From Alcaligenaceae bacterium (GTDB taxonomy: Bacteria > Pseudomonadota > Gammaproteobacteria > Burkholderiales > Burkholderiaceae_B): DNA of 64,000 bases. The number at the start of each line of letters is the position of its first letter. The stretch's first letter is position 1. The notes beneath the pieces are model-generated. The model did not search any database. It had not been told where the DNA came from and saw only the letters and a program-made list of their open reading frames with translations. The DNA lies in NCBI GenBank assembly GCA_013416405.1, contig JACCET010000008.1, positions 1-64,000 of the forward strand, written 5' to 3'. Of this stretch, positions 1-64,000 are shown piece by piece. The position numbers and the translations under genes were made by a program.

Positions 1-328
1 CGCCGCCGACTTCCTGACCGTCGCTCAGCAGGCGCAGGGTGTAGCCGCCGGAGTCGGAGTGGTGAGGGATGATCTCGAATGAAAACCGAAGTCGGGCGTG
101 AGTCACTTCGGTGTGAAATTGCCGGGCGACTTCGAAGAGGCGGGCAGCCCATTCCGGACCGATTCGATCCAGGGCTTGGGCGATGCTGTAGCCACGCTCG
201 CGCAGCCAGTCGCTGCGATTCAGCACCAGGGCTGCAGCGAGTGCTTCGCCCAGGCTCATGGTGCCAATGCCGTAGTGGGCGGCTTGTTGCACGATGTGCA
301 ATATCCGGGTGTCGATGGTCGAGTGCAT
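1..328 (-). CDS. Unknown protein of the mobile element, 3' end cut by window edge
   Basis: An open minus-strand frame of 109 codons starts at ATG 326-328 and runs off the left edge. A good ribosome site (AAGGAGT, complement of 331-337) lies just upstream, which fixes the start. The visible N-terminus (MHSTIDTRIL...) is mostly helical in composition, with no signal peptide or membrane segment. It lies beyond the origin, in the same direction as trfA and the virB genes, so it belongs to the element's backbone. I do not recognise the family. The opposite-strand frames here lack ribosome sites and are shadows. Confidence 0.6.
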   Translation of the reverse strand, partial: MHSTIDTRILHIVQQAAHYGIGTMSLGEALAAALVLNRSDWLRERGYSIAQALDRIGPEWAARLFEVARQFHTEVTHARLRFSFEIIPHHSDSGGYTLRLLSDGQEVGG

Positions 329-421
329 GAGGACTCCTTCGCCCAGCAGATTGAAGGGCAGTGATGGGGGATGAGGGTGAGGTGTGTCCGAAAGGGCGGA
401 TGTGGTCAATTGCAGGCCGAT

Positions 422-440
422 GCAGCCGCGATGCGGCTGC
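422..440. repeat. Perfect 8-bp inverted repeat at the origin edge
   Basis: GCAGCCGC and GCGGCTGC are separated by only GAT, giving a strong GC hairpin between the left-edge gene and the origin repeats. It could be structural DNA of the origin or a protein site. It has no T tract, so a standard terminator is less likely. Confidence 0.5.
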
Positions 441-512
441 TCAGCGTGGCAATTCAAAACGGCCTGGATTATGCAGGCAAGGTGTTGCGATCAGGTGGTG
501 CGGGAGTTGGAC

Positions 513-521
513 TTATCCACA
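513..521 (+). promoter_or_regulatory. DnaA box in oriV
   Basis: TTATCCACA is an exact match to the strict DnaA-box consensus. A second exact copy lies at 705-713 inside the iteron array, which supports a role in recruiting host DnaA. Confidence 0.65.
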
Positions 522-537
522 GGCCTTGCTGGTAGTA

Positions 538-559
538 ATAAGGTAGAAATAAGGTAGAA
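538..559 (+). repeat. Tandem 11-bp repeat in oriV
   Basis: ATAAGGTAGAA occurs twice with no gap (538-548, 549-559). One repeat is about one helical turn. It is relatively AT-rich for the region and may belong to the unwinding region or be a second protein site. Confidence 0.5.
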
Positions 560-612
560 GGCGTTTTGATGGCTGGAAAGACCCTGTTCATGCGGGTTTC
601 CAGAAATGATGC

Positions 613-758
613 GCGATGCTATGACGAGAAAGCGCGATGTTATGACGATAAGCCGCGATCTTATGACGATGCAGGCGCGATGCTATGACGACGGCAATCC
701 GCACTTATCCACAGCCTGAAAATCGGCTTATCGGGATTCCTGCGCGATGTTATGACGA
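613..758 (+). repeat. Five direct iterons, consensus GCGATGYTATGACGA
   Basis: The copies are at 613-627, 634-648, 655-669, 677-691 and 744-758. Four match GCGATG(C/T)TATGACGA exactly; the copy at 655 reads GCGATCTTATGACGA. Start-to-start distances are 21, 21, 22 and 67 bp, the last being about three more 22-bp steps, so all copies face the same side of the helix. The last iteron ends 8 bp before the trfA stop codon. Such phasing is typical of binding sites for a plasmid initiator (RK2 TrfA sites are also about 22 bp apart), although the repeat sequence differs from RK2. Confidence 0.88.
705..713 (+). promoter_or_regulatory. DnaA box within the iteron array
   Basis: Exact TTATCCACA between the fourth and fifth iterons, in the gap where further iterons would otherwise be expected. 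Confidence 0.65.
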
Positions 759-766
759 TGGAAGAT

Positions 767-1684
767 CTACCGATCCAGCCGTGTCCAGACCGCTTGTTCG
801 TGGCCCTTGATTGCGGTTTCTATGCGTGATTCTGCGATCACTTTTAGGGCTTCCAGTTCCGTCAAGCTGCGTTCCAGACTTGTCCGAAAATCACGCATGC
901 GACCGGTGTATTGAGCCCGCTGCTTCAGGATATCCAGGCTGTACTTTTGCTGGATGTCGGAAGAGGTACCAATCAGGCGCTGTAGGCTTTTGGACAGGTC
1001 ATGTCGCATCTGCAGGCGTTTGGTCCAGTCCACCAGGGCATACTCCCGGTTGCTAAAAATCTGTGCCCAGCGAGGATCAGCGTAGATCGTGTAGCTGCCG
1101 GAGGGTTCGTCATAATCGAAGCCGCCGAGCATCGCGAGGACTCGGGTCGATGGGTGGTTGCCATAGCTGTATTTGACCGAGCCATCCTTTCTGCGTGCCT
1201 CGATGCACAGGGAGAACCGGGCCAAGTCTTTCATGCTTTCATGCAGCCATTCGTAGGCGCTGCCGCCTGTGGGTCGGCCCATCCCGCGTAGGAAGTCGGC
1301 TCGGTTGATCGTTGGCGCTTCGCCCAATAGGGCTGTCGTCTGCAGGTACATCGCGTGCATCCAGATGTCGGCGTGGTCTTCGCTCAACTGTTTGCCGGAT
1401 CCTTTGAGCAGGATGTTGCTGCCTTCCAGAAACACGGTGTCATCGTGTAGGATGCGCCAGCCCCGGCGAACCGGTGCGAAGATGGCACTACGGGCGATGT
1501 AATTCGGAATGGCGCGTGCTGTTTCATTGATACCGGGCAGTATGAATGGTGTAGGGGTTGAGGCCTGCTTTTGTGCTGCGGCGGCCAGTGCCTGGGTGGC
1601 TTTTTGCTGAGCACGTTGCATGGCTGCTGACAGGCGCAGGAGGTTCTTGTCCTTGTGAAAGGGCAGGCGGGTGGATGAGGTCAT
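767..1684 (-). CDS. trfA: TrfA-family plasmid replication initiator
   Basis: 305 aa. The central block (about residues 57-115: ARAIPNYIARSAIFAP followed by a strand-rich stretch ending HADIWMHAMYLQ) resembles RK2 TrfA (AMPNDTARSALF... then DDELVWQQVLEYA). The region after it (LGEAPTINRADFLRGMGRPTGG) fits the start of the winged-helix replication domain. TrfA proteins bind iterons, open the origin and load the host replicative helicase. The gene ends 8 bp from the last iteron. ATG at 1682-1684 has GGAG about 9 bases upstream. It is shorter than the long RK2 form (382 aa), close to the short form. It follows virB11 in the same direction. The family call is by eye from these blocks. Confidence 0.85.
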   Translation of the reverse strand: MTSSTRLPFHKDKNLLRLSAAMQRAQQKATQALAAAAQKQASTPTPFILPGINETARAIPNYIARSAIFAPVRRGWRILHDDTVFLEGSNILLKGSGKQLSEDHADIWMHAMYLQTTALLGEAPTINRADFLRGMGRPTGGSAYEWLHESMKDLARFSLCIEARRKDGSVKYSYGNHPSTRVLAMLGGFDYDEPSGSYTIYADPRWAQIFSNREYALVDWTKRLQMRHDLSKSLQRLIGTSSDIQQKYSLDILKQRAQYTGRMRDFRTSLERSLTELEALKVIAESRIETAIKGHEQAVWTRLDR

Positions 1685-1714
1685 GGGTAAAAGCTCCAGG
1701 CGAGCCCATACAAG

Positions 1715-1771
1715 GCCTGCCCGGAACGTGTGCAGTGCCTCACACGGGTTCAGGGGTAGGTGCGGGCAGGC
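1715..1771. repeat. Nested inverted repeats between virB11 and trfA
   Basis: The outer arms GCCTGCCCG (1715-1723) and CGGGCAGGC (1763-1771) are perfect complements. The inner arms CGTGTG (1727-1732) and CACACG (1741-1746) are also perfect. The element sits between the virB11 stop and the trfA start, so it could end or attenuate the virB transcript before trfA, or be an operator for trfA. No T tract is seen. Confidence 0.5.
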
Positions 1772-1826
1772 AAAGCGATGTCCGGCCGCAAGGATGGAAA
1801 CGGGTGCCTCTCAGGGCGTGGGTGAC

Positions 1827-2846
1827 TCAGGTGTTGATCTGCCGCCTGGGCTCAAACCAGAGCTCTTTCAGTCGAAACCGCTCGAAATGCAGCACGATGT
1901 CTACGGTCTGGCGCAGAAATGTTTGAATGGTTGGCAGATCAAGGTTGCCGCCCGTGGGTGATTGCTTGATGAGCATCGCCAGCCGGTCAAAGGCATCGGC
2001 GGCCCCATTGGCGTGGGTGGTGGTGACGGATCCTGGGTGGCCGGTATTCAAGGCCGCCAGGTAATCCCAGGTTTCAGGGCCGCGCAGCTCGGCAAGGAAT
2101 ATCCGGTCTGGCGACAGACGCATGCAGGCGGCCAGGCTTTCGGTGGCCGAAACCCGACCGCGCGTGCCGCCATACATCAGATGAACGCGATTTCTGTGCC
2201 GGGGCAGAATGAGTTCATGCACGTCTTCGATGGTGACCAGGCGTTCATCGACGGGCACTCGGTCGATCAGCGATCTTGCAAAGGTGGTTTTGCCAGAACC
2301 TGTCGCGCCGGAGATGACCAAGTTCTTGCGAGCCTGAATGGCAGCGAGTAGGAATCCGGGAATGTCACCAGCATCCTTCAGCGCCATCAGTTCTTGATCG
2401 GTTCTCGAAATACCGTCTGGCGTGTATTGGGCGGCGGCGTCGTGGGTGGCCTCAAAAGCGCCTTGTGCGTGCAGTTCCTCCAGGGAGAGCGCCACTTGGG
2501 CGTGCTTGCGGATATTGATGGCCAGCGTGCCGTCAATGCAGGCTGGTGGCAATACGATCTGGCCGCGCTCGCCATCGGGCAGGACGACAGATTGAATGGG
2601 GCTGCGTGCCATGTGGTTGTACGCGGCCAGCGCCGTGGCCAGGGCCTCCAGGTGGGGGTAGGAAAGCTTGGGGCACTCGTGAAGCTGCCAGGCACCGCGT
2701 GTGCGGGTGTACAGCTCACCGGCCCGCACGATGGCGATTTCAGTGACATTGGGATCCTCCTGATGTTTGGACAAAGGCCGCAGAAAGGTGCGAACCGCAA
2801 TGGATCGATCAAAGGGGATCGCTTCAGTGGATGGGTTCAAGCTCAT
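1827..2846 (-). CDS. virB11: VirB11 type IV secretion ATPase
   Basis: 339 aa, the usual VirB11 length. Walker A GATGSGKT at residues 180-187, Asp box TIEDVHEL at 205-212, Walker B RIFLAELRG at 248-256 and His box GHPGSVTTTHA at 269-279 are all intact. VirB11 forms a cytoplasmic hexamer that powers pilus assembly and substrate transfer. I chose ATG 2844-2846 (MSLNPSTEAI). The frame is open further upstream but that part overlaps virB10 and looks non-coding. The chosen start overlaps the virB10 stop by 23 bp, consistent with translational coupling. Confidence 0.95.
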   Translation of the reverse strand: MSLNPSTEAIPFDRSIAVRTFLRPLSKHQEDPNVTEIAIVRAGELYTRTRGAWQLHECPKLSYPHLEALATALAAYNHMARSPIQSVVLPDGERGQIVLPPACIDGTLAINIRKHAQVALSLEELHAQGAFEATHDAAAQYTPDGISRTDQELMALKDAGDIPGFLLAAIQARKNLVISGATGSGKTTFARSLIDRVPVDERLVTIEDVHELILPRHRNRVHLMYGGTRGRVSATESLAACMRLSPDRIFLAELRGPETWDYLAALNTGHPGSVTTTHANGAADAFDRLAMLIKQSPTGGNLDLPTIQTFLRQTVDIVLHFERFRLKELWFEPRRQINT

Positions 2847-3957
2847 AGACGTGACTGAAATCCAGATCACGGGCGACCATGATGCCGATACGCTCGCCCT
2901 GGTTCTTGTAAAGGGTGGGAGGAATGTCCAGGGACTTTTCCAGAATCTTTGCAACCGCTTCTTGTCCGCCTTCGGCGGTGTTGTCAAAGCGGATGTTGTT
3001 GCTGCCCGATTGCCCTTGATTGGATGCCCAGTTACCGAAGTCGCCCACCAGAGAAAGCAGAATGGCGTTGCCAAAGCGTTCCCAGAAGTGGTTGTCGATA
3101 TGTCCGCCCAATCCCGCTTCGCCCAACGGGCCTGTACCGGGGGAACTTAGGTTCACGATGACCCCGGTAGGCGTTTCCAGCCGGTTCCAGGTCACAAAGG
3201 CGCGGGCCTGGCCCTGCTGTATGCCCCCAGACTGATAGCCCGTGAACTTGGTGCCGGCATCAATGAGCTTGACCTTGCCGTTGGCGCTCATGACATCATG
3301 CGTGGCTAGACACGTCAGAAGCCCGGACTGGGTGCTGACGAGTTTCGTCTGCAGGGTGCAGTCGATCATGGTGCCTTGCGTGAGCAGGAAGTTGCGGTCA
3401 CCCAGCTGCCCGGCCACTGATGGGGCCAGCTCCAGCGGTCGCAGCTTGTCGGCCAGAGGGCCAGCATTGCTATAAGGGCCTTGGGGGCCATTTGACTGGC
3501 TTGGGGTTGTGCCGCTTGCGTCTGCACCACCGGCCTGTAGCGGACTGGCCAGCCGACGCTGGGTAAGTTCGTCGACAGGAGGCGGGGCTGCGGGCATGGG
3601 TGGCGAGACGTTGTAGCTGGGCACCACCGTTGGCTCGGGCGTCGGAGGCGGCAGTGCTGGAGGTGGCGTGGGGCGCTCTACCTTGGGGGCTTTGAGGCGA
3701 TTGGTGATGCCGCTTTGATCGGATTCCAGGCCGTTATCGGCTTTTGCTGCTGACTCGCGGCTCCAGACCTTCATGAGCACACCGACAGCCACTGCCACAG
3801 CGATCAGGATGGTGAGCCACAGAAATGCGCGGGCACCGCGCGGGGCGCTGCGCCCGGTTGCCTCCAGGTTCAGCGTTTCCCTTTCCAGGTTAGCGTCTTC
3901 AGGATTTCCCTCTTGTGAGGCTCGTGCCTGTGCCTGGTCTTGTTCCTTTTCCGTCAT
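2824..3957 (-). CDS. virB10: VirB10 type IV secretion core protein
   Basis: 377 aa. A charged cytoplasmic N-terminus is followed by one membrane segment (about residues 44-65), a proline-rich stretch (about 90-130, with PTPPPALPPPTPEP) and a C-terminal TrbI/VirB10 beta-barrel domain. VirB10 spans the envelope and links the inner-membrane ATPases to the outer-membrane ring. The start MTEKEQDQAQ at 3955-3957 overlaps the virB9 stop by 4 bp (ATGA). The open frame upstream lies over virB9 and is not used. Confidence 0.95.
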   Translation of the reverse strand: MTEKEQDQAQARASQEGNPEDANLERETLNLEATGRSAPRGARAFLWLTILIAVAVAVGVLMKVWSRESAAKADNGLESDQSGITNRLKAPKVERPTPPPALPPPTPEPTVVPSYNVSPPMPAAPPPVDELTQRRLASPLQAGGADASGTTPSQSNGPQGPYSNAGPLADKLRPLELAPSVAGQLGDRNFLLTQGTMIDCTLQTKLVSTQSGLLTCLATHDVMSANGKVKLIDAGTKFTGYQSGGIQQGQARAFVTWNRLETPTGVIVNLSSPGTGPLGEAGLGGHIDNHFWERFGNAILLSLVGDFGNWASNQGQSGSNNIRFDNTAEGGQEAVAKILEKSLDIPPTLYKNQGERIGIMVARDLDFSHVYELEPIH

Positions 3958-4841
3958 GGGGAATTCCTTTCTTGCGTGGCTTCGCGTATGCGGATGGTGG
4001 GCACAGGTGCCGCAGCGGGCGATTGCGGGCTCGCAGTGCCTTTGATGCTGCGTCTGACTGCTGGTGATGCCGTCCCGGTATGTGCTGGCATGGGTGTGGT
4101 GCCGTAGGCGCCGTTGTGAATCGCCAGCACTTGGTCGCCCAGGCGCAGATGCCATAAGGCAGACGTGCGATGAAGCACCATGGTGCGTTCATCTGCCATG
4201 TGGTGATTGGTGATAACTTCCTGGCCGTCTGGCGTGACGCGGTACACGGTCGGGATGTCGGCTTGCGGCGCAAACTGCAGCCAGGTCTGACGGCCATCAT
4301 CCCAGGCGTGTACTGGCGCGATGGCCGCATCGCCGCTGCGGGTGTAGGCCTGCCAGTTCATGTTAGCGCTAACGGCTTGTAAGGATCGTTCAATCGCAGC
4401 CTTTTGTGCGGCCTGAGTTCGTTGCCTGACTTCAACCTCTGGGTAGCGGATCACGAGTTTGTACAAGGCGGCTGAATTGCGGTTGTCGCTGTACGAGAGC
4501 CTGAAGCTGTAATCGCGTCGGTCAGTGACGACGATGAGGTTGGTGTTGGCGTCCTCTGCCGTGGGCTTGAAGAACAGATGATTGTTCTTGTAGGTAAATG
4601 CATAGGCTTGGCTGTCGCCAAAGACGTGGTAGACATAGCGCTCACCGGGCTCCAGTACGATATGGGTGGCCACGCCGATCACGGCGTTGAGCTGGATGAC
4701 ATTGGCGTCGTTGTAATTGACATAGCGTACGCGGTGGTCGAGCCGCGAAGAACGAGGGGTCTCCAACGCCAGGGCGCTGGCGGGTATGGCCAGACCAAGA
4801 AACAACGCCAGCGCCTGCCGACTGGGGAAATGTTTAAACAT
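3954..4841 (-). CDS. virB9: VirB9 type IV secretion outer-ring protein
   Basis: 295 aa with a signal peptide (MFKHFPSRQ, hydrophobic core, ASALA near residue 26). The N-terminal domain (DHRVRYVNYNDANVIQL, GERYVYHVFGDS, LFFKPTAEDANTNLIVVTDRR) is typical of VirB9/CagX. It forms the periplasmic and outer-membrane core complex with VirB7 and VirB10. The start has AAGGAA nearby. An extended Ala/Pro/Thr-rich C-terminal tail (about residues 245-295) follows the VirB7-binding domain. Confidence 0.95.
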   Translation of the reverse strand: MFKHFPSRQALALFLGLAIPASALALETPRSSRLDHRVRYVNYNDANVIQLNAVIGVATHIVLEPGERYVYHVFGDSQAYAFTYKNNHLFFKPTAEDANTNLIVVTDRRDYSFRLSYSDNRNSAALYKLVIRYPEVEVRQRTQAAQKAAIERSLQAVSANMNWQAYTRSGDAAIAPVHAWDDGRQTWLQFAPQADIPTVYRVTPDGQEVITNHHMADERTMVLHRTSALWHLRLGDQVLAIHNGAYGTTPMPAHTGTASPAVRRSIKGTASPQSPAAAPVPTIRIREATQERNSP

Positions 4842-4868
4842 AAGAATTCCTTCAGATCCTTGTCGGTG

Positions 4869-5555
4869 TCAGCGCGACAGATCGGCAGCCAGGTCATAGC
4901 GCGTGACCTGAAAGCCCAGCGGGTTTAGGCGGGCGACCTCTTCGGTGAGCGGCACGTCGGTGTATTGGTAAGCCATGGTGGCAATCAGGTGCTGAGCCTT
5001 GGTGATGTTGCCCGTGGTGATTTCCCGCTCTGTCTTGGTAAAGCGCACGATGGCGGCCTGATTGGCGCCCAATGTGATCGAATGAACCTGCACATCGACT
5101 GTGCCCTGGGTACCGAGGCGTGTCGTGACGGCGTCCTGCCCTTCGAATCGTGTGCCGTACTGCGTCTGGATGGGTGCAGAGGACAGCAGGGCGCACGTGT
5201 CGAATTGCTCCTGTATCGTCTGCCAACTGTAGCCCTCGCAGTTCAGCACGTAAGTGTTCAGAAAGTACTTGGCGATGCGCTGGCCGTAGTCTTCGAGCGG
5301 TTGGCCCAGGCTGCTGACATGTTCGATGGAGCCGGTGGCGCTATCGACGCGGACCACATACATTTCAGGCGGCTGCTTCAAAGGGGTGAGGCCCGCTACG
5401 GCGGCGATGGAGGCCAGAGCGATCAGGCCAGCACCGATAGCTACTTGCCAGGCGCGTTTACGGCTACTGACCAGCTCGCCGAGGTGATCGCGTTCCAGGC
5501 CGCGCGACTGCTCCAGGTAGGCGGCAACGTCTTCGGATTTGAGAGATGCGGACAC
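4869..5555 (-). CDS. virB8: VirB8 type IV secretion inner-membrane protein
   Basis: 228 aa. A short cytoplasmic N-terminus precedes one membrane helix (about residues 35-57) and a periplasmic NTF2-like VirB8 domain (YVVRVDSATGSIEHV, then TKTEREITTGNITKAQHLIATMAYQYTD). VirB8 is an assembly factor for the secretion channel. The start is GTG (5553-5555), supported by AAGGAG seven bases upstream. It begins 3 bp after the virB7 stop. Confidence 0.93.
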   Translation of the reverse strand: MSASLKSEDVAAYLEQSRGLERDHLGELVSSRKRAWQVAIGAGLIALASIAAVAGLTPLKQPPEMYVVRVDSATGSIEHVSSLGQPLEDYGQRIAKYFLNTYVLNCEGYSWQTIQEQFDTCALLSSAPIQTQYGTRFEGQDAVTTRLGTQGTVDVQVHSITLGANQAAIVRFTKTEREITTGNITKAQHLIATMAYQYTDVPLTEEVARLNPLGFQVTRYDLAADLSR

Positions 5556-5558
5556 TAG

Positions 5559-5696
5559 TCAAACTCCTTTGAAAAGAGGCGGCGTGGCATTGACCGGCAC
5601 GCGTGGCGTATCGGCCGGTTGCGGCGGCTGGGGCGCATGAAAGGCGCAGCCAGCCAGCAGCCCGGCCAGCGCGAGGGCGGCAAAGAGGTTTTTCAT
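5559..5696 (-). CDS. virB7: VirB7 lipoprotein
   Basis: 45 aa starting MKNLFAALALAGLLAGC. The lipobox LAGC puts the lipidated cysteine at residue 17, leaving a 28-residue proline-rich mature peptide. Small lipoproteins in this position pair with VirB9 in the outer-membrane core. The start at 5694-5696 is chosen because it begins the signal peptide; an in-frame extension upstream has no such logic. Confidence 0.88.
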   Translation of the reverse strand: MKNLFAALALAGLLAGCAFHAPQPPQPADTPRVPVNATPPLFKGV

Positions 5697-5783
5697 GGAA
5701 TGGTTCCTGTCCTGCCGGACCGGCAGAAGGATGGGGATGGATGGTAGGGCGATTGGCCCTGCAAGGGCCGATAGGTAGAACAC

Positions 5784-6734
5784 CTATTTGGCGCGCGGGC
5801 GCAGCATGCTGCGCAGTCGTAGCATTGAAAACGCCCCTTTAGCAGCGGTACCCACACCGAGCTGAGCGCCAAAGCCGTTGGAGAGACCGGCGGCGAGGCC
5901 TGGGATCATGACCATGATGACAAGGCTGGCGATGCCGACAAGCAGCTGGGCGCCGAAGAGTCCGATAATATCCTTGGCTCCGCCATTGATTTGATCGGCA
6001 ATCATTCGGATGAGCTGGATGTTCATCTGCAGCAATAGTCCGAAAATCAGGCCGGCCAATAGCGCCAGAAATATAAAATTCAATGCTTGAGAGACCCAGC
6101 TGTTGAAGAGTGGTTTGGTGGGTTCAAACAGAGTGGCTGCAATGAAAATGGGACCCGTGGCGACGACGAGCGCCATGCCGACCTTGCAGACCACAACTAT
6201 CACCATGATGATGCTACCTACCACGGCAGCATTGACACGTACCATCGTGGCAAGAAGACTGACCAAGACTTCCTTGGTAGATGGTAGAAAGTTGAACCAG
6301 GCGTCTTGGCCCTTGCCCATCATGGCGTTTGATGCCTTGCTGGTTTCGTTCTGCAGCTTGTCCACCTCTTGGGCCACGCTGCCGGTACTCAGGGCGATCT
6401 GCGTAATATCGTCGGGCAGCGCAATCATGGTTTCGGCGATATCGTTCTGGTACAAGCCTCCCGTACCAAAAATCATTGCGACAATGGCTACAAGAATGGC
6501 CTTGCGAAAGAACTCTGTGACGGTCATGCTGCTCTGGCCCTGCATCAGTGCAAACGCGTAGACCACAAATTGAATCGTAAGCCCTACCGTGATGACCGGC
6601 ATTAGGGCTTCAAATAGCGCTTGCATTGGGCCGTTAACCGCGTCGCTCAATGTATTTTCGGTTTGGGTCATCACCCATTGGGCAATGTCGCTAGGGGCTG
6701 AAGGCGGGGTTACGGAAGGAGTGGAGCCAGACAT
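5784..6734 (-). CDS. virB6: VirB6 polytopic membrane protein
   Basis: 316 aa with several hydrophobic segments: residues about 40-65, 80-95, 160-205 (AAVVGSIIMVIVVVCKVGMALVVATGPIFIA) and 215-285. The block CKVGMALVVATGPIFIAATLFEPTKPLFNSWV is typical of the TrbL/VirB6 family. It helps form the inner-membrane part of the channel. AAGG lies 7 bases before ATG 6732-6734. Confidence 0.93.
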   Translation of the reverse strand: MSGSTPSVTPPSAPSDIAQWVMTQTENTLSDAVNGPMQALFEALMPVITVGLTIQFVVYAFALMQGQSSMTVTEFFRKAILVAIVAMIFGTGGLYQNDIAETMIALPDDITQIALSTGSVAQEVDKLQNETSKASNAMMGKGQDAWFNFLPSTKEVLVSLLATMVRVNAAVVGSIIMVIVVVCKVGMALVVATGPIFIAATLFEPTKPLFNSWVSQALNFIFLALLAGLIFGLLLQMNIQLIRMIADQINGGAKDIIGLFGAQLLVGIASLVIMVMIPGLAAGLSNGFGAQLGVGTAAKGAFSMLRLRSMLRPRAK

Positions 6735-6743
6735 GGTACGGCC

Positions 6744-7448
6744 TTACTCGTTGGAGCCGGCCTTTACGCCAGCAGTATCGTTATCCCCAAACCAGCCACC
6801 ATATACCCGTTCTGCTCTGGCTTGTAGCAGGTGACGCTCTGCCTCCAGTTGTTGGGAGGCTAGCTGAATGCGAGTTTGCTCGGCCAAGATATTGGCCTGC
6901 TCAATCTGGATTCGAGCCTGTAGCTCGGATATCTCTTTGGGGTTAGTCGTCTGATTGATCTTGTCTTGCAGTGCATCCACATTGGCCAGACGTTGGGTCA
7001 TGGAGTCGTAGGCTCGTTGACTCATGGCCTTGGCGGTCGCTTCGATGTTCAACGCCTTCTTTGAAAGTTCTGCACGATCCGCTTCAAAATTTACCGGAGC
7101 CATGACCGAGTCGGTAACGCGGCCAACGTCGCCATCCAGGCTTGAGCCGTTTGAGCGATCAAGTAGCCCTTGGGCATTCGAAGGCAGAGCTGAACGCAAC
7201 TGGTCACGCATGTCAGGACTGCCGACTACATTTCCGAAACCACTGGATTGTGTGAATGCGGCGAGTTGGCTTTTGGCGGTGGCCAGCTGTTCGGTCAGAT
7301 TCTTCAGTTGGTCTCTGGCAGTGAGCAATTGCTCCTGTAACTGCGCAATGGTGGCAGCATCGACCGTAGGGATGCCGCTAGCTTGGACAGGGTTTAAGAA
7401 AACGGCGGACAGGACGATGCCCGCCGCAAATGACTTGCAGCGTGTCAT
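6744..7448 (-). CDS. virB5: VirB5 minor pilus protein
   Basis: 234 aa with a signal peptide (MTRCKSFAAGIVLSAVFLNPVQA, cleavage near residue 24). Long, mostly helical heptad-like stretches rich in Gln/Leu/Ala (LQEQLLTARDQLKNLTEQLA, and about 170-215) fit the VirB5/TraC fold. VirB5 sits at the pilus tip and contacts recipient cells. GGAG precedes the start. Its place just before virB6 matches the usual order. Confidence 0.88.
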   Translation of the reverse strand: MTRCKSFAAGIVLSAVFLNPVQASGIPTVDAATIAQLQEQLLTARDQLKNLTEQLATAKSQLAAFTQSSGFGNVVGSPDMRDQLRSALPSNAQGLLDRSNGSSLDGDVGRVTDSVMAPVNFEADRAELSKKALNIEATAKAMSQRAYDSMTQRLANVDALQDKINQTTNPKEISELQARIQIEQANILAEQTRIQLASQQLEAERHLLQARAERVYGGWFGDNDTAGVKAGSNE

Positions 7449-7486
7449 GGGAAATACTCCGGAGAATGCGCCTTCAGGCGCGAAGG

Positions 7487-7870
7487 TCAGGGTTTGGTAC
7501 TGGCCTGCTTCGCAATGGCTTGGTAATCGGCTTCGGTCGCGCGATGCGCTTTCATCTGGCCCGACACAATGAGGTCAGCGCTTTCATCGTAGGCAACGCG
7601 TTTATCACCTACAGCCAGAATGTTGTCTGAATCATCCAGCTTGCCGGGTAGCTTGTGGGTTTGGTAGCCGCCACCAAAAGGGTCCTTGGTGACGAGCGTG
7701 AAGAGGAAGCTATCGCCGTTTCGGGTGATGTGGATGGCATCAGGGTCATACTTGCTATCTGATTTCCAGTACCCAAGAAACTTTTCACCATCTGGTTCAG
7801 TCTTGCATCCGGCTACGATGGTCAGCAGCGCACCGGCGCTAACAGCAGTGATGAAATGTCGTCGATTCAT
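7487..7870 (-). CDS. Small lipoprotein in the virB operon, possible exclusion factor
   Basis: 127 aa. The N-terminus MNRRHFITAVSAGALLTIVAGC combines a twin-arginine motif (NRRHFI) with a lipobox (VAGC, Cys22), so a Tat- or Sec-exported lipoprotein is likely. The mature part (GYWKSDSKYDPDAIHITRNG, later DNILAVGDKRVAYDE) looks like a compact strand-rich lipocalin-like domain. I do not recognise a named family. Conjugative systems often encode an entry-exclusion lipoprotein among the virB genes, so that role is possible but not shown. The longer frame upstream overlaps the next gene and is not preferred. Confidence 0.75.
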   Translation of the reverse strand: MNRRHFITAVSAGALLTIVAGCKTEPDGEKFLGYWKSDSKYDPDAIHITRNGDSFLFTLVTKDPFGGGYQTHKLPGKLDDSDNILAVGDKRVAYDESADLIVSGQMKAHRATEADYQAIAKQASTKP

Positions 7871-7878
7871 TGGGTTTC

Positions 7879-8070
7879 CTATGGTGAACGGTTGTTGGGG
7901 TGGGTCGGACTGCGTTTGAATGCTGCCCAGGCGTCGGTCACGCTGCAAACGTGTCCGGTCTTTGTAAGCCAGTAGGACCTTTGCTTATGTTTCAGGATGT
8001 TCCGCAAGGCTGTGCCCATGGGGTCATCGAAAGGAGAGTCGCAGTGCGGGCTGGATGGGATCATAGGCAT
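7879..8070 (-). CDS. Small unknown protein in the virB operon
   Basis: 63 aa, beginning MPMIPSSPHC. A strong ribosome site (AGGAAGG, about 8 bases before ATG 8068-8070) supports translation. It overlaps the stop of the preceding 184-aa gene by 10 bp and ends 8 bp before the lipoprotein gene, so it fills the operon without gaps. The middle part (RNILKHKQRSYWLTKTGHV) is basic. No family is recognised. Confidence 0.5.
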   Translation of the reverse strand: MPMIPSSPHCDSPFDDPMGTALRNILKHKQRSYWLTKTGHVCSVTDAWAAFKRSPTHPNNRSP

Positions 8071-8615
8071 AGATCTGGACCTTCCTGCTCATGCTCCTGT
8101 TCATGCCGTTCCGGGCGGTGATCGAAACGTACGCAGATCAGGTCAGCTACCTGTTGATAATTGGCGGAAGTAGGCGGGCGACCGTTCATTTCGTGAATAA
8201 GCAGGCTGTAATATTTGTGTACCCCTTGTTCAAAATAGGCACGATCTTCGGGTGGAAAAGTGGAGCGAAAGCAAGCTTCTGGTGACATGTCGGGATGGCT
8301 GCAGGGTGTCTCGGTGATTCCGTATTGCTCAACATGCTGCGCCAGGGCGTCGGCATCGACAGTGACATGGTCCAGCTCGGTTTCGTACGTACTGGCTTGG
8401 CCAGCTTCTCGGTCTTGATGCGTCCAATGGTCGCAGTAGACGGAAATGACAAAAGCATCACCTGGGGCCTCTTCGGCTTCCGGGCCGGAAAGTCCCAGAC
8501 GGGTATAGAAATCCTGATCTTTCGTTGCCTGTAGGTAGTCGCGGGCCTGTGCTTGGCGCTGGTTGTGTTCAAGCGCTGCTAGCTGCTTTTCCCGATCATG
8601 AGTGTCTGGTTTCAT
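8061..8615 (-). CDS. Unknown soluble protein in the virB operon
   Basis: 184 aa, acidic, with no signal peptide or membrane segment. The N-terminus is charged and helical (DREKQLAALEHNQRQAQARDYLQ), the middle is mixed, and the tail is His/Glu-rich (RPERHEQEHEQEGPDLCL). It starts 11 bp after virB4 with AAGG upstream of ATG 8613-8615. Its position between virB4 and virB5 ties it to the transfer system, but I do not recognise a family. Confidence 0.7.
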   Translation of the reverse strand: MKPDTHDREKQLAALEHNQRQAQARDYLQATKDQDFYTRLGLSGPEAEEAPGDAFVISVYCDHWTHQDREAGQASTYETELDHVTVDADALAQHVEQYGITETPCSHPDMSPEACFRSTFPPEDRAYFEQGVHKYYSLLIHEMNGRPPTSANYQQVADLICVRFDHRPERHEQEHEQEGPDLCL

Positions 8616-8626
8616 AGGCTACCTTC

Positions 8627-11071
8627 TTATGAAATGGCGGTTATCTGGCGGCTTTGTTTGACGGTGTCCAGGTACACAGGTAGCCAGGCGGCCGGATCAT
8701 GCCCGGCCTGGGCCACAGCCTGTTCGGCTATCTCAGCCATGTCGGGGCTGCCAGAGAACACCAGCAATTCGTCTTCGCAGCCGGACAAGTCCAGTTGCGC
8801 GACCGTGACGCTTGAGCCTTGCTTGACGAGGAATTTACGGCTGGCCTCGCCCAAGGACTTCAACAGCTCGAACTCAGTGGGTGACAGGCCAAAGCCCTCG
8901 ATGTAGTCGCGGGCCTTGGCTCTGGGGTTGGGCAGCAGAATCAAGGTGGCTGTCTGCTGAACCAGGGAGGGGCCGACCGGGTTTTCCGTGATGGCCCCCG
9001 GCTCCTGGGTAGCGAAGGCCAACACGCCGTTTTTCTTGCGGATGGTGCGGCTGGCATCTTGCATGTCTTCCTGAAAATGCCTGTCCTTTAACGGGTGCTG
9101 GCACTCGTCGTACAGATTGATGATGCGCCGGCCATCGTGCAGGGCATCAACGCGATGCTTCAGATACATCGTGGCTGCGCCTCGTACCGCGTCATCATCG
9201 AGCAGTTCGGTCAGATCAAATCCGAAGATGGCGGGTTGGCCTGTGTCGGCGGCTAGACTCAGTTCATCGGCAGGGTTATCGAACAGCCAGCCGTATTCAC
9301 CGCCCTGGCACCACGGGGCCAAGCGAGCATGGATGGTGCTCGTGGTGTCATCCTCACTGTAGGGGTTGGGTAGCAAGGTATTTAAGGTCGATAGCGTGCG
9401 GGCCTCCCGGTCGATCAGCGTGGTTAGCTGCTGCACGGCCTGGGTAATATCTGCCTGCTGCCGTGTGGTGACTGCTTCGCCCCGGCGCTCGGCCAGAAAT
9501 ACGACCAGGCGCACCATAAAGGCCACGTTGCCTTTGGTGGGTTCCATCTGAAACGGATTCCAGCCTGTTGCTTCACCCAGGCGGATGTTGAAGTAGCGGC
9601 CCCCCAGCGCCATGATGAGCACCTGCATGCCCTGATCCTTGTCCCAGACAACACACGTTGCGCCAAATTTCTGCGCCTGGGTAAGTAGCATTCCCTGCAA
9701 TACGGTCTTACCCGTGCCGGTCATCCCAATGATCATGGTGTTGCCCGGACGACGCTTTCCGGTTTCGTCCAAGTCCTCAGTAGAGGCATGGAAGTTGAAG
9801 AAGAACGGGCTACCTGTCTGGGTTTTGAGCAGCGTGACGGCTGGCCCCCAGGGGTTGCCGACCGGTTTGCCAGTCAGCTGGTTATGCAGGCTGGAAAAGC
9901 ACAGGAAGTTGAGCGATGTGATGGGTACCGGACGTGGTCGCCAGTGCCAGTTACCGGGCAGTTGTGCCCAGAACCCGGCTTCCAGCGCTCGATCCAGTGG
10001 CCGGAAGCCGACTGCCTCTTCGGCCAGCGCCGTGGCGGTCTGGGCCAAGGCCTGGCGCACCCCTTCAGCCGTGTCGCCATAAATCAGCATCGTGGCGTGA
10101 TGGTCACCCAGACCCAGGCGCGCTGACGTCAGGTCGTCCATGGCCTCAGTCAGTTGGGTGACCTGGCTGATCGAATCGTCGCCGGAATCGACCAGCAACT
10201 TGTGATGTTTCTTGACCAGCTTCTTGGCTGCGGCCCCAGTATGGCTGCCCCAGGATTGGGTGAGCACGAATTCGTGCGGCAGGCCCAGCAGCCGATCCAG
10301 GTGTCCCGGTTTTGTCGCTTCCGGGTAGTCGCGCAGCTCCATCATGCCAAAGATGCGGGAGCTGGCGACTGTACGCAGTTCGCCCAATTCTCCATGGCGG
10401 CCAAAGATCGGTCTGGCGTAGGGCAGGGTGTCACGCAAGCGTTCCCGGCTGATCGGTACGGGCCGGTGTGTACCGGAGAGCAGAAATCCCAGGAACTCGG
10501 CGACTTCGCTGAAGGCAAAGCCCTTGCGATCTACGATGCCCAGGGTTTGTGGATCGTAGCGGTAAAGGCCCGCGCTCAAGGCACGTATGATGCCGTTCAG
10601 GCGTTCGATGGATTCGGCCTGCCAGTGCGCAATGCGTGGCGCGTCGGCTTTTTCCAGGCTGGCGAACGTGCCCAGTATCGGATCCTGTACTGGGTGAATA
10701 AGCACTGTCAGGTATAGATCGTTGATCATCAGGCCCGAGGCGTCGAACGTGGCACGGTAGGCGGCATCGAAACGGGAAGCAAAGGGCTGGTTGAAAGCGC
10801 TGTCGGGATATTCCGTGACGCGGCGGCGCACGATGTGGGAGTACAGGCCAAGCGATCCCATGGGTAGGCCGCGTAGTACGTTATGCAGCGCTTCGATCCA
10901 ATCTTTCAGCTCATCTTGTGCATAGGCATCCGGCGCGCGGCCTGTTACTTTGATGACCGCCAGGTATTCATGGTTGTCGCAGGCAATGATCTGGTCGGTG
11001 ACATGGTGGGAGTAGGGCAGATAGCGCGAGACGCGCCGTTCGTCCACGGCCAGGGTGGTAGCAGTAGTCAT
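8627..11071 (-). CDS. virB4: VirB4 type IV secretion ATPase
   Basis: 814 aa, the usual VirB4/TrbE size. The N-terminal CagE/TrbE/VirB4 domain is followed by the ATPase domain with Walker A GMTGTGKT at residues 449-456 and a Walker B-type segment (RRIINLYDECQHPL, about 655-668). FATQEPGAITENP downstream is typical of the family. VirB4 drives pilin handling at the inner membrane. AAAGGA precedes the ATG. Confidence 0.96.
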   Translation of the reverse strand: MTTATTLAVDERRVSRYLPYSHHVTDQIIACDNHEYLAVIKVTGRAPDAYAQDELKDWIEALHNVLRGLPMGSLGLYSHIVRRRVTEYPDSAFNQPFASRFDAAYRATFDASGLMINDLYLTVLIHPVQDPILGTFASLEKADAPRIAHWQAESIERLNGIIRALSAGLYRYDPQTLGIVDRKGFAFSEVAEFLGFLLSGTHRPVPISRERLRDTLPYARPIFGRHGELGELRTVASSRIFGMMELRDYPEATKPGHLDRLLGLPHEFVLTQSWGSHTGAAAKKLVKKHHKLLVDSGDDSISQVTQLTEAMDDLTSARLGLGDHHATMLIYGDTAEGVRQALAQTATALAEEAVGFRPLDRALEAGFWAQLPGNWHWRPRPVPITSLNFLCFSSLHNQLTGKPVGNPWGPAVTLLKTQTGSPFFFNFHASTEDLDETGKRRPGNTMIIGMTGTGKTVLQGMLLTQAQKFGATCVVWDKDQGMQVLIMALGGRYFNIRLGEATGWNPFQMEPTKGNVAFMVRLVVFLAERRGEAVTTRQQADITQAVQQLTTLIDREARTLSTLNTLLPNPYSEDDTTSTIHARLAPWCQGGEYGWLFDNPADELSLAADTGQPAIFGFDLTELLDDDAVRGAATMYLKHRVDALHDGRRIINLYDECQHPLKDRHFQEDMQDASRTIRKKNGVLAFATQEPGAITENPVGPSLVQQTATLILLPNPRAKARDYIEGFGLSPTEFELLKSLGEASRKFLVKQGSSVTVAQLDLSGCEDELLVFSGSPDMAEIAEQAVAQAGHDPAAWLPVYLDTVKQSRQITAIS

Positions 11072-11082
11072 GGAAACGTCCT

Positions 11083-11403
11083 TTACTTGATGAGCGCGCG
11101 CCAGGGCCGACGCCGGTGGTAGCCTTGCAGGGCGTAACTGGAGCCCTGCCAGAAGCGTTTATTGCGATTGCGACGTCGCGTTTTCAGTTCGAGCCACAGC
11201 ACATCCAGCGCTTTATCGTCATCGCGGGTGAGAATGGCAAGCGTGGGTATGACAATGAACAGCAAGCCCCACCAGGCCAGGCCTGCCGTCATGGCGACTA
11301 TGGCTACGCAGGTAAAGGCGCCCAGTAATAGCTTGGTGGGAACGCCCATGAAGGTGGCCTTGCGGCCCAGTCCTCTGAAGACCGGATAGGTGTTGGTTGC
11401 CAT
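11083..11403 (-). CDS. virB3: VirB3 inner-membrane protein
   Basis: 106 aa. The start PVFRGLGRKATFMGVP is characteristic of VirB3/TrbD. It is followed by hydrophobic segments (about residues 23-58) and a basic C-terminus. VirB3 works with VirB4 in pilus assembly. A very strong ribosome site (GGAGGT) lies right before the ATG at 11401-11403. It is separate from virB4 here; some systems fuse the two. Confidence 0.92.
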   Translation of the reverse strand: MATNTYPVFRGLGRKATFMGVPTKLLLGAFTCVAIVAMTAGLAWWGLLFIVIPTLAILTRDDDKALDVLWLELKTRRRNRNKRFWQGSSYALQGYHRRRPWRALIK

Positions 11404-11406
11404 GGC

Positions 11407-11727
11407 TTACCTCCAAAGCAACACAACCAGTTCGGCAACGGATCCGGCCAGCAGCACGCCAATGCCCCAGCGGATGGCATCGTCTTTGCGCATGACCTCT
11501 GCCGAATACAGTACAAAAATGATGACGCCGATGATGATGGCCGCAATGGGCAGGATGACATCCAGATTGTCTCGGAGTGTTTGCAATGTCGTTTGCGCTC
11601 GGGAAAGTCCGCCGATGGATTGGGCAAATGCAGCCTGATGGCTGCCAAGCAGCAGTGCGGCTGTAGTCGGTTTACTGATGATCCGTAGGAAGGACATAGC
11701 GTTCTTGAAGTGTTTCAGTAGAGACAT
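11407..11727 (-). CDS. virB2: VirB2 major pilin precursor
   Basis: 106 aa. A long signal region ends at AFA (residues 33-35), leaving a mature pilin of about 71 aa with two membrane helices (about 57-76 and 87-105) joined by a short basic loop (MRKDDAIR). This is the standard VirB2/TrbC design. ATG 11725-11727 is chosen because AGGAGT lies 5-11 bases upstream; the longer frame adds residues with no ribosome site. Confidence 0.92.
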   Translation of the reverse strand: MSLLKHFKNAMSFLRIISKPTTAALLLGSHQAAFAQSIGGLSRAQTTLQTLRDNLDVILPIAAIIIGVIIFVLYSAEVMRKDDAIRWGIGVLLAGSVAELVVLLWR

Positions 11728-11817
11728 GTAAAGACTCCTGCCCCTTGGCGCCAAGCGGCGCAGGGGTGGTGGTTGGTAAGAAAAGGGATGGACGCGGCCA
11801 GGCCGGCCAAGGGTGCG

Positions 11818-12483
11818 TCAGGCGTCGGAATTAGGGCTGCTTTCTGGTTCGCCGTCACGCGTTTGTGAAAAGCCGTCGGTTGCCGGGTTGGCACTGAAGC
11901 CGTCCGGTGCACCTTCAGGTTGAGCCGGTGGTTCTTGATCGGGTTTTTGCGCCGATTCTGCCGGCGTGGCCTTTTTCGCAGACCCGGTTGTTTCGTTTTT
12001 CAGAGGCGCCAGGGCCGGAACCTTGATCTTGGCTTGGGCCAGCACTTTGCCGACATAGCCATTGGTGAAACCACGCTTGAAATTGCCAGTGTTGTAGCAG
12101 GACAGTGCGGCGCGTAAGGCATGCTGCGGATCCGTCTGTTGGGGTAACGCTCTGGCATAGCACTCTGCCAGTACCGTTTGGGCAGCCGCCAGATTTTGGC
12201 AGGGATCAAAGACGGTCTTGCTATCGAGGTTCAACCATGCCCAGTTGCGAACATTGATCTGTCCCAGCCCGGCATCGAAGTCGATGCCTTGGTCAATGAG
12301 GTGATCAGCGGCTGCGGTCGCTTCGGCTAATGTTTTGGGTTGCTGCTTTAGATGCTGGCCCTTGCGGTTGACGCCGATGGCGTACTGCCGGACTCGGGAT
12401 TCGTGACGAATCAGAGCATGCAGGGTGACTGGGTGGATGTTGGGTGCGCAGGTGAGGACCAAGGCTGCAAGTTCTGCGATCAT
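11818..12483 (-). CDS. virB1: VirB1 lytic transglycosylase
   Basis: 221 aa. The SLT fold is marked by LHALIRHESR (catalytic Glu28), GLGQINVRNW and ALSCYNTGNF. It opens the peptidoglycan for the secretion channel. No clear signal peptide is seen beyond a short hydrophobic start (MIAELAALVLTCAP). Residues about 170-221 form a low-complexity Pro/Glu/Ser tail. AAGGAG before ATG 12481-12483 supports this start over the longer frame, which overlaps trbM. Confidence 0.92.
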   Translation of the reverse strand: MIAELAALVLTCAPNIHPVTLHALIRHESRVRQYAIGVNRKGQHLKQQPKTLAEATAAADHLIDQGIDFDAGLGQINVRNWAWLNLDSKTVFDPCQNLAAAQTVLAECYARALPQQTDPQHALRAALSCYNTGNFKRGFTNGYVGKVLAQAKIKVPALAPLKNETTGSAKKATPAESAQKPDQEPPAQPEGAPDGFSANPATDGFSQTRDGEPESSPNSDA

Positions 12484-12494
12484 GGCTGGCTCCT

Positions 12495-13160
12495 TCAGTG
12501 TCCGCGCCGGTGCCTGGGATCCGTTAGGGAAAAATTCCAGCCTTTCGCCCATAACCCGCTATGGTCAGCATCCCATTTGGCTTGCGCGGCCTCGTACTTT
12601 TCGGCTTTGACCCAGTGCCCGCCCATGGTTGGCCTGCCGACGTAGCGTACAGACAGCTCATACGTCCAGGCGTGATCGTTGTAAACGACACAATAGGTGG
12701 GTAGCTGGTCGAGTGTGACTGTAGGTAGCGGATGGACTTCGTAGACGGTTTGCCCGCTGTCACCGCCGTATTCACGCTTGCGCCATTTGTACGCCGTATC
12801 GGCATAGGTTTGGTTCAAGAATTCCGCGTCGCATTTGCCAGCGCCGCGTGAAATGGCGTCAATACGCTCTGACATGCCTGTGCCGCCGGACGCGGGACAC
12901 TGGGATAGAAAGGAACGTCTGGCTGAGACGGTTGCTGACCAGTCCAGGCCGTGTTTGTTGTACTTCTTGATGTCGAAGTAGTGGTCCAGGGATGGACTGC
13001 ACTGGCCCGGTCGCAAGCTGGAAGACAGGCAGAGCGTTGCTTCGCAGGCCAGGCGTGGGATGCCCGTGAGCAGGTCAGCAGTGCTGGCAGCATGAGTGAC
13101 AGGAGCCAGGACGCAGGCGAGCGCCAGCGCCCCAGCCCGCAGGGCGGGAAGGGTTTGCAT
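12495..13160 (-). CDS. trbM: TrbM-like conjugal transfer protein
   Basis: 221 aa with a signal peptide (cleavage after THA, about residue 24). The mature start, with TGIPRLACEATLCLSS, then RPGQCSPSLDHYF, matches the TrbM family known from IncP plasmids, with conserved cysteines. Its exact biochemical role is not known. It is the first gene of the virB block, 11 bp before virB1, with GGAG upstream of its ATG. A basic RHRRGH ending is notable. Confidence 0.85.
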   Translation of the reverse strand: MQTLPALRAGALALACVLAPVTHAASTADLLTGIPRLACEATLCLSSSLRPGQCSPSLDHYFDIKKYNKHGLDWSATVSARRSFLSQCPASGGTGMSERIDAISRGAGKCDAEFLNQTYADTAYKWRKREYGGDSGQTVYEVHPLPTVTLDQLPTYCVVYNDHAWTYELSVRYVGRPTMGGHWVKAEKYEAAQAKWDADHSGLWAKGWNFSLTDPRHRRGH

Positions 13161-13214
13161 GAAGATGTCTCCGGGAATGGGTACGGCAGATGGCCTTGGA
13201 ACAGGCCGAGGACG

Positions 13215-13282
13215 AATCAGCGTTGACGCTGGAGATTCTGTTAAGCGAGGCCGATCTGTTCAGGCTTGGCCATGGCCCGCAG
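13215..13282 (-). pseudogene. Decayed copy of the 3' end of the mobC-like gene
   Basis: These 68 bp align without gaps to 14041-14108 (by hand about 56 of 68 identical), the end of the MobC-like gene. Read on the minus strand it gives LRAMAKPEQIGLA-stop-QNLQRQR-stop, against LRAMAKPEHIAIAQQTLQHQR-stop in the intact gene. The frame and final stop are kept, but one CAA has become TAA. The toxin-antitoxin pair lies exactly between the two copies. The rest of the 13161-13299 gap shows no gene. Confidence 0.8.
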
Positions 13283-13299
13283 CCTGTACGGCTATAGTC

Positions 13300-13635
13300 T
13301 TAGGCATGGGTCAGCATCAGATGGCCGACTGTCTCCGGTGTTTTACGCAGGCGAATTTCTATGTCATAGCCCAGGCGGTTCAGGCAGTCCATCAGCTTGC
13401 GCTCGGAGAGGTTTGAGAACTCACCGCGCAGCAGACTTGATACTTTGGGTTGTGTCAGACCCATGCGCTGTGCCGCTTCGACTTGGGTAAGTCCACGCTC
13501 CCGAATGGCTTTGGCGATTTCGGTAGTCAGCCCCGATTTGATCTGTAGCTTCTCGGCATCGGGTAGGCCGAGGTCTGCGAATACATTGCCCGAGCTGGCC
13601 TCGATTTCAACTCCTGCAACAATGCGTTTAGTCAT
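13300..13635 (-). CDS. HigA-type antitoxin, helix-turn-helix
   Basis: 111 aa. A helix-turn-helix of the XRE/HTH_37 type spans about residues 42-75 (AIRERGLTQVEAAQRMGLTQPKVSSLLRG). A short N-terminal tail (MTKRIVAGVEIEAS) would contact the toxin. Its ATG overlaps the toxin stop by 4 bp, and the toxin-first order is the HigBA pattern. The antitoxin should bind the toxin and repress the operon. Confidence 0.88.
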   Translation of the reverse strand: MTKRIVAGVEIEASSGNVFADLGLPDAEKLQIKSGLTTEIAKAIRERGLTQVEAAQRMGLTQPKVSSLLRGEFSNLSERKLMDCLNRLGYDIEIRLRKTPETVGHLMLTHA

Positions 13636-13997
13636 TTTTTCAACTCCTGAGCAACGATGGCGGCGGCTTTGAGGCGCTGGCGAATGATGTCCATATCTGG
13701 CTTGGGCGTTTCAATACCGCGCTTGCTCTTCTTTTGAAAGACATGCAGCACAAAGACGGCCTCAGAGAACCGCACGGTGTAGACGGTTCGGTATGTGCTG
13801 CCGGAGTCGTCTTCGATGATCTCCAGTACACCTGCGCTGCCGAAGCCACTCAGCACCTTTACTGCTTCGTGCTGTTCACCTCGTTGGGCGGTATCAAGAA
13901 CATGGCCAAAGAATTTCCGTACTGGCACAGGTAACGCCAGCAGATCTTTCTTGCTGCTACCAAGCCAAAAAAGCGGTTTTATAGGGACAGGCTTCAC
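13632..13997 (-). CDS. HigB/Gp49-type toxin (RelE superfamily)
   Basis: 121 aa. KPLFWLGSSKKDLLALP, then GVLEIIEDDSGSTYRTVYTVRF and VFVLHVFQKKSKRGIETP are typical of phage Gp49-like HigB toxins, which inhibit translation by cleaving mRNA. The best start is GTG at 13995-13997; no ATG fits before the conserved N-terminus. The pair probably stabilises the element after integration or during plasmid replication. Confidence 0.88.
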   Translation of the reverse strand: MKPVPIKPLFWLGSSKKDLLALPVPVRKFFGHVLDTAQRGEQHEAVKVLSGFGSAGVLEIIEDDSGSTYRTVYTVRFSEAVFVLHVFQKKSKRGIETPKPDMDIIRQRLKAAAIVAQELKK

Positions 13998-14042
13998 GTT
14001 AATATACCATTTCAGGGATAGTTTGACTACGTCCAGTAAGAA

Positions 14043-14336
14043 TCAGCGTTGATGCTGCAGTGTTTGTTGCGCGATGGCAATGTGTTCAGGCTTGGCCATG
14101 GCGCGCAGCAGATGGGCGGTTTCGATGGCGGCCAGACGGGTATCGCGCAGATGACCCAGGTCTGCCACGATCTGACGCAACAGCGTCAATTCTTCCTGCA
14201 GCATGTCATCGGCGGACAGTCGCCGCCTCATGTAATCCGAGAGGGACAGCCCTGAGAGAGCTGCCGCCTCGCCCAGACGAGCGGCATGGGAGGGAGTCAC
14301 TCGGATGCGGATGACTTCAGAAAGGGACTCATTCAT
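14043..14336 (-). CDS. MobC-like ribbon-helix-helix mobilisation protein
   Basis: 97 aa. The N-terminus SEVIRIRVTPSHAARLGEAA, followed by SGLSLSDYMRRRL, fits a ribbon-helix-helix DNA-binding fold as in MobC/TraJ-type relaxosome accessory proteins. The second half is helical (LQEELTLLRQIVADLGHLRDTRLAAIETAHLLRAM). AAGGAA lies upstream of ATG 14334-14336. Such proteins usually bind near oriT and help a relaxase, which is not present here. The exact role is inferred. Confidence 0.7.
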   Translation of the reverse strand: MNESLSEVIRIRVTPSHAARLGEAAALSGLSLSDYMRRRLSADDMLQEELTLLRQIVADLGHLRDTRLAAIETAHLLRAMAKPEHIAIAQQTLQHQR

Positions 14337-14375
14337 GGGTAGGTTCCTTGGGAGATACAGTCAGTCGTCACTTGA

Positions 14376-14398
14376 GCATTGCCACCAGATAGCAATGC
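14376..14398. repeat. 7-bp inverted repeat between integrase and mobC-like gene
   Basis: GCATTGC (14376-14382) and GCAATGC (14392-14398) enclose a 9-base loop, 12 bp past the integrase stop. It could end the integrase transcript, or mark DNA bound by the MobC-like protein (part of an oriT). Neither a T tract nor a recognised nick site is evident. Confidence 0.4.
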
Positions 14399-14409
14399 CC
14401 TAAGTTTCG

Positions 14410-15723
14410 TCATGTCCCGACCCGTAGCGCAGGCCGTGGCCGATGACGGATGAATTGCAGTATGTTGTCCTCGGGCATAGGCATCTGCCCAACTTCCAGC
14501 TCATCCAGAAAGTCGGCCCATTGCTGCACCATCGTTTTGCGCTGGGCAATGAAGGCTGCGCGGTCATAACTGCTGCCGAGCTCTTCGTCTGAAGTGTGGG
14601 CCAGATGGCGTTCGATGACGTCGGGCTCCCAGCCCAGATGTTCGCGGATCATCGTGCGTGCTGTGGCGCGAAAGCCGTGACCGGTGATTTCTTCCTTCGT
14701 GTCATAGCCCATGGTGCGCAGCGCCGCGTTAATTGTGTTGTCGCTGATGTAGCGGCTTTTCTCCGAGCGTCGTGACATGCTGCGGAACACGGGGCCGGTG
14801 GGGCCAGTCAATGGATATAGCTCCCGCAGAACTTCCAAGGCCTGGCGAGGTAGCGGTACGATGTGTGCCGGCGTGCGGCTATCCCGTTTTTGCCACTCAC
14901 GCATCTTCATTTTCTCGGGCGGGCAGCGCCATAGTTCAACTTCAAAGTTGATGTCCTCCCAGTCAGCGAGCCGGATCTGGCCTGGCCGCTGAAACATCAT
15001 GGGCGCAAGCCTCAATGCACATCGCGTGATGAAATGGCCGTGGTAGCTGCGAATATCGCGGAGCAGTTGCCCAAGTTGGGCAGGTTCGGTAATCGCTGCG
15101 AAATGCCGACTGCGTGGCGGTGGCAGGCCGCCGGTATTCTTGTTGACGAAATTCTTGCTCGGCTCCAGCGCTCCCACGTCTACAGCGTATTGGTAGACGT
15201 GCTGAACGGCCTCGCGCACACGCTGGGCAGTTTCCAGATTGCCGCGATCCTTCGGACGATGCAGGCACCGGACAATTTCTGTGGGCAGAATCACCTCAAT
15301 TGGTTTGTGTCCTACCCATGGGAAGATGTGGATTTCCAAATGTCGGATGACTTTCTGGGCGTAGTCCTCCGACCATTCCCGGTCTTTCTTGGCACTGGTG
15401 TGCCAGGCGCGGGCTAGTAACTCGAAGGTATGCAGACGAGCGATTCGCGCCAGCTCTTCCTGGTGCTCACGGACTTCTTTCGGGTCCAGGCCATTGGCTC
15501 GTTGACTGTTGGCTTCGTATGCCTTGGCTCGTGCCTGCGCGAGGGAAACTTCCGGGTATGGCCCCATCCCAAGTTTGATGGGCTTGCTATCCTTCATGTA
15601 ACGGTAAATCCAGGCCTTACCCGTGGTTCGCACACGCAGGTACAGATTGTCCCCGTCATTCAGTAGGTATTCCTTCTGGCCAGGCTTGGCCGCTTTGATC
15701 TGTGTTTCGCTTAGTAAGCCCAA
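14410..15723 (-). CDS. int: P4-type tyrosine integrase
   Basis: 437 aa. The N-terminal DUF4102-like domain (LSETQIKAAKPGQKEYLLNDGDNLYLRV), a SAM-like core-binding domain and a catalytic domain are present. Catalytic residues visible are Arg in APMMFQRPGQIR, His/Arg in HGFRATA, His in LAHTSD and Tyr in SSYDRA. No ATG fits: the family N-terminus (GLLSETQIKAAKP) is preceded by TTG at 15721-15723 with GGGGG about 8 bases upstream, so a TTG start is proposed. The frame is open upstream through the tRNA, but that part is not protein. The enzyme would insert the element at tRNA-Phe. Confidence 0.93.
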   Translation of the reverse strand: MGLLSETQIKAAKPGQKEYLLNDGDNLYLRVRTTGKAWIYRYMKDSKPIKLGMGPYPEVSLAQARAKAYEANSQRANGLDPKEVREHQEELARIARLHTFELLARAWHTSAKKDREWSEDYAQKVIRHLEIHIFPWVGHKPIEVILPTEIVRCLHRPKDRGNLETAQRVREAVQHVYQYAVDVGALEPSKNFVNKNTGGLPPPRSRHFAAITEPAQLGQLLRDIRSYHGHFITRCALRLAPMMFQRPGQIRLADWEDINFEVELWRCPPEKMKMREWQKRDSRTPAHIVPLPRQALEVLRELYPLTGPTGPVFRSMSRRSEKSRYISDNTINAALRTMGYDTKEEITGHGFRATARTMIREHLGWEPDVIERHLAHTSDEELGSSYDRAAFIAQRKTMVQQWADFLDELEVGQMPMPEDNILQFIRHRPRPALRVGT

Positions 15724-15727
15724 GACT

Positions 15728-15786
15728 TGTACCCCCAAAGGCTGTTTTTCACGAAACCATTGTGGGGTACAAACTGGGGTACAGAC
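15728..15786. promoter_or_regulatory. GGGGTACA repeats upstream of the integrase
   Basis: TGGGGTACAAAC and TGGGGTACAGAC stand in tandem (15763-15774, 15775-15786). An inverted copy of the core, TGTACCCC, lies at 15728-15735, right before the proposed integrase start. Similar GGGGTACA repeats are, to my knowledge, common ahead of P4-type integrase genes. They may be arm-type sites or operators for integrase or excisionase. Confidence 0.55.
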
Positions 15787-15896
15787 AAATGCGGGATATA
15801 GCGACGCGCAGTGAGACGTCCTGGGCGATGACTGTCGCCTAAGATATTGATATTTCTGCGTTTTGGGATGTTTTGAAGCGTGCTGGAACAGCAAGA

Positions 15897-15915
15897 TGGT
15901 GGCCTGGGGCGGAAT
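15897..15915 (-). other. Probable attachment site (element end at tRNA-Phe 3' end)
   Basis: The integrase gene starts 174 bp from the 3' end of tRNA-Phe, and element genes lie only on that side. This is the usual arrangement for insertion into the last bases of a tRNA gene, which leaves the tRNA intact. The exact core cannot be set because the other end of the element lies beyond the left edge. Confidence 0.6.
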
Positions 15916-15972
15916 CGAACCACCGACACAAGGATTTTCAATCCTCTGCTCTACCGACTGAGCTACCAGGCC
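15897..15972 (-). tRNA. tRNA-Phe (GAA)
   Basis: 76 nt including an encoded CCA. Acceptor arms GGCCTGG and CCAGGCC pair fully. The anticodon loop TTGAAAA gives GAA, and the T loop GGTTCGATTCC is standard. It serves as the integration site of the element to its left. Confidence 0.97.
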
Positions 15973-16095
15973 ATCGAAAGGCGAAATAATACACGAAAAA
16001 CAAAATGTGTGCTTTACGCCACTGCTTTGGCTCTTATTTTGGCCGAACTTGCGCCAACGCAAACGTCGGGTTCGGTAAAAACCCTATAAGGCGAC

Positions 16096-16101
16096 TATAA
16101 T
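16096..16101 (+). promoter_or_regulatory. Candidate -10 box for hemA
   Basis: A perfect TATAAT lies 43 bp before the hemA start in the gap after tRNA-Phe. No good -35 box is seen at the usual distance (TTCGGT at 16071 is 19 bp away), so this is tentative. Confidence 0.4.
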
Positions 16102-16143
16102 CGACCCTGATACAGGCGCTTGCGTCACTATATATAAAAAACT

Positions 16144-17418
16144 ATGTCCGTCGACGTCTTAACTTTCGGTCTCAATCATGTCTCGGCTCCGGTTTCGGTG
16201 CGCGAGCGTGTGTCGTTTCCGCTCGACGTCCTCAAGCCTGCCCTCGATGGCTTGCGCTCCACATTTGGTTCGTCGGTCAAAGAAGCCGCAATTCTTTCCA
16301 CCTGTAATCGCACGGAAATCTACTGTGCGGCCGATCCGCAGGCACAAGAGCACATTCCCACCTGGCTGGCCGACTTCAATCGGCTGGAAGCGGGCAGCTT
16401 GCAGCCCCATCTGTACCAGTACCAACAGAACGACGCTGTGCGTCATGCATTCAGGGTCGCCAGCGGGCTTGACTCCATGGTGCTGGGTGAGCCGCAAATA
16501 CTGGGCCAGATGAAAGACGCGGTGCGCGCGGCCGAGCAGGCCGGTTCACTGGGCACCTTGTTGCATCAATTGTTCCAGCGCACGTTTTCGGTTGCCAAAG
16601 AGGTTCGCTCCCAAACAGCTATTGGCGCCCATTCGGTGTCCATGGCGGCCGCTGCGGTGCGCTTGGCCGAGCGGGTGTTTGGCGACCTGTCCAAGTCCAG
16701 CGTCCTGTTCATAGGCGCGGGCGAAATGATAGAACTCTGTGCCACGCACTTCGCAGCGCTGAAGCCGCAGCATATGGTGGTGGCCAATCGCACGCTGGAG
16801 CGCGCCGATACGCTGGCGTCGCGCTTTGTGGCCAAGACCATGAAGCTGTCCGATATTCCCGAGCGCTTATCCGATTTCGATGTCATTGTGTCCTGTACGG
16901 CAAGCTCCTTGCCCATCCTTGGTTTAGGGATGGTGGAAAGGGCTACGCGCTCGCGGCGTCATCGTCCCATGGTCATGGTTGATCTGGCTGTGCCCCGCGA
17001 TATCGAATCCGAGGTCGGTCGCCTGGCCGATGTCTATCTATATACCGTCGATGATTTGGGCCGTATGGTTCAAAGCGGCACCGATGCCCGCCGTGCGGCG
17101 GTGGTGCAGGCCGAAGCCATCATCGAGACGCGGGTACAGCATTTTATGCATTGGTTGCAATCGCGCGAAATCGTGCCTGCCATCATCGACTTCCAGCAGG
17201 CAGCCGAACAGGTGCGCCAGAATGAACTGGAACGGGCCCGCCGCCTGCTGGCCCGCGGAGAATCCCCCGAGCGAGTGCTCGAACAGCTGGCCCATGGCCT
17301 AACGCAAAAATACATGCACGGACCGCTGGCTGCCTTGAATCGCAGCGCCAACGACGAACGTCAGCAGTTGCTGACATTGCTGCCGCGCTTGCTGCCTACG
17401 ACCGAACGCCGCCGTTAG
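16144..17418 (+). CDS. hemA: Glutamyl-tRNA reductase
   Basis: 424 aa. It catalyses NADPH-dependent reduction of glutamyl-tRNA to glutamate-1-semialdehyde, the first step of C5 haem synthesis. The signature [13 protein letters not shown] at the N-terminus, the active-site cysteine in [10 protein letters not shown] (Cys54), an NADPH-binding segment ([14 protein letters not shown]) and a C-terminal dimer domain are present. There is no obvious ribosome site before ATG. It leads a run with prfA, prmC, grxD and ubiX. Confidence 0.97.
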
Positions 17419-17488
17419 CGACGCTGTGGCTGTACCAGTCCGGCCGCATTTTTGCGTTCTTTCCATCGTCTGACTCCCTTTTTTATTT

Positions 17489-18568
17489 ATGAAATCTTCC
17501 ATGCGTGATCGGTTGGAGCAATTGGCTCACCGATTGATCGAAGTCGATGCCTTGTTGGCTGAACCCGAAATTGCCGGCGATATGGATCGCTACCGGAAAA
17601 TTACGCGTGAGCGCGCCGAACTCGAGCCCGTGGTGACGGTATTCAATGCTTTCCTGTCCACGGAAGGCGATATCGAGGCTGCGCAGGAAATGATGGCTGA
17701 TCCGGAGATGCGCGCCATGGCCGAAGAAGAGCTGAAATTGGGCAAGGAGAAGCTGGAGCAGCTGGAGGCCGATCTGCAGGTCTTGTTGCTGCCGCGCGAT
17801 CCCGACGACGGGCGCAGCGTGTTTCTCGAAATCAGGGCGGGTACGGGTGGCGATGAAAGCGCTTTGTTTGCCGGCGACTTGCTGCGTATGTACACGCGCT
17901 TTGCCGAAAATAATAGCTGGCGTGTCGAGCTGATGTCGGCCAGTGAGTCTGAGGTTGGTGGCTACAAGGAAGTGATTGCCCGGGTGGATGGCGATGGGGT
18001 TTATGGTCGCCTGAAGTTCGAGTCGGGGGCGCATCGGGTGCAACGCGTGCCCGAAACCGAGACGCAGGGCCGCATCCACACTTCAGCCTGCACGGTGGCC
18101 GTGCTGCCCGAGGCCGATGCGCAAAGCGACATTGTGATCAATCCTTCTGATTTGCGTATTGATACCTTTCGGGCAAGTGGCGCCGGCGGGCAGCACATCA
18201 ACAAGACGGACTCGGCCGTGCGGGTCACCCACTTGCCTACCGGGCTGGTGGTGGAATGCCAGGACGACCGATCTCAGCACCGCAATAAGGACAAGGCTTT
18301 GCAGGTGCTGGCCGCGCGCCTGAAAGACAAGCAGCAGCAGGAACAGCACGATAAAGAGGCTGCGCAGCGCAAGAGTCTGGTCGGCACGGGCGATCGCTCA
18401 GAGCGCATACGCACCTATAACTATCCTCAGGGCCGGGTCACCGACCACCGTATCAACCTGACGCTGTACAAGCTGGCTTACATCATGGACGGCGATATGG
18501 ATGAGTTGACGAACACTCTGCTGGCAGAGCATCAGGCCGAGCAATTGGCGGCCTTGGGACAGGATTGA
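17489..18568 (+). CDS. prfA: Peptide chain release factor 1
   Basis: 359 aa. The GGQ motif (GAGGQHIN, residues 233-235) and the RF1-type stop-codon reader P-x-T (PET, 188-190) identify RF1, which recognises UAA and UAG. The next gene, prmC, encodes the enzyme that methylates this GGQ glutamine, a common pairing. Confidence 0.97.
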
Positions 18569-18595
18569 TGCCTTCGGGTAGATAGGCCCACCAAT

Positions 18596-19414
18596 ATGGA
18601 TACTGTGCGCAGCGTTTCGCAAGACAGCGGCCTGCCTCGGCTAGAGGTGCATATGCTGTGGCAGCAGGTATTGCAGGTATCGCGTGCCTGGTTGATCGCC
18701 CACGACACGGACGCGCTTGCGCCCGAGGCTGTCGTTCGGTTCCGTGCGCTTCAGGCTCGCCGTTTGTCGGGCGAGCCCATGGCCTACATCCTGGGGTATA
18801 AGGAATTCATGGGGCGCGACTTCCAGGTTGGCCCAGATACTCTGATTCCTCGACCCGAAACCGAGCTATTGGTCGAGACTGCGTTAGACTATCTAAAAGA
18901 CCAATCGGCGCCTCGCGTCCTTGATCTGGGTACTGGCACCGGGGCTATCGCCATTTCCCTTGCCCTTGATGCACCGAATGCCAGCGTCATGGCCAGCGAT
19001 GTCAGCACTGATGCCTTGGCTATTGCGCGTCAAAATGCGCAAAAGCTTGGGGCTAAGGTCGAGTTTTTGTCTGGGAGTTGGTACGATGCCCTGGTTGGTC
19101 ATAGTGGTTTTGATCTGATCGTGTCGAATCCGCCGTATATTGCCGCTGGCGATCCGCACCTGCAGCAGGGCGATGTGCGGTTCGAGCCCATGCTGGCATT
19201 GTCAGACGGCGTAGACGGCTTGTTTGCCCTGCGCACGATAGTGCAAGGGGCCGGGGTCAGGTTGAAACCAGGCGCAGCGCTGTTCCTGGAACATGGCTGG
19301 GATCAGGCGCTGGCGGTACGGCAATTGCTGCAGCAAGCCGGATTTACTCACGTAGCCAGCTTGCAGGATCTGGCTGGCATAGAACGGGTGACCGGTGGTA
19401 TTTATAATCAATGA
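18596..19414 (+). CDS. prmC: Release factor glutamine methyltransferase
   Basis: 272 aa. The SAM-binding motif DLGTGTG (110-116) and catalytic NPPY (178-181) mark PrmC/HemK, which methylates the glutamine of the GGQ motif in release factors. The N-terminal helical domain contains GEPMAYILGYKEFMGRDF and LIPRPETELLVE, both typical. It lies 27 bp after prfA. Confidence 0.97.
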   Translation: MDTVRSVSQDSGLPRLEVHMLWQQVLQVSRAWLIAHDTDALAPEAVVRFRALQARRLSGEPMAYILGYKEFMGRDFQVGPDTLIPRPETELLVETALDYLKDQSAPRVLDLGTGTGAIAISLALDAPNASVMASDVSTDALAIARQNAQKLGAKVEFLSGSWYDALVGHSGFDLIVSNPPYIAAGDPHLQQGDVRFEPMLALSDGVDGLFALRTIVQGAGVRLKPGAALFLEHGWDQALAVRQLLQQAGFTHVASLQDLAGIERVTGGIYNQ

Positions 19415-19459
19415 TAGCCAATAGGCCATCAAACACTTTTTCCTGGAATCGAGAGCATC

Positions 19460-19786
19460 ATGAGCGAAGTACAAGATTTTATTCGTGAAACTGTCACGGA
19501 CAACCCCGTAGTGTTATTTATGAAGGGCACTGCCCAGTTCCCGCAATGCGGTTTCTCGGGCCGCGCCATACAGGTGCTGCAGGCCTCGGGCGTGACCAAG
19601 CTGGTCACGGTCAACGTGCTGGACGACGAAGAAGTGCGTCAGGGCATCAAGGAATACTCCAGCTGGCCCACCATTCCCCAGCTGTACGTGTCCGGCGAAT
19701 TCCTCGGCGGTTCCGACATCATTGCCGAAATGCACGAAAACGGCGAGCTGGTGAATGTACTGAAAGAGGCTGGGGCGCTTGCGTGA
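19460..19786 (+). CDS. grxD: Monothiol glutaredoxin
   Basis: 108 aa with the CGFS active site at residues 30-33 and MKGT (Lys22) before it, typical of Grx4-type proteins that carry iron-sulfur clusters. The later motif SSWPTIPQLYVSGEFLGGSDI is also standard. Its stop overlaps the ubiX start (GTGA). Confidence 0.97.
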   Translation: MSEVQDFIRETVTDNPVVLFMKGTAQFPQCGFSGRAIQVLQASGVTKLVTVNVLDDEEVRQGIKEYSSWPTIPQLYVSGEFLGGSDIIAEMHENGELVNVLKEAGALA

Positions 19787-20355
19787 CCAGCAAACGTCGG
19801 CTTGTCGTAGGGGTAACGGGTGCCACTGGCGCCATTTATGCCGTACGCATGCTGCAGGTTTTGCGCGATGTCCCCGATGTTGAAACGCACCTGGTGGTTT
19901 CACCGCCGGGTGTGCTCAATATCAAGTACGAGTTGCAACTGACCCGTCAGGACATTCACGCCTTGGCCGACAAGGTCTACAGCTTTCGGGATGTTGGCGC
20001 CACATTGTCCAGTGGCGGCTTTGCCACCGCTGGCATGGTGGTGGTGCCGTGCTCCATGCGCACGCTTGCGGCAGTGGCACACGGCTTTTCCGACAATCTT
20101 ATTACACGGGCGGCCGACGTTACGCTGAAAGAGCGTCGACGCCTGGTCATGATGGTGCGCGAAACGCCCTTGAATCTTGCGCATCTGCGCAACATGACAG
20201 CGGTAACCGAAATGGGTGGTGTCATATTTCCGCCCTTGCCGGCTTTTTATCATCATCCTAAAACGCTGGATGACATGGTGGACCACACTGTGGCCCGTGT
20301 GCTTGAACTGTTCGGTATCGAAGTTCCGGGGCCGCGCTGGAACGGCATAGACTGA
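19783..20355 (+). CDS. ubiX: Flavin prenyltransferase
   Basis: 190 aa from a GTG start that overlaps the grxD stop by 4 bp. RRLVVGVTGATGAIYA is the flavin-binding start. SGGFATAGMVVVPCSM and TLKERRRLVMMVRETPLN are UbiX/Pad1 signatures. It makes prenylated FMN for the UbiD decarboxylase in ubiquinone synthesis. Frames opening upstream of this GTG lie over grxD and are not used. Confidence 0.96.
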   Translation: MTSKRRLVVGVTGATGAIYAVRMLQVLRDVPDVETHLVVSPPGVLNIKYELQLTRQDIHALADKVYSFRDVGATLSSGGFATAGMVVVPCSMRTLAAVAHGFSDNLITRAADVTLKERRRLVMMVRETPLNLAHLRNMTAVTEMGGVIFPPLPAFYHHPKTLDDMVDHTVARVLELFGIEVPGPRWNGID

Positions 20356-20379
20356 AACCAGGCTGGCCCGTTATTTTGT

Positions 20380-20407
20380 CCATGGCGGGCGCTTGGGCCC
20401 GCTATGG
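20380..20407. terminator. Hairpin between convergent ubiX and the channel gene
   Basis: Arms 20380-20390 (CCATGGCGGGC) and 20397-20407 (GCCCGCTATGG) pair with one mismatch around a 6-base loop. It lies between two converging genes, so a shared terminator is likely despite the lack of a T run. Confidence 0.5.
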
Positions 20408-20409
20408 CT

Positions 20410-22803
20410 TTAACTTCCTTCGTCCAGAACAGGCCGCATGGTCTGGCCAGGAGCGGGTGTCGCGCCCGGCGCATGCTTCAGGGCGTCTACGCCACGCACA
20501 TCGACGGGTGCCGCATAACCCTTCTTGTCGCGCCCGAAGTGCAGCACGGCTTGTGGGTAAGGCAGCTCGATGCCCGCGGCGTCGAAGCGCTGCTTGACCA
20601 GGCGATTGAAGCCGCGCTGTATGGCCCATTGGTTGCCCGGCGTGGTTTTGATCAGCACGCGTATGGTGAAGCCGCGCTCTGTCAGGCCGGTAACGCCGGG
20701 TATAGAGATTTCTTCCAGCACCTCGCGCGCCAGCTCGGGATCTTGCATCAAGTCCTTGAAGGCCAGATCCAGTTGGGCGATGGCTTCGTCCACGTTCTCG
20801 CGGTGCGCGACGTTGTATTCTCCGTAGTGGTAGCCGTAGTCACGTGTATGGTTGGTCAGTTTGTCTATGGTTGAAAACGGGATCAGGTGGTAGCCGCCGT
20901 CCAGTGTGCGTATGACGACCGAGCGTATGGTGATCTTTTCCACCGTGCCGAAAATGCCGGCCAGCTCCACCACGTCGTTCTGGTTCATGCCGTTTTCCAG
21001 CTGTATGAACACGCCGGTAATCACGTCCTGCACCAGCTTTTGCGCGCCAAAGCCTATGGCCAGGCCGGCAACGCCTGCGCCGGCAATGAGCGGCCCGATA
21101 TTGATGCCGATCTGTGATAGTGCTATCAGCGTGGTCATAGTGGCGATCACGACCGCTGCGGCATTGCGAAACAGCATCAGCAGCGTTTTTTCCCGTTCGC
21201 TGGGCCTTCGGGTGCCATCGGACGTGCCCAGCCTGTGCTCGATCAGGCTGGCCAGCACGGTCCAGGTGGCTGCGGCCAGCACCAGAATAATGGCCACTCT
21301 GAATATCATCGCTATGGTGGCGCGGCCACCAGAGGACTCCAGCCACGCAAGCAGGTCGAACGCCTGCCAGGCGTCCAGCACGATCAGCGATACGGTGATC
21401 AGGATCAGCAGGCGCAGCGTCTTCAGGGTAATGGGTACGTAGGAATTGATGCGGTTTTCTAGCATAGGCAGCCGGCCACGCCAATGATCGGGCAATTGCA
21501 CGCGGCGCGACATCAGTGAGGACAGCGCCGCAGCAAGGATCAGGCCTATCGCGATTGCGATCAGGGTCTGAATCGTGGCGTGCACCATGAATGTCAATGC
21601 CTGGTCTTGCTCGGCCTGGGTCACGATCAGCAAGACAGTGAAGTAGGCCAGCGCAAGCAGGTGCCAAACCCGGCCCAGCACGCGCAGCAGCGTGCTGAAT
21701 ATGGCGGTGGAGGATTGGTCGGCGCGTTGTATAAGCTCGTCCCGCACTGTCTTGCGGCTCTTCCACACAACCCGTACGCCATAAATGTACACGCACAGCA
21801 TGAGGATGAGGCCAAGGATCTTGCCTGCGGCTGGCAGGAAAACCGTTGCTGCGACCGGCACGGCAACCAGCATGCTGTAGCCGGTGAGGCCTATCAGCAG
21901 GGTCAGCCAGTGGTTCCAGTAATTTGCCGTTTCAGGTGTAAGCGGCAGCAAGCGCAATTGGTCGTAGCGGGTGGCGAATATGCCTCGCGAGACGGATTTG
22001 GCGACTTCTATCATGACAAAGGCGGTCAGGAACTGCAGCGACAGCAAGGTCATGTCGCCGTCACGGCTGCTTGCCAGAGTGGTGGTCAATATATAGCCCG
22101 CCAGCGCCGCCAACAAGGTGGCGGCCACGTCAATCAGAAAGGCGGCGATCACGCCCAGCAGTTTGCGTCCCATGGCCAGCGAGGCAAAGCGATGGCGCCG
22201 GACGGACGTCACCAACGGGGATGTCGGCTCGGCGGGCGGTGCGTCTGCTTTCTTGCTGTCCTGCAGTATCCATACATTCAGGCGAGCAAAGCCTAGCCTG
22301 GCCAGTGAGCGAAAAATAAAGTAGGCCAGCAGCGTACCCAGCACGGTGTACAGCAGCAGCTCCAGGGCGGGCAGAAAGGCATGCAATCTGTTGCCGGGAA
22401 CCGGTTGGCCAGTGACGGCTGCGCGAATGGCCGTCATGGTTGCGGACAGATCGTGCAGCACACCGGCGGTAAAGTTTTGCAGGCCTGCGGCCATGCGCTG
22501 CGATAGGGGCAGATCGGCGGGATCGGCTACGCTCGAAGGCGGGGTTGTGGCGGCGTTCCGGGCGGGTGCCTGTCCATCTTGTGGTGCCAGGCTGCGCAGT
22601 TGTTCAATGAGTTGGTCGCGGGCCTGGTCGTTTTCCAGCAGGTCGGCCAGTGCGCTGTAGGAAGGGGCGCCGGATGGTGGCGTGTCAGGAGTCTGGGCAG
22701 TGGCACTTGAAGCAAATGCCATACTGGCGAGCAAAAGCAGGACTGCAAGAAAATGCGTGAAGATGACGGGAGGGATGGGCGTATGTCTGTTTCTTGGTGC
22801 CAC
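20410..22803 (-). CDS. MscS-family mechanosensitive channel, large form
   Basis: 797 aa. It has a signal peptide (ending SSATAQ), a periplasmic region to about residue 140, many membrane helices, and a C-terminal MscS pore (GAGVAGLAIGFGAQKLVQDVITG) with its beta domain (VELAGIFGTVEKITIRSV, LIPFSTIDKLTN). Such proteins release solutes when membrane tension rises. The GTG start shares its G with the ttcA stop codon (TAGTG), indicating coupling. Whether it matches YbdG, YjeP or another branch is unclear. Confidence 0.92.
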   Translation of the reverse strand: MAPRNRHTPIPPVIFTHFLAVLLLLASMAFASSATAQTPDTPPSGAPSYSALADLLENDQARDQLIEQLRSLAPQDGQAPARNAATTPPSSVADPADLPLSQRMAAGLQNFTAGVLHDLSATMTAIRAAVTGQPVPGNRLHAFLPALELLLYTVLGTLLAYFIFRSLARLGFARLNVWILQDSKKADAPPAEPTSPLVTSVRRHRFASLAMGRKLLGVIAAFLIDVAATLLAALAGYILTTTLASSRDGDMTLLSLQFLTAFVMIEVAKSVSRGIFATRYDQLRLLPLTPETANYWNHWLTLLIGLTGYSMLVAVPVAATVFLPAAGKILGLILMLCVYIYGVRVVWKSRKTVRDELIQRADQSSTAIFSTLLRVLGRVWHLLALAYFTVLLIVTQAEQDQALTFMVHATIQTLIAIAIGLILAAALSSLMSRRVQLPDHWRGRLPMLENRINSYVPITLKTLRLLILITVSLIVLDAWQAFDLLAWLESSGGRATIAMIFRVAIILVLAAATWTVLASLIEHRLGTSDGTRRPSEREKTLLMLFRNAAAVVIATMTTLIALSQIGINIGPLIAGAGVAGLAIGFGAQKLVQDVITGVFIQLENGMNQNDVVELAGIFGTVEKITIRSVVIRTLDGGYHLIPFSTIDKLTNHTRDYGYHYGEYNVAHRENVDEAIAQLDLAFKDLMQDPELAREVLEEISIPGVTGLTERGFTIRVLIKTTPGNQWAIQRGFNRLVKQRFDAAGIELPYPQAVLHFGRDKKGYAAPVDVRGVDALKHAPGATPAPGQTMRPVLDEGS

Positions 22804-23789
22804 TAGGCGGACTCCTTTTGCGTAGGTGGTGACGCGCCGGTGCGCCTTACTGTGGGGATGTCGTCAGGCTGAAAGCCTGTGCTGAACGATGATGCAATTG
22901 GCTCATCGTCGAACGCTTTGTCACCATTGTCGTCGCGCTGGCCGGTGGGTACAAGCCCGGCGAAGTCGAATAGGTTTTTGTCCATCAGGTGTGTGGGCAC
23001 TACGCGTGACAGTGCGCCAAATACATTCCATGAGCGGCCCGGGAAGTGCCTGTCCCATTCTGCAATCATGCGGGTGACCTCTTTACGTTTCAGGTTCTCT
23101 TGCGAGCCGCACAGATTGCAGGGAATGATGGGAAACTGCTTCATCTGAGCGTAGGCGATGATGTCTTTTTCAGGAATGTAGGCCAGAGGACGGATCACAA
23201 TGTGTTCGCCGTCGTCCGACATCAGCTTGGGCGGCATGGCCTTCATGCGGCCACCATAGAACAGATTCAGGAAGAAGGTGCCCAGGATGTCGTCGCGATG
23301 ATGGCCCAGTGCAATCTTGGTGGCGCCTAGTTCCGAGGCCACGCGATACAGGATGCCGCGCCGCAGGCGTGAACACAGTGAGCAAGTGGTTTTACCTTCG
23401 GGTATGACACGAGTGACGATGGAGTAGGTGTCCTGATTCTCGATATGAAAGGGCACATCGATTGAGCGCAGGTAATCGGGCAGCACGTGTTCGGGAAAGC
23501 CGGGCTGCTTCTGGTCAAGGTTGACCGCAATGATGTCGAAATTTATGGGCGCGCGCGCCTTGAGTGTAAGCAGGATATCGAGCATGGTGTACGAATCCTT
23601 GCCGCCCGACAGGCACACCATGACTTTGTCGCCGTCTTCTATCATGTTGAAGTCGGTAATGGCACGGCCTGTTTCACGTATCAGGCGCTTGGCCAGTTTG
23701 TTGTCATTGACGCGCTGCTTGTGTGCGCGGCGGCTTGTATCGGCGGCGTCTTGTTCGGGGGTTTCGAGGGGTAGGGTGTCGGCTTGCAT
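22803..23789 (-). CDS. ttcA: tRNA 2-thiocytidine synthetase
   Basis: 328 aa. It contains a PP-loop ATPase motif SGGKDS (61-66), a CxxC pair in [12 protein letters not shown] (Cys136, Cys139) and [12 protein letters not shown] with the further cysteine that holds the [4Fe-4S] cluster. It thiolates C32 of certain tRNAs. It lies 18 bp after folB and overlaps the channel gene by 1 bp. Confidence 0.96.
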
Positions 23790-23807
23790 GATGATCAGAA
23801 TAAAAAT

Positions 23808-24167
23808 TCAGCGGCTGCGTTGCAGCTCTATGCCCACGGCGGAGCAGTCGGAAAAGGCCAGTGGCTTGCTTATGCGTATCTTGACGAACTGCACCAGGGG
23901 AAATTCGTTCAATATGCGCTGAACCACCCGCTCACTGAGCGTTTCCAGCAGGTTTACATGCGCATGCGTACACTCATAGACGATGGCATTGCGCAGCAGG
24001 CGATAGTCCAGTACTGACTGTATGTTCTGGTCGTTCACCTCTTGAGTGATGTCGACATCGAATTCCGCGTCGATATGCAAGGGCTGGGTAGCGCGCAGCT
24101 CATGCTCCAGAATACCTATGCGTGCGTCCAGCGCGAGCTGGTTAAAGAAGATGCGTCGGGTGGGCAT
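23808..24167 (-). CDS. folB: Dihydroneopterin aldolase
   Basis: 119 aa. DARIGILEHELRATQPLHIDAEF and SVLDYRLLRNAI match FolB; LLETLSERVVQRIL contains the conserved Glu. It converts dihydroneopterin in folate synthesis. First gene of the folB-ttcA-channel run. Confidence 0.93.
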   Translation of the reverse strand: MPTRRIFFNQLALDARIGILEHELRATQPLHIDAEFDVDITQEVNDQNIQSVLDYRLLRNAIVYECTHAHVNLLETLSERVVQRILNEFPLVQFVKIRISKPLAFSDCSAVGIELQRSR

Positions 24168-24277
24168 AAATGGGCCTTGTAGAATTGAGGGAATTGTAGT
24201 GCTTTAGCGTTGCAAACGCCTGCGGCCCGGCCGTATGGGCGGTTTCTATAAGCATTAAGGGGCGATTTGAAAGCAGT

Positions 24278-25180
24278 ATGAGAGCAGACAATGGAAATTA
24301 TGATGCGATTATTATCGGCGGCGGGCCGGCTGGTGTCTCGTGTGCCGTCTGGCTTGCTCGGCTGGGCCTGGCGCCCCTGCTGATCGAGGCCAGCGAGTCT
24401 ATTGGCGGGTTGTGCCGGCGCAATCCTTACACCGATGACTGGAACGCTACCCTGCCTGGTGTGTCGGGATCCCAGGTGGCTGATAACCTGGCGCTCAGCC
24501 TAGAGCAGGCAGCCGTGCCGACCCGGCTATCTGGAAGGGTGGATAGCGTACAGCGGCAGTCGGGTGAATTCACTGTTATGGGCCCTGCGTTTGCCGATAC
24601 GCCGCGCGCGCCTTATTTGGTGCTGGCTACTGGCGTGCGGGCGCGAGGCTTGGGCGATCCCGCCGCTTTTGGTGCAACAGCCCAGGGTTTGCTGGTGGGG
24701 CCAGGTGCGCATGTCGTGGCGCAAGACTTTCGCGGCCAGCGGGTAGCCGTGCTGGGCGGGGGCGACAACGCGCTAGAGAACGCGCTGTATGCGCTGGGGC
24801 GTGGCGCCGCCAGTGTCCAGGTCTATGCGCGCAGCCTGCGTGCCCAGCAGCAGTTTGTGCGGCAAGTCGCGCCAGGCCGCATCACGCAAGGTTCCTATAC
24901 TGTCGACGTGCGCGCGCTTACGGTCAATGACCAGGCTTATGATGTGATCATGGTGTTCTATGGTTGGGAGCCCTGTATGGAATTTGCTGCGCCCCTGGGT
25001 TTGCAACGTAGTCAGCAAGGCTTTATTGCCACCGACATGTATACGGCGCAAACCAGCTGTGCCGGTGTTTATGCCATCGGCGAGGTGGCGCAACGCCAGC
25101 ACCCCTGCGTGGTCACCGCGCTGGCCGATGGGGTCACTGCTGCCAAAGCCATACAGGCACGAGTAGAGGCGGTGGCCTGA
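24278..25180 (+). CDS. Thioredoxin-reductase-like flavoprotein without redox cysteines
   Basis: 300 aa. The FAD site IIGGGPAGVSCA (12-23) and an NAD(P)H site VAVLGGGDNALENAL (about 155-170) give the TrxB two-domain fold. The CxxC that TrxB carries between these sites is missing: the matching stretch reads LGDPAAFGATAQGLLVGPG. It is therefore not a thioredoxin reductase. A ferredoxin/flavodoxin-NADP reductase-like or other oxidoreductase role is possible. Confidence 0.85.
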   Translation: MRADNGNYDAIIIGGGPAGVSCAVWLARLGLAPLLIEASESIGGLCRRNPYTDDWNATLPGVSGSQVADNLALSLEQAAVPTRLSGRVDSVQRQSGEFTVMGPAFADTPRAPYLVLATGVRARGLGDPAAFGATAQGLLVGPGAHVVAQDFRGQRVAVLGGGDNALENALYALGRGAASVQVYARSLRAQQQFVRQVAPGRITQGSYTVDVRALTVNDQAYDVIMVFYGWEPCMEFAAPLGLQRSQQGFIATDMYTAQTSCAGVYAIGEVAQRQHPCVVTALADGVTAAKAIQARVEAVA

Positions 25181-25216
25181 GCTGCTTCATTCGTGCCCGG
25201 TAGCGGTGTGGCAGGC

Positions 25217-27010
25217 TCAGGTCGGTACAGCGTTCGTGTCGGACGCCGTGCGCTCAAGTACGCACTCGTGGGCATCGGGCGCGGCCAGCTTTACGCGGAA
25301 CGCCCGAAGCTCGTCGCGTCGGAACACGTGTACGTCTATGCTGTCTGCAGGCCTATAGACGCCCAGCAAACGGTCTACCGATGCTGAATCGCTTACCTTT
25401 AAGCCATTGATGGCAAGCAAGATATCACCGGCAGATAATCCAGCGGCATGGGCGCAGCCACCTTCATGGACGGTGGCAATCTGCGTTTCACCGTGAATTG
25501 TGCGCAGGCGCGCATCCAGGGTGGGGGTTGCCGAAGCGGCTTTCCAGTTCAGCGTAATGCCTTGTTGCGACAGAAGCTCGTCTAGCGGTACGTCTTCGCA
25601 GCCATAAGCATAGCGTTGAATAAATTCAGAAGTGTCGACACCGGTGGCTTCAAGGATAAGGCCGGGCATGGCATCTTCGGCTATGCCCGTGCCGCTGCCC
25701 TGATAAAAATCGCGTCCATAGCGCTGCCACATCAAGCGCATGACGTCGTCCAGCGAGCGGGCTCCACCCGTAGCCTGGCGCACAACAATATCCAGCCCCA
25801 GTGCGATCAGCGAGCCTTTGGTGTAATAGCTTACGAGTGCGTTGGGCGAGTTTTCGTCCTGCTTGTAATAGCGCGTCCAGGCATCGAAAGAGCTCTCGGC
25901 CACGCTTTGCTTAAGCCGGCCCGTGCCGCGCCGCACATTGCCGATGACCTTGCCCAGCGTGCGCAGATAATCGCTTTCGCCGATAACGCCCGAACGCAAG
26001 AGGATCAGGTCGTCGTAGTAAGACGTAAAGCCTTCGAATACCCATAGCAGTTCGGTGTGCGTTGCACGGCTAAGGTCGTAGGGCGCGAAAACTGCCGGCT
26101 TGATACGTTTGACATTCCAGGTATGAAAGTACTCGTGGCTGACCAGGCCCAGGAAGTTTTGGTAACCTTCCGGCGCCTTGGCCTGGCCGCGTGTGGGCAG
26201 GTCGCCGCGTGAGGTCACCAGGGCTGTGGAAGCGCGGTGCTCAAGCCCGCCGTAGCCATCGCCCGTTACCATGGTCATGAACACATAACGAATGCTGCTG
26301 TCCAGGAAGGGCGCGCGCCGACTCTGCGGCTCAAACAGTTCAATCTGGGTGGCGCAAATTTTGGCAGTGTCGGCCGCTATGCGCTCAAGATCCAGCTTGG
26401 GTATGACACCGGTGAACACCATCTCATGCTCGGCACCGTGCACAGTGAATTGCACTACCTGCGGTCGCCCCATTTCCACAGGATGGTCTATCAGCGCGTC
26501 ATAGTCGGGGGCAATATACATGCCGTAGCCATGGCGCCGTGCTGCGCGCTTATGTCCGGTCGCTTCGGGCAGGCTGGTATATACCTTCCAGTTTTTTGTG
26601 TGCGGTGGCGGGCAAATTTCTACGTGGCAGGGTGTTTGCGTTTGACCCGTTACGCTCAGGAACACGCAGCTTCCGTTAAAGAAAGCGTGGGTTTCATCCA
26701 CGTGAGCGCCGCGCACGGAAAGATCCCAGGCGTACACCGTATATTCAAGCTTCAGTGGGCCCGCGCAGGGTGCGCAGAGCCAGCTGTGACTGTCCGTCTT
26801 GGCGACGGCAACGGCTTGCCCCTGGCTGGATGCATGCAGTGTTTCTATCTGGCGCGAGAAGTCCCGGATAAGATAGCTGCCCGGAATCCAGGCCGGCATG
26901 GAAAGTGCCTGCCCGCCGGGATCGGGGTTGTTTATGGTCAAACAAACCTTCAGTCGATGACCCGCTGGGTCAAAAGGCGTTACGCTATAGAGTAAAGTTT
27001 CTTTTTTCAT
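25217..27010 (-). CDS. M61-family metallopeptidase with PDZ domain
   Basis: 597 aa. The zinc motif HEYFHTW is at residues 292-298, preceded by GYGGLEHRAST, which is typical of M61 glycyl aminopeptidases. The N-terminal beta domain begins PAWIPGSYLIRDFSR. A C-terminal PDZ domain contains HAAGLSAGDILLAINGLKV. No signal peptide is visible, so the enzyme is probably cytoplasmic. It converges on the flavoprotein gene and diverges from the enoyl-CoA hydratase gene. Confidence 0.93.
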   Translation of the reverse strand: MKKETLLYSVTPFDPAGHRLKVCLTINNPDPGGQALSMPAWIPGSYLIRDFSRQIETLHASSQGQAVAVAKTDSHSWLCAPCAGPLKLEYTVYAWDLSVRGAHVDETHAFFNGSCVFLSVTGQTQTPCHVEICPPPHTKNWKVYTSLPEATGHKRAARRHGYGMYIAPDYDALIDHPVEMGRPQVVQFTVHGAEHEMVFTGVIPKLDLERIAADTAKICATQIELFEPQSRRAPFLDSSIRYVFMTMVTGDGYGGLEHRASTALVTSRGDLPTRGQAKAPEGYQNFLGLVSHEYFHTWNVKRIKPAVFAPYDLSRATHTELLWVFEGFTSYYDDLILLRSGVIGESDYLRTLGKVIGNVRRGTGRLKQSVAESSFDAWTRYYKQDENSPNALVSYYTKGSLIALGLDIVVRQATGGARSLDDVMRLMWQRYGRDFYQGSGTGIAEDAMPGLILEATGVDTSEFIQRYAYGCEDVPLDELLSQQGITLNWKAASATPTLDARLRTIHGETQIATVHEGGCAHAAGLSAGDILLAINGLKVSDSASVDRLLGVYRPADSIDVHVFRRDELRAFRVKLAAPDAHECVLERTASDTNAVPT

Positions 27011-27042
27011 ACCACTATATTACTTTGCAACAAGGAGACGGC

Positions 27043-27819
27043 ATGAATGCGCCATTGGTAAAAGTTGAGGTTTTGGGTCGTGTGGGCTTGCTTACGCTTG
27101 ATAGGCCCAAGGCATTGAACGCACTGAGCAATGAAGTCATGGATGAGCTTGCCCAGGCGCTGCTGGCATTTGATGCCGACGAAAACATCGGTGCCATCGT
27201 GCTCACAGGAAGCGAAAAGGCCTTTGCTGCGGGTGCCGATATCAGTGCCATGCAGGGCTGGACCTATATGGATGTTTACAAGAACGACTATCTGGGTGGC
27301 CAATGGGACTCCCCCAAGCGCATACGCAAGCCGATTATTGCCGCGGTAGCCGGCTATGCACTGGGCGGTGGCTGCGAATTGGCCATGCTGTGCGACTTCA
27401 TCATTGCCGCCGATAACGCCAAGTTCGGTCAGCCGGAAATCAAGCTGGGGGTTATTCCGGGCTATGGTGGAACGCAGCGCCTTCCGCGCGCCATCAGCAA
27501 GGCCAAGGCCATGGACCTGGTTCTGACCGCCCGCATGATGGATGCCGAAGAGGCGGAACGCGCTGGGCTGGTGTCCCGCGTCGTGCCACTTGAGCGTCTG
27601 ATGGATGAGGCGATCGAGGCAGCCACCATTATTGCTTCCATGTCACTGCCTTCAGTCATCATGGCCAAGGAGTGCATCAATATGGCCTATGAAGGCTCGC
27701 TGAACGATACGCTTATGTTCGAGCGTCGCAACTTTCATGCACTGTTCTCTACGGAAGATCAGAAAGAAGGCATGAAGGCGTTTGTCGAGAAGCGCAAACC
27801 CGAGTTCAAGCACCAGTAA
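27043..27819 (+). CDS. Enoyl-CoA hydratase
   Basis: 258 aa. ATG 27043 follows AAGGAG. LTLDRPKALNALS, GSEKAFAAGADI (oxyanion hole), GGGCELAMLCD and GQPEIKLGVIPGYGGTQRLPR (two catalytic Glu) are all present. It hydrates trans-2-enoyl-CoA in beta-oxidation. The frame is open upstream over the M61 gene start, but that part is not used. Confidence 0.95.
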   Translation: MNAPLVKVEVLGRVGLLTLDRPKALNALSNEVMDELAQALLAFDADENIGAIVLTGSEKAFAAGADISAMQGWTYMDVYKNDYLGGQWDSPKRIRKPIIAAVAGYALGGGCELAMLCDFIIAADNAKFGQPEIKLGVIPGYGGTQRLPRAISKAKAMDLVLTARMMDAEEAERAGLVSRVVPLERLMDEAIEAATIIASMSLPSVIMAKECINMAYEGSLNDTLMFERRNFHALFSTEDQKEGMKAFVEKRKPEFKHQ

Positions 27820-27931
27820 GGTGCTTGTTGCGTCAGTACAGACACATTGCTTCGTCCGGCACGGATGGGGCAATGTTGTGTTGCGATCGCACAAATTTAC
27901 GACGTTCTACATGAAAAAATCAGCTGACAAG

Positions 27932-27961
27932 TTGCTTACAGATAAAAAATAAAGTTATACT
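27932..27961 (+). promoter_or_regulatory. Probable promoter of the atp operon
   Basis: TTGCTT (27932-27937) and TATACT (27956-27961) are 18 bp apart in an AT-rich stretch 94 bp before atpI. The surrounding bases are the most AT-rich of the 235-bp gap, which holds nothing else evident. Confidence 0.55.
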
Positions 27962-28054
27962 CTATGAGTTTGCCGCTACACGGGTCTTGTTAATAAAGCT
28001 TCTCGTAAGGCGGCGGATCCAGATTTTGTTGACCACAACGGCGGTCTTACGACA

Positions 28055-28501
28055 ATGAATCAAGACTATGCTCCGGGTGGCACGGAAGTTCCCCGGCTCG
28101 TACTGACAGATCAGGATCGTGTGGCCATTACCCGGCGCGCAAGCAGTGGCATTATGCGCACGCTTGCTGCCCAGGCAGTAATGCTGGTTTTGGCCGTGCT
28201 GGTTTCCTGGTTGGTGGCGGGCGGTGCTGCAGCGGTTTCAGCCTTTATTGGCGCCGCTGCATATTTTGTGCCCAACGCATTGTTTGCCTTGCGTTTGCTG
28301 CTTGGTTTGTTCGGCCCGCTCAGGTCGAATCCGTTCACTTTTTTTGTGGGCGAAGCGTTCAAGTTGGGCTCGGCGGTGTTGGTGCTTGGGCTGGCTGCGT
28401 GGTTGGGTGGCAGTTGGTTGGTATGGCCCGCCATGTTGTTCGGGTTGTTATGTGTTTTAAAGGGTTATGTGCTGCTGCTGTTTTTGCGCAAGCTGCCATA
28501 G
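28055..28501 (+). CDS. atpI: ATP synthase subunit I
   Basis: 148 aa, with four hydrophobic segments (about residues 31-50, 52-75, 95-115, 118-143) and a motif SAFIGAAAYFVPNALFALRLL typical of AtpI. It heads the atp operon and is thought to help assemble the c-ring. Confidence 0.9.
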   Translation: MNQDYAPGGTEVPRLVLTDQDRVAITRRASSGIMRTLAAQAVMLVLAVLVSWLVAGGAAAVSAFIGAAAYFVPNALFALRLLLGLFGPLRSNPFTFFVGEAFKLGSAVLVLGLAAWLGGSWLVWPAMLFGLLCVLKGYVLLLFLRKLP

Positions 28502-28561
28502 CCACAAGTTAATTCCAGTAGCCTTTGGGCTCTGATTCATGCATACAGGATAAGGTTACAG

Positions 28562-29443
28562 ATGGCTGCTGCTAGCAATATTTCGCCCCAGTCTGAGTAC
28601 ATTCAACACCATTTGGTTCACCTGAACAGCATAGGTGAAAAACAGTCCGCCATCGCTGACTTCGGTGTTGTCAATTTCGACTCCTTGTTCTGGTCCATTC
28701 TCATGGGCTTGATCGTTGTGTTTGCCCTGTGGCGTGCCGCCAAGGCCGTTACGGCAGGCGTTCCCGGCCGCTTTCAAACGTCAGTCGAAATGCTCGTCGA
28801 TATGGTCGAAGAGCAAGCCAAAAGCATTATTCCCAACGAGGTTTCCCGTCGCTTTGTGTCGCCGCTGGCGCTCACGGTCTTCCTGTGGATCATTCTCATG
28901 AACATGCTCGACCTGTTGCCGGTCGACTTCCTGGCCTGGGTGTTCAAAATGACGGGTCTGGGTGCCGAGCATGGCGATGTTCTGTACCACCATCGCATTC
29001 TGCCTACGGCCGACCTGAACGTTCCCATGGGTATGTCGCTGGGTGTGCTGCTCCTGATGTTCTACTACGGCATCAAAATCAAGCACCCGGGTGGTTTTGT
29101 CAAAGAATTGTTTACCGCGCCTTTCCATGCGCCCGGTATCGCCGGCCTGTTCCTGGCCCCCTTCAACTTTCTTTTGAACTGCATCGAGTACGCCGCCAAG
29201 TCGGTGTCACTGGGCATGCGGTTGTTCGGCAATATGTTTGCCGGCGAACTTATATTCATGCTAATTGCCTTGCTGGGCGGTGCATGGACCGGATTTAATG
29301 GCGCAAGCTTAGGCTTGGGTATCGGGCATGTCCTGGCAGGATCCATGTGGGCTATCTTCCACATTCTGATCGTGTTGTTGCAGGCCTTTATCTTCATGAT
29401 GTTGACTCTCGTATATGTGGGTCAGGCTCACGAAGGCCATTAA
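28562..29443 (+). CDS. atpB: ATP synthase Fo subunit a
   Basis: 293 aa with about five to six membrane helices. [19 protein letters not shown] contains the essential arginine of the proton channel, and [23 protein letters not shown] ends the protein as usual. It forms the proton half-channels next to the c-ring. Confidence 0.97.
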
Positions 29444-29508
29444 TAGTTTTCGGTCTGGGCAGTACGTCCAGCCGGGGTGCAAGATTCTCTTGCGATGCAG
29501 TTTTTTGA

Positions 29509-29787
<279 letters not shown>

Positions 29788-29912
29788 GCATTGCAGCTCG
29801 CCGCCGGCGGGTTAAGCAGCTACGGGCCGGCCCCTTCGCTGGTTCGCGGCTTGGACATCCAGTGTCATGCAGCAGGGCTGCCTGGCACCCGTGGTATTAA
29901 AGGGAAACGACC

Positions 29913-30383
29913 GTGAATTTAAACGCGACTCTCTTTTTTCAGATGATCGTGTTTTTCGTGCTTGGCTGGTTTACGATGAAATTCGTATGGCCGCCACTCA
30001 CGAAGGCAATGGATGATCGTCGCCAGAAAATCGCCGACGGCCTTGCCGCCGCCGATAAGGGCAAGGCCGATTTGGCTCAAGCCCAGGCACGTATCAGCCT
30101 GATCGAGGCATCTGCAAAAACAGAAAACCATGCTCGCATGGTCGAAGCCGATAAGCAGGCTGCCGCTATTCTTGACCAGGCCCGCCGCGAAGCGGAAGCC
30201 GAGAAAGCGCGCATTGTTGCCCAGGCTCAGCAAGACGCAGCCCAAGAGGCTCAGCGTATACGTGAAAGCCTGCGCACTGATGTCGCCATCCTTGCGGTTA
30301 AAGGCGCCGAGCAGATTCTCAAACGAGAAGTCGACGCACAGGCACACGCCGAGCTGTTAGAACAGCTCAAGGCGCAACTCTAA
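29913..30383 (+). CDS. atpF: ATP synthase Fo subunit b
   Basis: 156 aa: one N-terminal membrane helix ([19 protein letters not shown]) followed by a long charged coiled coil. It is the peripheral stalk that holds F1 against rotation. The start MNLNATLF at ATG 29913 is typical of the family. Confidence 0.96.
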
Positions 30384-30397
30384 ACTCAGGGCAGGCC

Positions 30398-30940
30398 ATG
30401 GCTGAACTATCGACTATTGCCAGACCGTACGCCGAAGCGTTGTTCGCATCGGCACGCAACGACAAGGCCACCGGCCTGGAGTCGTGGTCAGGTCTGGTGT
30501 CCGAGCTTGCCCAGGTGGCAAGTCAGGACGATGTGCGCGAAGCGCTGACCGATCCACGTCTGAATGCAGCTCAACGCATCGAGCTGTTTGCAGGCCTGAT
30601 CAAATCGCCGTTGCCGGCTCAAGCGCGTAATTTTATTGAATTGCTTATTGGCAACAGCCGTATTCTGGTCTTGCCGCAAATTGCCGAGCAATTCGAAATA
30701 CTGAAAAACCAGCACGAAGGCACCGCGCTGGCTGATATTCGCAGCGCTTATGCGCTCAGCGACGATCAGGTGCAGCAGCTTGTGTCGGGGCTGGAAAAGA
30801 AATTCGGCCTCAAGCTCAAACCGGTTGTTACGGTGGATGCTGCCCTTATCGGCGGCGTACGCGTAACAGTGGGTGATCAAGTACTTGATACGTCCGTGCA
30901 GGCCCAATTGGCCCGCATGCGCGATACTCTGGCCGCCTAA
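30398..30940 (+). CDS. atpH: ATP synthase F1 subunit delta
   Basis: 180 aa. [14 protein letters not shown] at the N-terminus and [19 protein letters not shown] at the C-terminus are family hallmarks. It connects the b stalk to the top of F1. The gene starts 14 bp after atpF. Confidence 0.96.
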
Positions 30941-30976
30941 AAGCGTGCCGGATAACAGGATTCCAGGAGTCTGAAC

Positions 30977-32518
30977 ATGCAACTTAACCCGTCAGAGATC
31001 AGCGAACTGCTCAAAAGCCGCATCGAAGGCTTGGGCGCGTCGACCGACGTACGTACGCAAGGCACGGTTGTTTCCGTGACCGACGGTATTACCCGCATCC
31101 ACGGCTTGTCCGACGTGATGCAAGGCGAAATGCTTGAATTCCCGAATAACGTGTTCGGACTGGCGCTCAACCTTGAGCGTGACTCCGTTGGCGCAGTTAT
31201 TCTGGGCGACTACACCGGCGTGTCGGAAGGCGATCCGGTCAAGACCACCGGTCGCATTCTTGAAGTGCCGGTTGGCCCCGAGTTGCGCGGCCGCGTTGTC
31301 GACGCTCTGGGTGCACCCATCGACGGCAAGGGCCCCATCAACGCCAAGGCAACCGACATTATCGAAAAAGTCGCGCCTGGCGTGATTGCCCGTCAGTCGG
31401 TGTCGCAACCGCTGCAAACTGGTATCAAGGCTATCGACTCCATGGTGCCTATTGGCCGTGGCCAGCGCGAACTGATCATTGGTGACCGCCAAACAGGCAA
31501 GACAGCTGTTGCTGTCGACACCATCATCAGCCAGAAAGGCAAGGGCGTTACCTGCGTATACGTCGCTATCGGCCAGAAAGCATCCACCATCAGCAACGTG
31601 GTTCGCAAGCTCGAAGAGCACGGCGCGCTGGAATACACCATTATCGTGGCCGCCGCCGCATCCGACTCCGCTGCCATGCAGTATCTGTCGGCCTACTCGG
31701 GCTGCACCATGGGCGAATACTTCCGCGATCGCGGTGAAGACGCCCTGATCATCTACGATGACCTGACCAAACAGGCTTGGGCTTACCGCCAGGTTTCCCT
31801 GTTGCTGCGCCGCCCTCCAGGCCGCGAAGCCTATCCTGGCGACGTGTTCTACCTGCATTCCCGCTTGCTGGAACGTGCTGCCCGCGTGAACCCCGACTAC
31901 GTCGAGAAGTTCACCAATGGCGAAGTCAAAGGCAAAACCGGTTCACTGACGGCATTGCCCATCATTGAAACCCAGGCTGGCGACGTCTCGGCATTCGTTC
32001 CGACCAACGTTATTTCCATTACCGACGGCCAGATCTTCCTGGAAACCGACTTGTTCAACGCAGGTGTGCGTCCAGCCATCAACGCGGGTATCTCGGTGTC
32101 GCGTGTGGGTGGTTCGGCGCAAACCAAAGTTGTGAAGAAACTGTCTGGCGGTATTCGTACCGACTTGGCCCAGTATCGTGAATTGGCTGCATTCGCCCAG
32201 TTCGCCTCCGACCTCGACGACGCAACCCGTCGTCAGCTCGAGCGCGGCAAGCGTGTGGTTGAGCTGCTCAAGCAGCCTCAGTACCAGCCTTTGCAGGTAT
32301 GGGAGCTGGCCGTAACGCTGTACTCGGTCAATAACGGCTACCTCGACGACCTGGAAGTTGAACAGATCCTGAGCTTCGAAAAAGCGCTGAAGGAAAGCCT
32401 GAAGTCCAAGAACGAAGGCTTGATCCAGCGTATCGAAGACACCAAGGAACTGTCCAAGGAAGACGACGCCGAGTTGGCCGCAGCCATACAAGAGTTCAAA
32501 AAGCACGGTGCTTTTTAA
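30977..32518 (+). CDS. atpA: ATP synthase F1 subunit alpha
   Basis: 513 aa, the usual length. Walker A GDRQTGKT at 169-176, and the downstream [25 protein letters not shown] are standard. AGGAG precedes ATG. It binds nucleotide without catalysis and builds the hexamer with beta. Confidence 0.98.
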
Positions 32519-32617
32519 TTTTGACTGTTTAGGGTGATGAAGCATGGCTGCTTCAGTATCCATACGTAATGCAGAGCCCATCCGGGCTCTGTCATAACGC
32601 CCTTTCAGGAAAGAGCG

Positions 32618-33529
32618 ATGGCCGGAATCAAGGAAATTCGAACCAAGATCAAGAGCGTGCAAAACACGCGCAAGATCACCAAAGCCATGGAGATGGTGGC
32701 GGCATCCAAGATGCGCAAGGCGCAAGAGCGGATGCGTGCCGGCCGTCCCTATGCAACCAAGGTGCGCGAGATCGCCGCTCATTTGATGCAGGCGCATCCC
32801 GATTACACGCATCCCTACATGATCGAACGCAGCAATGTGAAGGCGGTCGGCGTTGTCGTGGTAACCACCGACAAAGGTCTGTGCGGCGGCCTGAACACCA
32901 ACATTATGCGTTTGGTGCTGGCTCGTCTTAAAGAGTTCGATCAGAAAGGTATCAAGGTGCAGGCAACTGCGCTGGGCAACAAGGGTGCTGGCACTCTGTC
33001 GCGTATCGGCGCGAACCTGGTGTCCCAGGAAGTTCAGCTTGGCGATACCCCCAATCTTGATCGCCTTATCGGTGCCATTAAGGTACAGATCGACGACTTT
33101 ATCGACGGCAAGATCGATGCCATTTATCTGGCAACGAACCGTTTCGTCAACACCATGAAGCAGGATCCCAGCTTCATCCGCTTGTTGCCTTTGCCCAGCG
33201 GTCTGGCTGATCCGTTTCAATCGCAAGATGGCACGGCCGAAGATGATAAAGATGCGGTCAAGGCAAGCTACGGCTGGGACTACATCTACGAGCCTGACTC
33301 CAAAACCGTCATTGACGACTTGTTGATGCGCTATGTAGAAGGCCTGGTGTATCAGGCGGTGGCCGAAAACATGGCCTCCGAACAATCGGCGCGCATGGTG
33401 GCCATGAAAGCCGCTTCCGATAACGCCAAGAAAGTCATCGGTGAACTTGAACTGGTCTATAACAAAACCCGTCAAGCCGCCATTACCAAAGAAATTTCAG
33501 AAATCGTGGGGGGCGCTGCCGCTGTTTAA
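32618..33529 (+). CDS. atpG: ATP synthase F1 subunit gamma
   Basis: 303 aa. The N-terminal helix [28 protein letters not shown] and the C-terminal [19 protein letters not shown] form the rotor coiled coil; [10 protein letters not shown] is also conserved. Slightly longer than the E. coli protein (287 aa). Confidence 0.97.
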
Positions 33530-33565
33530 GATTAAGCAGAAAGGCATCCCGTCAAAGATATTTAG

Positions 33566-34999
<1,434 letters not shown>

Positions 35000-35008
35000 G
35001 GATCACAC

Positions 35009-35434
35009 ATGGCCAACTTGCAAGTTGACGTTGTCAGCGCAGAAGAATCGATTTTTGCCGGCGAGGCAACTTTCGTGACGCTGCCTGGCGAGTCCGGTGA
35101 GCTGGGCATACTGCCCGGCCACACGCCGCTTATCTCGCGCATACGTCCGGGAACCGTGAAAGTCGTCCAGGCCGACGGAACAGAGGTTAATATCTTTGTC
35201 GCCGGCGGCATCCTCGAGATCCAACCCGGCGCGGTCACTGTGTTGTCCGACACGGCTATCCGTGCAGAAGATCTCGACGAAGCCAAGGCTCTGGAAGCAC
35301 GCAAACGTGCCGAAGAAGCGCTGCGCAATACGAAAGACAAAGCTGATATCGCCGTTGTCGAAGCCGAGTTGGCCATGTTGGCCGCCCAGGCCGACGCAGC
35401 ACGCAGGCTTAGCCAGTTGCGCCGCAAGCACTGA
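35009..35434 (+). CDS. atpC: ATP synthase F1 subunit epsilon
   Basis: 141 aa. The N-terminal beta-sandwich ([36 protein letters not shown]) precedes a two-helix C-terminal arm ([18 protein letters not shown]). It couples rotor and catalysis and can inhibit ATP hydrolysis. Last gene of the operon. Confidence 0.97.
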
Positions 35435-35471
35435 TTTAAATCATGATGGGCGCCTTGGCGCCGTGCATGCC

Positions 35472-35505
35472 AAGAAGCCCTGTCGCTTATGCCTCAGGGC
35501 TTCTT
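35472..35505 (+). terminator. Terminator of the atp operon
   Basis: An 11-bp perfect stem (35472-35482 with 35495-35505) around a 12-base loop ends in TTCTT and lies 37 bp after atpC. Confidence 0.7.
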
Positions 35506-35605
35506 TATAGGTATTTCCCGAGTTAAGATTTTTCCGGATTGTTGTGTTACAGGGCGCTGACTATGCTAGTGCCGTCCCCTACACACAATAATTAAGGAGA
35601 AACCC

Positions 35606-36409
35606 ATGAGGGAACGTCTTGATTGTGCATTACTGTGCACGGATTACGATGCGGATAAAATCGGGCAGTATCCGGGAGCTTACGCCGGCGGTCGTTTGCA
35701 TCTGCACCTGTTCGATAACTCCATAGATGCGGGCGCTGCAGATTCCGTGCATGTGCTGGCCGACGCCTGCATGCGCCTGCAACGCTTCGACGCCTGTCTT
35801 ATACCCGTGTCGCCCCGGAATCTGGCCTGGATACGCACCGCCTTGTCCAGCGCCAGTGGTATCCTGCATACGCCCGTTCTTGCCCTGGTAAGCGAGCTCA
35901 AGGCCAGCGCACTAGACGACTTGCACAGTCTGGGCCTGGCCGACTTTGTCCGCGAACCCATGTGCATAGAAGAGCTACGCGCGCGTATTGAACGCTTGCT
36001 CGGCACACGCCGCTATAATGCTGCTACGCCTGGGGTAAGTTGCCAGGCATTGGTCGAAGCAGCGAATGTATATCGCCGGTCGTCGGCATTGGCCATACTT
36101 AACGAAGACGCCATGCACCAGTCCATACTGGAGCGCAGCGGCGCCGAACTCGAAGCCTTTGCCATCGCATCGGCCTCGCGTAGCGCAACCACCAAAGAAT
36201 CCTTTCGGGCGGCAAAAAGCCAGGTCATAGAAAGATTCGAACGGGCTTACATCAAGGCTGCGCTAGGACGCCACTCGGGTAATATTGCCATGGCCGCCCG
36301 GGCGGCCCAGAAGCACAGGCGTGCATTCTGGGCACTTATGCGCAAGCACGATATCGATGCTGCACCATTCCGCTGCGAGTCCGGCCCCAACCTCGCCAGA
36401 GACGGGTAA
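35606..36409 (+). CDS. Fis-type DNA-binding regulator with degenerate receiver-like N-terminus
   Basis: 267 aa. The C-terminus (about 220-255: [36 protein letters not shown]) is a Fis-type helix-turn-helix. The first 130 residues have an alternating strand-helix pattern like a response-regulator receiver ([43 protein letters not shown]), but I see no clear phosphoacceptor Asp. AAGGAGA precedes ATG 35606. The frame ends 23 bp before hemE. Confidence 0.75.
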
Positions 36410-36431
36410 AATCAATAGTCTTGAAATAAGG

Positions 36432-37508
36432 ATGAACGTGACTGCTCCAACTTTGAAAAACGATGTCTTCCTGCGTTCGCTTCTGCGCGAGCCCGTGCCT
36501 TACACACCTATATGGCTTATGCGCCAGGCAGGTCGTTATTTGCCCGAGTACAACGAAACCCGTGCAAAGGCAGGGTCGTTTCTGGCCTTGGCACAGAATC
36601 GCACCTATGCCTGTGAAGTCACGCTGCAGCCCCTCGAGCGCTTCGACCTCGACGCTGCCATCCTGTTTTCCGATATCCTGACCATACCCCACGCCATGGG
36701 GCTGGGTCTGGACTTCCTGCAAGGCGAGGGACCCAAGTTTGCCCATCCTTTGCGCCACGAAGACGATGTCAATAAGCTCACCGTGCCCGATATGTCCAGG
36801 CTGCAGTATGTGTTCGATGCCGTATCGCTCATCCGCAAAGAACTGGACGGCAAGGTTCCGCTTATCGGTTTTGCCGGCAGCCCCTGGACGGTCGGATGCT
36901 ATATGGTGGAAGGGCAGGGATCCAGTGACTATCGTCTGATCAAAACCATGATGTATAGCCGTCCCGACCTGCTGCATCGTATTCTTGAAATCAACGCTCA
37001 AGCCACTCAGCAGTACCTGAATGCCCAAATCCAGGCGGGCGCCCAAGCAGTCATGATCTTTGACAGTTGGGGCGGCGTACTGGCCGATAGCCAGTTCCAG
37101 GAGTTTTCACTCGCCTACACTCGCAAGGTTGTCCAGGGCCTGGTGCGCGAGAACGAAGGGCGCAAGGTTCCCGTTATTGTGTTTACTAAAGGCGGAGCTC
37201 AGTGGGCTGAAGATATTGTCACAACCGGATGCGATGCCATGGGCCTGGACTGGACGGCCAATATGGGCAAGATGCGCCAGCGTCTCGGCGATGCCGTTGC
37301 CTTGCAGGGCAATCTTGACCCCATGGTACTGTTTGGCGGAGATGCCGCCATACGCACTCAGGCACGCAAGGTTATCGATGATTTCGGTTCTGTCGAACAG
37401 GGCGGCCACGTGTTCAATCTGGGTCACGGCATATCGCGTTTTACGCCTCCCGAGGCCGTAACCGTGTTGGTCGACGAAGTTCACTCCTATAGTCGAGCCA
37501 AGCATTAA
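36432..37508 (+). CDS. hemE: Uroporphyrinogen decarboxylase
   Basis: 358 aa. [15 protein letters not shown] is the signature near the N-terminus, with [18 protein letters not shown] and [15 protein letters not shown] further on. It decarboxylates uroporphyrinogen III in haem synthesis. ATG 36432 has AAGG upstream; the open frame before it overlaps the Fis-type gene and is not used. Confidence 0.97.
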
Positions 37509-37524
37509 ATCACTATTTCTGCAA

Positions 37525-37549
37525 GGGGTAAGGGCTAAAGCCTTACCCC
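37525..37549. terminator. Hairpin after hemE
   Basis: GGGGTAAGG and CCTTACCCC pair perfectly around a 7-base loop, 17 bp after the hemE stop. It lacks a T run on the plus strand. Confidence 0.55.
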
Positions 37550-37822
37550 GCTTCACAAGGTTGTACACAGGTTTCGGTGCTGTGCAACATTTCTGTAATA
37601 AGCTTGGTTGCAATATTGTTTTTCGCTATAAGCACCGGTTATTAAAAGATAAATTGTAGTTTTTGCTTGCCCGAAACAAAATAATAGGGCCTGGCTCGTT
37701 GACTTTTAAGCAGTTGTTCGTCAAATTTTCCCCAAAGTTATCCACAGGCTGGCCGGTAATCTATCGAAAGCCCATAGCCACGGGCGTTTAAAGCGCTAAG
37801 CAAGAATTTACTTGAAGTATTG
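37550..37822. other. AT-rich gap before priA
   Basis: With the hairpin it makes a 314-bp gap without a gene. It is clearly more AT-rich than its surroundings and holds one exact DnaA box, TTATCCACA (37738-37746). It probably carries the priA promoter, but no convincing -35/-10 pair stands out. A lone DnaA box is not enough to call a chromosomal origin. Confidence 0.5.
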
Positions 37823-39937
37823 ATGACCACACTCCATACAACCCCCATATGTGAATCCACTGGGGCGGGTCAGCCTGCCAGTCTGGATTTCTGGGTGCGT
37901 GTGGCACTTGATGTGCCCCTGCAAGGGCTTTTTGATTATTGCAGTGCGGTATCTATCCCTGTGGGTACACGGGTCATCGTCCCATTTGGTCGCCGCAAGT
38001 TGGTGGGCGTAGTGGTGGCCACACCATCTCAGCCTGCCATTGATCCCAGCCTGGCCAAGTCGGTAGAAGAGGTTCTGGACGATACGCCTGCATTGCCGTT
38101 GGACTGGCTGCGCCTGGCCTCATTTGCCGCACAGTACTACCAACGTCCCTTGGGCGAAGTCATGCTGCCCGCATTGCCTGCGGGTCTGCGCAAAGTGTCT
38201 GCCTATCAGGGCAAGCGTTCGGCGGGCGGGCCGGTCAGGCGTATGGACAAGCGGGCCAAGCCCGAGGCCAAGCAGGTTGGGGCGGATGTCCCGCCTCCAT
38301 TGAATGCAGCTCAGGCCACGGCCATGCAGGCTATCGCGGGGCAGCAAGGCCACAAAACCTTATTGCTGCACGGGGTTACCGGCAGCGGCAAAACCGAAGT
38401 TTATCTGCATGCCGCTCAGGCCGTGTTGGCGCGTGGAGGCCAGGTGCTGTTCATGGTGCCCGAAATCAACCTCACACCGCAGCTGGAACAGTCTTTGCGT
38501 ACACGCCTGGCTGGCATAGCAGGCGGTGAGATGCTGGCCGTGATGCATAGCGGTTTGGCCGATGGTGAACGACTAAGAGCCTGGATGCGTGCGCAGCGTG
38601 GCGAAGCCAGGGTTCTGCTGGGTACCCGGCTGTCGATTTTTGCCCCGCTGCCCGATCTGGGACTGATTATCGTCGACGAAGAACACGACGCTTCGTACAA
38701 GCAGCAAGATGGTTTGCGCTATTCCGCCCGTGATCTCGCCGTGTGGCGTGGACGAGACCGGAATATTCCTGTTGTGCTGGGCTCGGCAACGCCCTCGTTG
38801 GAAAGCTGGAACCACGCCGAGACGGGTCATTATCTGCGTTTCTCCTTGCCTGAACGGGCCAAAGCGGTGGAGTTGCCCAGCGTCAGGCTGGTCGATACAC
38901 GCAGGCTGGCGATGCAGCAGGGGTTTTCGCCGCAGCTCGTCAAGGCATTGGGCGAGCGTCTGGAGGCAGGGCAGCAATCCCTTATTTTCCTGAACCGGCG
39001 CGGCTATGCGCCGGTACTCAATTGCGCGTCTTGTGGCTGGGTCAGCCAGTGTCCTCGCTGTACGGCTTATACCGTATTGCACAGGGCTGGCGGTGCCCGG
39101 CACAACTATTTGCAATGTCATCACTGTGGCTACCAGGCCCGCGTCCCACGCGCCTGCCCCGATTGTGGCGACCAAGACCTTAAACCCATGGGGCGCGGGA
39201 CGCAGCGTGTAGAAGAATACCTTGCCGAGCTGTTCCCGTCGGCCCGCATAGCCCGGATCGATGCCGACAGCACACGGCTCAAGGGCAGCGCCGCCACACT
39301 GTTTGCCAAAGTACATGCCGGTGAGGTCGACTTGCTGGTGGGTACGCAAATGGTGGCAAAAGGGCATGACTTCGCCAACCTGGGGTTGGTTGGTGTGCTG
39401 AATGCCGACGCCATGCTGTTTGCGCAAGATTTCCGGGCGCCCGAACGTTTGTTTGCGCAACTGATGCAGGTGGCGGGCCGGGCGGGTCGCCATGTTAAAG
39501 GTGGCGAAGTCATTATCCAGACCGATTACCCCGAGCAGCCGGTTTACCAGGCGCTTTTGCGACACGATTATCCGGGGTTTGCCCAGTATGGCCTGGCGGA
39601 GCGGGAAGCGGTGGGTTTACCTCCTTATGCCTATCAGGCGCTGCTTACGGCCGAAGCACGCGAACTGGCAGCTGCCCTGGACTTTCTTGCGCACGCTCGT
39701 CAATTGCCTGAGCAGCATGCAGCCGATTACCCTACTGCCAGCGCGCTGACGCTGTACGATCCTGTACCCTTGCGTGTTGTGCGGGTCGCCAACATAGAAC
39801 GGGCGCAATTGCTGGTGGAAAGCACCCATCGCCCGGCCCTGCAGGCTTTCCTGACGATATGGTCCCGCGCCTTGGCTACCGAGGCCAAGGCTTTTCGCGT
39901 GCGCTGGAATTTGGAAGTCGATCCATTAGAAATATAA
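37823..39937 (+). CDS. priA: Primosomal helicase PriA
   Basis: 704 aa from ATG 37823 (a TTG lies one codon earlier). The N-terminal DNA-binding domain (FWVRVALDVPLQGLFDY) is followed by Walker A GVTGSGKTEVYL, DEEH box (IVDEEHDASYKQQ) and two zinc knuckles (CASCGWVSQCPRC, CHHCGYQ, CPDCG). It restarts stalled replication forks. Confidence 0.97.
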   Translation: MTTLHTTPICESTGAGQPASLDFWVRVALDVPLQGLFDYCSAVSIPVGTRVIVPFGRRKLVGVVVATPSQPAIDPSLAKSVEEVLDDTPALPLDWLRLASFAAQYYQRPLGEVMLPALPAGLRKVSAYQGKRSAGGPVRRMDKRAKPEAKQVGADVPPPLNAAQATAMQAIAGQQGHKTLLLHGVTGSGKTEVYLHAAQAVLARGGQVLFMVPEINLTPQLEQSLRTRLAGIAGGEMLAVMHSGLADGERLRAWMRAQRGEARVLLGTRLSIFAPLPDLGLIIVDEEHDASYKQQDGLRYSARDLAVWRGRDRNIPVVLGSATPSLESWNHAETGHYLRFSLPERAKAVELPSVRLVDTRRLAMQQGFSPQLVKALGERLEAGQQSLIFLNRRGYAPVLNCASCGWVSQCPRCTAYTVLHRAGGARHNYLQCHHCGYQARVPRACPDCGDQDLKPMGRGTQRVEEYLAELFPSARIARIDADSTRLKGSAATLFAKVHAGEVDLLVGTQMVAKGHDFANLGLVGVLNADAMLFAQDFRAPERLFAQLMQVAGRAGRHVKGGEVIIQTDYPEQPVYQALLRHDYPGFAQYGLAEREAVGLPPYAYQALLTAEARELAAALDFLAHARQLPEQHAADYPTASALTLYDPVPLRVVRVANIERAQLLVESTHRPALQAFLTIWSRALATEAKAFRVRWNLEVDPLEI

Positions 39938-39950
39938 GGAAACTGATCAC

Positions 39951-42104
39951 TTGAGTTCACAGGCAGGCCACACCGTCGCAACCGACATGAATACGATGCA
40001 ACGCCAGGCGGTGTTGTATCTGGATGGCCCATGCCTGGTGCTGGCGGGAGCGGGCAGTGGCAAGACCCGAGTGATTACGCAGAAGATTGCCTATTTGTTG
40101 CGCGAGTGCGGCTATCAAGCTCGGCAGGTCGTTGCCCTGACCTTCACCAACAAGGCCGCTCGCGAAATGAGTGAGCGGGTCAAGCAACTGGTGGACAGCA
40201 AGCTTGCGAAGGGGTTGACGGTCAGTACGTTTCATTCGCTGGGTCTGCGCTTTTTACGAGAAGAAGCTGCGCACGCCGGGCTGAAGCCCCAGTTTTCCAT
40301 TCTCGATTCGAATGACGCGCTGGCGATTATCCAGGAGCTGCTGGCGACTACCGATAAGGCACGCCTGCGCGCGGTTCAACAAAATATTTCTTTGTGGAAG
40401 AACGCCTTGATGGATCCCGATGCGGCAGACCGCAGCGCGTCATCGGCCAGCGAGGCCGAGGCCGCCAAAATATACCGCAGCTATAGTGCCACGCTGGCGG
40501 CTTACCAAGCCGTGGATTTTGACGATCTGATCCGCTTGCCCGCCATGCTGCTGGAACATAACATCGAGGTCAGGCAACGCTGGCAGTCCCGCGTGCATTA
40601 CCTGCTGGTCGATGAGTATCAGGACACCAATGTGTGCCAGTATCGCCTGGTGCAGTGGCTGACTGGGCAGCGAGCCATGTTTACGGCCGTGGGTGATGAT
40701 GATCAGGCCATCTACGCCTGGCGAGGTGCCACGGTCGAGAATCTGGCGAACCTGACAACAGACTACCCCACCATCAAAGTCATCAAGCTGGAACAGAATT
40801 ACCGCTCGGTGCAAACCATTTTGTCCGCCGCCAACCAGGTCATCAGCAAAAATCCAAATCTCTTTGGCAAAAAGCTTTGGTCAGAGCTTGGAGCGGGCGA
40901 GCCCATACAGCTTACACCCATGGATAACGATGAAGCCGAGGCGGAGTCGATAGGCATACGATTGTCGGCAGCGCGCTTTGAGCGCCGGGCCGAATGGCGC
41001 GATTTTGCGGTACTGTACCGTAGCAATCAGCAAGCACGCATTCTAGAGCAGGCCTTGCGCAATCTAAGAATTCCGTACACGATTTCGGGTGGTCAAAGCT
41101 TTTTCGATAAGCCCGAGATTCGCGATATTCTTTCTTATTTGCGCCTGGTTGCAAACGATAGCGATGATCCGGCCTTTATCCGGGCCGCCACGACTCCCAG
41201 GCGTGGCATAGGGCAGGCCACTTTGCAAACCCTGGGGCAGTTTGCCGCCGAGCACCAGCTGTCGTTGTTCGAAGCTATTTTTGAAATAGGATCAAGCGAC
41301 AGGCTGGCGGCCAAGCAATTGGAGCCGTTGCAGGTTTTCGGCGCATTCATACAAGGTATTCAGAACAGGGCGGGTCGCAAGGACAAGGTAGCGGTCTGGC
41401 AGCCATCCCAGTCCAGCCTGCAGCTGGATGCGCCCGATCTTGCGGCGGCGTCCATGGGCAGGGCATCGGGAGTGGACGGTGCGGTGGCCGATACGGCAAG
41501 CATTATTCTGGACGATATGCTGGGCACCATACAGTACGAGCGTTTTCTGTACGACACGCTGGAAGAGCGTCCGGCCCAGAATCGCTGGCAAAATGTAATG
41601 GAGCTGGTCGGCTGGCTCAAGCGCAAGTCCGACGAAGATGGTTTGACGCTGCTGGAGCTGGTTCAGCATGTTGCCCTGGTCACCATGCTGGATCGCAATG
41701 ACGACGAAGACCCCGACGCGGTTAAGCTATCCACCTTACACGCATCCAAGGGACTGGAGTACCCGCATGTTTTTTTGGTGGGAGTGGAAGAGGGCTTGCT
41801 GCCGCATATGGGCCGAGACGAAGAGGACGCTGATCCCACTACTGCGGCAGAGGCGCTGGCACAGCGTGTTCAAGAAGAGCGGCGCCTGATGTATGTGGGC
41901 ATTACACGGGCCCAGCGTAGCCTGCACCTGAGTTGGTGCAAGAAGCGGCGAAGAGCACGTGAAGATGTAGTGCGCGAAAAATCGCGCTTTATCGAGGAGA
42001 TGGGGCTGGCTCAGCCCGGCGTGCCAGAAGACCCTGCGGCCAAGGCGCTAAGCCCCAAGGATAGGCTAGGCATGCTTAAGGCCATGCTCAATAAAAGTGA
42101 TTGA
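39951..42104 (+). CDS. rep: Rep-type DNA helicase
   Basis: 717 aa from TTG 39951 (AAGGAA about 9 bases upstream); ATG 39987 is an alternative. DGPCLVLAGAGSGKTRVITQKIAYLLRECGYQAR is close to E. coli Rep. Further UvrD/Rep motifs are FTNKAAREM, STFHSLGLRFLREE, LVDEYQDTN and LSTLHASKGLEYPHVFLVG. It supports fork progress with PriA; the genes are 13 bp apart. Confidence 0.95.
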   Translation: MSSQAGHTVATDMNTMQRQAVLYLDGPCLVLAGAGSGKTRVITQKIAYLLRECGYQARQVVALTFTNKAAREMSERVKQLVDSKLAKGLTVSTFHSLGLRFLREEAAHAGLKPQFSILDSNDALAIIQELLATTDKARLRAVQQNISLWKNALMDPDAADRSASSASEAEAAKIYRSYSATLAAYQAVDFDDLIRLPAMLLEHNIEVRQRWQSRVHYLLVDEYQDTNVCQYRLVQWLTGQRAMFTAVGDDDQAIYAWRGATVENLANLTTDYPTIKVIKLEQNYRSVQTILSAANQVISKNPNLFGKKLWSELGAGEPIQLTPMDNDEAEAESIGIRLSAARFERRAEWRDFAVLYRSNQQARILEQALRNLRIPYTISGGQSFFDKPEIRDILSYLRLVANDSDDPAFIRAATTPRRGIGQATLQTLGQFAAEHQLSLFEAIFEIGSSDRLAAKQLEPLQVFGAFIQGIQNRAGRKDKVAVWQPSQSSLQLDAPDLAAASMGRASGVDGAVADTASIILDDMLGTIQYERFLYDTLEERPAQNRWQNVMELVGWLKRKSDEDGLTLLELVQHVALVTMLDRNDDEDPDAVKLSTLHASKGLEYPHVFLVGVEEGLLPHMGRDEEDADPTTAAEALAQRVQEERRLMYVGITRAQRSLHLSWCKKRRRAREDVVREKSRFIEEMGLAQPGVPEDPAAKALSPKDRLGMLKAMLNKSD

Positions 42105-42118
42105 TACGACCAAAAAAC

Positions 42119-42145
42119 AAAAGCCTGCCCAAACGGCAGGCTTTT
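42119..42145. terminator. Strong bidirectional terminator after rep
   Basis: AAAAGCCTGCC and GGCAGGCTTTT are perfect 11-bp arms around a 5-base loop, with A and T runs at both ends. It ends rep and the opposite small gene. Confidence 0.85.
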
Positions 42146-42195
42146 AGCCTTTTGCGCTGAGTCAGCGCTTTCGATTCAGGCTTGATGCCTGTGTA

Positions 42196-42429
42196 TTACC
42201 ACTGCGAGCCGGAAAAACGTGCATCCTTGGCGCGGGCTTCGTTAAGGGCTGCGGTTACATCAATGATGTAGTCGTTCGCGGCCAAAACGCCATTCTTGAT
42301 GGACGTAAATGCTTTCTGGATCAGGGCAACAATCGAAACTGACTCACCATCGCTCATTGCTTTGCGCATCAGGTCACGCTCAAGAGAGTCACTCAAGCGG
42401 CTGTGTTGGTTGTAAGAAAGATCCGACAT
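42196..42429 (-). CDS. Small unknown protein behind a palindromic leader
   Basis: 77 aa, beginning MSDLSYNQHSRLSD, with no signal peptide or membrane segment. It looks helical, mixed charge, with KAFTSIKNGVLAANDYIIDVTAALNEARAKDARF in the second half. I do not recognise the family. It is flanked by the rep terminator on one side and an unusually repeat-rich leader on the other, which suggests tight control. GAGGT is near the ATG (42427-42429). Confidence 0.65.
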   Translation of the reverse strand: MSDLSYNQHSRLSDSLERDLMRKAMSDGESVSIVALIQKAFTSIKNGVLAANDYIIDVTAALNEARAKDARFSGSQW

Positions 42430-42452
42430 AATTACCTCACCTATTCAGGTTA

Positions 42453-42484
42453 TGTGCTGACAAACAGAATGTTTTGTGCTGACA
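42453..42484. repeat. 10-bp direct repeat TGTGCTGACA
   Basis: Exact copies at 42453-42462 and 42475-42484, 22 bp apart start to start (two helical turns), between the small gene's ATG and the palindrome. They may be regulator sites. Confidence 0.6.
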
Positions 42485-42490
42485 TGACTC

Positions 42491-42534
42491 ATTATAGGGT
42501 TAACCCTATAATAAAGCTAGGGGTAAACCCTAGC
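42491..42534. promoter_or_regulatory. Palindromic operator region of the small gene
   Basis: A perfect 22-bp palindrome spans 42491-42512 (half ATTATAGGGTT). Its outer arms hold TATAAT on both strands. A second inverted repeat (42516-42522 GCTAGGG with 42528-42534 CCCTAGC) and a further GGCTAGGG half-site (42545-42552) follow. The shared TAGGG/CCCTA arms suggest repeated binding of one dimeric regulator over the promoter of the 77-aa gene. Confidence 0.7.
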
Positions 42535-42612
42535 AAAACTAAATGGCTAGGGATTCGTCTCTTATTTACGTCATTTCCTTATGTGACGGCATGAAAATGT
42601 GGTTTTCAATCA

Positions 42613-43599
42613 TTATTGGCACGTCTGTGAGGCCTGGAATCTATCGTCTAGCCCTTCTAGAGCGTGCAGATACGCTTGTTTGAGATCATCCACAATATTG
42701 GCGACAGGTAGTACCTTGTCTATGCTGCCCACTCCCTGACCCGCGCTCCAGATGTCACGCCAGACCTTGCTGTGTTTTGCGCCGAAATCGGATGTGCCGG
42801 GCTTGAGTGTGTGCAATTCGTTGGGATCCAGGCCCGATGCCACAACGCTGGGCTTCAAGTAGTTGGCAGGGATGCCCGAAAAGTAAGGCGTGTAAAGAAT
42901 ATCGCTGGCTTGGGCATTTACCAGCATTTGCTTGTAGTCCTCTTGGGCGCAGGCCTCTTGGCTGGCAATGAAACGGGTACCCATATAGGCGAAGTCGGCG
43001 CCCATGGCGCGTGCTGCAAGTATGTCCTGCCCCCGGGAAATGGCGCCCGACAGTGCAATCGGGCCGTCGAATATCTTGCGCACTTCGGCCAGCAGGGCAA
43101 AGGGACTGAGTGTGCCGGCGTGTCCACCTGCGCCCGAGCACACCAGTATCAGCCCGTCGACTCCGGCCTCGAGTGCTTTTTGTGCATGGCGCAGGGTGGT
43201 GACATCATGAAATACCTTCCCGCCCCATGCATGGACGGTATCAACCACATCGCTGGGCGCGCGCAGGCTGGTGATGATCAGGGGTACCTGGTGGTCTGCG
43301 CATGTGGCCAGATCTTCTTGCAGCCTGTCGTTCGTTTTATGAATGATGTGATTAACGGCGTAAGGGGCAATGGTTCGCCCGGGTTCGCGCTGTTTCAAAT
43401 CAGCAAGCTGACTTTTGATCGTCGTCAGCCACTCGGCCAGCATGCTTTGCGGACGCGCATTCAGGGCCGGCATAGAACCGATGATGCCATTGGCGCATTG
43501 GGCAATGACCAGCTCGGGGCCAGAAACGATAAACATGGGTGCCGACATGACGGGCAGAGACATCTGTTGATACAGTTCGTTGACCAAGGTGCGTGGCAT
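42613..43599 (-). CDS. Nitronate monooxygenase
   Basis: 328 aa from ATG 43597-43599 (AGGAAT upstream; an upstream in-frame start adds 11 residues). MSAPMFIVSGPELVIAQCANGIIGSMPALNAR is typical of the 2-nitropropane dioxygenase/nitronate monooxygenase FMN family. CSGAGGHAGT and ISRGQDILAARAMGADFAYMGTRFIAS bind the flavin phosphate. It oxidises nitronates. Confidence 0.93.
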   Translation of the reverse strand: MPRTLVNELYQQMSLPVMSAPMFIVSGPELVIAQCANGIIGSMPALNARPQSMLAEWLTTIKSQLADLKQREPGRTIAPYAVNHIIHKTNDRLQEDLATCADHQVPLIITSLRAPSDVVDTVHAWGGKVFHDVTTLRHAQKALEAGVDGLILVCSGAGGHAGTLSPFALLAEVRKIFDGPIALSGAISRGQDILAARAMGADFAYMGTRFIASQEACAQEDYKQMLVNAQASDILYTPYFSGIPANYLKPSVVASGLDPNELHTLKPGTSDFGAKHSKVWRDIWSAGQGVGSIDKVLPVANIVDDLKQAYLHALEGLDDRFQASQTCQ

Positions 43600-43776
43600 A
43601 AAGTATTCCTGTCGCTGATAATAATGAACCATGATGGCCGCGTTCTAGGGGCCAGGCCTTAATTATCCATATTATTCCAGGACTGAACTGACCGCAGAAT
43701 GAGACGGGCTGTCGCCTTGTGAACGTGCTCGACCTATCTAAGGCAAAATACGCATTTGTCTTACTGAGCAGCTACC

Positions 43777-44997
43777 ATGTCTTTACGTCCTGCACCGCTT
43801 ACAGGAATTCGTGTTCTTGATCTTACCCGCGTACTGGCTGGTCCATGGTGCACGCAAAATTTGGCAGACCTGGGGGCGGAAGTCATCAAGATCGAGCGTC
43901 CGGGCGCGGGCGACGACACCCGCAGTTGGGGGCCGCCGTACGTTAAAGATGCAAATGGACGAGACACGACCGAAGCCGCCTACTACGCTTCGGCCAATCG
44001 GAACAAACAGTCGGTAGCCATCGATATCGCCAGCGAGCGTGGCGCCGAGCTGGTGCGCAAGCTGGCGTTACAGTGCGACATTCTGGTTGAAAACTTCAAG
44101 GTTGGCGGCTTGCGCAAGTATGGGCTGGATTATGAAAGCATGAAGGCAATCAATCCGGCGCTGATCTACTGTTCCATCACGGGCTTCGGTCAAACAGGTC
44201 CCTATGCCAGTCGGCCGGGCTACGATTTCATGATCCAGGGCATGGGCGGACTTATGAGCATCACGGGTGAGCGCGATGACATGCCGGGTGGCGGCCCACA
44301 GAAGGCTGGGGTGGCCGTCGCCGACTTGATGACGGGCATGTACTCGACCGTGGGCATTCTGGCAGCCCTGCATGAGCGCAGCCGTAGCGGCCAGGGCCAG
44401 CATATAGACATGGCCTTGCTGGACTGCCAGGTCGCCATGCTGGCCAATCAGAACCTGAACTATATGACGACGGGCGTTGCGCCCAAGCGGGCGGGCAATG
44501 CGCACCAGAACCTGGTGCCCTATCAGGTGTTTGGGGCGTCTGACGGACACTTGATTGTTGCTGTAGGCAACGACTCGCAGTTCCGGGCTTATTGCCAGGT
44601 TATAGGGCGTTCCGGCCTGTCTGAAGACATACGCTTCAGCACGAATCCGAATCGAGTGATCAATCGCGACATTCTGGTGCCCATGCTGGTCGAGGCCATG
44701 AAAACACAACCCCGGGACCATTGGTTGCAAGCCCTGGAGCGCGCCGGGGTTCCGGCCGGCCCCATCAACACCATTGATCAGGTCTACGATAACCCGCAAG
44801 TCCAGGCGCGAGGCATGCGCCAGGACTTGCCACACAGCGCCGCAGGCAAAGCACCGATAGCCGCTAGCCCACTGCGGTTTTCAGATAGCCCGGTCAGCTA
44901 TCGCCATGCGGCACCGTTGCTGGGCGAACATACCGAACAGGTTCTGCGCGAACGACTTGGTCTCTCGGACGAGGAAATTCGGCAACTGTCCCAATAA
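43777..44997 (+). CDS. Class III (CaiB/BaiF) CoA-transferase
   Basis: 406 aa. GIRVLDLTRVLAGPWCTQNLADLGAEVIKIERP is the family start. The catalytic Asp is in AGVAVADLMTGMYS, with GRSGQGQHIDMALLD-like elements nearby. It moves CoA between carboxylic acids. The acid cannot be told from sequence. The dehydrogenase gene 21 bp downstream suggests an acid-degradation pathway. Confidence 0.93.
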   Translation: MSLRPAPLTGIRVLDLTRVLAGPWCTQNLADLGAEVIKIERPGAGDDTRSWGPPYVKDANGRDTTEAAYYASANRNKQSVAIDIASERGAELVRKLALQCDILVENFKVGGLRKYGLDYESMKAINPALIYCSITGFGQTGPYASRPGYDFMIQGMGGLMSITGERDDMPGGGPQKAGVAVADLMTGMYSTVGILAALHERSRSGQGQHIDMALLDCQVAMLANQNLNYMTTGVAPKRAGNAHQNLVPYQVFGASDGHLIVAVGNDSQFRAYCQVIGRSGLSEDIRFSTNPNRVINRDILVPMLVEAMKTQPRDHWLQALERAGVPAGPINTIDQVYDNPQVQARGMRQDLPHSAAGKAPIAASPLRFSDSPVSYRHAAPLLGEHTEQVLRERLGLSDEEIRQLSQ

Positions 44998-45018
44998 GTA
45001 ATCACAAGGATAAATAAG

Positions 45019-46554
45019 ATGAAGAGTATCAAAACCATAGGCATCATCGGTGCTGGCGCCATGGGGCGCGGCATTGCCCAAATCGCCGCACAGGCTGGGC
45101 TCGATGTTCTGTTGTTCGACCTTAACGGCGCGGCGGTCGATAGCGCGCGCGCAAGTTTGCAGGAAGTGTGGGGGAAGTTGGCCAGCAAGGGAAAAATCAC
45201 TGCTGAACTGGCCGGCGAGTCTTACAAGCGCGTTGCCGCTTGCGCAGACCTGCAAGATATGAGCCGGGCTGATTTGGTCATTGAAGCGGTTATCGAACGC
45301 CTGGATGTGAAATGTGAGCTCCTCAAGCAGCTTGAGGGCATCGTTACGCCAGACTGCATTCTGGCCTCCAATACTTCGTCATTGTCGATTACCGCCATTG
45401 CACAAGCGTGCGAGCACCCAGGGCGCATCGTGGGCTTCCATTTCTTTAATCCTGTGCCGCTAATGAAGGTGGTCGAGGTGATCGACGGCCTGCGCGGCGA
45501 CGCCCAGGCGGGCGATGCACTGATGGCGTTGGCTCGCACCATGGGACACACGCCGGTCCGGGCCAAGGATATGCCGGGATTCATCGTGAACCATGCCGGT
45601 CGCGGGATGAGTGTGGAAGGCTTGAAAACAGTGCAGGAATCGGTTGCTCCGTTCTACCAGATCGACGCCATCGTGCGAGAGCAGGCCGGGTTTCGCATGG
45701 GGCCTTTCGAGTTGATGGATCTGACAGGGCTGGATGTGTCGCATCCTGTGATGGAGTCGATTTATCAACAGTTCTACGATGAGCCGCGCTTCCGGCCTTC
45801 GCCGATAGCCGCGTTGCGCTTTGCGGGCCGGTTGCTGGGCCGAAAGACCGATGAAGGCTTCTATCGTTATGTGGACGGGCAGAAGCAGTTGCCCGCTGAA
45901 CCCGCCGTGCCCGCCTTGCCAGACGGGCTGAAGGTGTGGCTGGCGCCTTTTCATTCCGTCGGGCACAGACGCGCCGCGGCATTGCTGAAAACCTTGGGCG
46001 CAACGGTCGTTGCGGCGGAAACACCGCCTGATGATGCCTTGATTGTGATTACCCCTTATGGCGAAGATACGGCCAGCGTAGCGGGGTCGCATCAGCTTGA
46101 TGCCGAACGCACGGTTGCGCTGGATACTTTTTTTGGTCTGGAGCAGGGCCGGCGCCGCGTGCTGATGTGTTCAATCGCAACGCAGCCCAAGTGGCGCGAT
46201 GCCGCCCATGCTTTATTTGCTTCCGACGGCACGGCTGTGTCGGTGACGGACGACTCTGCAGGCTTTGTGGGCCAGCGTATCGTGGCCAGCATAGTGAATA
46301 TTGCCTGCGACATTGCCCAGCAGACAATTGCCACCCCCGCCGATATCGACCAGGCGGTTGCGCTGGGGCTGGGCTATCCGAAGGGTGGTCCACTAAGTTT
46401 GGGTGACAGCCTGGGCGCCTCGCATATACTGGAAATTCTGCGTGCATTGCAGCGCACGACAGGTGACATGCGCTACAGGCCCAGCCCCTGGTTGCAGCGC
46501 AGGGCTCAACTGGGCTTGTCCCTGCGCACCGAAGCCGCCTGCGTGGCGCGTTAA
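45019..46554 (+). CDS. PaaH-type 3-hydroxyacyl-CoA dehydrogenase
   Basis: 511 aa. The NAD fold GIIGAGAMGRGIAQIAAQAG begins the protein. NTSSLSIT, HFFNPVPLMKVVEVI and KDMPGFIVNHAGRGM follow, then the C-terminal 3HCDH domain. A second, duplicated C-terminal 3HCDH domain (about 420-505) gives the PaaH/PaaC length. It may oxidise 3-hydroxyacyl or 3-hydroxyadipyl-CoA. It shares an operon with the CoA-transferase. Confidence 0.93.
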   Translation: MKSIKTIGIIGAGAMGRGIAQIAAQAGLDVLLFDLNGAAVDSARASLQEVWGKLASKGKITAELAGESYKRVAACADLQDMSRADLVIEAVIERLDVKCELLKQLEGIVTPDCILASNTSSLSITAIAQACEHPGRIVGFHFFNPVPLMKVVEVIDGLRGDAQAGDALMALARTMGHTPVRAKDMPGFIVNHAGRGMSVEGLKTVQESVAPFYQIDAIVREQAGFRMGPFELMDLTGLDVSHPVMESIYQQFYDEPRFRPSPIAALRFAGRLLGRKTDEGFYRYVDGQKQLPAEPAVPALPDGLKVWLAPFHSVGHRRAAALLKTLGATVVAAETPPDDALIVITPYGEDTASVAGSHQLDAERTVALDTFFGLEQGRRRVLMCSIATQPKWRDAAHALFASDGTAVSVTDDSAGFVGQRIVASIVNIACDIAQQTIATPADIDQAVALGLGYPKGGPLSLGDSLGASHILEILRALQRTTGDMRYRPSPWLQRRAQLGLSLRTEAACVAR

Positions 46555-46603
46555 CAGGCCGACGGGCCGGCCGCCATCTTCTGTTTACACAGAGGCGGCC
46601 AAA

Positions 46604-46641
46604 AAAATAGCCGCTGCCTTTCAAAGGGTAGCGGCTATTTT
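46604..46641. terminator. Bidirectional terminator between dehydrogenase and cytochrome genes
   Basis: Perfect 12-bp arms (46604-46615 and 46630-46641) with an extra pairing segment in the loop, and A/T runs on both sides. It serves two converging genes. Confidence 0.85.
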
Positions 46642-46662
46642 CATGCCCACAAGGGCATCGCA

Positions 46663-47613
46663 TTACTGGGCGGCGTGGACCATATATTGAACTGCGGCCT
46701 TGATTTCTTCGTCGGTGGCCTGTGAGCCGCCACGTGGAGGCATGGCACCCTTGCCGTTGATGGCGATGGAAACCATGCTGTCCATGCCGGTTTCGATCAG
46801 CGGTGCCCAGGCAGCCTTGTCGCCCAACTTGGGTGCATTGGCCACACCGGCGGCGTGGCAAGCAAAGCAGACCGACTTATAAAGCTTTTCGCCAGCTGGG
46901 TCGATGGCGGCTGCTTGTTCGGCCGGAGCTTCAGCCTGGGCTTGCGGGGCGGCTGCTGGTGCTGCGGCGACGGGAGTTTCTGCGGCTGGCGCTTCTGCTG
47001 CCGGCGCTTGTGCTGGAGCCGCCGGTTCAGCGGCGGCAGGTGCAGCGTCCGCTTCGGCAGGCTTGGCTTCGTCGGTCGTGGCATCGCCTGAGGGTTCTTT
47101 AGGCTCTTCGAACGAACCGCCGGACTGATTCGCAATGTAGACGACAGCGCGTTCTACTTCGAAATCACTAAGAGATGGGTTGCCGCCCTTGGGGGGCATG
47201 GCGCCCTTGCCGTGGATAGCGACCTTGACCATTTCTTCGTAGCCAGCCTTGATAAAGGGTGCCCAGGCGGCCTTGTCACCCAGCTTGGGAGCGCCGGCAA
47301 CGCCAGCCGTATGGCAGGCGGTACAGGTGGACTCGAAAACTTGTTGGCCTGTCTTGAAGACTTTGGGCGCGTTAGCATCGACCAACTGAAAACCTGCAAC
47401 AGGCTTGATGCGGTTGGCAATGGATTCTTCAGTCTGGGCATCGGAGCCAGAGCCCTTTTGTGCGCTTGCCGAAACCAGGTTCACCAGCAAAAGGATCACG
47501 ATAATCGGCACGATAAACGCCAAGATTACGGTTACGATCAACTGCTTGGGCGTTTTGATGAGGCCTTCGTGCTCCTCGATGGTCTCTTCAACGTGTTCTT
47601 CCGTATTGTTCAT
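46663..47613 (-). CDS. Membrane-anchored di-haem cytochrome c5
   Basis: 316 aa from ATG 47611-47613. One membrane helix (about residues 25-50) anchors two c-type haem domains, each with CxxCH (CTACH, CFACH) and a GKGAMPP(K/R)GG methionine loop. A long Ala/Pro/Glu linker of about 80 residues separates them. It probably passes electrons in the periplasm to a terminal oxidase or reductase. The open frame before the ATG is not used. Confidence 0.93.
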   Translation of the reverse strand: MNNTEEHVEETIEEHEGLIKTPKQLIVTVILAFIVPIIVILLLVNLVSASAQKGSGSDAQTEESIANRIKPVAGFQLVDANAPKVFKTGQQVFESTCTACHTAGVAGAPKLGDKAAWAPFIKAGYEEMVKVAIHGKGAMPPKGGNPSLSDFEVERAVVYIANQSGGSFEEPKEPSGDATTDEAKPAEADAAPAAAEPAAPAQAPAAEAPAAETPVAAAPAAAPQAQAEAPAEQAAAIDPAGEKLYKSVCFACHAAGVANAPKLGDKAAWAPLIETGMDSMVSIAINGKGAMPPRGGSQATDEEIKAAVQYMVHAAQ

Positions 47614-47852
47614 AATCGAATCCTGCGTGTTCCTAGTCTGACGGCACCAAGGCCTGAATTCTATGGTTCGTGTTGTTTGCAGGAGGCCTGTTTGCTTGAT
47701 AAGTATCAATAGCAGGCGCTCTTGAATCTGCGATTATAACTAGAGTCATGCTTCAATGCATAAATAGCGCCTATCGGAACTTGCGGCCCTGCATCAGTCT
47801 GTTGAAAAAGCACCGAAAAAGGTTTGCATAAACACGCTACAATGACGACCCT

Positions 47853-47927
47853 GCGCCCGTAGTTCAATGGATAGAATGAGAGTTTCCGAAGCTCTTGATA
47901 CAGGTTCGATTCCTGTCGGGCGCGCCA
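47853..47927 (+). tRNA. tRNA-Arg (CCG)
   Basis: 75 nt including an encoded CCA. Acceptor arms GCGCCCG and CGGGCGC pair. The anticodon stem GAGTTTCCGAAGCTC gives CCG, and the T arm CAGGTTCGATTCCTG is standard. Confidence 0.95.
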
Positions 47928-47934
47928 CAAATTA

Positions 47935-47962
47935 AAAAAAGCAGCCTGCGGGCTGCTTTTTT
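47935..47962. terminator. Terminator after tRNA-Arg
   Basis: GCAGCC and GGCTGC around a 4-base loop, flanked by A and T runs that extend the stem, 7 bp after the tRNA. Confidence 0.8.
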
Positions 47963-48090
47963 GCGTTGTGCCCAAACGCTATGGTTCTGTGCTGACTGGC
48001 ATGTTTCCGAACATGCAAAAAAAATAGGATTTTCCAACTGTTTCAGACTACTATTATTTGTAAATAGAAAAACAATGAGGTGGACAAAGT

Positions 48091-49083
48091 ATGGCGAGCA
48101 CGCGTCTGCCGGGCCAAATGATGGTTGCTCGGAATCAGCGACTAAAGGATGCCTATGAGCAAGCCAAGTTTCAAAATTGGCTGCCGATAGACATCAACCA
48201 GATATCAGCGGGATCTTATTCGGGTTATATACAGATGCTCGAAAATGATGACGTGGCTGTATGTCGAGAGAGCCAGAACCGTGTCATTCACAAGCGCAGT
48301 GTTGTAGATCAGGAATCCTGCACTGTCTCCTTCTTTCGGAGCAAACAGTTCCTGAATGGATTTTCGGAGTATGCACCAGCCGAGGATTCGCTATTTTTTC
48401 TGCCTGCGGGCGCCGAAGTTGATATCCGTGTAGCGGCTGATGCAGAAACCGTCTATTTCCGTTTTAATCAGTCCGCGCTTTTACAGAAGGCGGCGGCAAT
48501 GGATCCGCCCCGGTGGGGTATTCCGCCAGCCAGCATCTTGTGTCTTGATCTGAATAACCTGAAATCGCTGGATAAATTCGTAGCATGCATTTTCCACCAG
48601 ATGCATCTCGATGAGCAGTCCAATTCAGTCAGTAGTAGCCAAGTGCTAAGCGACATGATCACGGAGCATGTACTGGTGGCGTTAAATTCCAGCAGCCTCA
48701 TCAGCGCCGAGAAAAGCGGCTTGCTGACGGCGCGGCGCCGAGCGAAACACACAGTTAACCGTGCCGTAGATTATGTAAAGGCACAGATCGAACAACATGT
48801 TTGCCCCAGTATTAGTGCCATCTGCACTGACCTGCAGCTATCAGAGCGCACATTGCAATACAGTTTCGGCGCGATACTGGATGTCTCGCCATATGCCTAC
48901 CTTCGCTATATGAGACTCAATGGCGCCAGGTTGGCGCTGGTGCAGGCCGATAGTGACAATATCACCATTACCCGAGTGGCAAATCATTGGCATTTCTTGC
49001 ACATGGGACGGTTTTCGAACGACTATCAGCAGATGTTTGGCGAGCTCCCCTCCGCGACGCTTCGTCGGGCGCTATACGCTTGA
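48091..49083 (+). CDS. AraC-family transcription regulator
   Basis: 330 aa. The N-terminal ligand or dimer domain is of the kind seen in EutR-like regulators. The C-terminal AraC helix-turn-helix pair has ICTDLQLSERTLQYSF and the second motif IAITRVANHWHFLHMGRFSNDYQQMFGELPS-like. It precedes the carbonic anhydrase and hydrolase genes in the same direction and may control them, but this is inference. Confidence 0.9.
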   Translation: MASTRLPGQMMVARNQRLKDAYEQAKFQNWLPIDINQISAGSYSGYIQMLENDDVAVCRESQNRVIHKRSVVDQESCTVSFFRSKQFLNGFSEYAPAEDSLFFLPAGAEVDIRVAADAETVYFRFNQSALLQKAAAMDPPRWGIPPASILCLDLNNLKSLDKFVACIFHQMHLDEQSNSVSSSQVLSDMITEHVLVALNSSSLISAEKSGLLTARRRAKHTVNRAVDYVKAQIEQHVCPSISAICTDLQLSERTLQYSFGAILDVSPYAYLRYMRLNGARLALVQADSDNITITRVANHWHFLHMGRFSNDYQQMFGELPSATLRRALYA

Positions 49084-49237
49084 GCAGACGCTGATTTTCT
49101 TCCTTTGCGGAAATCGGATAGCGGAACAGATGTTTTAGACATATCCTTTTTTATTCAGGCAGGAGTATTCATTGATTTATTGCTCCTGTGCGTGCACACC
49201 CCCAAATTCGAATAATGTCAAAACCAGGAGATAAATC

Positions 49238-49987
49238 ATGTGCGAACTATGCGTGCAGCGTGCCGTATTCAGCAATCAGCCTGCGTCACCTTCCAGGCGC
49301 GCCGCCCTTGGCATGATGGGTGCGCTTTCATTGATTGGTATGTCTGCAGCCGCCGGGGTTGCGCATGCAAAGTCGCCACCCAAACCGGAAAATGTGCTTA
49401 CCCCCGATCAGGCAATCAAGCGTTTGGTGGCGGGCAACGAACGATACATGTCGGGCAAGATCACAATTCGCAGCTTTGCCTCGACGCGTGCAGCCCTGGC
49501 CGGTGGGCAGAATCCCTATGCATCCATCTTAAGTTGTGCCGATTCGCGTGTCAGCCCGGAACTATGTTTTGACGAAGGCAGGGGCGATCTGTTCGTGGCG
49601 CGCGTGGCGGGCAACTACGTTACCAGTGATATTCTGGCCAGCCTGGAATATGGGGTTGCGGTTCTGAACACGCCACTTATCATGGTGCTGGGACACACCA
49701 GCTGCGGCGCGGTCAGTGCGGCCGTCAGTTCATATGAAAAGCAGGCCGAATTTCCCGGTCATATTAATAACATCGTCACTGAGCTGATGCCTGCGGTGCG
49801 TACCGCAGCGGCCGGGTCGCATCAGGGCACACTGGTGCAGGCAGCCACCATTGAAAATATCAAGCAGAACGTACAGCGATTGCAAGAAGCCACGCCAATA
49901 CTGAGCAGAGCGGTTCAGGCTGGCAAGGTCAAGGTCGTGGGTGGTGTCTATCATCTGGACACAGGCAAGGTGGAACTCGTCGTGTAA
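49238..49987 (+). CDS. Exported beta-carbonic anhydrase
   Basis: 249 aa. A Tat-type signal (SRRAALGMMGALSLIGM, ending VAHA at 44) leads to a beta-class core. Zinc and active-site residues are Cys100, Asp102, Arg104 (SCADSR) and His153, Cys156 (LGHTSCG). It interconverts CO2 and bicarbonate in the periplasm. AGGAG precedes ATG. Confidence 0.93.
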   Translation: MCELCVQRAVFSNQPASPSRRAALGMMGALSLIGMSAAAGVAHAKSPPKPENVLTPDQAIKRLVAGNERYMSGKITIRSFASTRAALAGGQNPYASILSCADSRVSPELCFDEGRGDLFVARVAGNYVTSDILASLEYGVAVLNTPLIMVLGHTSCGAVSAAVSSYEKQAEFPGHINNIVTELMPAVRTAAAGSHQGTLVQAATIENIKQNVQRLQEATPILSRAVQAGKVKVVGGVYHLDTGKVELVV

Positions 49988-50043
49988 GCAATATGAAAAC
50001 AGAAACTCGTAGGCAAACACACGGAGCAGAAGGCGGAAATTCA

Positions 50044-52101
50044 ATGGCTTCGCCGTTGCGGCGCCGGATGCTGCAGGCTGCGCTGGCTGGATCATTGGGC
50101 GTTCCGCTTATTGGTTGTAGTGGCTCCGATGGTTCAGGCGATACGGACTACACCTCTACTATCGGCGATGCCCGTGCGGCCATCCTTCAGGCCATGGCCG
50201 AGTCCGATACTTCTTCCGTGTCGGTGGCGCTGGTCGATGATGGTCATATTGTCTGGCAGGAAGCGTTTGGGGTGATTGACCGAGTCAGCAATGTGCCGGC
50301 TGGCATCGATACCCTTTACAACATTGGTTCAGTCAGCAAGATGTTCGTGGCGACTGCCGTCATGATTCTGGTCGATCGCGGCCTGGTCGATCTGGATGCC
50401 CCTATAACTGCTTATATACGCGACTTCCGTATGCTGTCACCGGCATATTCCAAAATAACGGCGCGCATGCTGCTCAGCCATTCATCGGGTTTTCCAGGCT
50501 CAAACTACCAGAATATCTTTACGTTCAGGCCTCTGCACGGGTACGCCCGCAACACGCAATCCTTGTTGGCGGAAATGCACTTGAAGCATGAGCCAGGTGA
50601 GCTGGCTGTGTATTGCAACGATGGATTTACCATTGCTGAACGCCTGGTCGAGGAAGTCAGTGGTAAAGCGTACGCAAGATTCATTACCGACGAGATCTTG
50701 TCTCCATTGAAGATGATGCTCAGCCGTTTTCCGCTGGAGCATTATCCGGTGGGCAGCTTTGCTCATCCGCATTTGAATGGCAAAAAGCAGGGGCAGGAGT
50801 TCGTGCAGGCCTTTGGTACGGGTGGACTAAGCAGCACGCCAACGGAGATGATGCGCTTTGCGATGATGTTCATCAACGATGGCGAGCTGGACGGCCAGCG
50901 TGTTCTTTCGCGGGCCTCCGTCAACGAAATGGGCAGCGATCAGACAGTCAACTTGATTCTCAATCCCATGCCTGCCTGGAAATGGGGGTTGGGCTGGGAC
51001 GGCGTCGAGCAGCCAGGGCTGCGTGAAGCCGGGTTTGCTTGCTGGCAGAAGAATGGGGGTACCGCCTTCTATGGCAGTGATTTCTTCGTCCTGCCCGCTG
51101 AAAAATTGGCGGTGATGATCACCGGCACTTCATTAAGTTATGGGTCGGCGAAGTTGGCTGAGCGCATACTGTTGCATGCTTTGCGTGACAAGCATAGTAT
51201 TTCGGCGGTGCCCGTCGTCTTGCCATTGGCGCCACCGCCAGTAGTGCCCGCCAGCGATGCGAAGCTGCATGAGCTGGAAGGTTATTACGCCAGTTCAGAA
51301 GGCGTCATGAAAATTGTGCGGGGTGGCGATGGTTCATTGTCTTTGCTTGTCTGGGGCGCCGGGCAATGGAATGTGATGGCGAGCGGACTGCAATTGCGCA
51401 GCGATGGGTGGTTTGCAGCCGATGATGCACAACGTTCCTATCGCGGAAGTAACATCGGTCCTTATCGTTATCTTATGGCGCGCTCGCCAGGCGGCTACGG
51501 CCATTATCTGACTTCGCTTCCCTTTGCCCAGAGTGTGCAGAAAGCGTCGCCAATTTCACCAGCCTGGCAGTCACGCCTGGGGCGTACGTGGGTGCTGGTC
51601 AATGACGACGAGTCTTCGGTAGAGTTGAGCCTTGGGAGTCCTTTGGTAACTTTGGAAGCTATTCCCGAATTGCCGGGCTATGTTCAAATCGATGGCCGGC
51701 AGCCTCTCATGCCCGATGACGATATGCGTACCCGTCACTTTCTGAAAATCCCGGTCAACTTTGGGCGTGACCTCAATGAGTTGATAGTCCAGCACCAGTC
51801 TGACGGAGAGTGGTTGCTGTTCGGAGGTTATCGATATCGACCGGTGAGTTCGGTTCCATCGGTTGGTGTTGGCATGCATGCCGTGCGGCTTGATACACAA
51901 GGGAATGCACAATGCCTGCGTTTGACTGGCGCGTCTTCCGTGCAGATTGCCGGTTCGCGTGCGTGGCGCTTATATGACGAGCAATGGAATTCATTGGCAG
52001 CCGGTGACGGTGAAGGCAATGCCAATCTAACAGTCGGTGCGGTTTTTTATGCGATGCTCTTTGGTGAACCCAATAGCCAGGCGTTGGTGACGCTGGCATA
52101 A
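50044..52101 (+). CDS. Lipoprotein serine hydrolase of the beta-lactamase/class C fold
   Basis: 685 aa from ATG 50044 (GGCGG upstream; ATG 49993 would add 17 residues). The N-terminus has twin arginines (PLRRRML) and a lipobox LIGC (Cys25). SVSK (Ser96-Lys99) and YCN (Tyr190-Asn192) are the class C catalytic motifs. About 250 residues beyond the hydrolase domain are of unknown function. The substrate cannot be named; peptidase or esterase activity is as likely as beta-lactamase. Confidence 0.88.
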   Translation: MASPLRRRMLQAALAGSLGVPLIGCSGSDGSGDTDYTSTIGDARAAILQAMAESDTSSVSVALVDDGHIVWQEAFGVIDRVSNVPAGIDTLYNIGSVSKMFVATAVMILVDRGLVDLDAPITAYIRDFRMLSPAYSKITARMLLSHSSGFPGSNYQNIFTFRPLHGYARNTQSLLAEMHLKHEPGELAVYCNDGFTIAERLVEEVSGKAYARFITDEILSPLKMMLSRFPLEHYPVGSFAHPHLNGKKQGQEFVQAFGTGGLSSTPTEMMRFAMMFINDGELDGQRVLSRASVNEMGSDQTVNLILNPMPAWKWGLGWDGVEQPGLREAGFACWQKNGGTAFYGSDFFVLPAEKLAVMITGTSLSYGSAKLAERILLHALRDKHSISAVPVVLPLAPPPVVPASDAKLHELEGYYASSEGVMKIVRGGDGSLSLLVWGAGQWNVMASGLQLRSDGWFAADDAQRSYRGSNIGPYRYLMARSPGGYGHYLTSLPFAQSVQKASPISPAWQSRLGRTWVLVNDDESSVELSLGSPLVTLEAIPELPGYVQIDGRQPLMPDDDMRTRHFLKIPVNFGRDLNELIVQHQSDGEWLLFGGYRYRPVSSVPSVGVGMHAVRLDTQGNAQCLRLTGASSVQIAGSRAWRLYDEQWNSLAAGDGEGNANLTVGAVFYAMLFGEPNSQALVTLA

Positions 52102-52134
52102 AGCGTGGCCCGGCCGTAGCCGGGTGCCACCGCT
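52102..52134. terminator. Hairpin between hydrolase and mntP genes
   Basis: The core arms CCGGC (52110-52114) and GCCGG (52119-52123), extended by GTGGC with GCCAC past a one-base bulge, lie right after the hydrolase stop between converging genes. There is no T run. Confidence 0.4.
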
Positions 52135-52225
52135 ATCTATTACAGGCTAGCCTGTTGTTTGCGGGCTGCTGGCCAGCACCTTTTCAGCGCACAAGTCGGC
52201 AGCCCCATCGATGGGCTCTTCAGTC

Positions 52226-52795
52226 TTATACGGCAACGGAAAGGTGCTCGTACAAAATGGCGGTGCCTATACCTATCAGGGCCAGGCCGCCCAATACCTC
52301 AGCCCATCTGCCAGCTATCACCCCGATGATCCTGCCGACCATGACGCCCAGCGTCACCATGACCAGAGTAGCAACCCCTATGGCGGCAGCCGTAATGAGT
52401 ATGTTGTTGTCTATGAAAGCCAGACTGACGCCAACCGCCATGGCGTCAATACTGGTGGCAAAGCCTGTTGCGGCCAGGATCCAAAATGAATGGCGAATGA
52501 CTTGTGTTTCTACTTCCTGCTCGTTCTTCAGGCCGTTGCGTATCATCATGCAGCCCAGAACCAGCAGCATACAGAAGGCGATCCAGTGATCCCATTCAGA
52601 CACGAACTCAGCGGCAATTGATCCCATGGCCCAGCCCACCAGGGGGGTGAGGGCTTCGATAACGCCAAATATCAGGCCGGTTCGGATAGCTTCTGAAAAT
52701 CGGGGTTTACGTAGCGCGGCCCCCTTGCTTACGGCGGCGGCAAACGCGTCTGTGGACATGGCCAGCGCAAGAATCAGCGTGGACAAAAAAGTCAT
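52226..52795 (-). CDS. mntP: Manganese exporter MntP
   Basis: 189 aa from ATG 52793-52795. About six membrane helices; [16 protein letters not shown] and [14 protein letters not shown] hold the two conserved Asp pairs of MntP. It removes excess Mn2+. The upstream Mn2+ riboswitch agrees with this. The open frame before the ATG runs through the riboswitch and is not coding. Confidence 0.95.
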
Positions 52796-52864
52796 GTGTG
52801 GAAATTCCAGCCGGGCGACGCATGGATACCCACATGCGGCCCGGCGGCGCATACAGGTATCTAT

Positions 52865-52966
52865 GGTCTCGCCATGCCTTGCGGCCGGTTGCGCCATGGC
52901 TGATAAGCCAAGTATGTTGACGCAGCCCTTCCGTCAGTGAACGGAAGCAGGCTACTCCCCAAAGAG
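52865..52966 (-). promoter_or_regulatory. Mn2+ (yybP-ykoY) riboswitch upstream of mntP
   Basis: Read on the minus strand, TTTGGGGAGTAGCC (start), GTCAACATACTTGG (52908-52921) and GGCGAGACC (52865-52873) are the conserved blocks of this RNA, in the right order. It ends 69 bp before mntP, leaving room for an expression platform. The family senses Mn2+ and turns on export when it is high. Confidence 0.9.
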
Positions 52967-52994
52967 AAGGCCAGATTGTACCCCAGGCTTGCGC

Positions 52995-54560
52995 TCAGGG
53001 CTTCAATGCGCGATGGAAGCGAGCCACGTAACTGTCGAAGTCTTCGGTGTCGCCGTCTTCGAGCTGCTTTTGCTCTGCAAATGATTCCTGTGCGATGTGT
53101 GCGTATTCGTGCTGCTGGTCATCGCTTAGCGGACTGGCGCGTAGTGCTTCGCGGTGCCGCAGACTTTGCTGCAAGGTGTATTCGTGCAGGCCCACGCCTT
53201 GATCGCGCATGTCGGCCAGCAGGATGGCAGAAGGGGTCAGCTTGCTGTCGGTCAGCTTGGCCTGCTGTCCTGAAACCGCCTGTACGTAGCGGTTGCCGCT
53301 GTCCAGCGCCTGATCCAGTAATTGGGCATAGGGGACGATGCGCTCTATGAGCTCTGTGCCCCAGTCAGCCAGCGATATGCTTTGCTGGTCTTTGATCAAC
53401 GTCAGCCCAGGCTTGCGCCCTTCTTTGACGACGGTGCCAAAGTTGTTGTGGCTGTCGGTGCAAAAGCCATTGTTCGCGAAGATATCGCTGGGCTCGATGG
53501 CACAGAACAGCAGGAAGGCATCCATGAACCGGCTGGTGTCGGCTGAAATGCCTATGGGTGATTGCGGATCTATATCCAGGCAGCGCACTTCTATGTATTG
53601 CACGCCACGTTCGGCCAGTGCCGTGGCGGGTCGTTCGCCCCGACCCGTGGTGCGCTTGGGGCGAATATTGGAGTAGTACTCGTTTTCTATCTGGATGATA
53701 TTGGTATTCAGCTGTATCCATTCCCCATTGCGATGCGTGCCGATGGCTTCGTAATCAGGCCATGGCGTGGTCACGGCAGAATGCATGCGGCTTAGGAAAG
53801 TATCCAGGTCGTTATAGCAAAGCTGCAGTTCCGACTGTGCCTTGTTGCTCTGATAGCCCAGGTCGCTCATGCGCAGGCTGGTGGCGTAAGGCAGATACAG
53901 GGTAGTGGCGTCGAACTCTTGCAGATATTGCCCTGCGTTCTGAAGAAAGTCTTTGGACATGGCGGGCGAGGCGCCAAACAGGTACATCAGCAGCCATGAG
54001 TAACGCGTGAAATTGCGTATCTGGGCCAGATATCCTTCAGATCGGCGCTGTTCTGGCGTTGCGCTGGTGGTATCCAGCAGCTCCCACAATTGATCTGGCA
54101 AGGAGTAGTTGTAATGCACGCCCGCTATGCATTGCATGGCTTTGCCGTAACGTTCGGCCAGGCCACGGCGATACACATGCTTGAGCATGCCGGTGTTGGA
54201 TGTGCCGTACCAGGCAATAGGGATATCGGCTTCGGGCGGAAGGCTGGCCGGAGCCGATTGATTCCAGATAAGCTCGCCCTGAAGATGCTGCGCCACAAAA
54301 CGATGGGTTTGCTCAAGCTCGCCAAGCAGGCTTTCGGTAGAATCGTGTGTGCCTGTGATCAGTTCCAGCAGTGCTTCGGAATAGTCGGTGGTGATGCGCG
54401 GATTGGTCAGCGCTGAACCCAATGCCGTCGGATGCGGTGTTTGGGCCAGTCTGCCGTGTTCGTCGACCCGCAAACCTTCTTTTTCAATACCGCGCAATAT
54501 TCCCTTTAGCGTAGACGGATATTGGCCGAGCAGGGACAGGCGTGGGTGGCTGGATGTCAT
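52995..54560 (-). CDS. gshA: Glutamate-cysteine ligase
   Basis: 521 aa, the size of the E. coli type. RGIEKEGLRVDEHGRL, TTDYSEALLELIT and GVHYNYSLPDQLW are typical. YIEVRCLDIDPQSPIGIS matches the active-site region. It makes gamma-glutamylcysteine for glutathione. Confidence 0.96.
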   Translation of the reverse strand: MTSSHPRLSLLGQYPSTLKGILRGIEKEGLRVDEHGRLAQTPHPTALGSALTNPRITTDYSEALLELITGTHDSTESLLGELEQTHRFVAQHLQGELIWNQSAPASLPPEADIPIAWYGTSNTGMLKHVYRRGLAERYGKAMQCIAGVHYNYSLPDQLWELLDTTSATPEQRRSEGYLAQIRNFTRYSWLLMYLFGASPAMSKDFLQNAGQYLQEFDATTLYLPYATSLRMSDLGYQSNKAQSELQLCYNDLDTFLSRMHSAVTTPWPDYEAIGTHRNGEWIQLNTNIIQIENEYYSNIRPKRTTGRGERPATALAERGVQYIEVRCLDIDPQSPIGISADTSRFMDAFLLFCAIEPSDIFANNGFCTDSHNNFGTVVKEGRKPGLTLIKDQQSISLADWGTELIERIVPYAQLLDQALDSGNRYVQAVSGQQAKLTDSKLTPSAILLADMRDQGVGLHEYTLQQSLRHREALRASPLSDDQQHEYAHIAQESFAEQKQLEDGDTEDFDSYVARFHRALKP

Positions 54561-54610
54561 TACGGGATATCTTTAAAGAAGTTTTTATAGCTGGCGATTT
54601 TACCTGAGGT

Positions 54611-55126
54611 ATGGCTTTGATACGTGTTGCTTTGATATTGCTTGTGTCGCTGTTTTTGGCGGCCTGTTCCCCTGACTATAACTGGCGCCAGGTCTCGGTG
54701 GGCGAGGGCGCTGTCATGGCGTTTTTCCCTGATAAACCTGTAACCCAGTCGCGTACGCTGCAGTTCTCTGGCCACGATATTGAGTTTGCGCTGACCAGTG
54801 CCAAGGTTGGCGACTCGCTGTTTACCGTTGCCTACGCACCTTTGCCGGTTGCAGTGCGCAACGATGAGGCCCTGAGCCGCGAGTTTGCAAAGGCGGTCAT
54901 GCAGTCGCTTTACCGCAATATGGGGGTGGACGAACCCGATCCCCTGCCGACGCTGGGAGCATCTTTTGCCATAAACGGCAAGGCGCCGCAAGGCGACATG
55001 CGTTTGCAGGCAACGGTTTGGCTGAGCCGAGGAGTCCTGGTTGAAGGGCTGGTGATGGCTACGCCTGATGCGTTTCCTGAGCCTCAGGCTGAACAGTTTT
55101 TTCAAGGCTTGGAAGTGGCTCGGTAA
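54611..55126 (+). CDS. Small lipoprotein of unknown function
   Basis: 171 aa. The lipobox LAAC places the lipid cysteine at residue 19 (MALIRVALILLVSLFLAAC). The mature part is a small mixed domain (YNWRQVSVGEGAVMAFFPDKPVTQSR) that I cannot name. Its last 68 bp overlap the converging LuxR-type gene. Confidence 0.8.
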   Translation: MALIRVALILLVSLFLAACSPDYNWRQVSVGEGAVMAFFPDKPVTQSRTLQFSGHDIEFALTSAKVGDSLFTVAYAPLPVAVRNDEALSREFAKAVMQSLYRNMGVDEPDPLPTLGASFAINGKAPQGDMRLQATVWLSRGVLVEGLVMATPDAFPEPQAEQFFQGLEVAR

Positions 55127-55325
55127 GTGCGGGCAGCAACCCCGCCCGGAGCACCGTGGTAATGGCGGCTTGCCGGCCGTGTACGCCCAGTTTGCGGCAC
55201 GCATTGGTTACGTGGAAATTGATGGTTCTTTCGGAAAGGCCCAGAATAGCGCCCATTTCCCAACTGGTTTTGCCGATGGCAGCCCAGTGCAGGCAGGTCA
55301 GTTCCCGTTCTGTCAGCGGTTTCAT
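55059..55325 (-). CDS. Stand-alone LuxR-type helix-turn-helix protein
   Basis: 88 aa from ATG 55323-55325 (AGGAA 5 bases upstream). LTERELTCLHWAAIGKTSWEMGAILGLSERTINFHVTNACRKLGVHGRQAAI is a LuxR C-terminal DNA-binding domain with no sensor part. An open frame upstream (to 55574) carries no recognisable domain. It overlaps the lipoprotein gene by 68 bp at their converging ends. Confidence 0.75.
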   Translation of the reverse strand: MKPLTERELTCLHWAAIGKTSWEMGAILGLSERTINFHVTNACRKLGVHGRQAAITTVLRAGLLPALTEPLPSLEKTVQPEAQETHQA

Positions 55326-55496
55326 ATAAGTTCCTAGTACGTGGTCTTTCGGATTATCGGGGCAATAATTTCTAATTACATTAATCTGTAATAAATGTAT
55401 CCAATATTTTCTGCCATAAGATCTGTTCTTGTTCAAAAAGGGGATCTTTCTCGCCGGGTTGATCTCTGTCAGGGTGGTGGCACAGGGTAGGAGTGG

Positions 55497-55502
55497 TAAA
55501 AT
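55497..55502 (+). promoter_or_regulatory. Candidate -10 box for metX
   Basis: TAAAAT lies 14 bp before the first paired base of the riboswitch, which would start the RNA just ahead of it. No good -35 box is seen. Confidence 0.35.
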
Positions 55503-55515
55503 TCTTGTCTTACAC

Positions 55516-55570
55516 AGCGCCGATTTGCTTGATCTGCTTGCGGGCGCCTCATAAATCCAGCTAAAGAGGT
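55516..55570 (+). promoter_or_regulatory. SAM-II type riboswitch upstream of metX
   Basis: P1 arms GCGCC (55517-55521) and GGCGC (55543-55547) pair. GATTT (55522-55526) in the loop pairs with AAATC (55553-55557), as in the SAM-II pseudoknot. The 3' end ATAAATCCAGCTAAAGAGG closely follows the SAM-II consensus (ATAAATGTAGCTAAAAAGG in the metX example I recall). The AGAGG ribosome site lies inside this 3' strand, so SAM binding would hide it. The metX ATG is 4 bp further on. Confidence 0.85.
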
Positions 55571-55574
55571 CCAT

Positions 55575-56855
55575 ATGGCCGAACTATCCGTACCCGATAC
55601 ATCTTCAACCGTTTCAGCTGCAACAACGCCCGCTTTGGCGCCTGATGCCATATCTTATGGCTCGCCTTATGGCTCGCCGAATGGCTCGGTAGGCCTTGTT
55701 TCCCCGCAATTCATTTCGTTTACAGAACCGCTTGCGCTAACCAGCGGCCAGGTGCTGCCCAGCTACGAACTCGCGGTGGAAACCTACGGTGCGCTCAATG
55801 AGCAGCGCAATAATGCCGTTCTGGTCTGCCATGCACTCAATGCCTCGCACCATGTTGCGGGCATGGCCGCCGACAATCCCAAGGATATAGGCTGGTGGGA
55901 CAACATGGTGGGGCCGGGCAAGGCGTTGGATACCGACCGTTTTTTTGTGATCGGTGTGAATAACATCGGCTCTTGTTTTGGCTCTACCGGGCCAGCCAGC
56001 ATCAATCCGGAAACAGGCCAGCCCTGGGGGGCGGCTTTTCCCATGCTTACCGTCGAGGACTGGGTTCGGGCCCAGGCGCGCCTGGCCGACTATTTCCAGA
56101 TAGAAAAATTTGCCGCCGTCATGGGTGGTTCGCTGGGCGGGATGCAGGCGCTGAGCTGGGCCATTACCTGCCCCGATCGCGTCGAGCATTGCATAGTCAT
56201 TGCCAGCACGCCGCGCCTGTCGGCTCAGAACATTGGCTTCAACGAAGTGGCGCGACGATCCATCATCAGCGATCCGGGTTTCAAGGGCGGCGATTATTAC
56301 GCCCACAATACGGTGCCCAAAGACGGGCTGTCTGTGGCACGCATGGTCGGGCATATCACCTATCTGTCGGATGACGACATGGCTGCCAAGTTTGGCCGAA
56401 CGCAGCGCGCGCCCGCAGATAATGGCGAGTTCCACTATGGCTATGGGGTAGAGTTCGAGGTTGAGTCCTATCTGCGCTATCAGGGCGAGAAATTTTCAAC
56501 TTACTTTGATGCCAATACTTATTTGCTGACCACCCGCGCATTGGATTATTTTGATCCTTCGCGCAATCACGGGGGCGATCTTGCGCGAGCCTTGCAAGAC
56601 GTCAAGGCGGGGTTTTTGCTGGTGTCCTTCAGTACCGACTGGCGTTTTCCACCCGAGCGCTCGCATGAAATTGTCCGTGCCTTGCTCAAGAATCAGGTGC
56701 CCGTCACCTATGCCGAAATCAATGCGCCGCACGGACACGACGCTTTCTTGCTGGATGATCCCCGCTATCATGCGGTGGTTCAGGGTTATTACGACAGGAT
56801 TGCGGCCAATCTGGGTCTGGGCGAGCGTCAACATACAACGGGAGTGCTGGCATGA
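55575..56855 (+). CDS. metX: Homoserine O-acyltransferase MetX
   Basis: 426 aa, alpha/beta-hydrolase fold. The nucleophile is Ser186 in [28 protein letters not shown] and the closing His ([13 protein letters not shown]) are standard. An N-terminal tail of about 45 residues holds a short repeat ([12 protein letters not shown]). MetX enzymes acylate homoserine with acetyl- or succinyl-CoA; which one is used here is open. The gene overlaps metW by 4 bp. Confidence 0.95.
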
Positions 56856-57490
56856 GCCAGGAGGCTATTGCCCCACAGCACGTGCGGGCCGATCTGCAAC
56901 GTATCGCCAGCTGGATAGAACCCGGCAGCCGGGTGCTGGACCTGGGATGCGCCGATGGCACTTTGCTGGCTTATCTGCAGAATCAGAAAAATGTGGTGGG
57001 AACGGGCGTAGAGCTGGACGATACGCAGATGATCGCTGCGGTCAGGCGCGGAGTCCGGGTCATACAGCAAAACCTGGAGCAGGGACTGGCACTGTTCGAC
57101 GACCACCATTTCGATACGGTGGTGCTGTCACGCACCTTGCAGTCCATGCATAACACTGAGCATATTCTGCGCGAAATGGCGCGTGTCGCGCGGTTTGGCG
57201 TTGTGTCCTTCCCCAATTTTGGCTACTGGCCGCACGGCTGGTCCATCTTGCGAGGGCGCATGCCGGTCACGGGTGAAATGCCCTACCAGTGGTTCAACAC
57301 CCCAAATATCCATTTGTGCACGCTAAAGGATTTCGAAGGCTTGGCCGAATCGCTGCAGTTGCGGATTACCCACCTGGCCACCTTCAACGGCAATAAAGAA
57401 GTTAAACTTTTGCCTGGCTGGCGCAGTACCCTGGCGGTGTATCGTTTCGAATCTCCCAACTATACAAAGGCTCCATCATCAGCTCAATAA
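56852..57490 (+). CDS. metW: Methionine biosynthesis protein MetW
   Basis: 212 aa methyltransferase fold with [13 protein letters not shown] and [23 protein letters not shown]. MetW is encoded with MetX in many proteobacteria and is thought to support it. Its start overlaps the metX stop (ATGA). Confidence 0.95.
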
Positions 57491-57513
57491 CCCGTGTCTA
57501 TGCCAGCCCGCGA

Positions 57514-58719
57514 GTGTTTCCTTTGCTGGTGCTGGGGTTTGCCAGCGGTTTACCGCTGGCGCTGACCGGCGGAACGTTGCAGGCATGGGCCACGGTTGCT
57601 AATGTATCGCTGCAGAATATTGGCTTTCTTACGCTGATCGGTACGGCTTATACCCTTAAGTTTCTATGGGCGCCGTTGGTAGACCGCTACGCCCCTCCTT
57701 TGCTGGGCAGGCGCCGGGGCTGGATATTCATTACTCAACTGTTGCTTGCCGCAGCGGTTGCGGGCATGGGGCTGTTTTCACCGGGAACAAATCTGGGTAT
57801 GCTGGCGGCCCTGGCCGTATTGGTGGCATTTTTGTCGGCTACGCAAGACATTGCCTTCGATGCCTACAGCACCGACGTCCTGCGCAAGGACGAGCGGGCG
57901 GCTGGCGCGGCGATAAAGGTGTTGGGCTATCGCCTCGCCATGATCGTGTCGGGCGGGCTGGCCCTGATTCTGGCGGATCAATGGCTGGGCTGGGAGAACA
58001 TGTATTTCCTGATGGGTGGATTCATGGCGATGTGCGCCGTGGCCACGACGCTGGCTCCCGAGCCCGAGGTGGTGGCGCGCGCGCCCCGCACGCTGGCGCT
58101 TGCGGTGGTTGAGCCCATGGTGGAATTCTTCAGGCGGCGTGGCGCCATCACAATTTTGCTGCTGATCATCCTGTACAAGCTGGGCGATGCCTTTGCCGGC
58201 GCACTGTCCACCACCTTTTTGCTGCGTGGCGCGGGCTTCAGCGTGTCGGAAGTGGGCACCATCAATAAGGTATTTGGTCTGGCGGCCACCATTATCGGGG
58301 CGCTGGCGGGCGGCAGCATCATGTCCCGCTTCGGCCTGTACCGTTCGCTGATGCTGTTTGGATTGCTACAGGCGCTGTCGAATTTTGGCTATTGGGTGCT
58401 GGCCGTTACACCCCCACATCTTTATTCCATGGCGATGGTCGTCGCTGTCGAGAATTTATGTGGCGGGCTGGGAACGGCAGCCTTCGTGGCCTTGCTCATG
58501 GCCTTGTGCAAGCAGGAGTTCTCGGCAACGCAGTTTGCCTTGCTGTCGGCCTTGTCCGCCGTAGGGCGTACATACCTGGCCGGCCCCCTGACGCCGCCCC
58601 TGGTGGAGTCCCTGGGATGGCCGGGGTTCTTTGTGATCACTGTGCTGATTGCCTTGCCTGGCCTGATTTTGCTGCGCCTGCGCAAATCAGAAATAGATAG
58701 TCTGGACGGGAAAGCCTGA
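57514..58719 (+). CDS. ampG: AmpG-type muropeptide permease
   Basis: 401 aa from GTG 57514, with about 12 membrane helices of the major facilitator type. GFASGLPLALTGGTLQAW and SATQDIAFDAYSTDVL are AmpG signatures. It imports anhydro-muropeptides for cell wall recycling. The conserved N-terminus may continue upstream ([11 protein letters not shown]), but no start codon lies there; see findings. Confidence 0.9.
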   Translation: MFPLLVLGFASGLPLALTGGTLQAWATVANVSLQNIGFLTLIGTAYTLKFLWAPLVDRYAPPLLGRRRGWIFITQLLLAAAVAGMGLFSPGTNLGMLAALAVLVAFLSATQDIAFDAYSTDVLRKDERAAGAAIKVLGYRLAMIVSGGLALILADQWLGWENMYFLMGGFMAMCAVATTLAPEPEVVARAPRTLALAVVEPMVEFFRRRGAITILLLIILYKLGDAFAGALSTTFLLRGAGFSVSEVGTINKVFGLAATIIGALAGGSIMSRFGLYRSLMLFGLLQALSNFGYWVLAVTPPHLYSMAMVVAVENLCGGLGTAAFVALLMALCKQEFSATQFALLSALSAVGRTYLAGPLTPPLVESLGWPGFFVITVLIALPGLILLRLRKSEIDSLDGKA

Positions 58720-58720
58720 C

Positions 58721-59335
58721 ATGCTGCTGGCCCTTTACCTGATCGCCATTACGGCCGAAGCCATGACGGCGGCGCTGGCTGCCGGGCGCCGGGATATGGA
58801 TTGGGTGGGTGTTTCCATTATTGCCTGTGTTACGGCCCTGGGGGGTGGAACGCTGCGTGATGTCGTGCTGGGGCACTATCCCGTTACCTGGGTACTGCAC
58901 CCCGAATATCTTTGGATTACTGCGGGCGCCGCAATACTGACGGCGCTGGTTGCACCGGTCATGCGTCGCTTGCGCAGTATTTTTCTGCTGCTCGATGCAT
59001 TGGGACTGGTTGTTTTCACCGTGATCGGGTGCCAGGTCGCCCTCGGGATGGACTTGCCGATCACTGTGGTGCTGATCAGCGGCATGATCACGGGCTGCGC
59101 AGGGGGCATGCTGCGCGATATCTTGTGCAACGATATTCCGCTTTTGCTGCGCAAAGAGATGTACGCCAGCGTCTCGGTGGTAACCGGCGCCTTGTTCCTG
59201 GGCGCGCAGCATCTTGGCCTGGATCTGAACCTGTCCATGATAGGGGCTATGGCGATAGGGCTTGCCTTCCGCATACTGGCATTGCTCTTTAACTGGCAAA
59301 TGCCCAAGTTCGTTTATCGCGATGAGTGGCGTTAA
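58721..59335 (+). CDS. TRIC/YadS-type membrane protein
   Basis: 204 aa, about seven hydrophobic helices in two repeats. ACVTALGGGTLRDVVLGHYPV and GCAGGMLRDILCNDIPLLLR are the paired GGGxxRD motifs of the UPF0126/glycine-transporter (TRIC) family. Ion or glycine transport is proposed for relatives. It begins 1 bp after ampG. Confidence 0.9.
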   Translation: MLLALYLIAITAEAMTAALAAGRRDMDWVGVSIIACVTALGGGTLRDVVLGHYPVTWVLHPEYLWITAGAAILTALVAPVMRRLRSIFLLLDALGLVVFTVIGCQVALGMDLPITVVLISGMITGCAGGMLRDILCNDIPLLLRKEMYASVSVVTGALFLGAQHLGLDLNLSMIGAMAIGLAFRILALLFNWQMPKFVYRDEWR

Positions 59336-59339
59336 GCGG

Positions 59340-60122
59340 CTATAGCGACCAGTCGTAGTCGATAGTCAGCGGCGCATGGTCGCTGAAGCGTTCTTCCTTA
59401 TAGATGGACGCCGTTTTTGCCGTTGCGCCGATTTCCTGCGTGGCTATTTGATAGTCTATGCGCCAGCCCACATTATTGGCCCAGGCTTGCCCGCGATTGC
59501 TCCACCATGTGTAGGCTTCGGCGGTGGCCTCGGGATGAAGGCTGCGATAGACATCCATCCAGCCTATTTCGTCGAAGACACGGCTTAGCCAGGCACGCTC
59601 TTCGGGCAGAAACCCGCTGTTTTTCAGATTGCCCTTCCAGTTTTTCAGATCAATTTCCTGGTGGGCGATATTCCAGTCACCACATAGAATGACTTGCCGC
59701 CCCGATGCCGCCAGCTCGTGCAGGTGCTTGAAAAAATGCTCCATGAACACGTATTTGACGGCTTGGCGGTGGTCGCCACTGGAGCCCGAGGGTAAGTAGA
59801 GCGAAATGACCGACAGGCCTTCGTAGGCCAATTCCAGGTAGCGGCCCTCGGCATCGATTTCGGGCACCCCCAGCCCTTGTATTACCTTTAATGGCTGCTG
59901 GCGCGCATACAAGCCTACACCGCTATAACCTTTTTTTTCGGCGTAGTGAAAATAGCCGTAATAGCCCTCTGGATTCAGCATGTCTGCGCTCAGGTTGTCG
60001 GCTTGCGCCTTCAATTCCTGCATGCAGATGAAGTCGGCGTTCTGTTGGGCAACCCAATCCAGGAAGCCTTTGCGCACGGCCGAGCGGATACCGTTAAGAT
60101 TGGCTGAAATGACACGAAGCAT
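59340..60122 (-). CDS. xthA: Exodeoxyribonuclease III
   Basis: 260 aa from ATG 60120-60122. SANLNGIRSAVRKGF, CMQELKAQ (catalytic Glu), LCGDWNIAHQEIDLKN and RFSDHAPLTIDYD are the AP-endonuclease/ExoIII motifs. It cuts abasic sites in base repair. The longer frame upstream has no ribosome site. Confidence 0.95.
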   Translation of the reverse strand: MLRVISANLNGIRSAVRKGFLDWVAQQNADFICMQELKAQADNLSADMLNPEGYYGYFHYAEKKGYSGVGLYARQQPLKVIQGLGVPEIDAEGRYLELAYEGLSVISLYLPSGSSGDHRQAVKYVFMEHFFKHLHELAASGRQVILCGDWNIAHQEIDLKNWKGNLKNSGFLPEERAWLSRVFDEIGWMDVYRSLHPEATAEAYTWWSNRGQAWANNVGWRIDYQIATQEIGATAKTASIYKEERFSDHAPLTIDYDWSL

Positions 60123-60248
60123 GATGATGGATGTCCAGGAGAGCAATCGAATTCACGACTTTAACCTGGATCAATACCGCCTGGCGAGTCAGGCAGGGCA
60201 TGCAGGAAGGAACGGCCGGCAGTCGCCATGCGGCTGCCGGCCCTTGGA

Positions 60249-60650
60249 CTAGGACTTGCTGCGCGCGGCGTCGACGCTCCAGGGGCCTGGCCCCGCAACA
60301 AAAATATACAGGAACACAAAGCAGAACAGCACGGCGGCCTCGCCGCCATTCATGACCGGAAACAGCAACATGCCCTTGCCTGCCACGTGGCCGATAAAGT
60401 AGGCCGCTGCGGTAAAGCCCGAAGCAACAAAGGCGGCGCCACGTGTGAACAGACCTATGATCAGCAGTACACCCGCTACCAGCTCTATCAGCCCGGCTAT
60501 GCCCATCATGGAGAAGATCTGTAGGCCTTCAATGGCGTTGCCCGGAAAGCCAAAGTACTTGCTAGTGCCATGCCAAAGCAGGCAGTAGCCGGCAACAATG
60601 CGCAAAATGCTTAGCATGCGTGGAGTCCAGACAGTGCACGAATTATTCAT
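60249..60650 (-). CDS. DoxX-family membrane protein
   Basis: 133 aa from ATG 60648-60650 (GGGGAA upstream). Four membrane helices; ILRIVAGYCLLWHGTSKYFGFP and GLIELVAGVLLIIGLFTRGAAFVASG are DoxX motifs. Function in this family is loosely linked to redox or oxidative stress; none can be assigned here. Confidence 0.88.
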   Translation of the reverse strand: MNNSCTVWTPRMLSILRIVAGYCLLWHGTSKYFGFPGNAIEGLQIFSMMGIAGLIELVAGVLLIIGLFTRGAAFVASGFTAAAYFIGHVAGKGMLLFPVMNGGEAAVLFCFVFLYIFVAGPGPWSVDAARSKS

Positions 60651-60840
60651 AACGTTCCCCAAGTAAACGTGAAGTGGATACTGCGAAAACTTGTTTATCC
60701 TTAGTCTATATCAAGAAAGTTTAATGGACTAGCGCCAATAAGTATCCAGAAATCTGACCCCTGTGGTGTGCTGAGTACGTTTTTTCGGGCAGAGGGCGGA
60801 TTCTGGTCGATAATATTGGTTTTCTCTTTCCGTTCAAATT

Positions 60841-61512
60841 ATGGCCGATACCTCCAACCGCGCAGAATTCGTGCGTTTTTCTCTGGAACAGGGCGTCTTG
60901 CGCTTTGGCAGTTTCAAGGTTAAATCGGGGCGCATAAGCCCATATTTTTTTAACGCTGGCCTGTTCAATACAGGCCGTTCAGTGGGGCGTCTGGCGCAAT
61001 TCTATGCGCAGGCACTTGTTGATTCCGGCGTACAGTTCAACATGCTGTTTGGCCCCGCCTATAAAGGAATACCGTTGGCGGCCACAACGGCTGCCGCTCT
61101 GGCGCAGCACCCTTCGCTGGCAGATCGCGATGTGCCCTTTGCCTTCAACCGCAAAGAAGCCAAGGATCACGGCGAGGGCGGCGTGTTGGTTGGGGCGCCC
61201 ATGCAGGGCAAGGTCGTGATTATCGATGACGTGATCACTGCGGGGACATCGGTACGGGAGTCCGTCGATATCATTCGTCAGGCGGGCGCCGAACCGGCTG
61301 CAGTGCTGATCGCGCTAGATCGCATGGAGCGTGCCGGTGCCGATGATGCCTTATCCGCGCATTCGGCTGTACAAGATGTTGCCCAGACTTACGGAATTCC
61401 CGTGATCAGTATTGCTTCGCTGGCCGACATTATGGCCTTGCTGGAAGATGATGCTGCGCTGGCCGGGCATCGCGGCGCCGTAGCAGACTATCGCGCCCGC
61501 TACGGCGTTTAA
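60841..61512 (+). CDS. pyrE: Orotate phosphoribosyltransferase
   Basis: 223 aa. [21 protein letters not shown] begins the fold, and [18 protein letters not shown] is the PRPP motif. The enzyme makes orotidine monophosphate in pyrimidine synthesis. Confidence 0.96.
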
Positions 61513-61524
61513 AAGCGACACGGT

Positions 61525-61543
61525 GCGCCGGTGATGCCGGCGC
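61525..61543. terminator. Hairpin between convergent pyrE and gatB
   Basis: GCGCCGG (61525-61531) and CCGGCGC (61537-61543) pair around a 5-base loop in the 44-bp gap. GC-rich, no T run. Confidence 0.55.
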
Positions 61544-61556
61544 GTGGCTGTATGGC

Positions 61557-63011
61557 CTAACCCAGTTTTTCTTTCAGTAGGTCATTGACCTGTTGCGGGT
61601 TGGCCTTGCCCTTGGCCGCTTTCATGACTTGACCAACCAGCGAGTTGAAGGCCTTCTGCTTGCCTGCGCGGAATTCTTCCACGATGGCCGGATGGGCCGC
61701 CAGAACGTCGTCTATCATGGCTCCGATCGCGCCGCTGTCGCTGATTTGCTTCAGGCCGCGCGCTTCAATAATGGCATCGGGATTGCCTTGATGTTCGCCG
61801 GCCCACATGGCGCCAAATACCTCGCGCGCCATTTTGTTGGAAATGGTGCCATCTACGATGCGGGCAATCAGCGCAGCCAGTGACGCGGGTGCGACCGGGC
61901 TTTGATCCAGATCCAGTTCTTCGCGGTTAAGCGCAGCCGATAGCTCGCCCAGTATCCAGTTGGCGGCCAACTTGGCCTGACCCTGCGGCAGTTGCTCTGC
62001 AACCGCTACGAAGTAATCCGCACTGGCGCGCGACATGGTCAGTTGGGCCGCGTCGTAAGCGCTCAAGCCCAGGTCGTGTTCGAAGCTGGCACGTTTCTGG
62101 GCCGGCAACTCGGGCATAGACGCTTTGATGCTTTCCACCCATTCGGGTTCTATGATCAGCGGAGGCAGGTCGGGGTCGGGGAAGTAGCGATAGTCGTGCG
62201 CATCTTCCTTGCTGCGCATGCTGCGTGTTTCATCCAGGTCGGAGTCGTAAAGCCGGGTTTCTTGCACCACTTTCCCGCCGTCTTCAATCAGCTCAATCTG
62301 GCGACGGGCTTCGTACAATATGGCCCGTTCCAGGTAGCGGAAGGAATTGACGTTCTTGATTTCGCTGCGGGTACCCAGAACCGGGTCGCCCTTGCGGCGC
62401 ACGGACACGTTGGCATCGCAGCGAAATGAGCCTTCCTGCATGTTGCCGTCGCAGATACCCAGCCACACGACCAGGCCGTGCAGGGTGCGCGCATAGGCGA
62501 CGGCTTCGGCCGCCGAGCGCATTTCAGGTTCTGTTACGATTTCAAGCAAAGGTGTGCCGGCGCGATTCAGATCGATGCCGGTCGAGGATTCACCGTGGGG
62601 GCCCGTGAAGTTTTCGTGCAGGGATTTGCCCGCGTCTTCTTCCAGGTGGGCCCGAGTCAGATTGATGGTTTTTTCTTCGCCATCGACGAAAAATGAGAGG
62701 GTGCCGCCTTGTACAACAGGGATCTCGAACTGGCTGATCTGATAGTTCTTGGGCAGATCGGGATAGAAGTAGTTTTTGCGGGCGAAGATGGAGCGGGGCG
62801 CAATATGCGAGCCTAGGGCCAGGCCCAGGCGTATGGCGCGCTCGACGGCGCCCTTGTTCATGACAGGCAAGCTGCCCGGCAAAGCCATATCGACCTCGTT
62901 GGCCTGGGTATTGGGCTCTGCGCCGTAGCGTGTGCTGCTGTCAGAAAAAATCTTGGATTCGGTGGATAGCTGAGCGTGCGTTTCCAGGCCGATGACGATT
63001 TCCCATTCCAT
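61557..63011 (-). CDS. gatB: Asp/Glu-tRNA amidotransferase subunit B
   Basis: 484 aa. [17 protein letters not shown] begins the protein, and [15 protein letters not shown] and [13 protein letters not shown] are family blocks; the C-terminal Yqey-like domain ends it. It binds tRNA and activates the mischarged amino acid. Its ATG shares a base with the gatA stop (TAATG). Confidence 0.97.
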
Positions 63012-64000
63012 TATTTCTGTTCCGGTGTACGTTGATGCCAGTCGCTTGCTTGCTGGTAGCGGTCGGCCAAGGCAAGCAGTTTGCCTTCGGTGAAGTAGTT
63101 GCCGATGATTTGCAGGCCTATGGGCAAGGGGCGTTGACTGCCAAAGCCGCAGGGTACGGACATGGCCGGCAGGCCCGCCAGGCTGATGCTGAGCGTGTAG
63201 ATATCGGCCAGCCAGTCGGCAGTGGGATCGTCGCGATTATCGCCTATGGGCTTGGCCACGCTGGGGGTGACCGGCCCCATGATGACATCACAATGCTGGG
63301 TGAAAGCTTGCTGAAAATCGTTGACTATCATGCGGCGTACGCGTTGCGCCTGCAAATAGTAGGCGTCGTAATACCCATGAGACAGCACATAGGTGCCGAC
63401 CATGATGCGGCGCAGGACTTCGTCGCCGAATCCCTCGGTGCGCGAACGGCTGGTCATTTCGGCCAGGTCGCCATACTGTGCGGTGCGGTGTCCGTAGCGC
63501 ACGCCGTCGTAGCGTGACAGATTGCTGGATGCTTCGGCGGGTGCGATGACGTAGTAGGCCGGGATGGACAGCGCGGTGCGTGGCAGTGAAATATCGACAC
63601 GTATGGCGCCCAGGGACTCGAAGGTTTGTATGGCGGCCTGTATTGCGCCGGCAACGTCTGGCGCCAGGCCTTCGTTGACGAATTCCTGGGGCACGCCTAT
63701 GCGCAGGCCTTTCAGGGGCTGACTGCCGGCGGCGTCGAATTGGGCCGTGGCGGCGTCGAATTGGGACCGGATGCGGCCAGGCTGGTTGGCTACGCCGTCG
63801 CAGAACTCAAGGCTGGTGGCGTCGCGCGGATCGAAGCCCGACATCGGTTCGAGCAACTCAAGCAAGTCGCGGGCGTGGCGCGCAATCGGACCCGCCTGAT
63901 CCAGGCTGGAGCCGTAGGCGACCATGCCAAAGCGCGAGACGGTGCCATAGGTGGGCTTGATGCCGCTCACGCCGCAGAGCGCCGCAGGCTGGCGTACCGA
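63011..64000 (-). CDS. gatA: Asp/Glu-tRNA amidotransferase subunit A, 5' end cut by window edge
   Basis: 329 codons plus the stop are visible. The frame continues to the right edge, where [19 protein letters not shown] matches the amidase signature GS(I/V)RQPAALCG. The internal GTG at 63968-63970 is not the true start. GatA releases ammonia from glutamine for GatB. The N-terminal part with the catalytic Lys lies outside. Confidence 0.96.

Follow-up and report, generated by a model that had tools for sequence, protein, structure and literature searches.

Why should a gene for a protein of only 77 amino acids be preceded by so many symmetric DNA sites as are found in one Alcaligenaceae genome? 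The window, i.e. the whole stretch of 64,000 nucleotides that was analysed, contains this gene between genes for a UvrD/Rep helicase and a nitronate monooxygenase. Upstream of it lies an intergenic gap of 183 bp (42430-42612), for which an earlier note had described a perfect 22-bp palindrome carrying TATAAT on both strands, a second TAGGG/CCCTA inverted repeat, a third half-site and a 10-bp direct repeat at 22-bp spacing, and had postulated a dedicated repressor. The palindrome, the second inverted repeat and the half-site were all found again, and the direct repeat proved to be a 14-nt element with copies 93% identical at spacing 22, arranged around AACATTCTGTT. The features are the following:

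42118-42146, minus strand: intrinsic terminator behind the 77-aa gene, 12-pair stem followed by a T run
42196-42429, minus strand: gene of the 77-aa protein (family A), an open reading frame with a product predicted to be mostly helical
42449-42462, minus strand: leader direct repeat, copy 2
42471-42484, minus strand: leader direct repeat, copy 1 (TGTCAGCACA...)
42491-42496, minus strand: -10 hexamer TATAAT of the 77-aa gene, overlapping operator 1, with CCCTATAAT conserved
42491-42512, no strand: perfect 22-bp palindrome ATTATAGGGTTAACCCTATAAT, which holds the operator 1 core TAGGGTTAACCCTA (42495-42508), a core kept in 21/21 loci
42516-42534, no strand: operator 2, inverted repeat GCTAGGGGTAAACCCTAGC with core GGGGTAAACCCT (42520-42531), 24 bp upstream of operator 1
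42546-42555, no strand: extra half-site GCTAGGGATT, seen in the sequence

On its gene side the palindrome ends with the -10 hexamer itself. Because the -10 lies inside the palindrome, the transcribed leader probably comprises only about 55 nt, so that the 183 bp given earlier are correct for the gap and most likely not for the leader. The terminator would close a monocistronic transcript of about 370 nt. Since the nitronate monooxygenase gene is located on the same strand as the 77-aa gene, a plus-strand promoter in this region would be antisense to it. Two copies of the leader direct repeat occur in several of the nearest relatives and one or none elsewhere; in one near relative (L002) both copies carry the same base change.

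The protein encoded here belongs to no Pfam, NCBIfam or PHROG family according to profile searches, as had been supposed from the sequence. Membership of UPF0181 (PF03701) was rejected since its score of 12.7 bits (E 0.096) lies below the gathering cut-off of 23.5. An AlphaFold model shows a single helix over residues 5-73 (pLDDT 71, pTM 0.36), and a structure search of the PDB with this single-helix model gave no match. Homologues were detected in 21 of 61 genomes searched, the own genome counted, and all of them are members of family f1.

ATTATAGGGTTAACCCTATAAT is the sole perfect palindrome of at least 18 bp in the window, in which a first-order Markov model expects 0.025 perfect palindromes of 22 bp. 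As the site is also present in all 21 homologous loci and stands out against controls, a chance palindrome was rejected. The pattern TAGGGNNNNCCCTATAAT was searched within 330 bp upstream of the family A genes: every one of the 21 loci reaches at least 12 of the 14 fixed bases and 16 are perfect, compared with a best score of 11 among 677 control stretches taken from these loci. A relative with the gene but without the palindrome, which would have spoken against its function, was accordingly not encountered among them. The conserved operator-promoter unit can be written as TAGGG-WWWW-CCCTATAAT, and in 56 named loci from Pollutimonas, Bordetella and Achromobacter this module is perfect in 53, with 12/14 in one and 11/14 in two. 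Within it the central four bases vary among relatives (seven different A/T tetramers) while the flanking GGG/CCC are unchanged, and such a drifting A/T centre with fixed GGG/CCC is the mark of a protein-binding dyad, here a putative one. The outer ATTA, on which the full 22-bp symmetry depends, is found in only one of the 21 homologous loci, namely that of the window, and in none of the 54 named loci scored. TATAAT on both strands, although truly present in the window, is therefore peculiar to its genome; what is conserved is the core together with the gene-side -10 only. In all 21 loci the operator and the -10 of the small gene form one fused unit at a distance of 35-113 bp from the ATG, i.e. 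a conserved dyad overlaps a promoter element. That the palindrome represents a regulator-binding site, putative as it is, is strongly supported by these comparisons.

The second site is likewise conserved. With at least 7 of 8 bases, and at either the spacing of the window or one turn longer, it was found in 19 of the 21 family A loci. Its spacing in the 54 named loci scored is 23-24 bp in 9 and 34-35 bp in 37 (no second site in 8), the two values differing by about one helical turn and the longer one being typical for Achromobacter and most Bordetella. In seven of the eight loci without a second site a consensus DnaA box TTATCCACA occurs within 50 bp upstream; in the Bordetella loci L232, L234, L236, L238, L257, L269 and L276 this box takes the place of the second operator.

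We suggest that a single conserved DNA-binding regulator uses both the palindrome and the upstream repeat as operators; probably dimeric, it would recognise AGGG/CCCT half-sites around four A/T bases. The centre of operator 1, which is fused to the -10, would be near -17. That of operator 2 would be near -41 in the window and about one helical turn farther out in most Bordetella and in Achromobacter. With the regulator bound, RNA polymerase would be kept from the promoter and the 77-aa gene would stay off. Further proposed targets of this protein are the 61-aa paralogue, additional small-protein genes and positions some 21-28 bp behind the presumed rRNA start; its binding there would couple a set of tiny proteins to the synthesis of ribosomal RNA. 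We consider this explanation probable. What is observed is the sites themselves, where they lie, how well they are conserved and in which genomes they occur together; from this we infer the single protein, the repression and the link with growth. Repression is the simplest reading because of the overlap of operator 1 with the -10 and, at spacing 23-24, of operator 2 with the -35 region, and at the promoters of the tiny genes the regulator is most likely a repressor.

Such an arrangement resembles the simple repression of textbook bacterial promoters, in which an operator covers the -10 or -35: the palindromic sites of the window overlap the -10 and partly the -35 region, and often there are two of them. 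The difference is that here the same site is kept also downstream of the start at rRNA operons. The KorC operator of IncP plasmids likewise has TAGGG/CCCTA half-sites over the -10 of small-protein genes, but they are 7 bp apart there and 4 bp apart here. In MerR-type operators the dyad lies inside an overlong spacer of 19-20 bp. This type was rejected because those relatives whose -35 can be recognised (L021, L007) have a spacing of 17 between it and the -10, and because the dyad runs into the -10. The SOS (LexA) box, CTGT-N8-ACAG, is by reading a different dyad from the operator core TAGGG-N4-CCCTA and was rejected as well.

The regulator might also be a dual one, activating from operator 2 and, as occupancy rises, closing the promoter through operator 1; we regard this as rather unlikely. 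In its favour, operator 2 is found at about -41.5 here and at -52.5 in Achromobacter and most Bordetella, i.e. on the same face of the helix, the two spacings being about one turn apart, and the -35 at 17 bp is poor in the window (TAGCTT), a point that also weighs against our main reading. Against it, 8 of the 54 named loci do without the second site, some relatives possess a better -35 (TTGACT in L021) and the family B promoters in the genus of the window have their second site downstream of the -10.

The same module is found far beyond the 77-aa gene. With at most one mismatch allowed, TAGGGWWWWCCCTATAMT is present in 112 of the 151 genomes of the family, and 4 of the 151 match the reversed control. 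From such matches 90 loci were fetched, not at random, with many near-duplicates or repeats among them and with the second site of the own genome included. A gene of family A or B type was detected with the family A profile at 65 of these loci. Of the remaining 25, 13 show another small open reading frame according to our own reading, namely family C (e.g. MANIAYDKLATVGG...), family D (MLVPFSNYPVNETFERML...) and two others; the 12 sites that precede no recognised small gene may be chance sites. In the genome of the window the 61-aa paralogue (family B; G000:C57) carries a first site at its -10 and a second immediately downstream. Families A and B are homologous in their N-terminal parts, sharing the motif RLxDxLERxLM (hhalign probability 97.9, E 3.8e-13; 97.6 when repeated with larger sets). 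At several family B promoters (L120 around 3968-3985; L179, L183, L202, L324, L337) a second palindrome, GAACGAAACGTTC or nearly so, lies just downstream of the operators and is perhaps a site for another regulator.

In the order as a whole exact TAGGGWWWWCCCTATAAT is a rare sequence, present in 8 genomes among 300 (five f1, two f31 and one f49). In the two genomes of f31, a neighbouring family, it stands in front of a gene of DUF3563 (PF12086, E 9.9e-22 and 1.9e-27). In the f49 genome (L125) its location near a phasin-like gene is probably due to chance. A search from the protein side yielded 12 DUF3563 genes in 6 of 43 chosen genomes; by our reading, GGG-WWWW-CCC is present at the promoters of 6 of the 8 f31 genes and of none of the 4 elsewhere. 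DUF3563 was absent from all 15 family f1 genomes tested. DUF3563 genes and the 77-aa gene are thus alike in the GGG-WWWW-CCC sites of their promoters, but the 77-aa protein is not a member: neither it nor its paralogue family has a Pfam match to PF12086, with hhalign probabilities of 0.1 for A and 0.8 for B. Since hhalign detected no homology of family C or DUF3563 to families A and B, it is the promoter and not the protein that is shared. In one f31 genome (L206, sites at 1944 and 1969) the module also precedes a further 52-aa protein (MSFIFALFQKVSDLFASP...), with the second site downstream.

Exact-site searches led moreover to regions upstream of 16S genes. In 21 genomes searched for 16S a match was obtained in 16, and 10 of these 16 show GGG-WWWW-CCC at a near-constant distance after a -10 of the form TATAGT or similar: G002, G003, G004 (three operons), G005 (two), G006 (two tandem promoters), G011 (two), G016, G021 (two), G022 (2/3) and G026 (read in L195). 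No site was seen at the rRNA promoters of G007 and G427, nor in G001, G012, G019 and G031, where only 91-474 bp of upstream sequence are available. With the start assumed 7 nt after the -10, the centre of the site is located about 21-28 bp into the transcript. A composite pattern, CTATAGTN{20,28}GGGWWWWCCC (CTATAGT, 20-28 bases, site), matches in 58 of the 151 family genomes, compared with 6 for the reversed control. When 30 composite loci were fetched, a 16S start was present 444-659 bp downstream in 11 of them; 18 break off with the contig, in the way of rRNA operons in draft assemblies, and a single one has no 16S start within 1500 bp. The genome of the window contains two such promoters, both at contig ends (C22, C55); its link with rRNA rests on its relatives because its 16S genes are missing from the assembly. 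The effect of the regulator at rRNA operons could differ from repression, since the sites there are downstream of the start and not on the -10.

The 77-aa gene and the rRNA promoter may have some leader text in common (TCTGTTCT...CAGCACA). This similarity is suggestive in four genomes, where a fraction of 0 to 0.0145 of the shuffles reaches its score, and weak in G005 (0.072); two genomes do not show it. In the window it is the leader direct repeat (42449-42484) that resembles the rRNA transcript start (TCTGTTCT..CAGCACA).

Both kinds of site tend to occur together. Among the 151 genomes 54 have both, 58 only the tiny-gene site, 4 only the rRNA site and 35 neither (Fisher p = 1.7e-5, with kinship ignored), in a table that is blunted by rRNA regions missing in drafts and by the strict -10 of the composite pattern. 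Where a lineage has lost the tiny-gene site or never had it, the rRNA site is mostly missing as well: neither was found in G158 (g67), G010 (g8), G017 (g15), G025 (g23) and G073 (g6), nor in G069, for which only 409 bp of rRNA upstream sequence could be read. Three g16 genomes have both, namely G146 (both operons read), G079 (one of two) and G127 (one, the other operon offering only 216 bp). There are counter-cases to the coupling, i.e. G007, G427, G130 (g23) and G124 (g6), which have a tiny-gene site or pattern match but whose rRNA promoters, as far as read, show no site, and the four genomes with the reverse.

Exact AGGGWWWWCCCT gives 7 sites in the own genome (control 0) and 37 in four genomes of the genus (control 4), RGGGTWWACCCY gives 45 in five genomes (control 6), and the TAGGGWWWWCCCTA form is present in 34 of 34 genomes, chosen mainly for having matches, with 83 sites and 2 in the control. 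TAGGGTTAACCCTA with at most two mismatches yields 20 sites in the own genome and 18 in the control, i.e. no signal, so enrichment there is visible solely with the exact GGG-WWWW-CCC. Sites recur upstream of hfq (genus), uvrB (three genomes), a ZapB/ZapA-like pair (two), an MFS transporter (two), an fnr-like gene (G001, G002) and a divergent LysR/ABC pair (L028, L198, L327; three genera), gene names being our reading of the translations. In genomes of the genus of the window CAGGGAAAACCCTG is found about 55-60 bp upstream of the hfq start (L174, L181, L132, L142), and in front of uvrB (L326, L340, L342) GTGATAATAAGGGGTTTACCCT has the site directly behind a -10-like hexamer. The LysR protein at L028 was considered as the common regulator and rejected: of 32 genomes only 12 yield a match at the level of E 1e-60, with an identity of 40-47% in five of the 12, and G001, G005, G006, G009, G011, G016 and G019 have sites and no match.

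The presence of sites at rRNA operons and at a few housekeeping loci (hfq, uvrB) would also suit chromosome- or nucleoid-organising elements at highly expressed promoters instead of regulatory operators. The sites are few per genome (7 exact ones in the own genome), however, and their fusion with the -10 at 35-113 bp from the ATG in all 21 small-gene loci makes this improbable. A repressor dedicated to the 77-aa gene alone, as proposed originally from the two or three sites crowding one promoter, has become very improbable with the same module at the paralogue, at small genes in most family genomes, at several unrelated families of small proteins, at DUF3563 genes and at rRNA promoters. Equally remote is a function of the palindrome as RNA hairpin: the rRNA-operon site, being downstream of the start, could form a GGG/CCC hairpin and a terminator-like stem is also listed at operator 2, but operator 1 of the tiny genes overlaps the -10 outside their own transcript, and at this locus no Rfam family came near its gathering score.

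Together with the regulator proposed above, a wider and more tentative picture may be drawn. The Alcaligenaceae and some neighbours would possess a lineage-specific and sequence-specific regulator of rRNA synthesis, with its binding site some 25 bp inside the rRNA operons. By means of a site joined firmly to the -10, this regulator would in addition control tiny helical proteins, a set that changes between lineages and that would act on the growth machinery (e.g. ribosome or RNA polymerase). For the 77-aa protein such an action, judged by the genes sharing its site, is speculation. Fis and H-NS of Escherichia coli act on rRNA promoters, with degenerate and mostly upstream sites. The rRNA operons as targets of a transcription factor are the common feature, in contrast with the strict palindrome at about +25 described here. 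CdnL/CarD also acts on rRNA promoters, by binding RNA polymerase. Searches of open-access literature on the motif, DUF3563, Bordetella and rRNA control gave no description of the motif or of DUF3563. An operator over the -10 is of a known kind; one that tiny-protein genes have in common with rRNA operons throughout a family is, as far as searched, undescribed.

The control of rRNA transcription is poorly known outside a few model species. A strict palindrome at rRNA promoters of a family that includes Bordetella and Achromobacter, common to unannotated tiny proteins, offers a direct handle on the regulator, its signal and the roles of these proteins. It also means that unrelated small proteins can be grouped by their common promoter where sequence similarity fails.

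Two further observations concern other loci. Near 1495-1520 of L137 and L128 a longer palindrome, CCTCAAGGGATATCCCTTGAGG, is altered on both sides in a relative (CCTAAAGGGATATCCCTTTAGG) and looks like a different dyad. In L177 a GntR gene is located divergently from a site.
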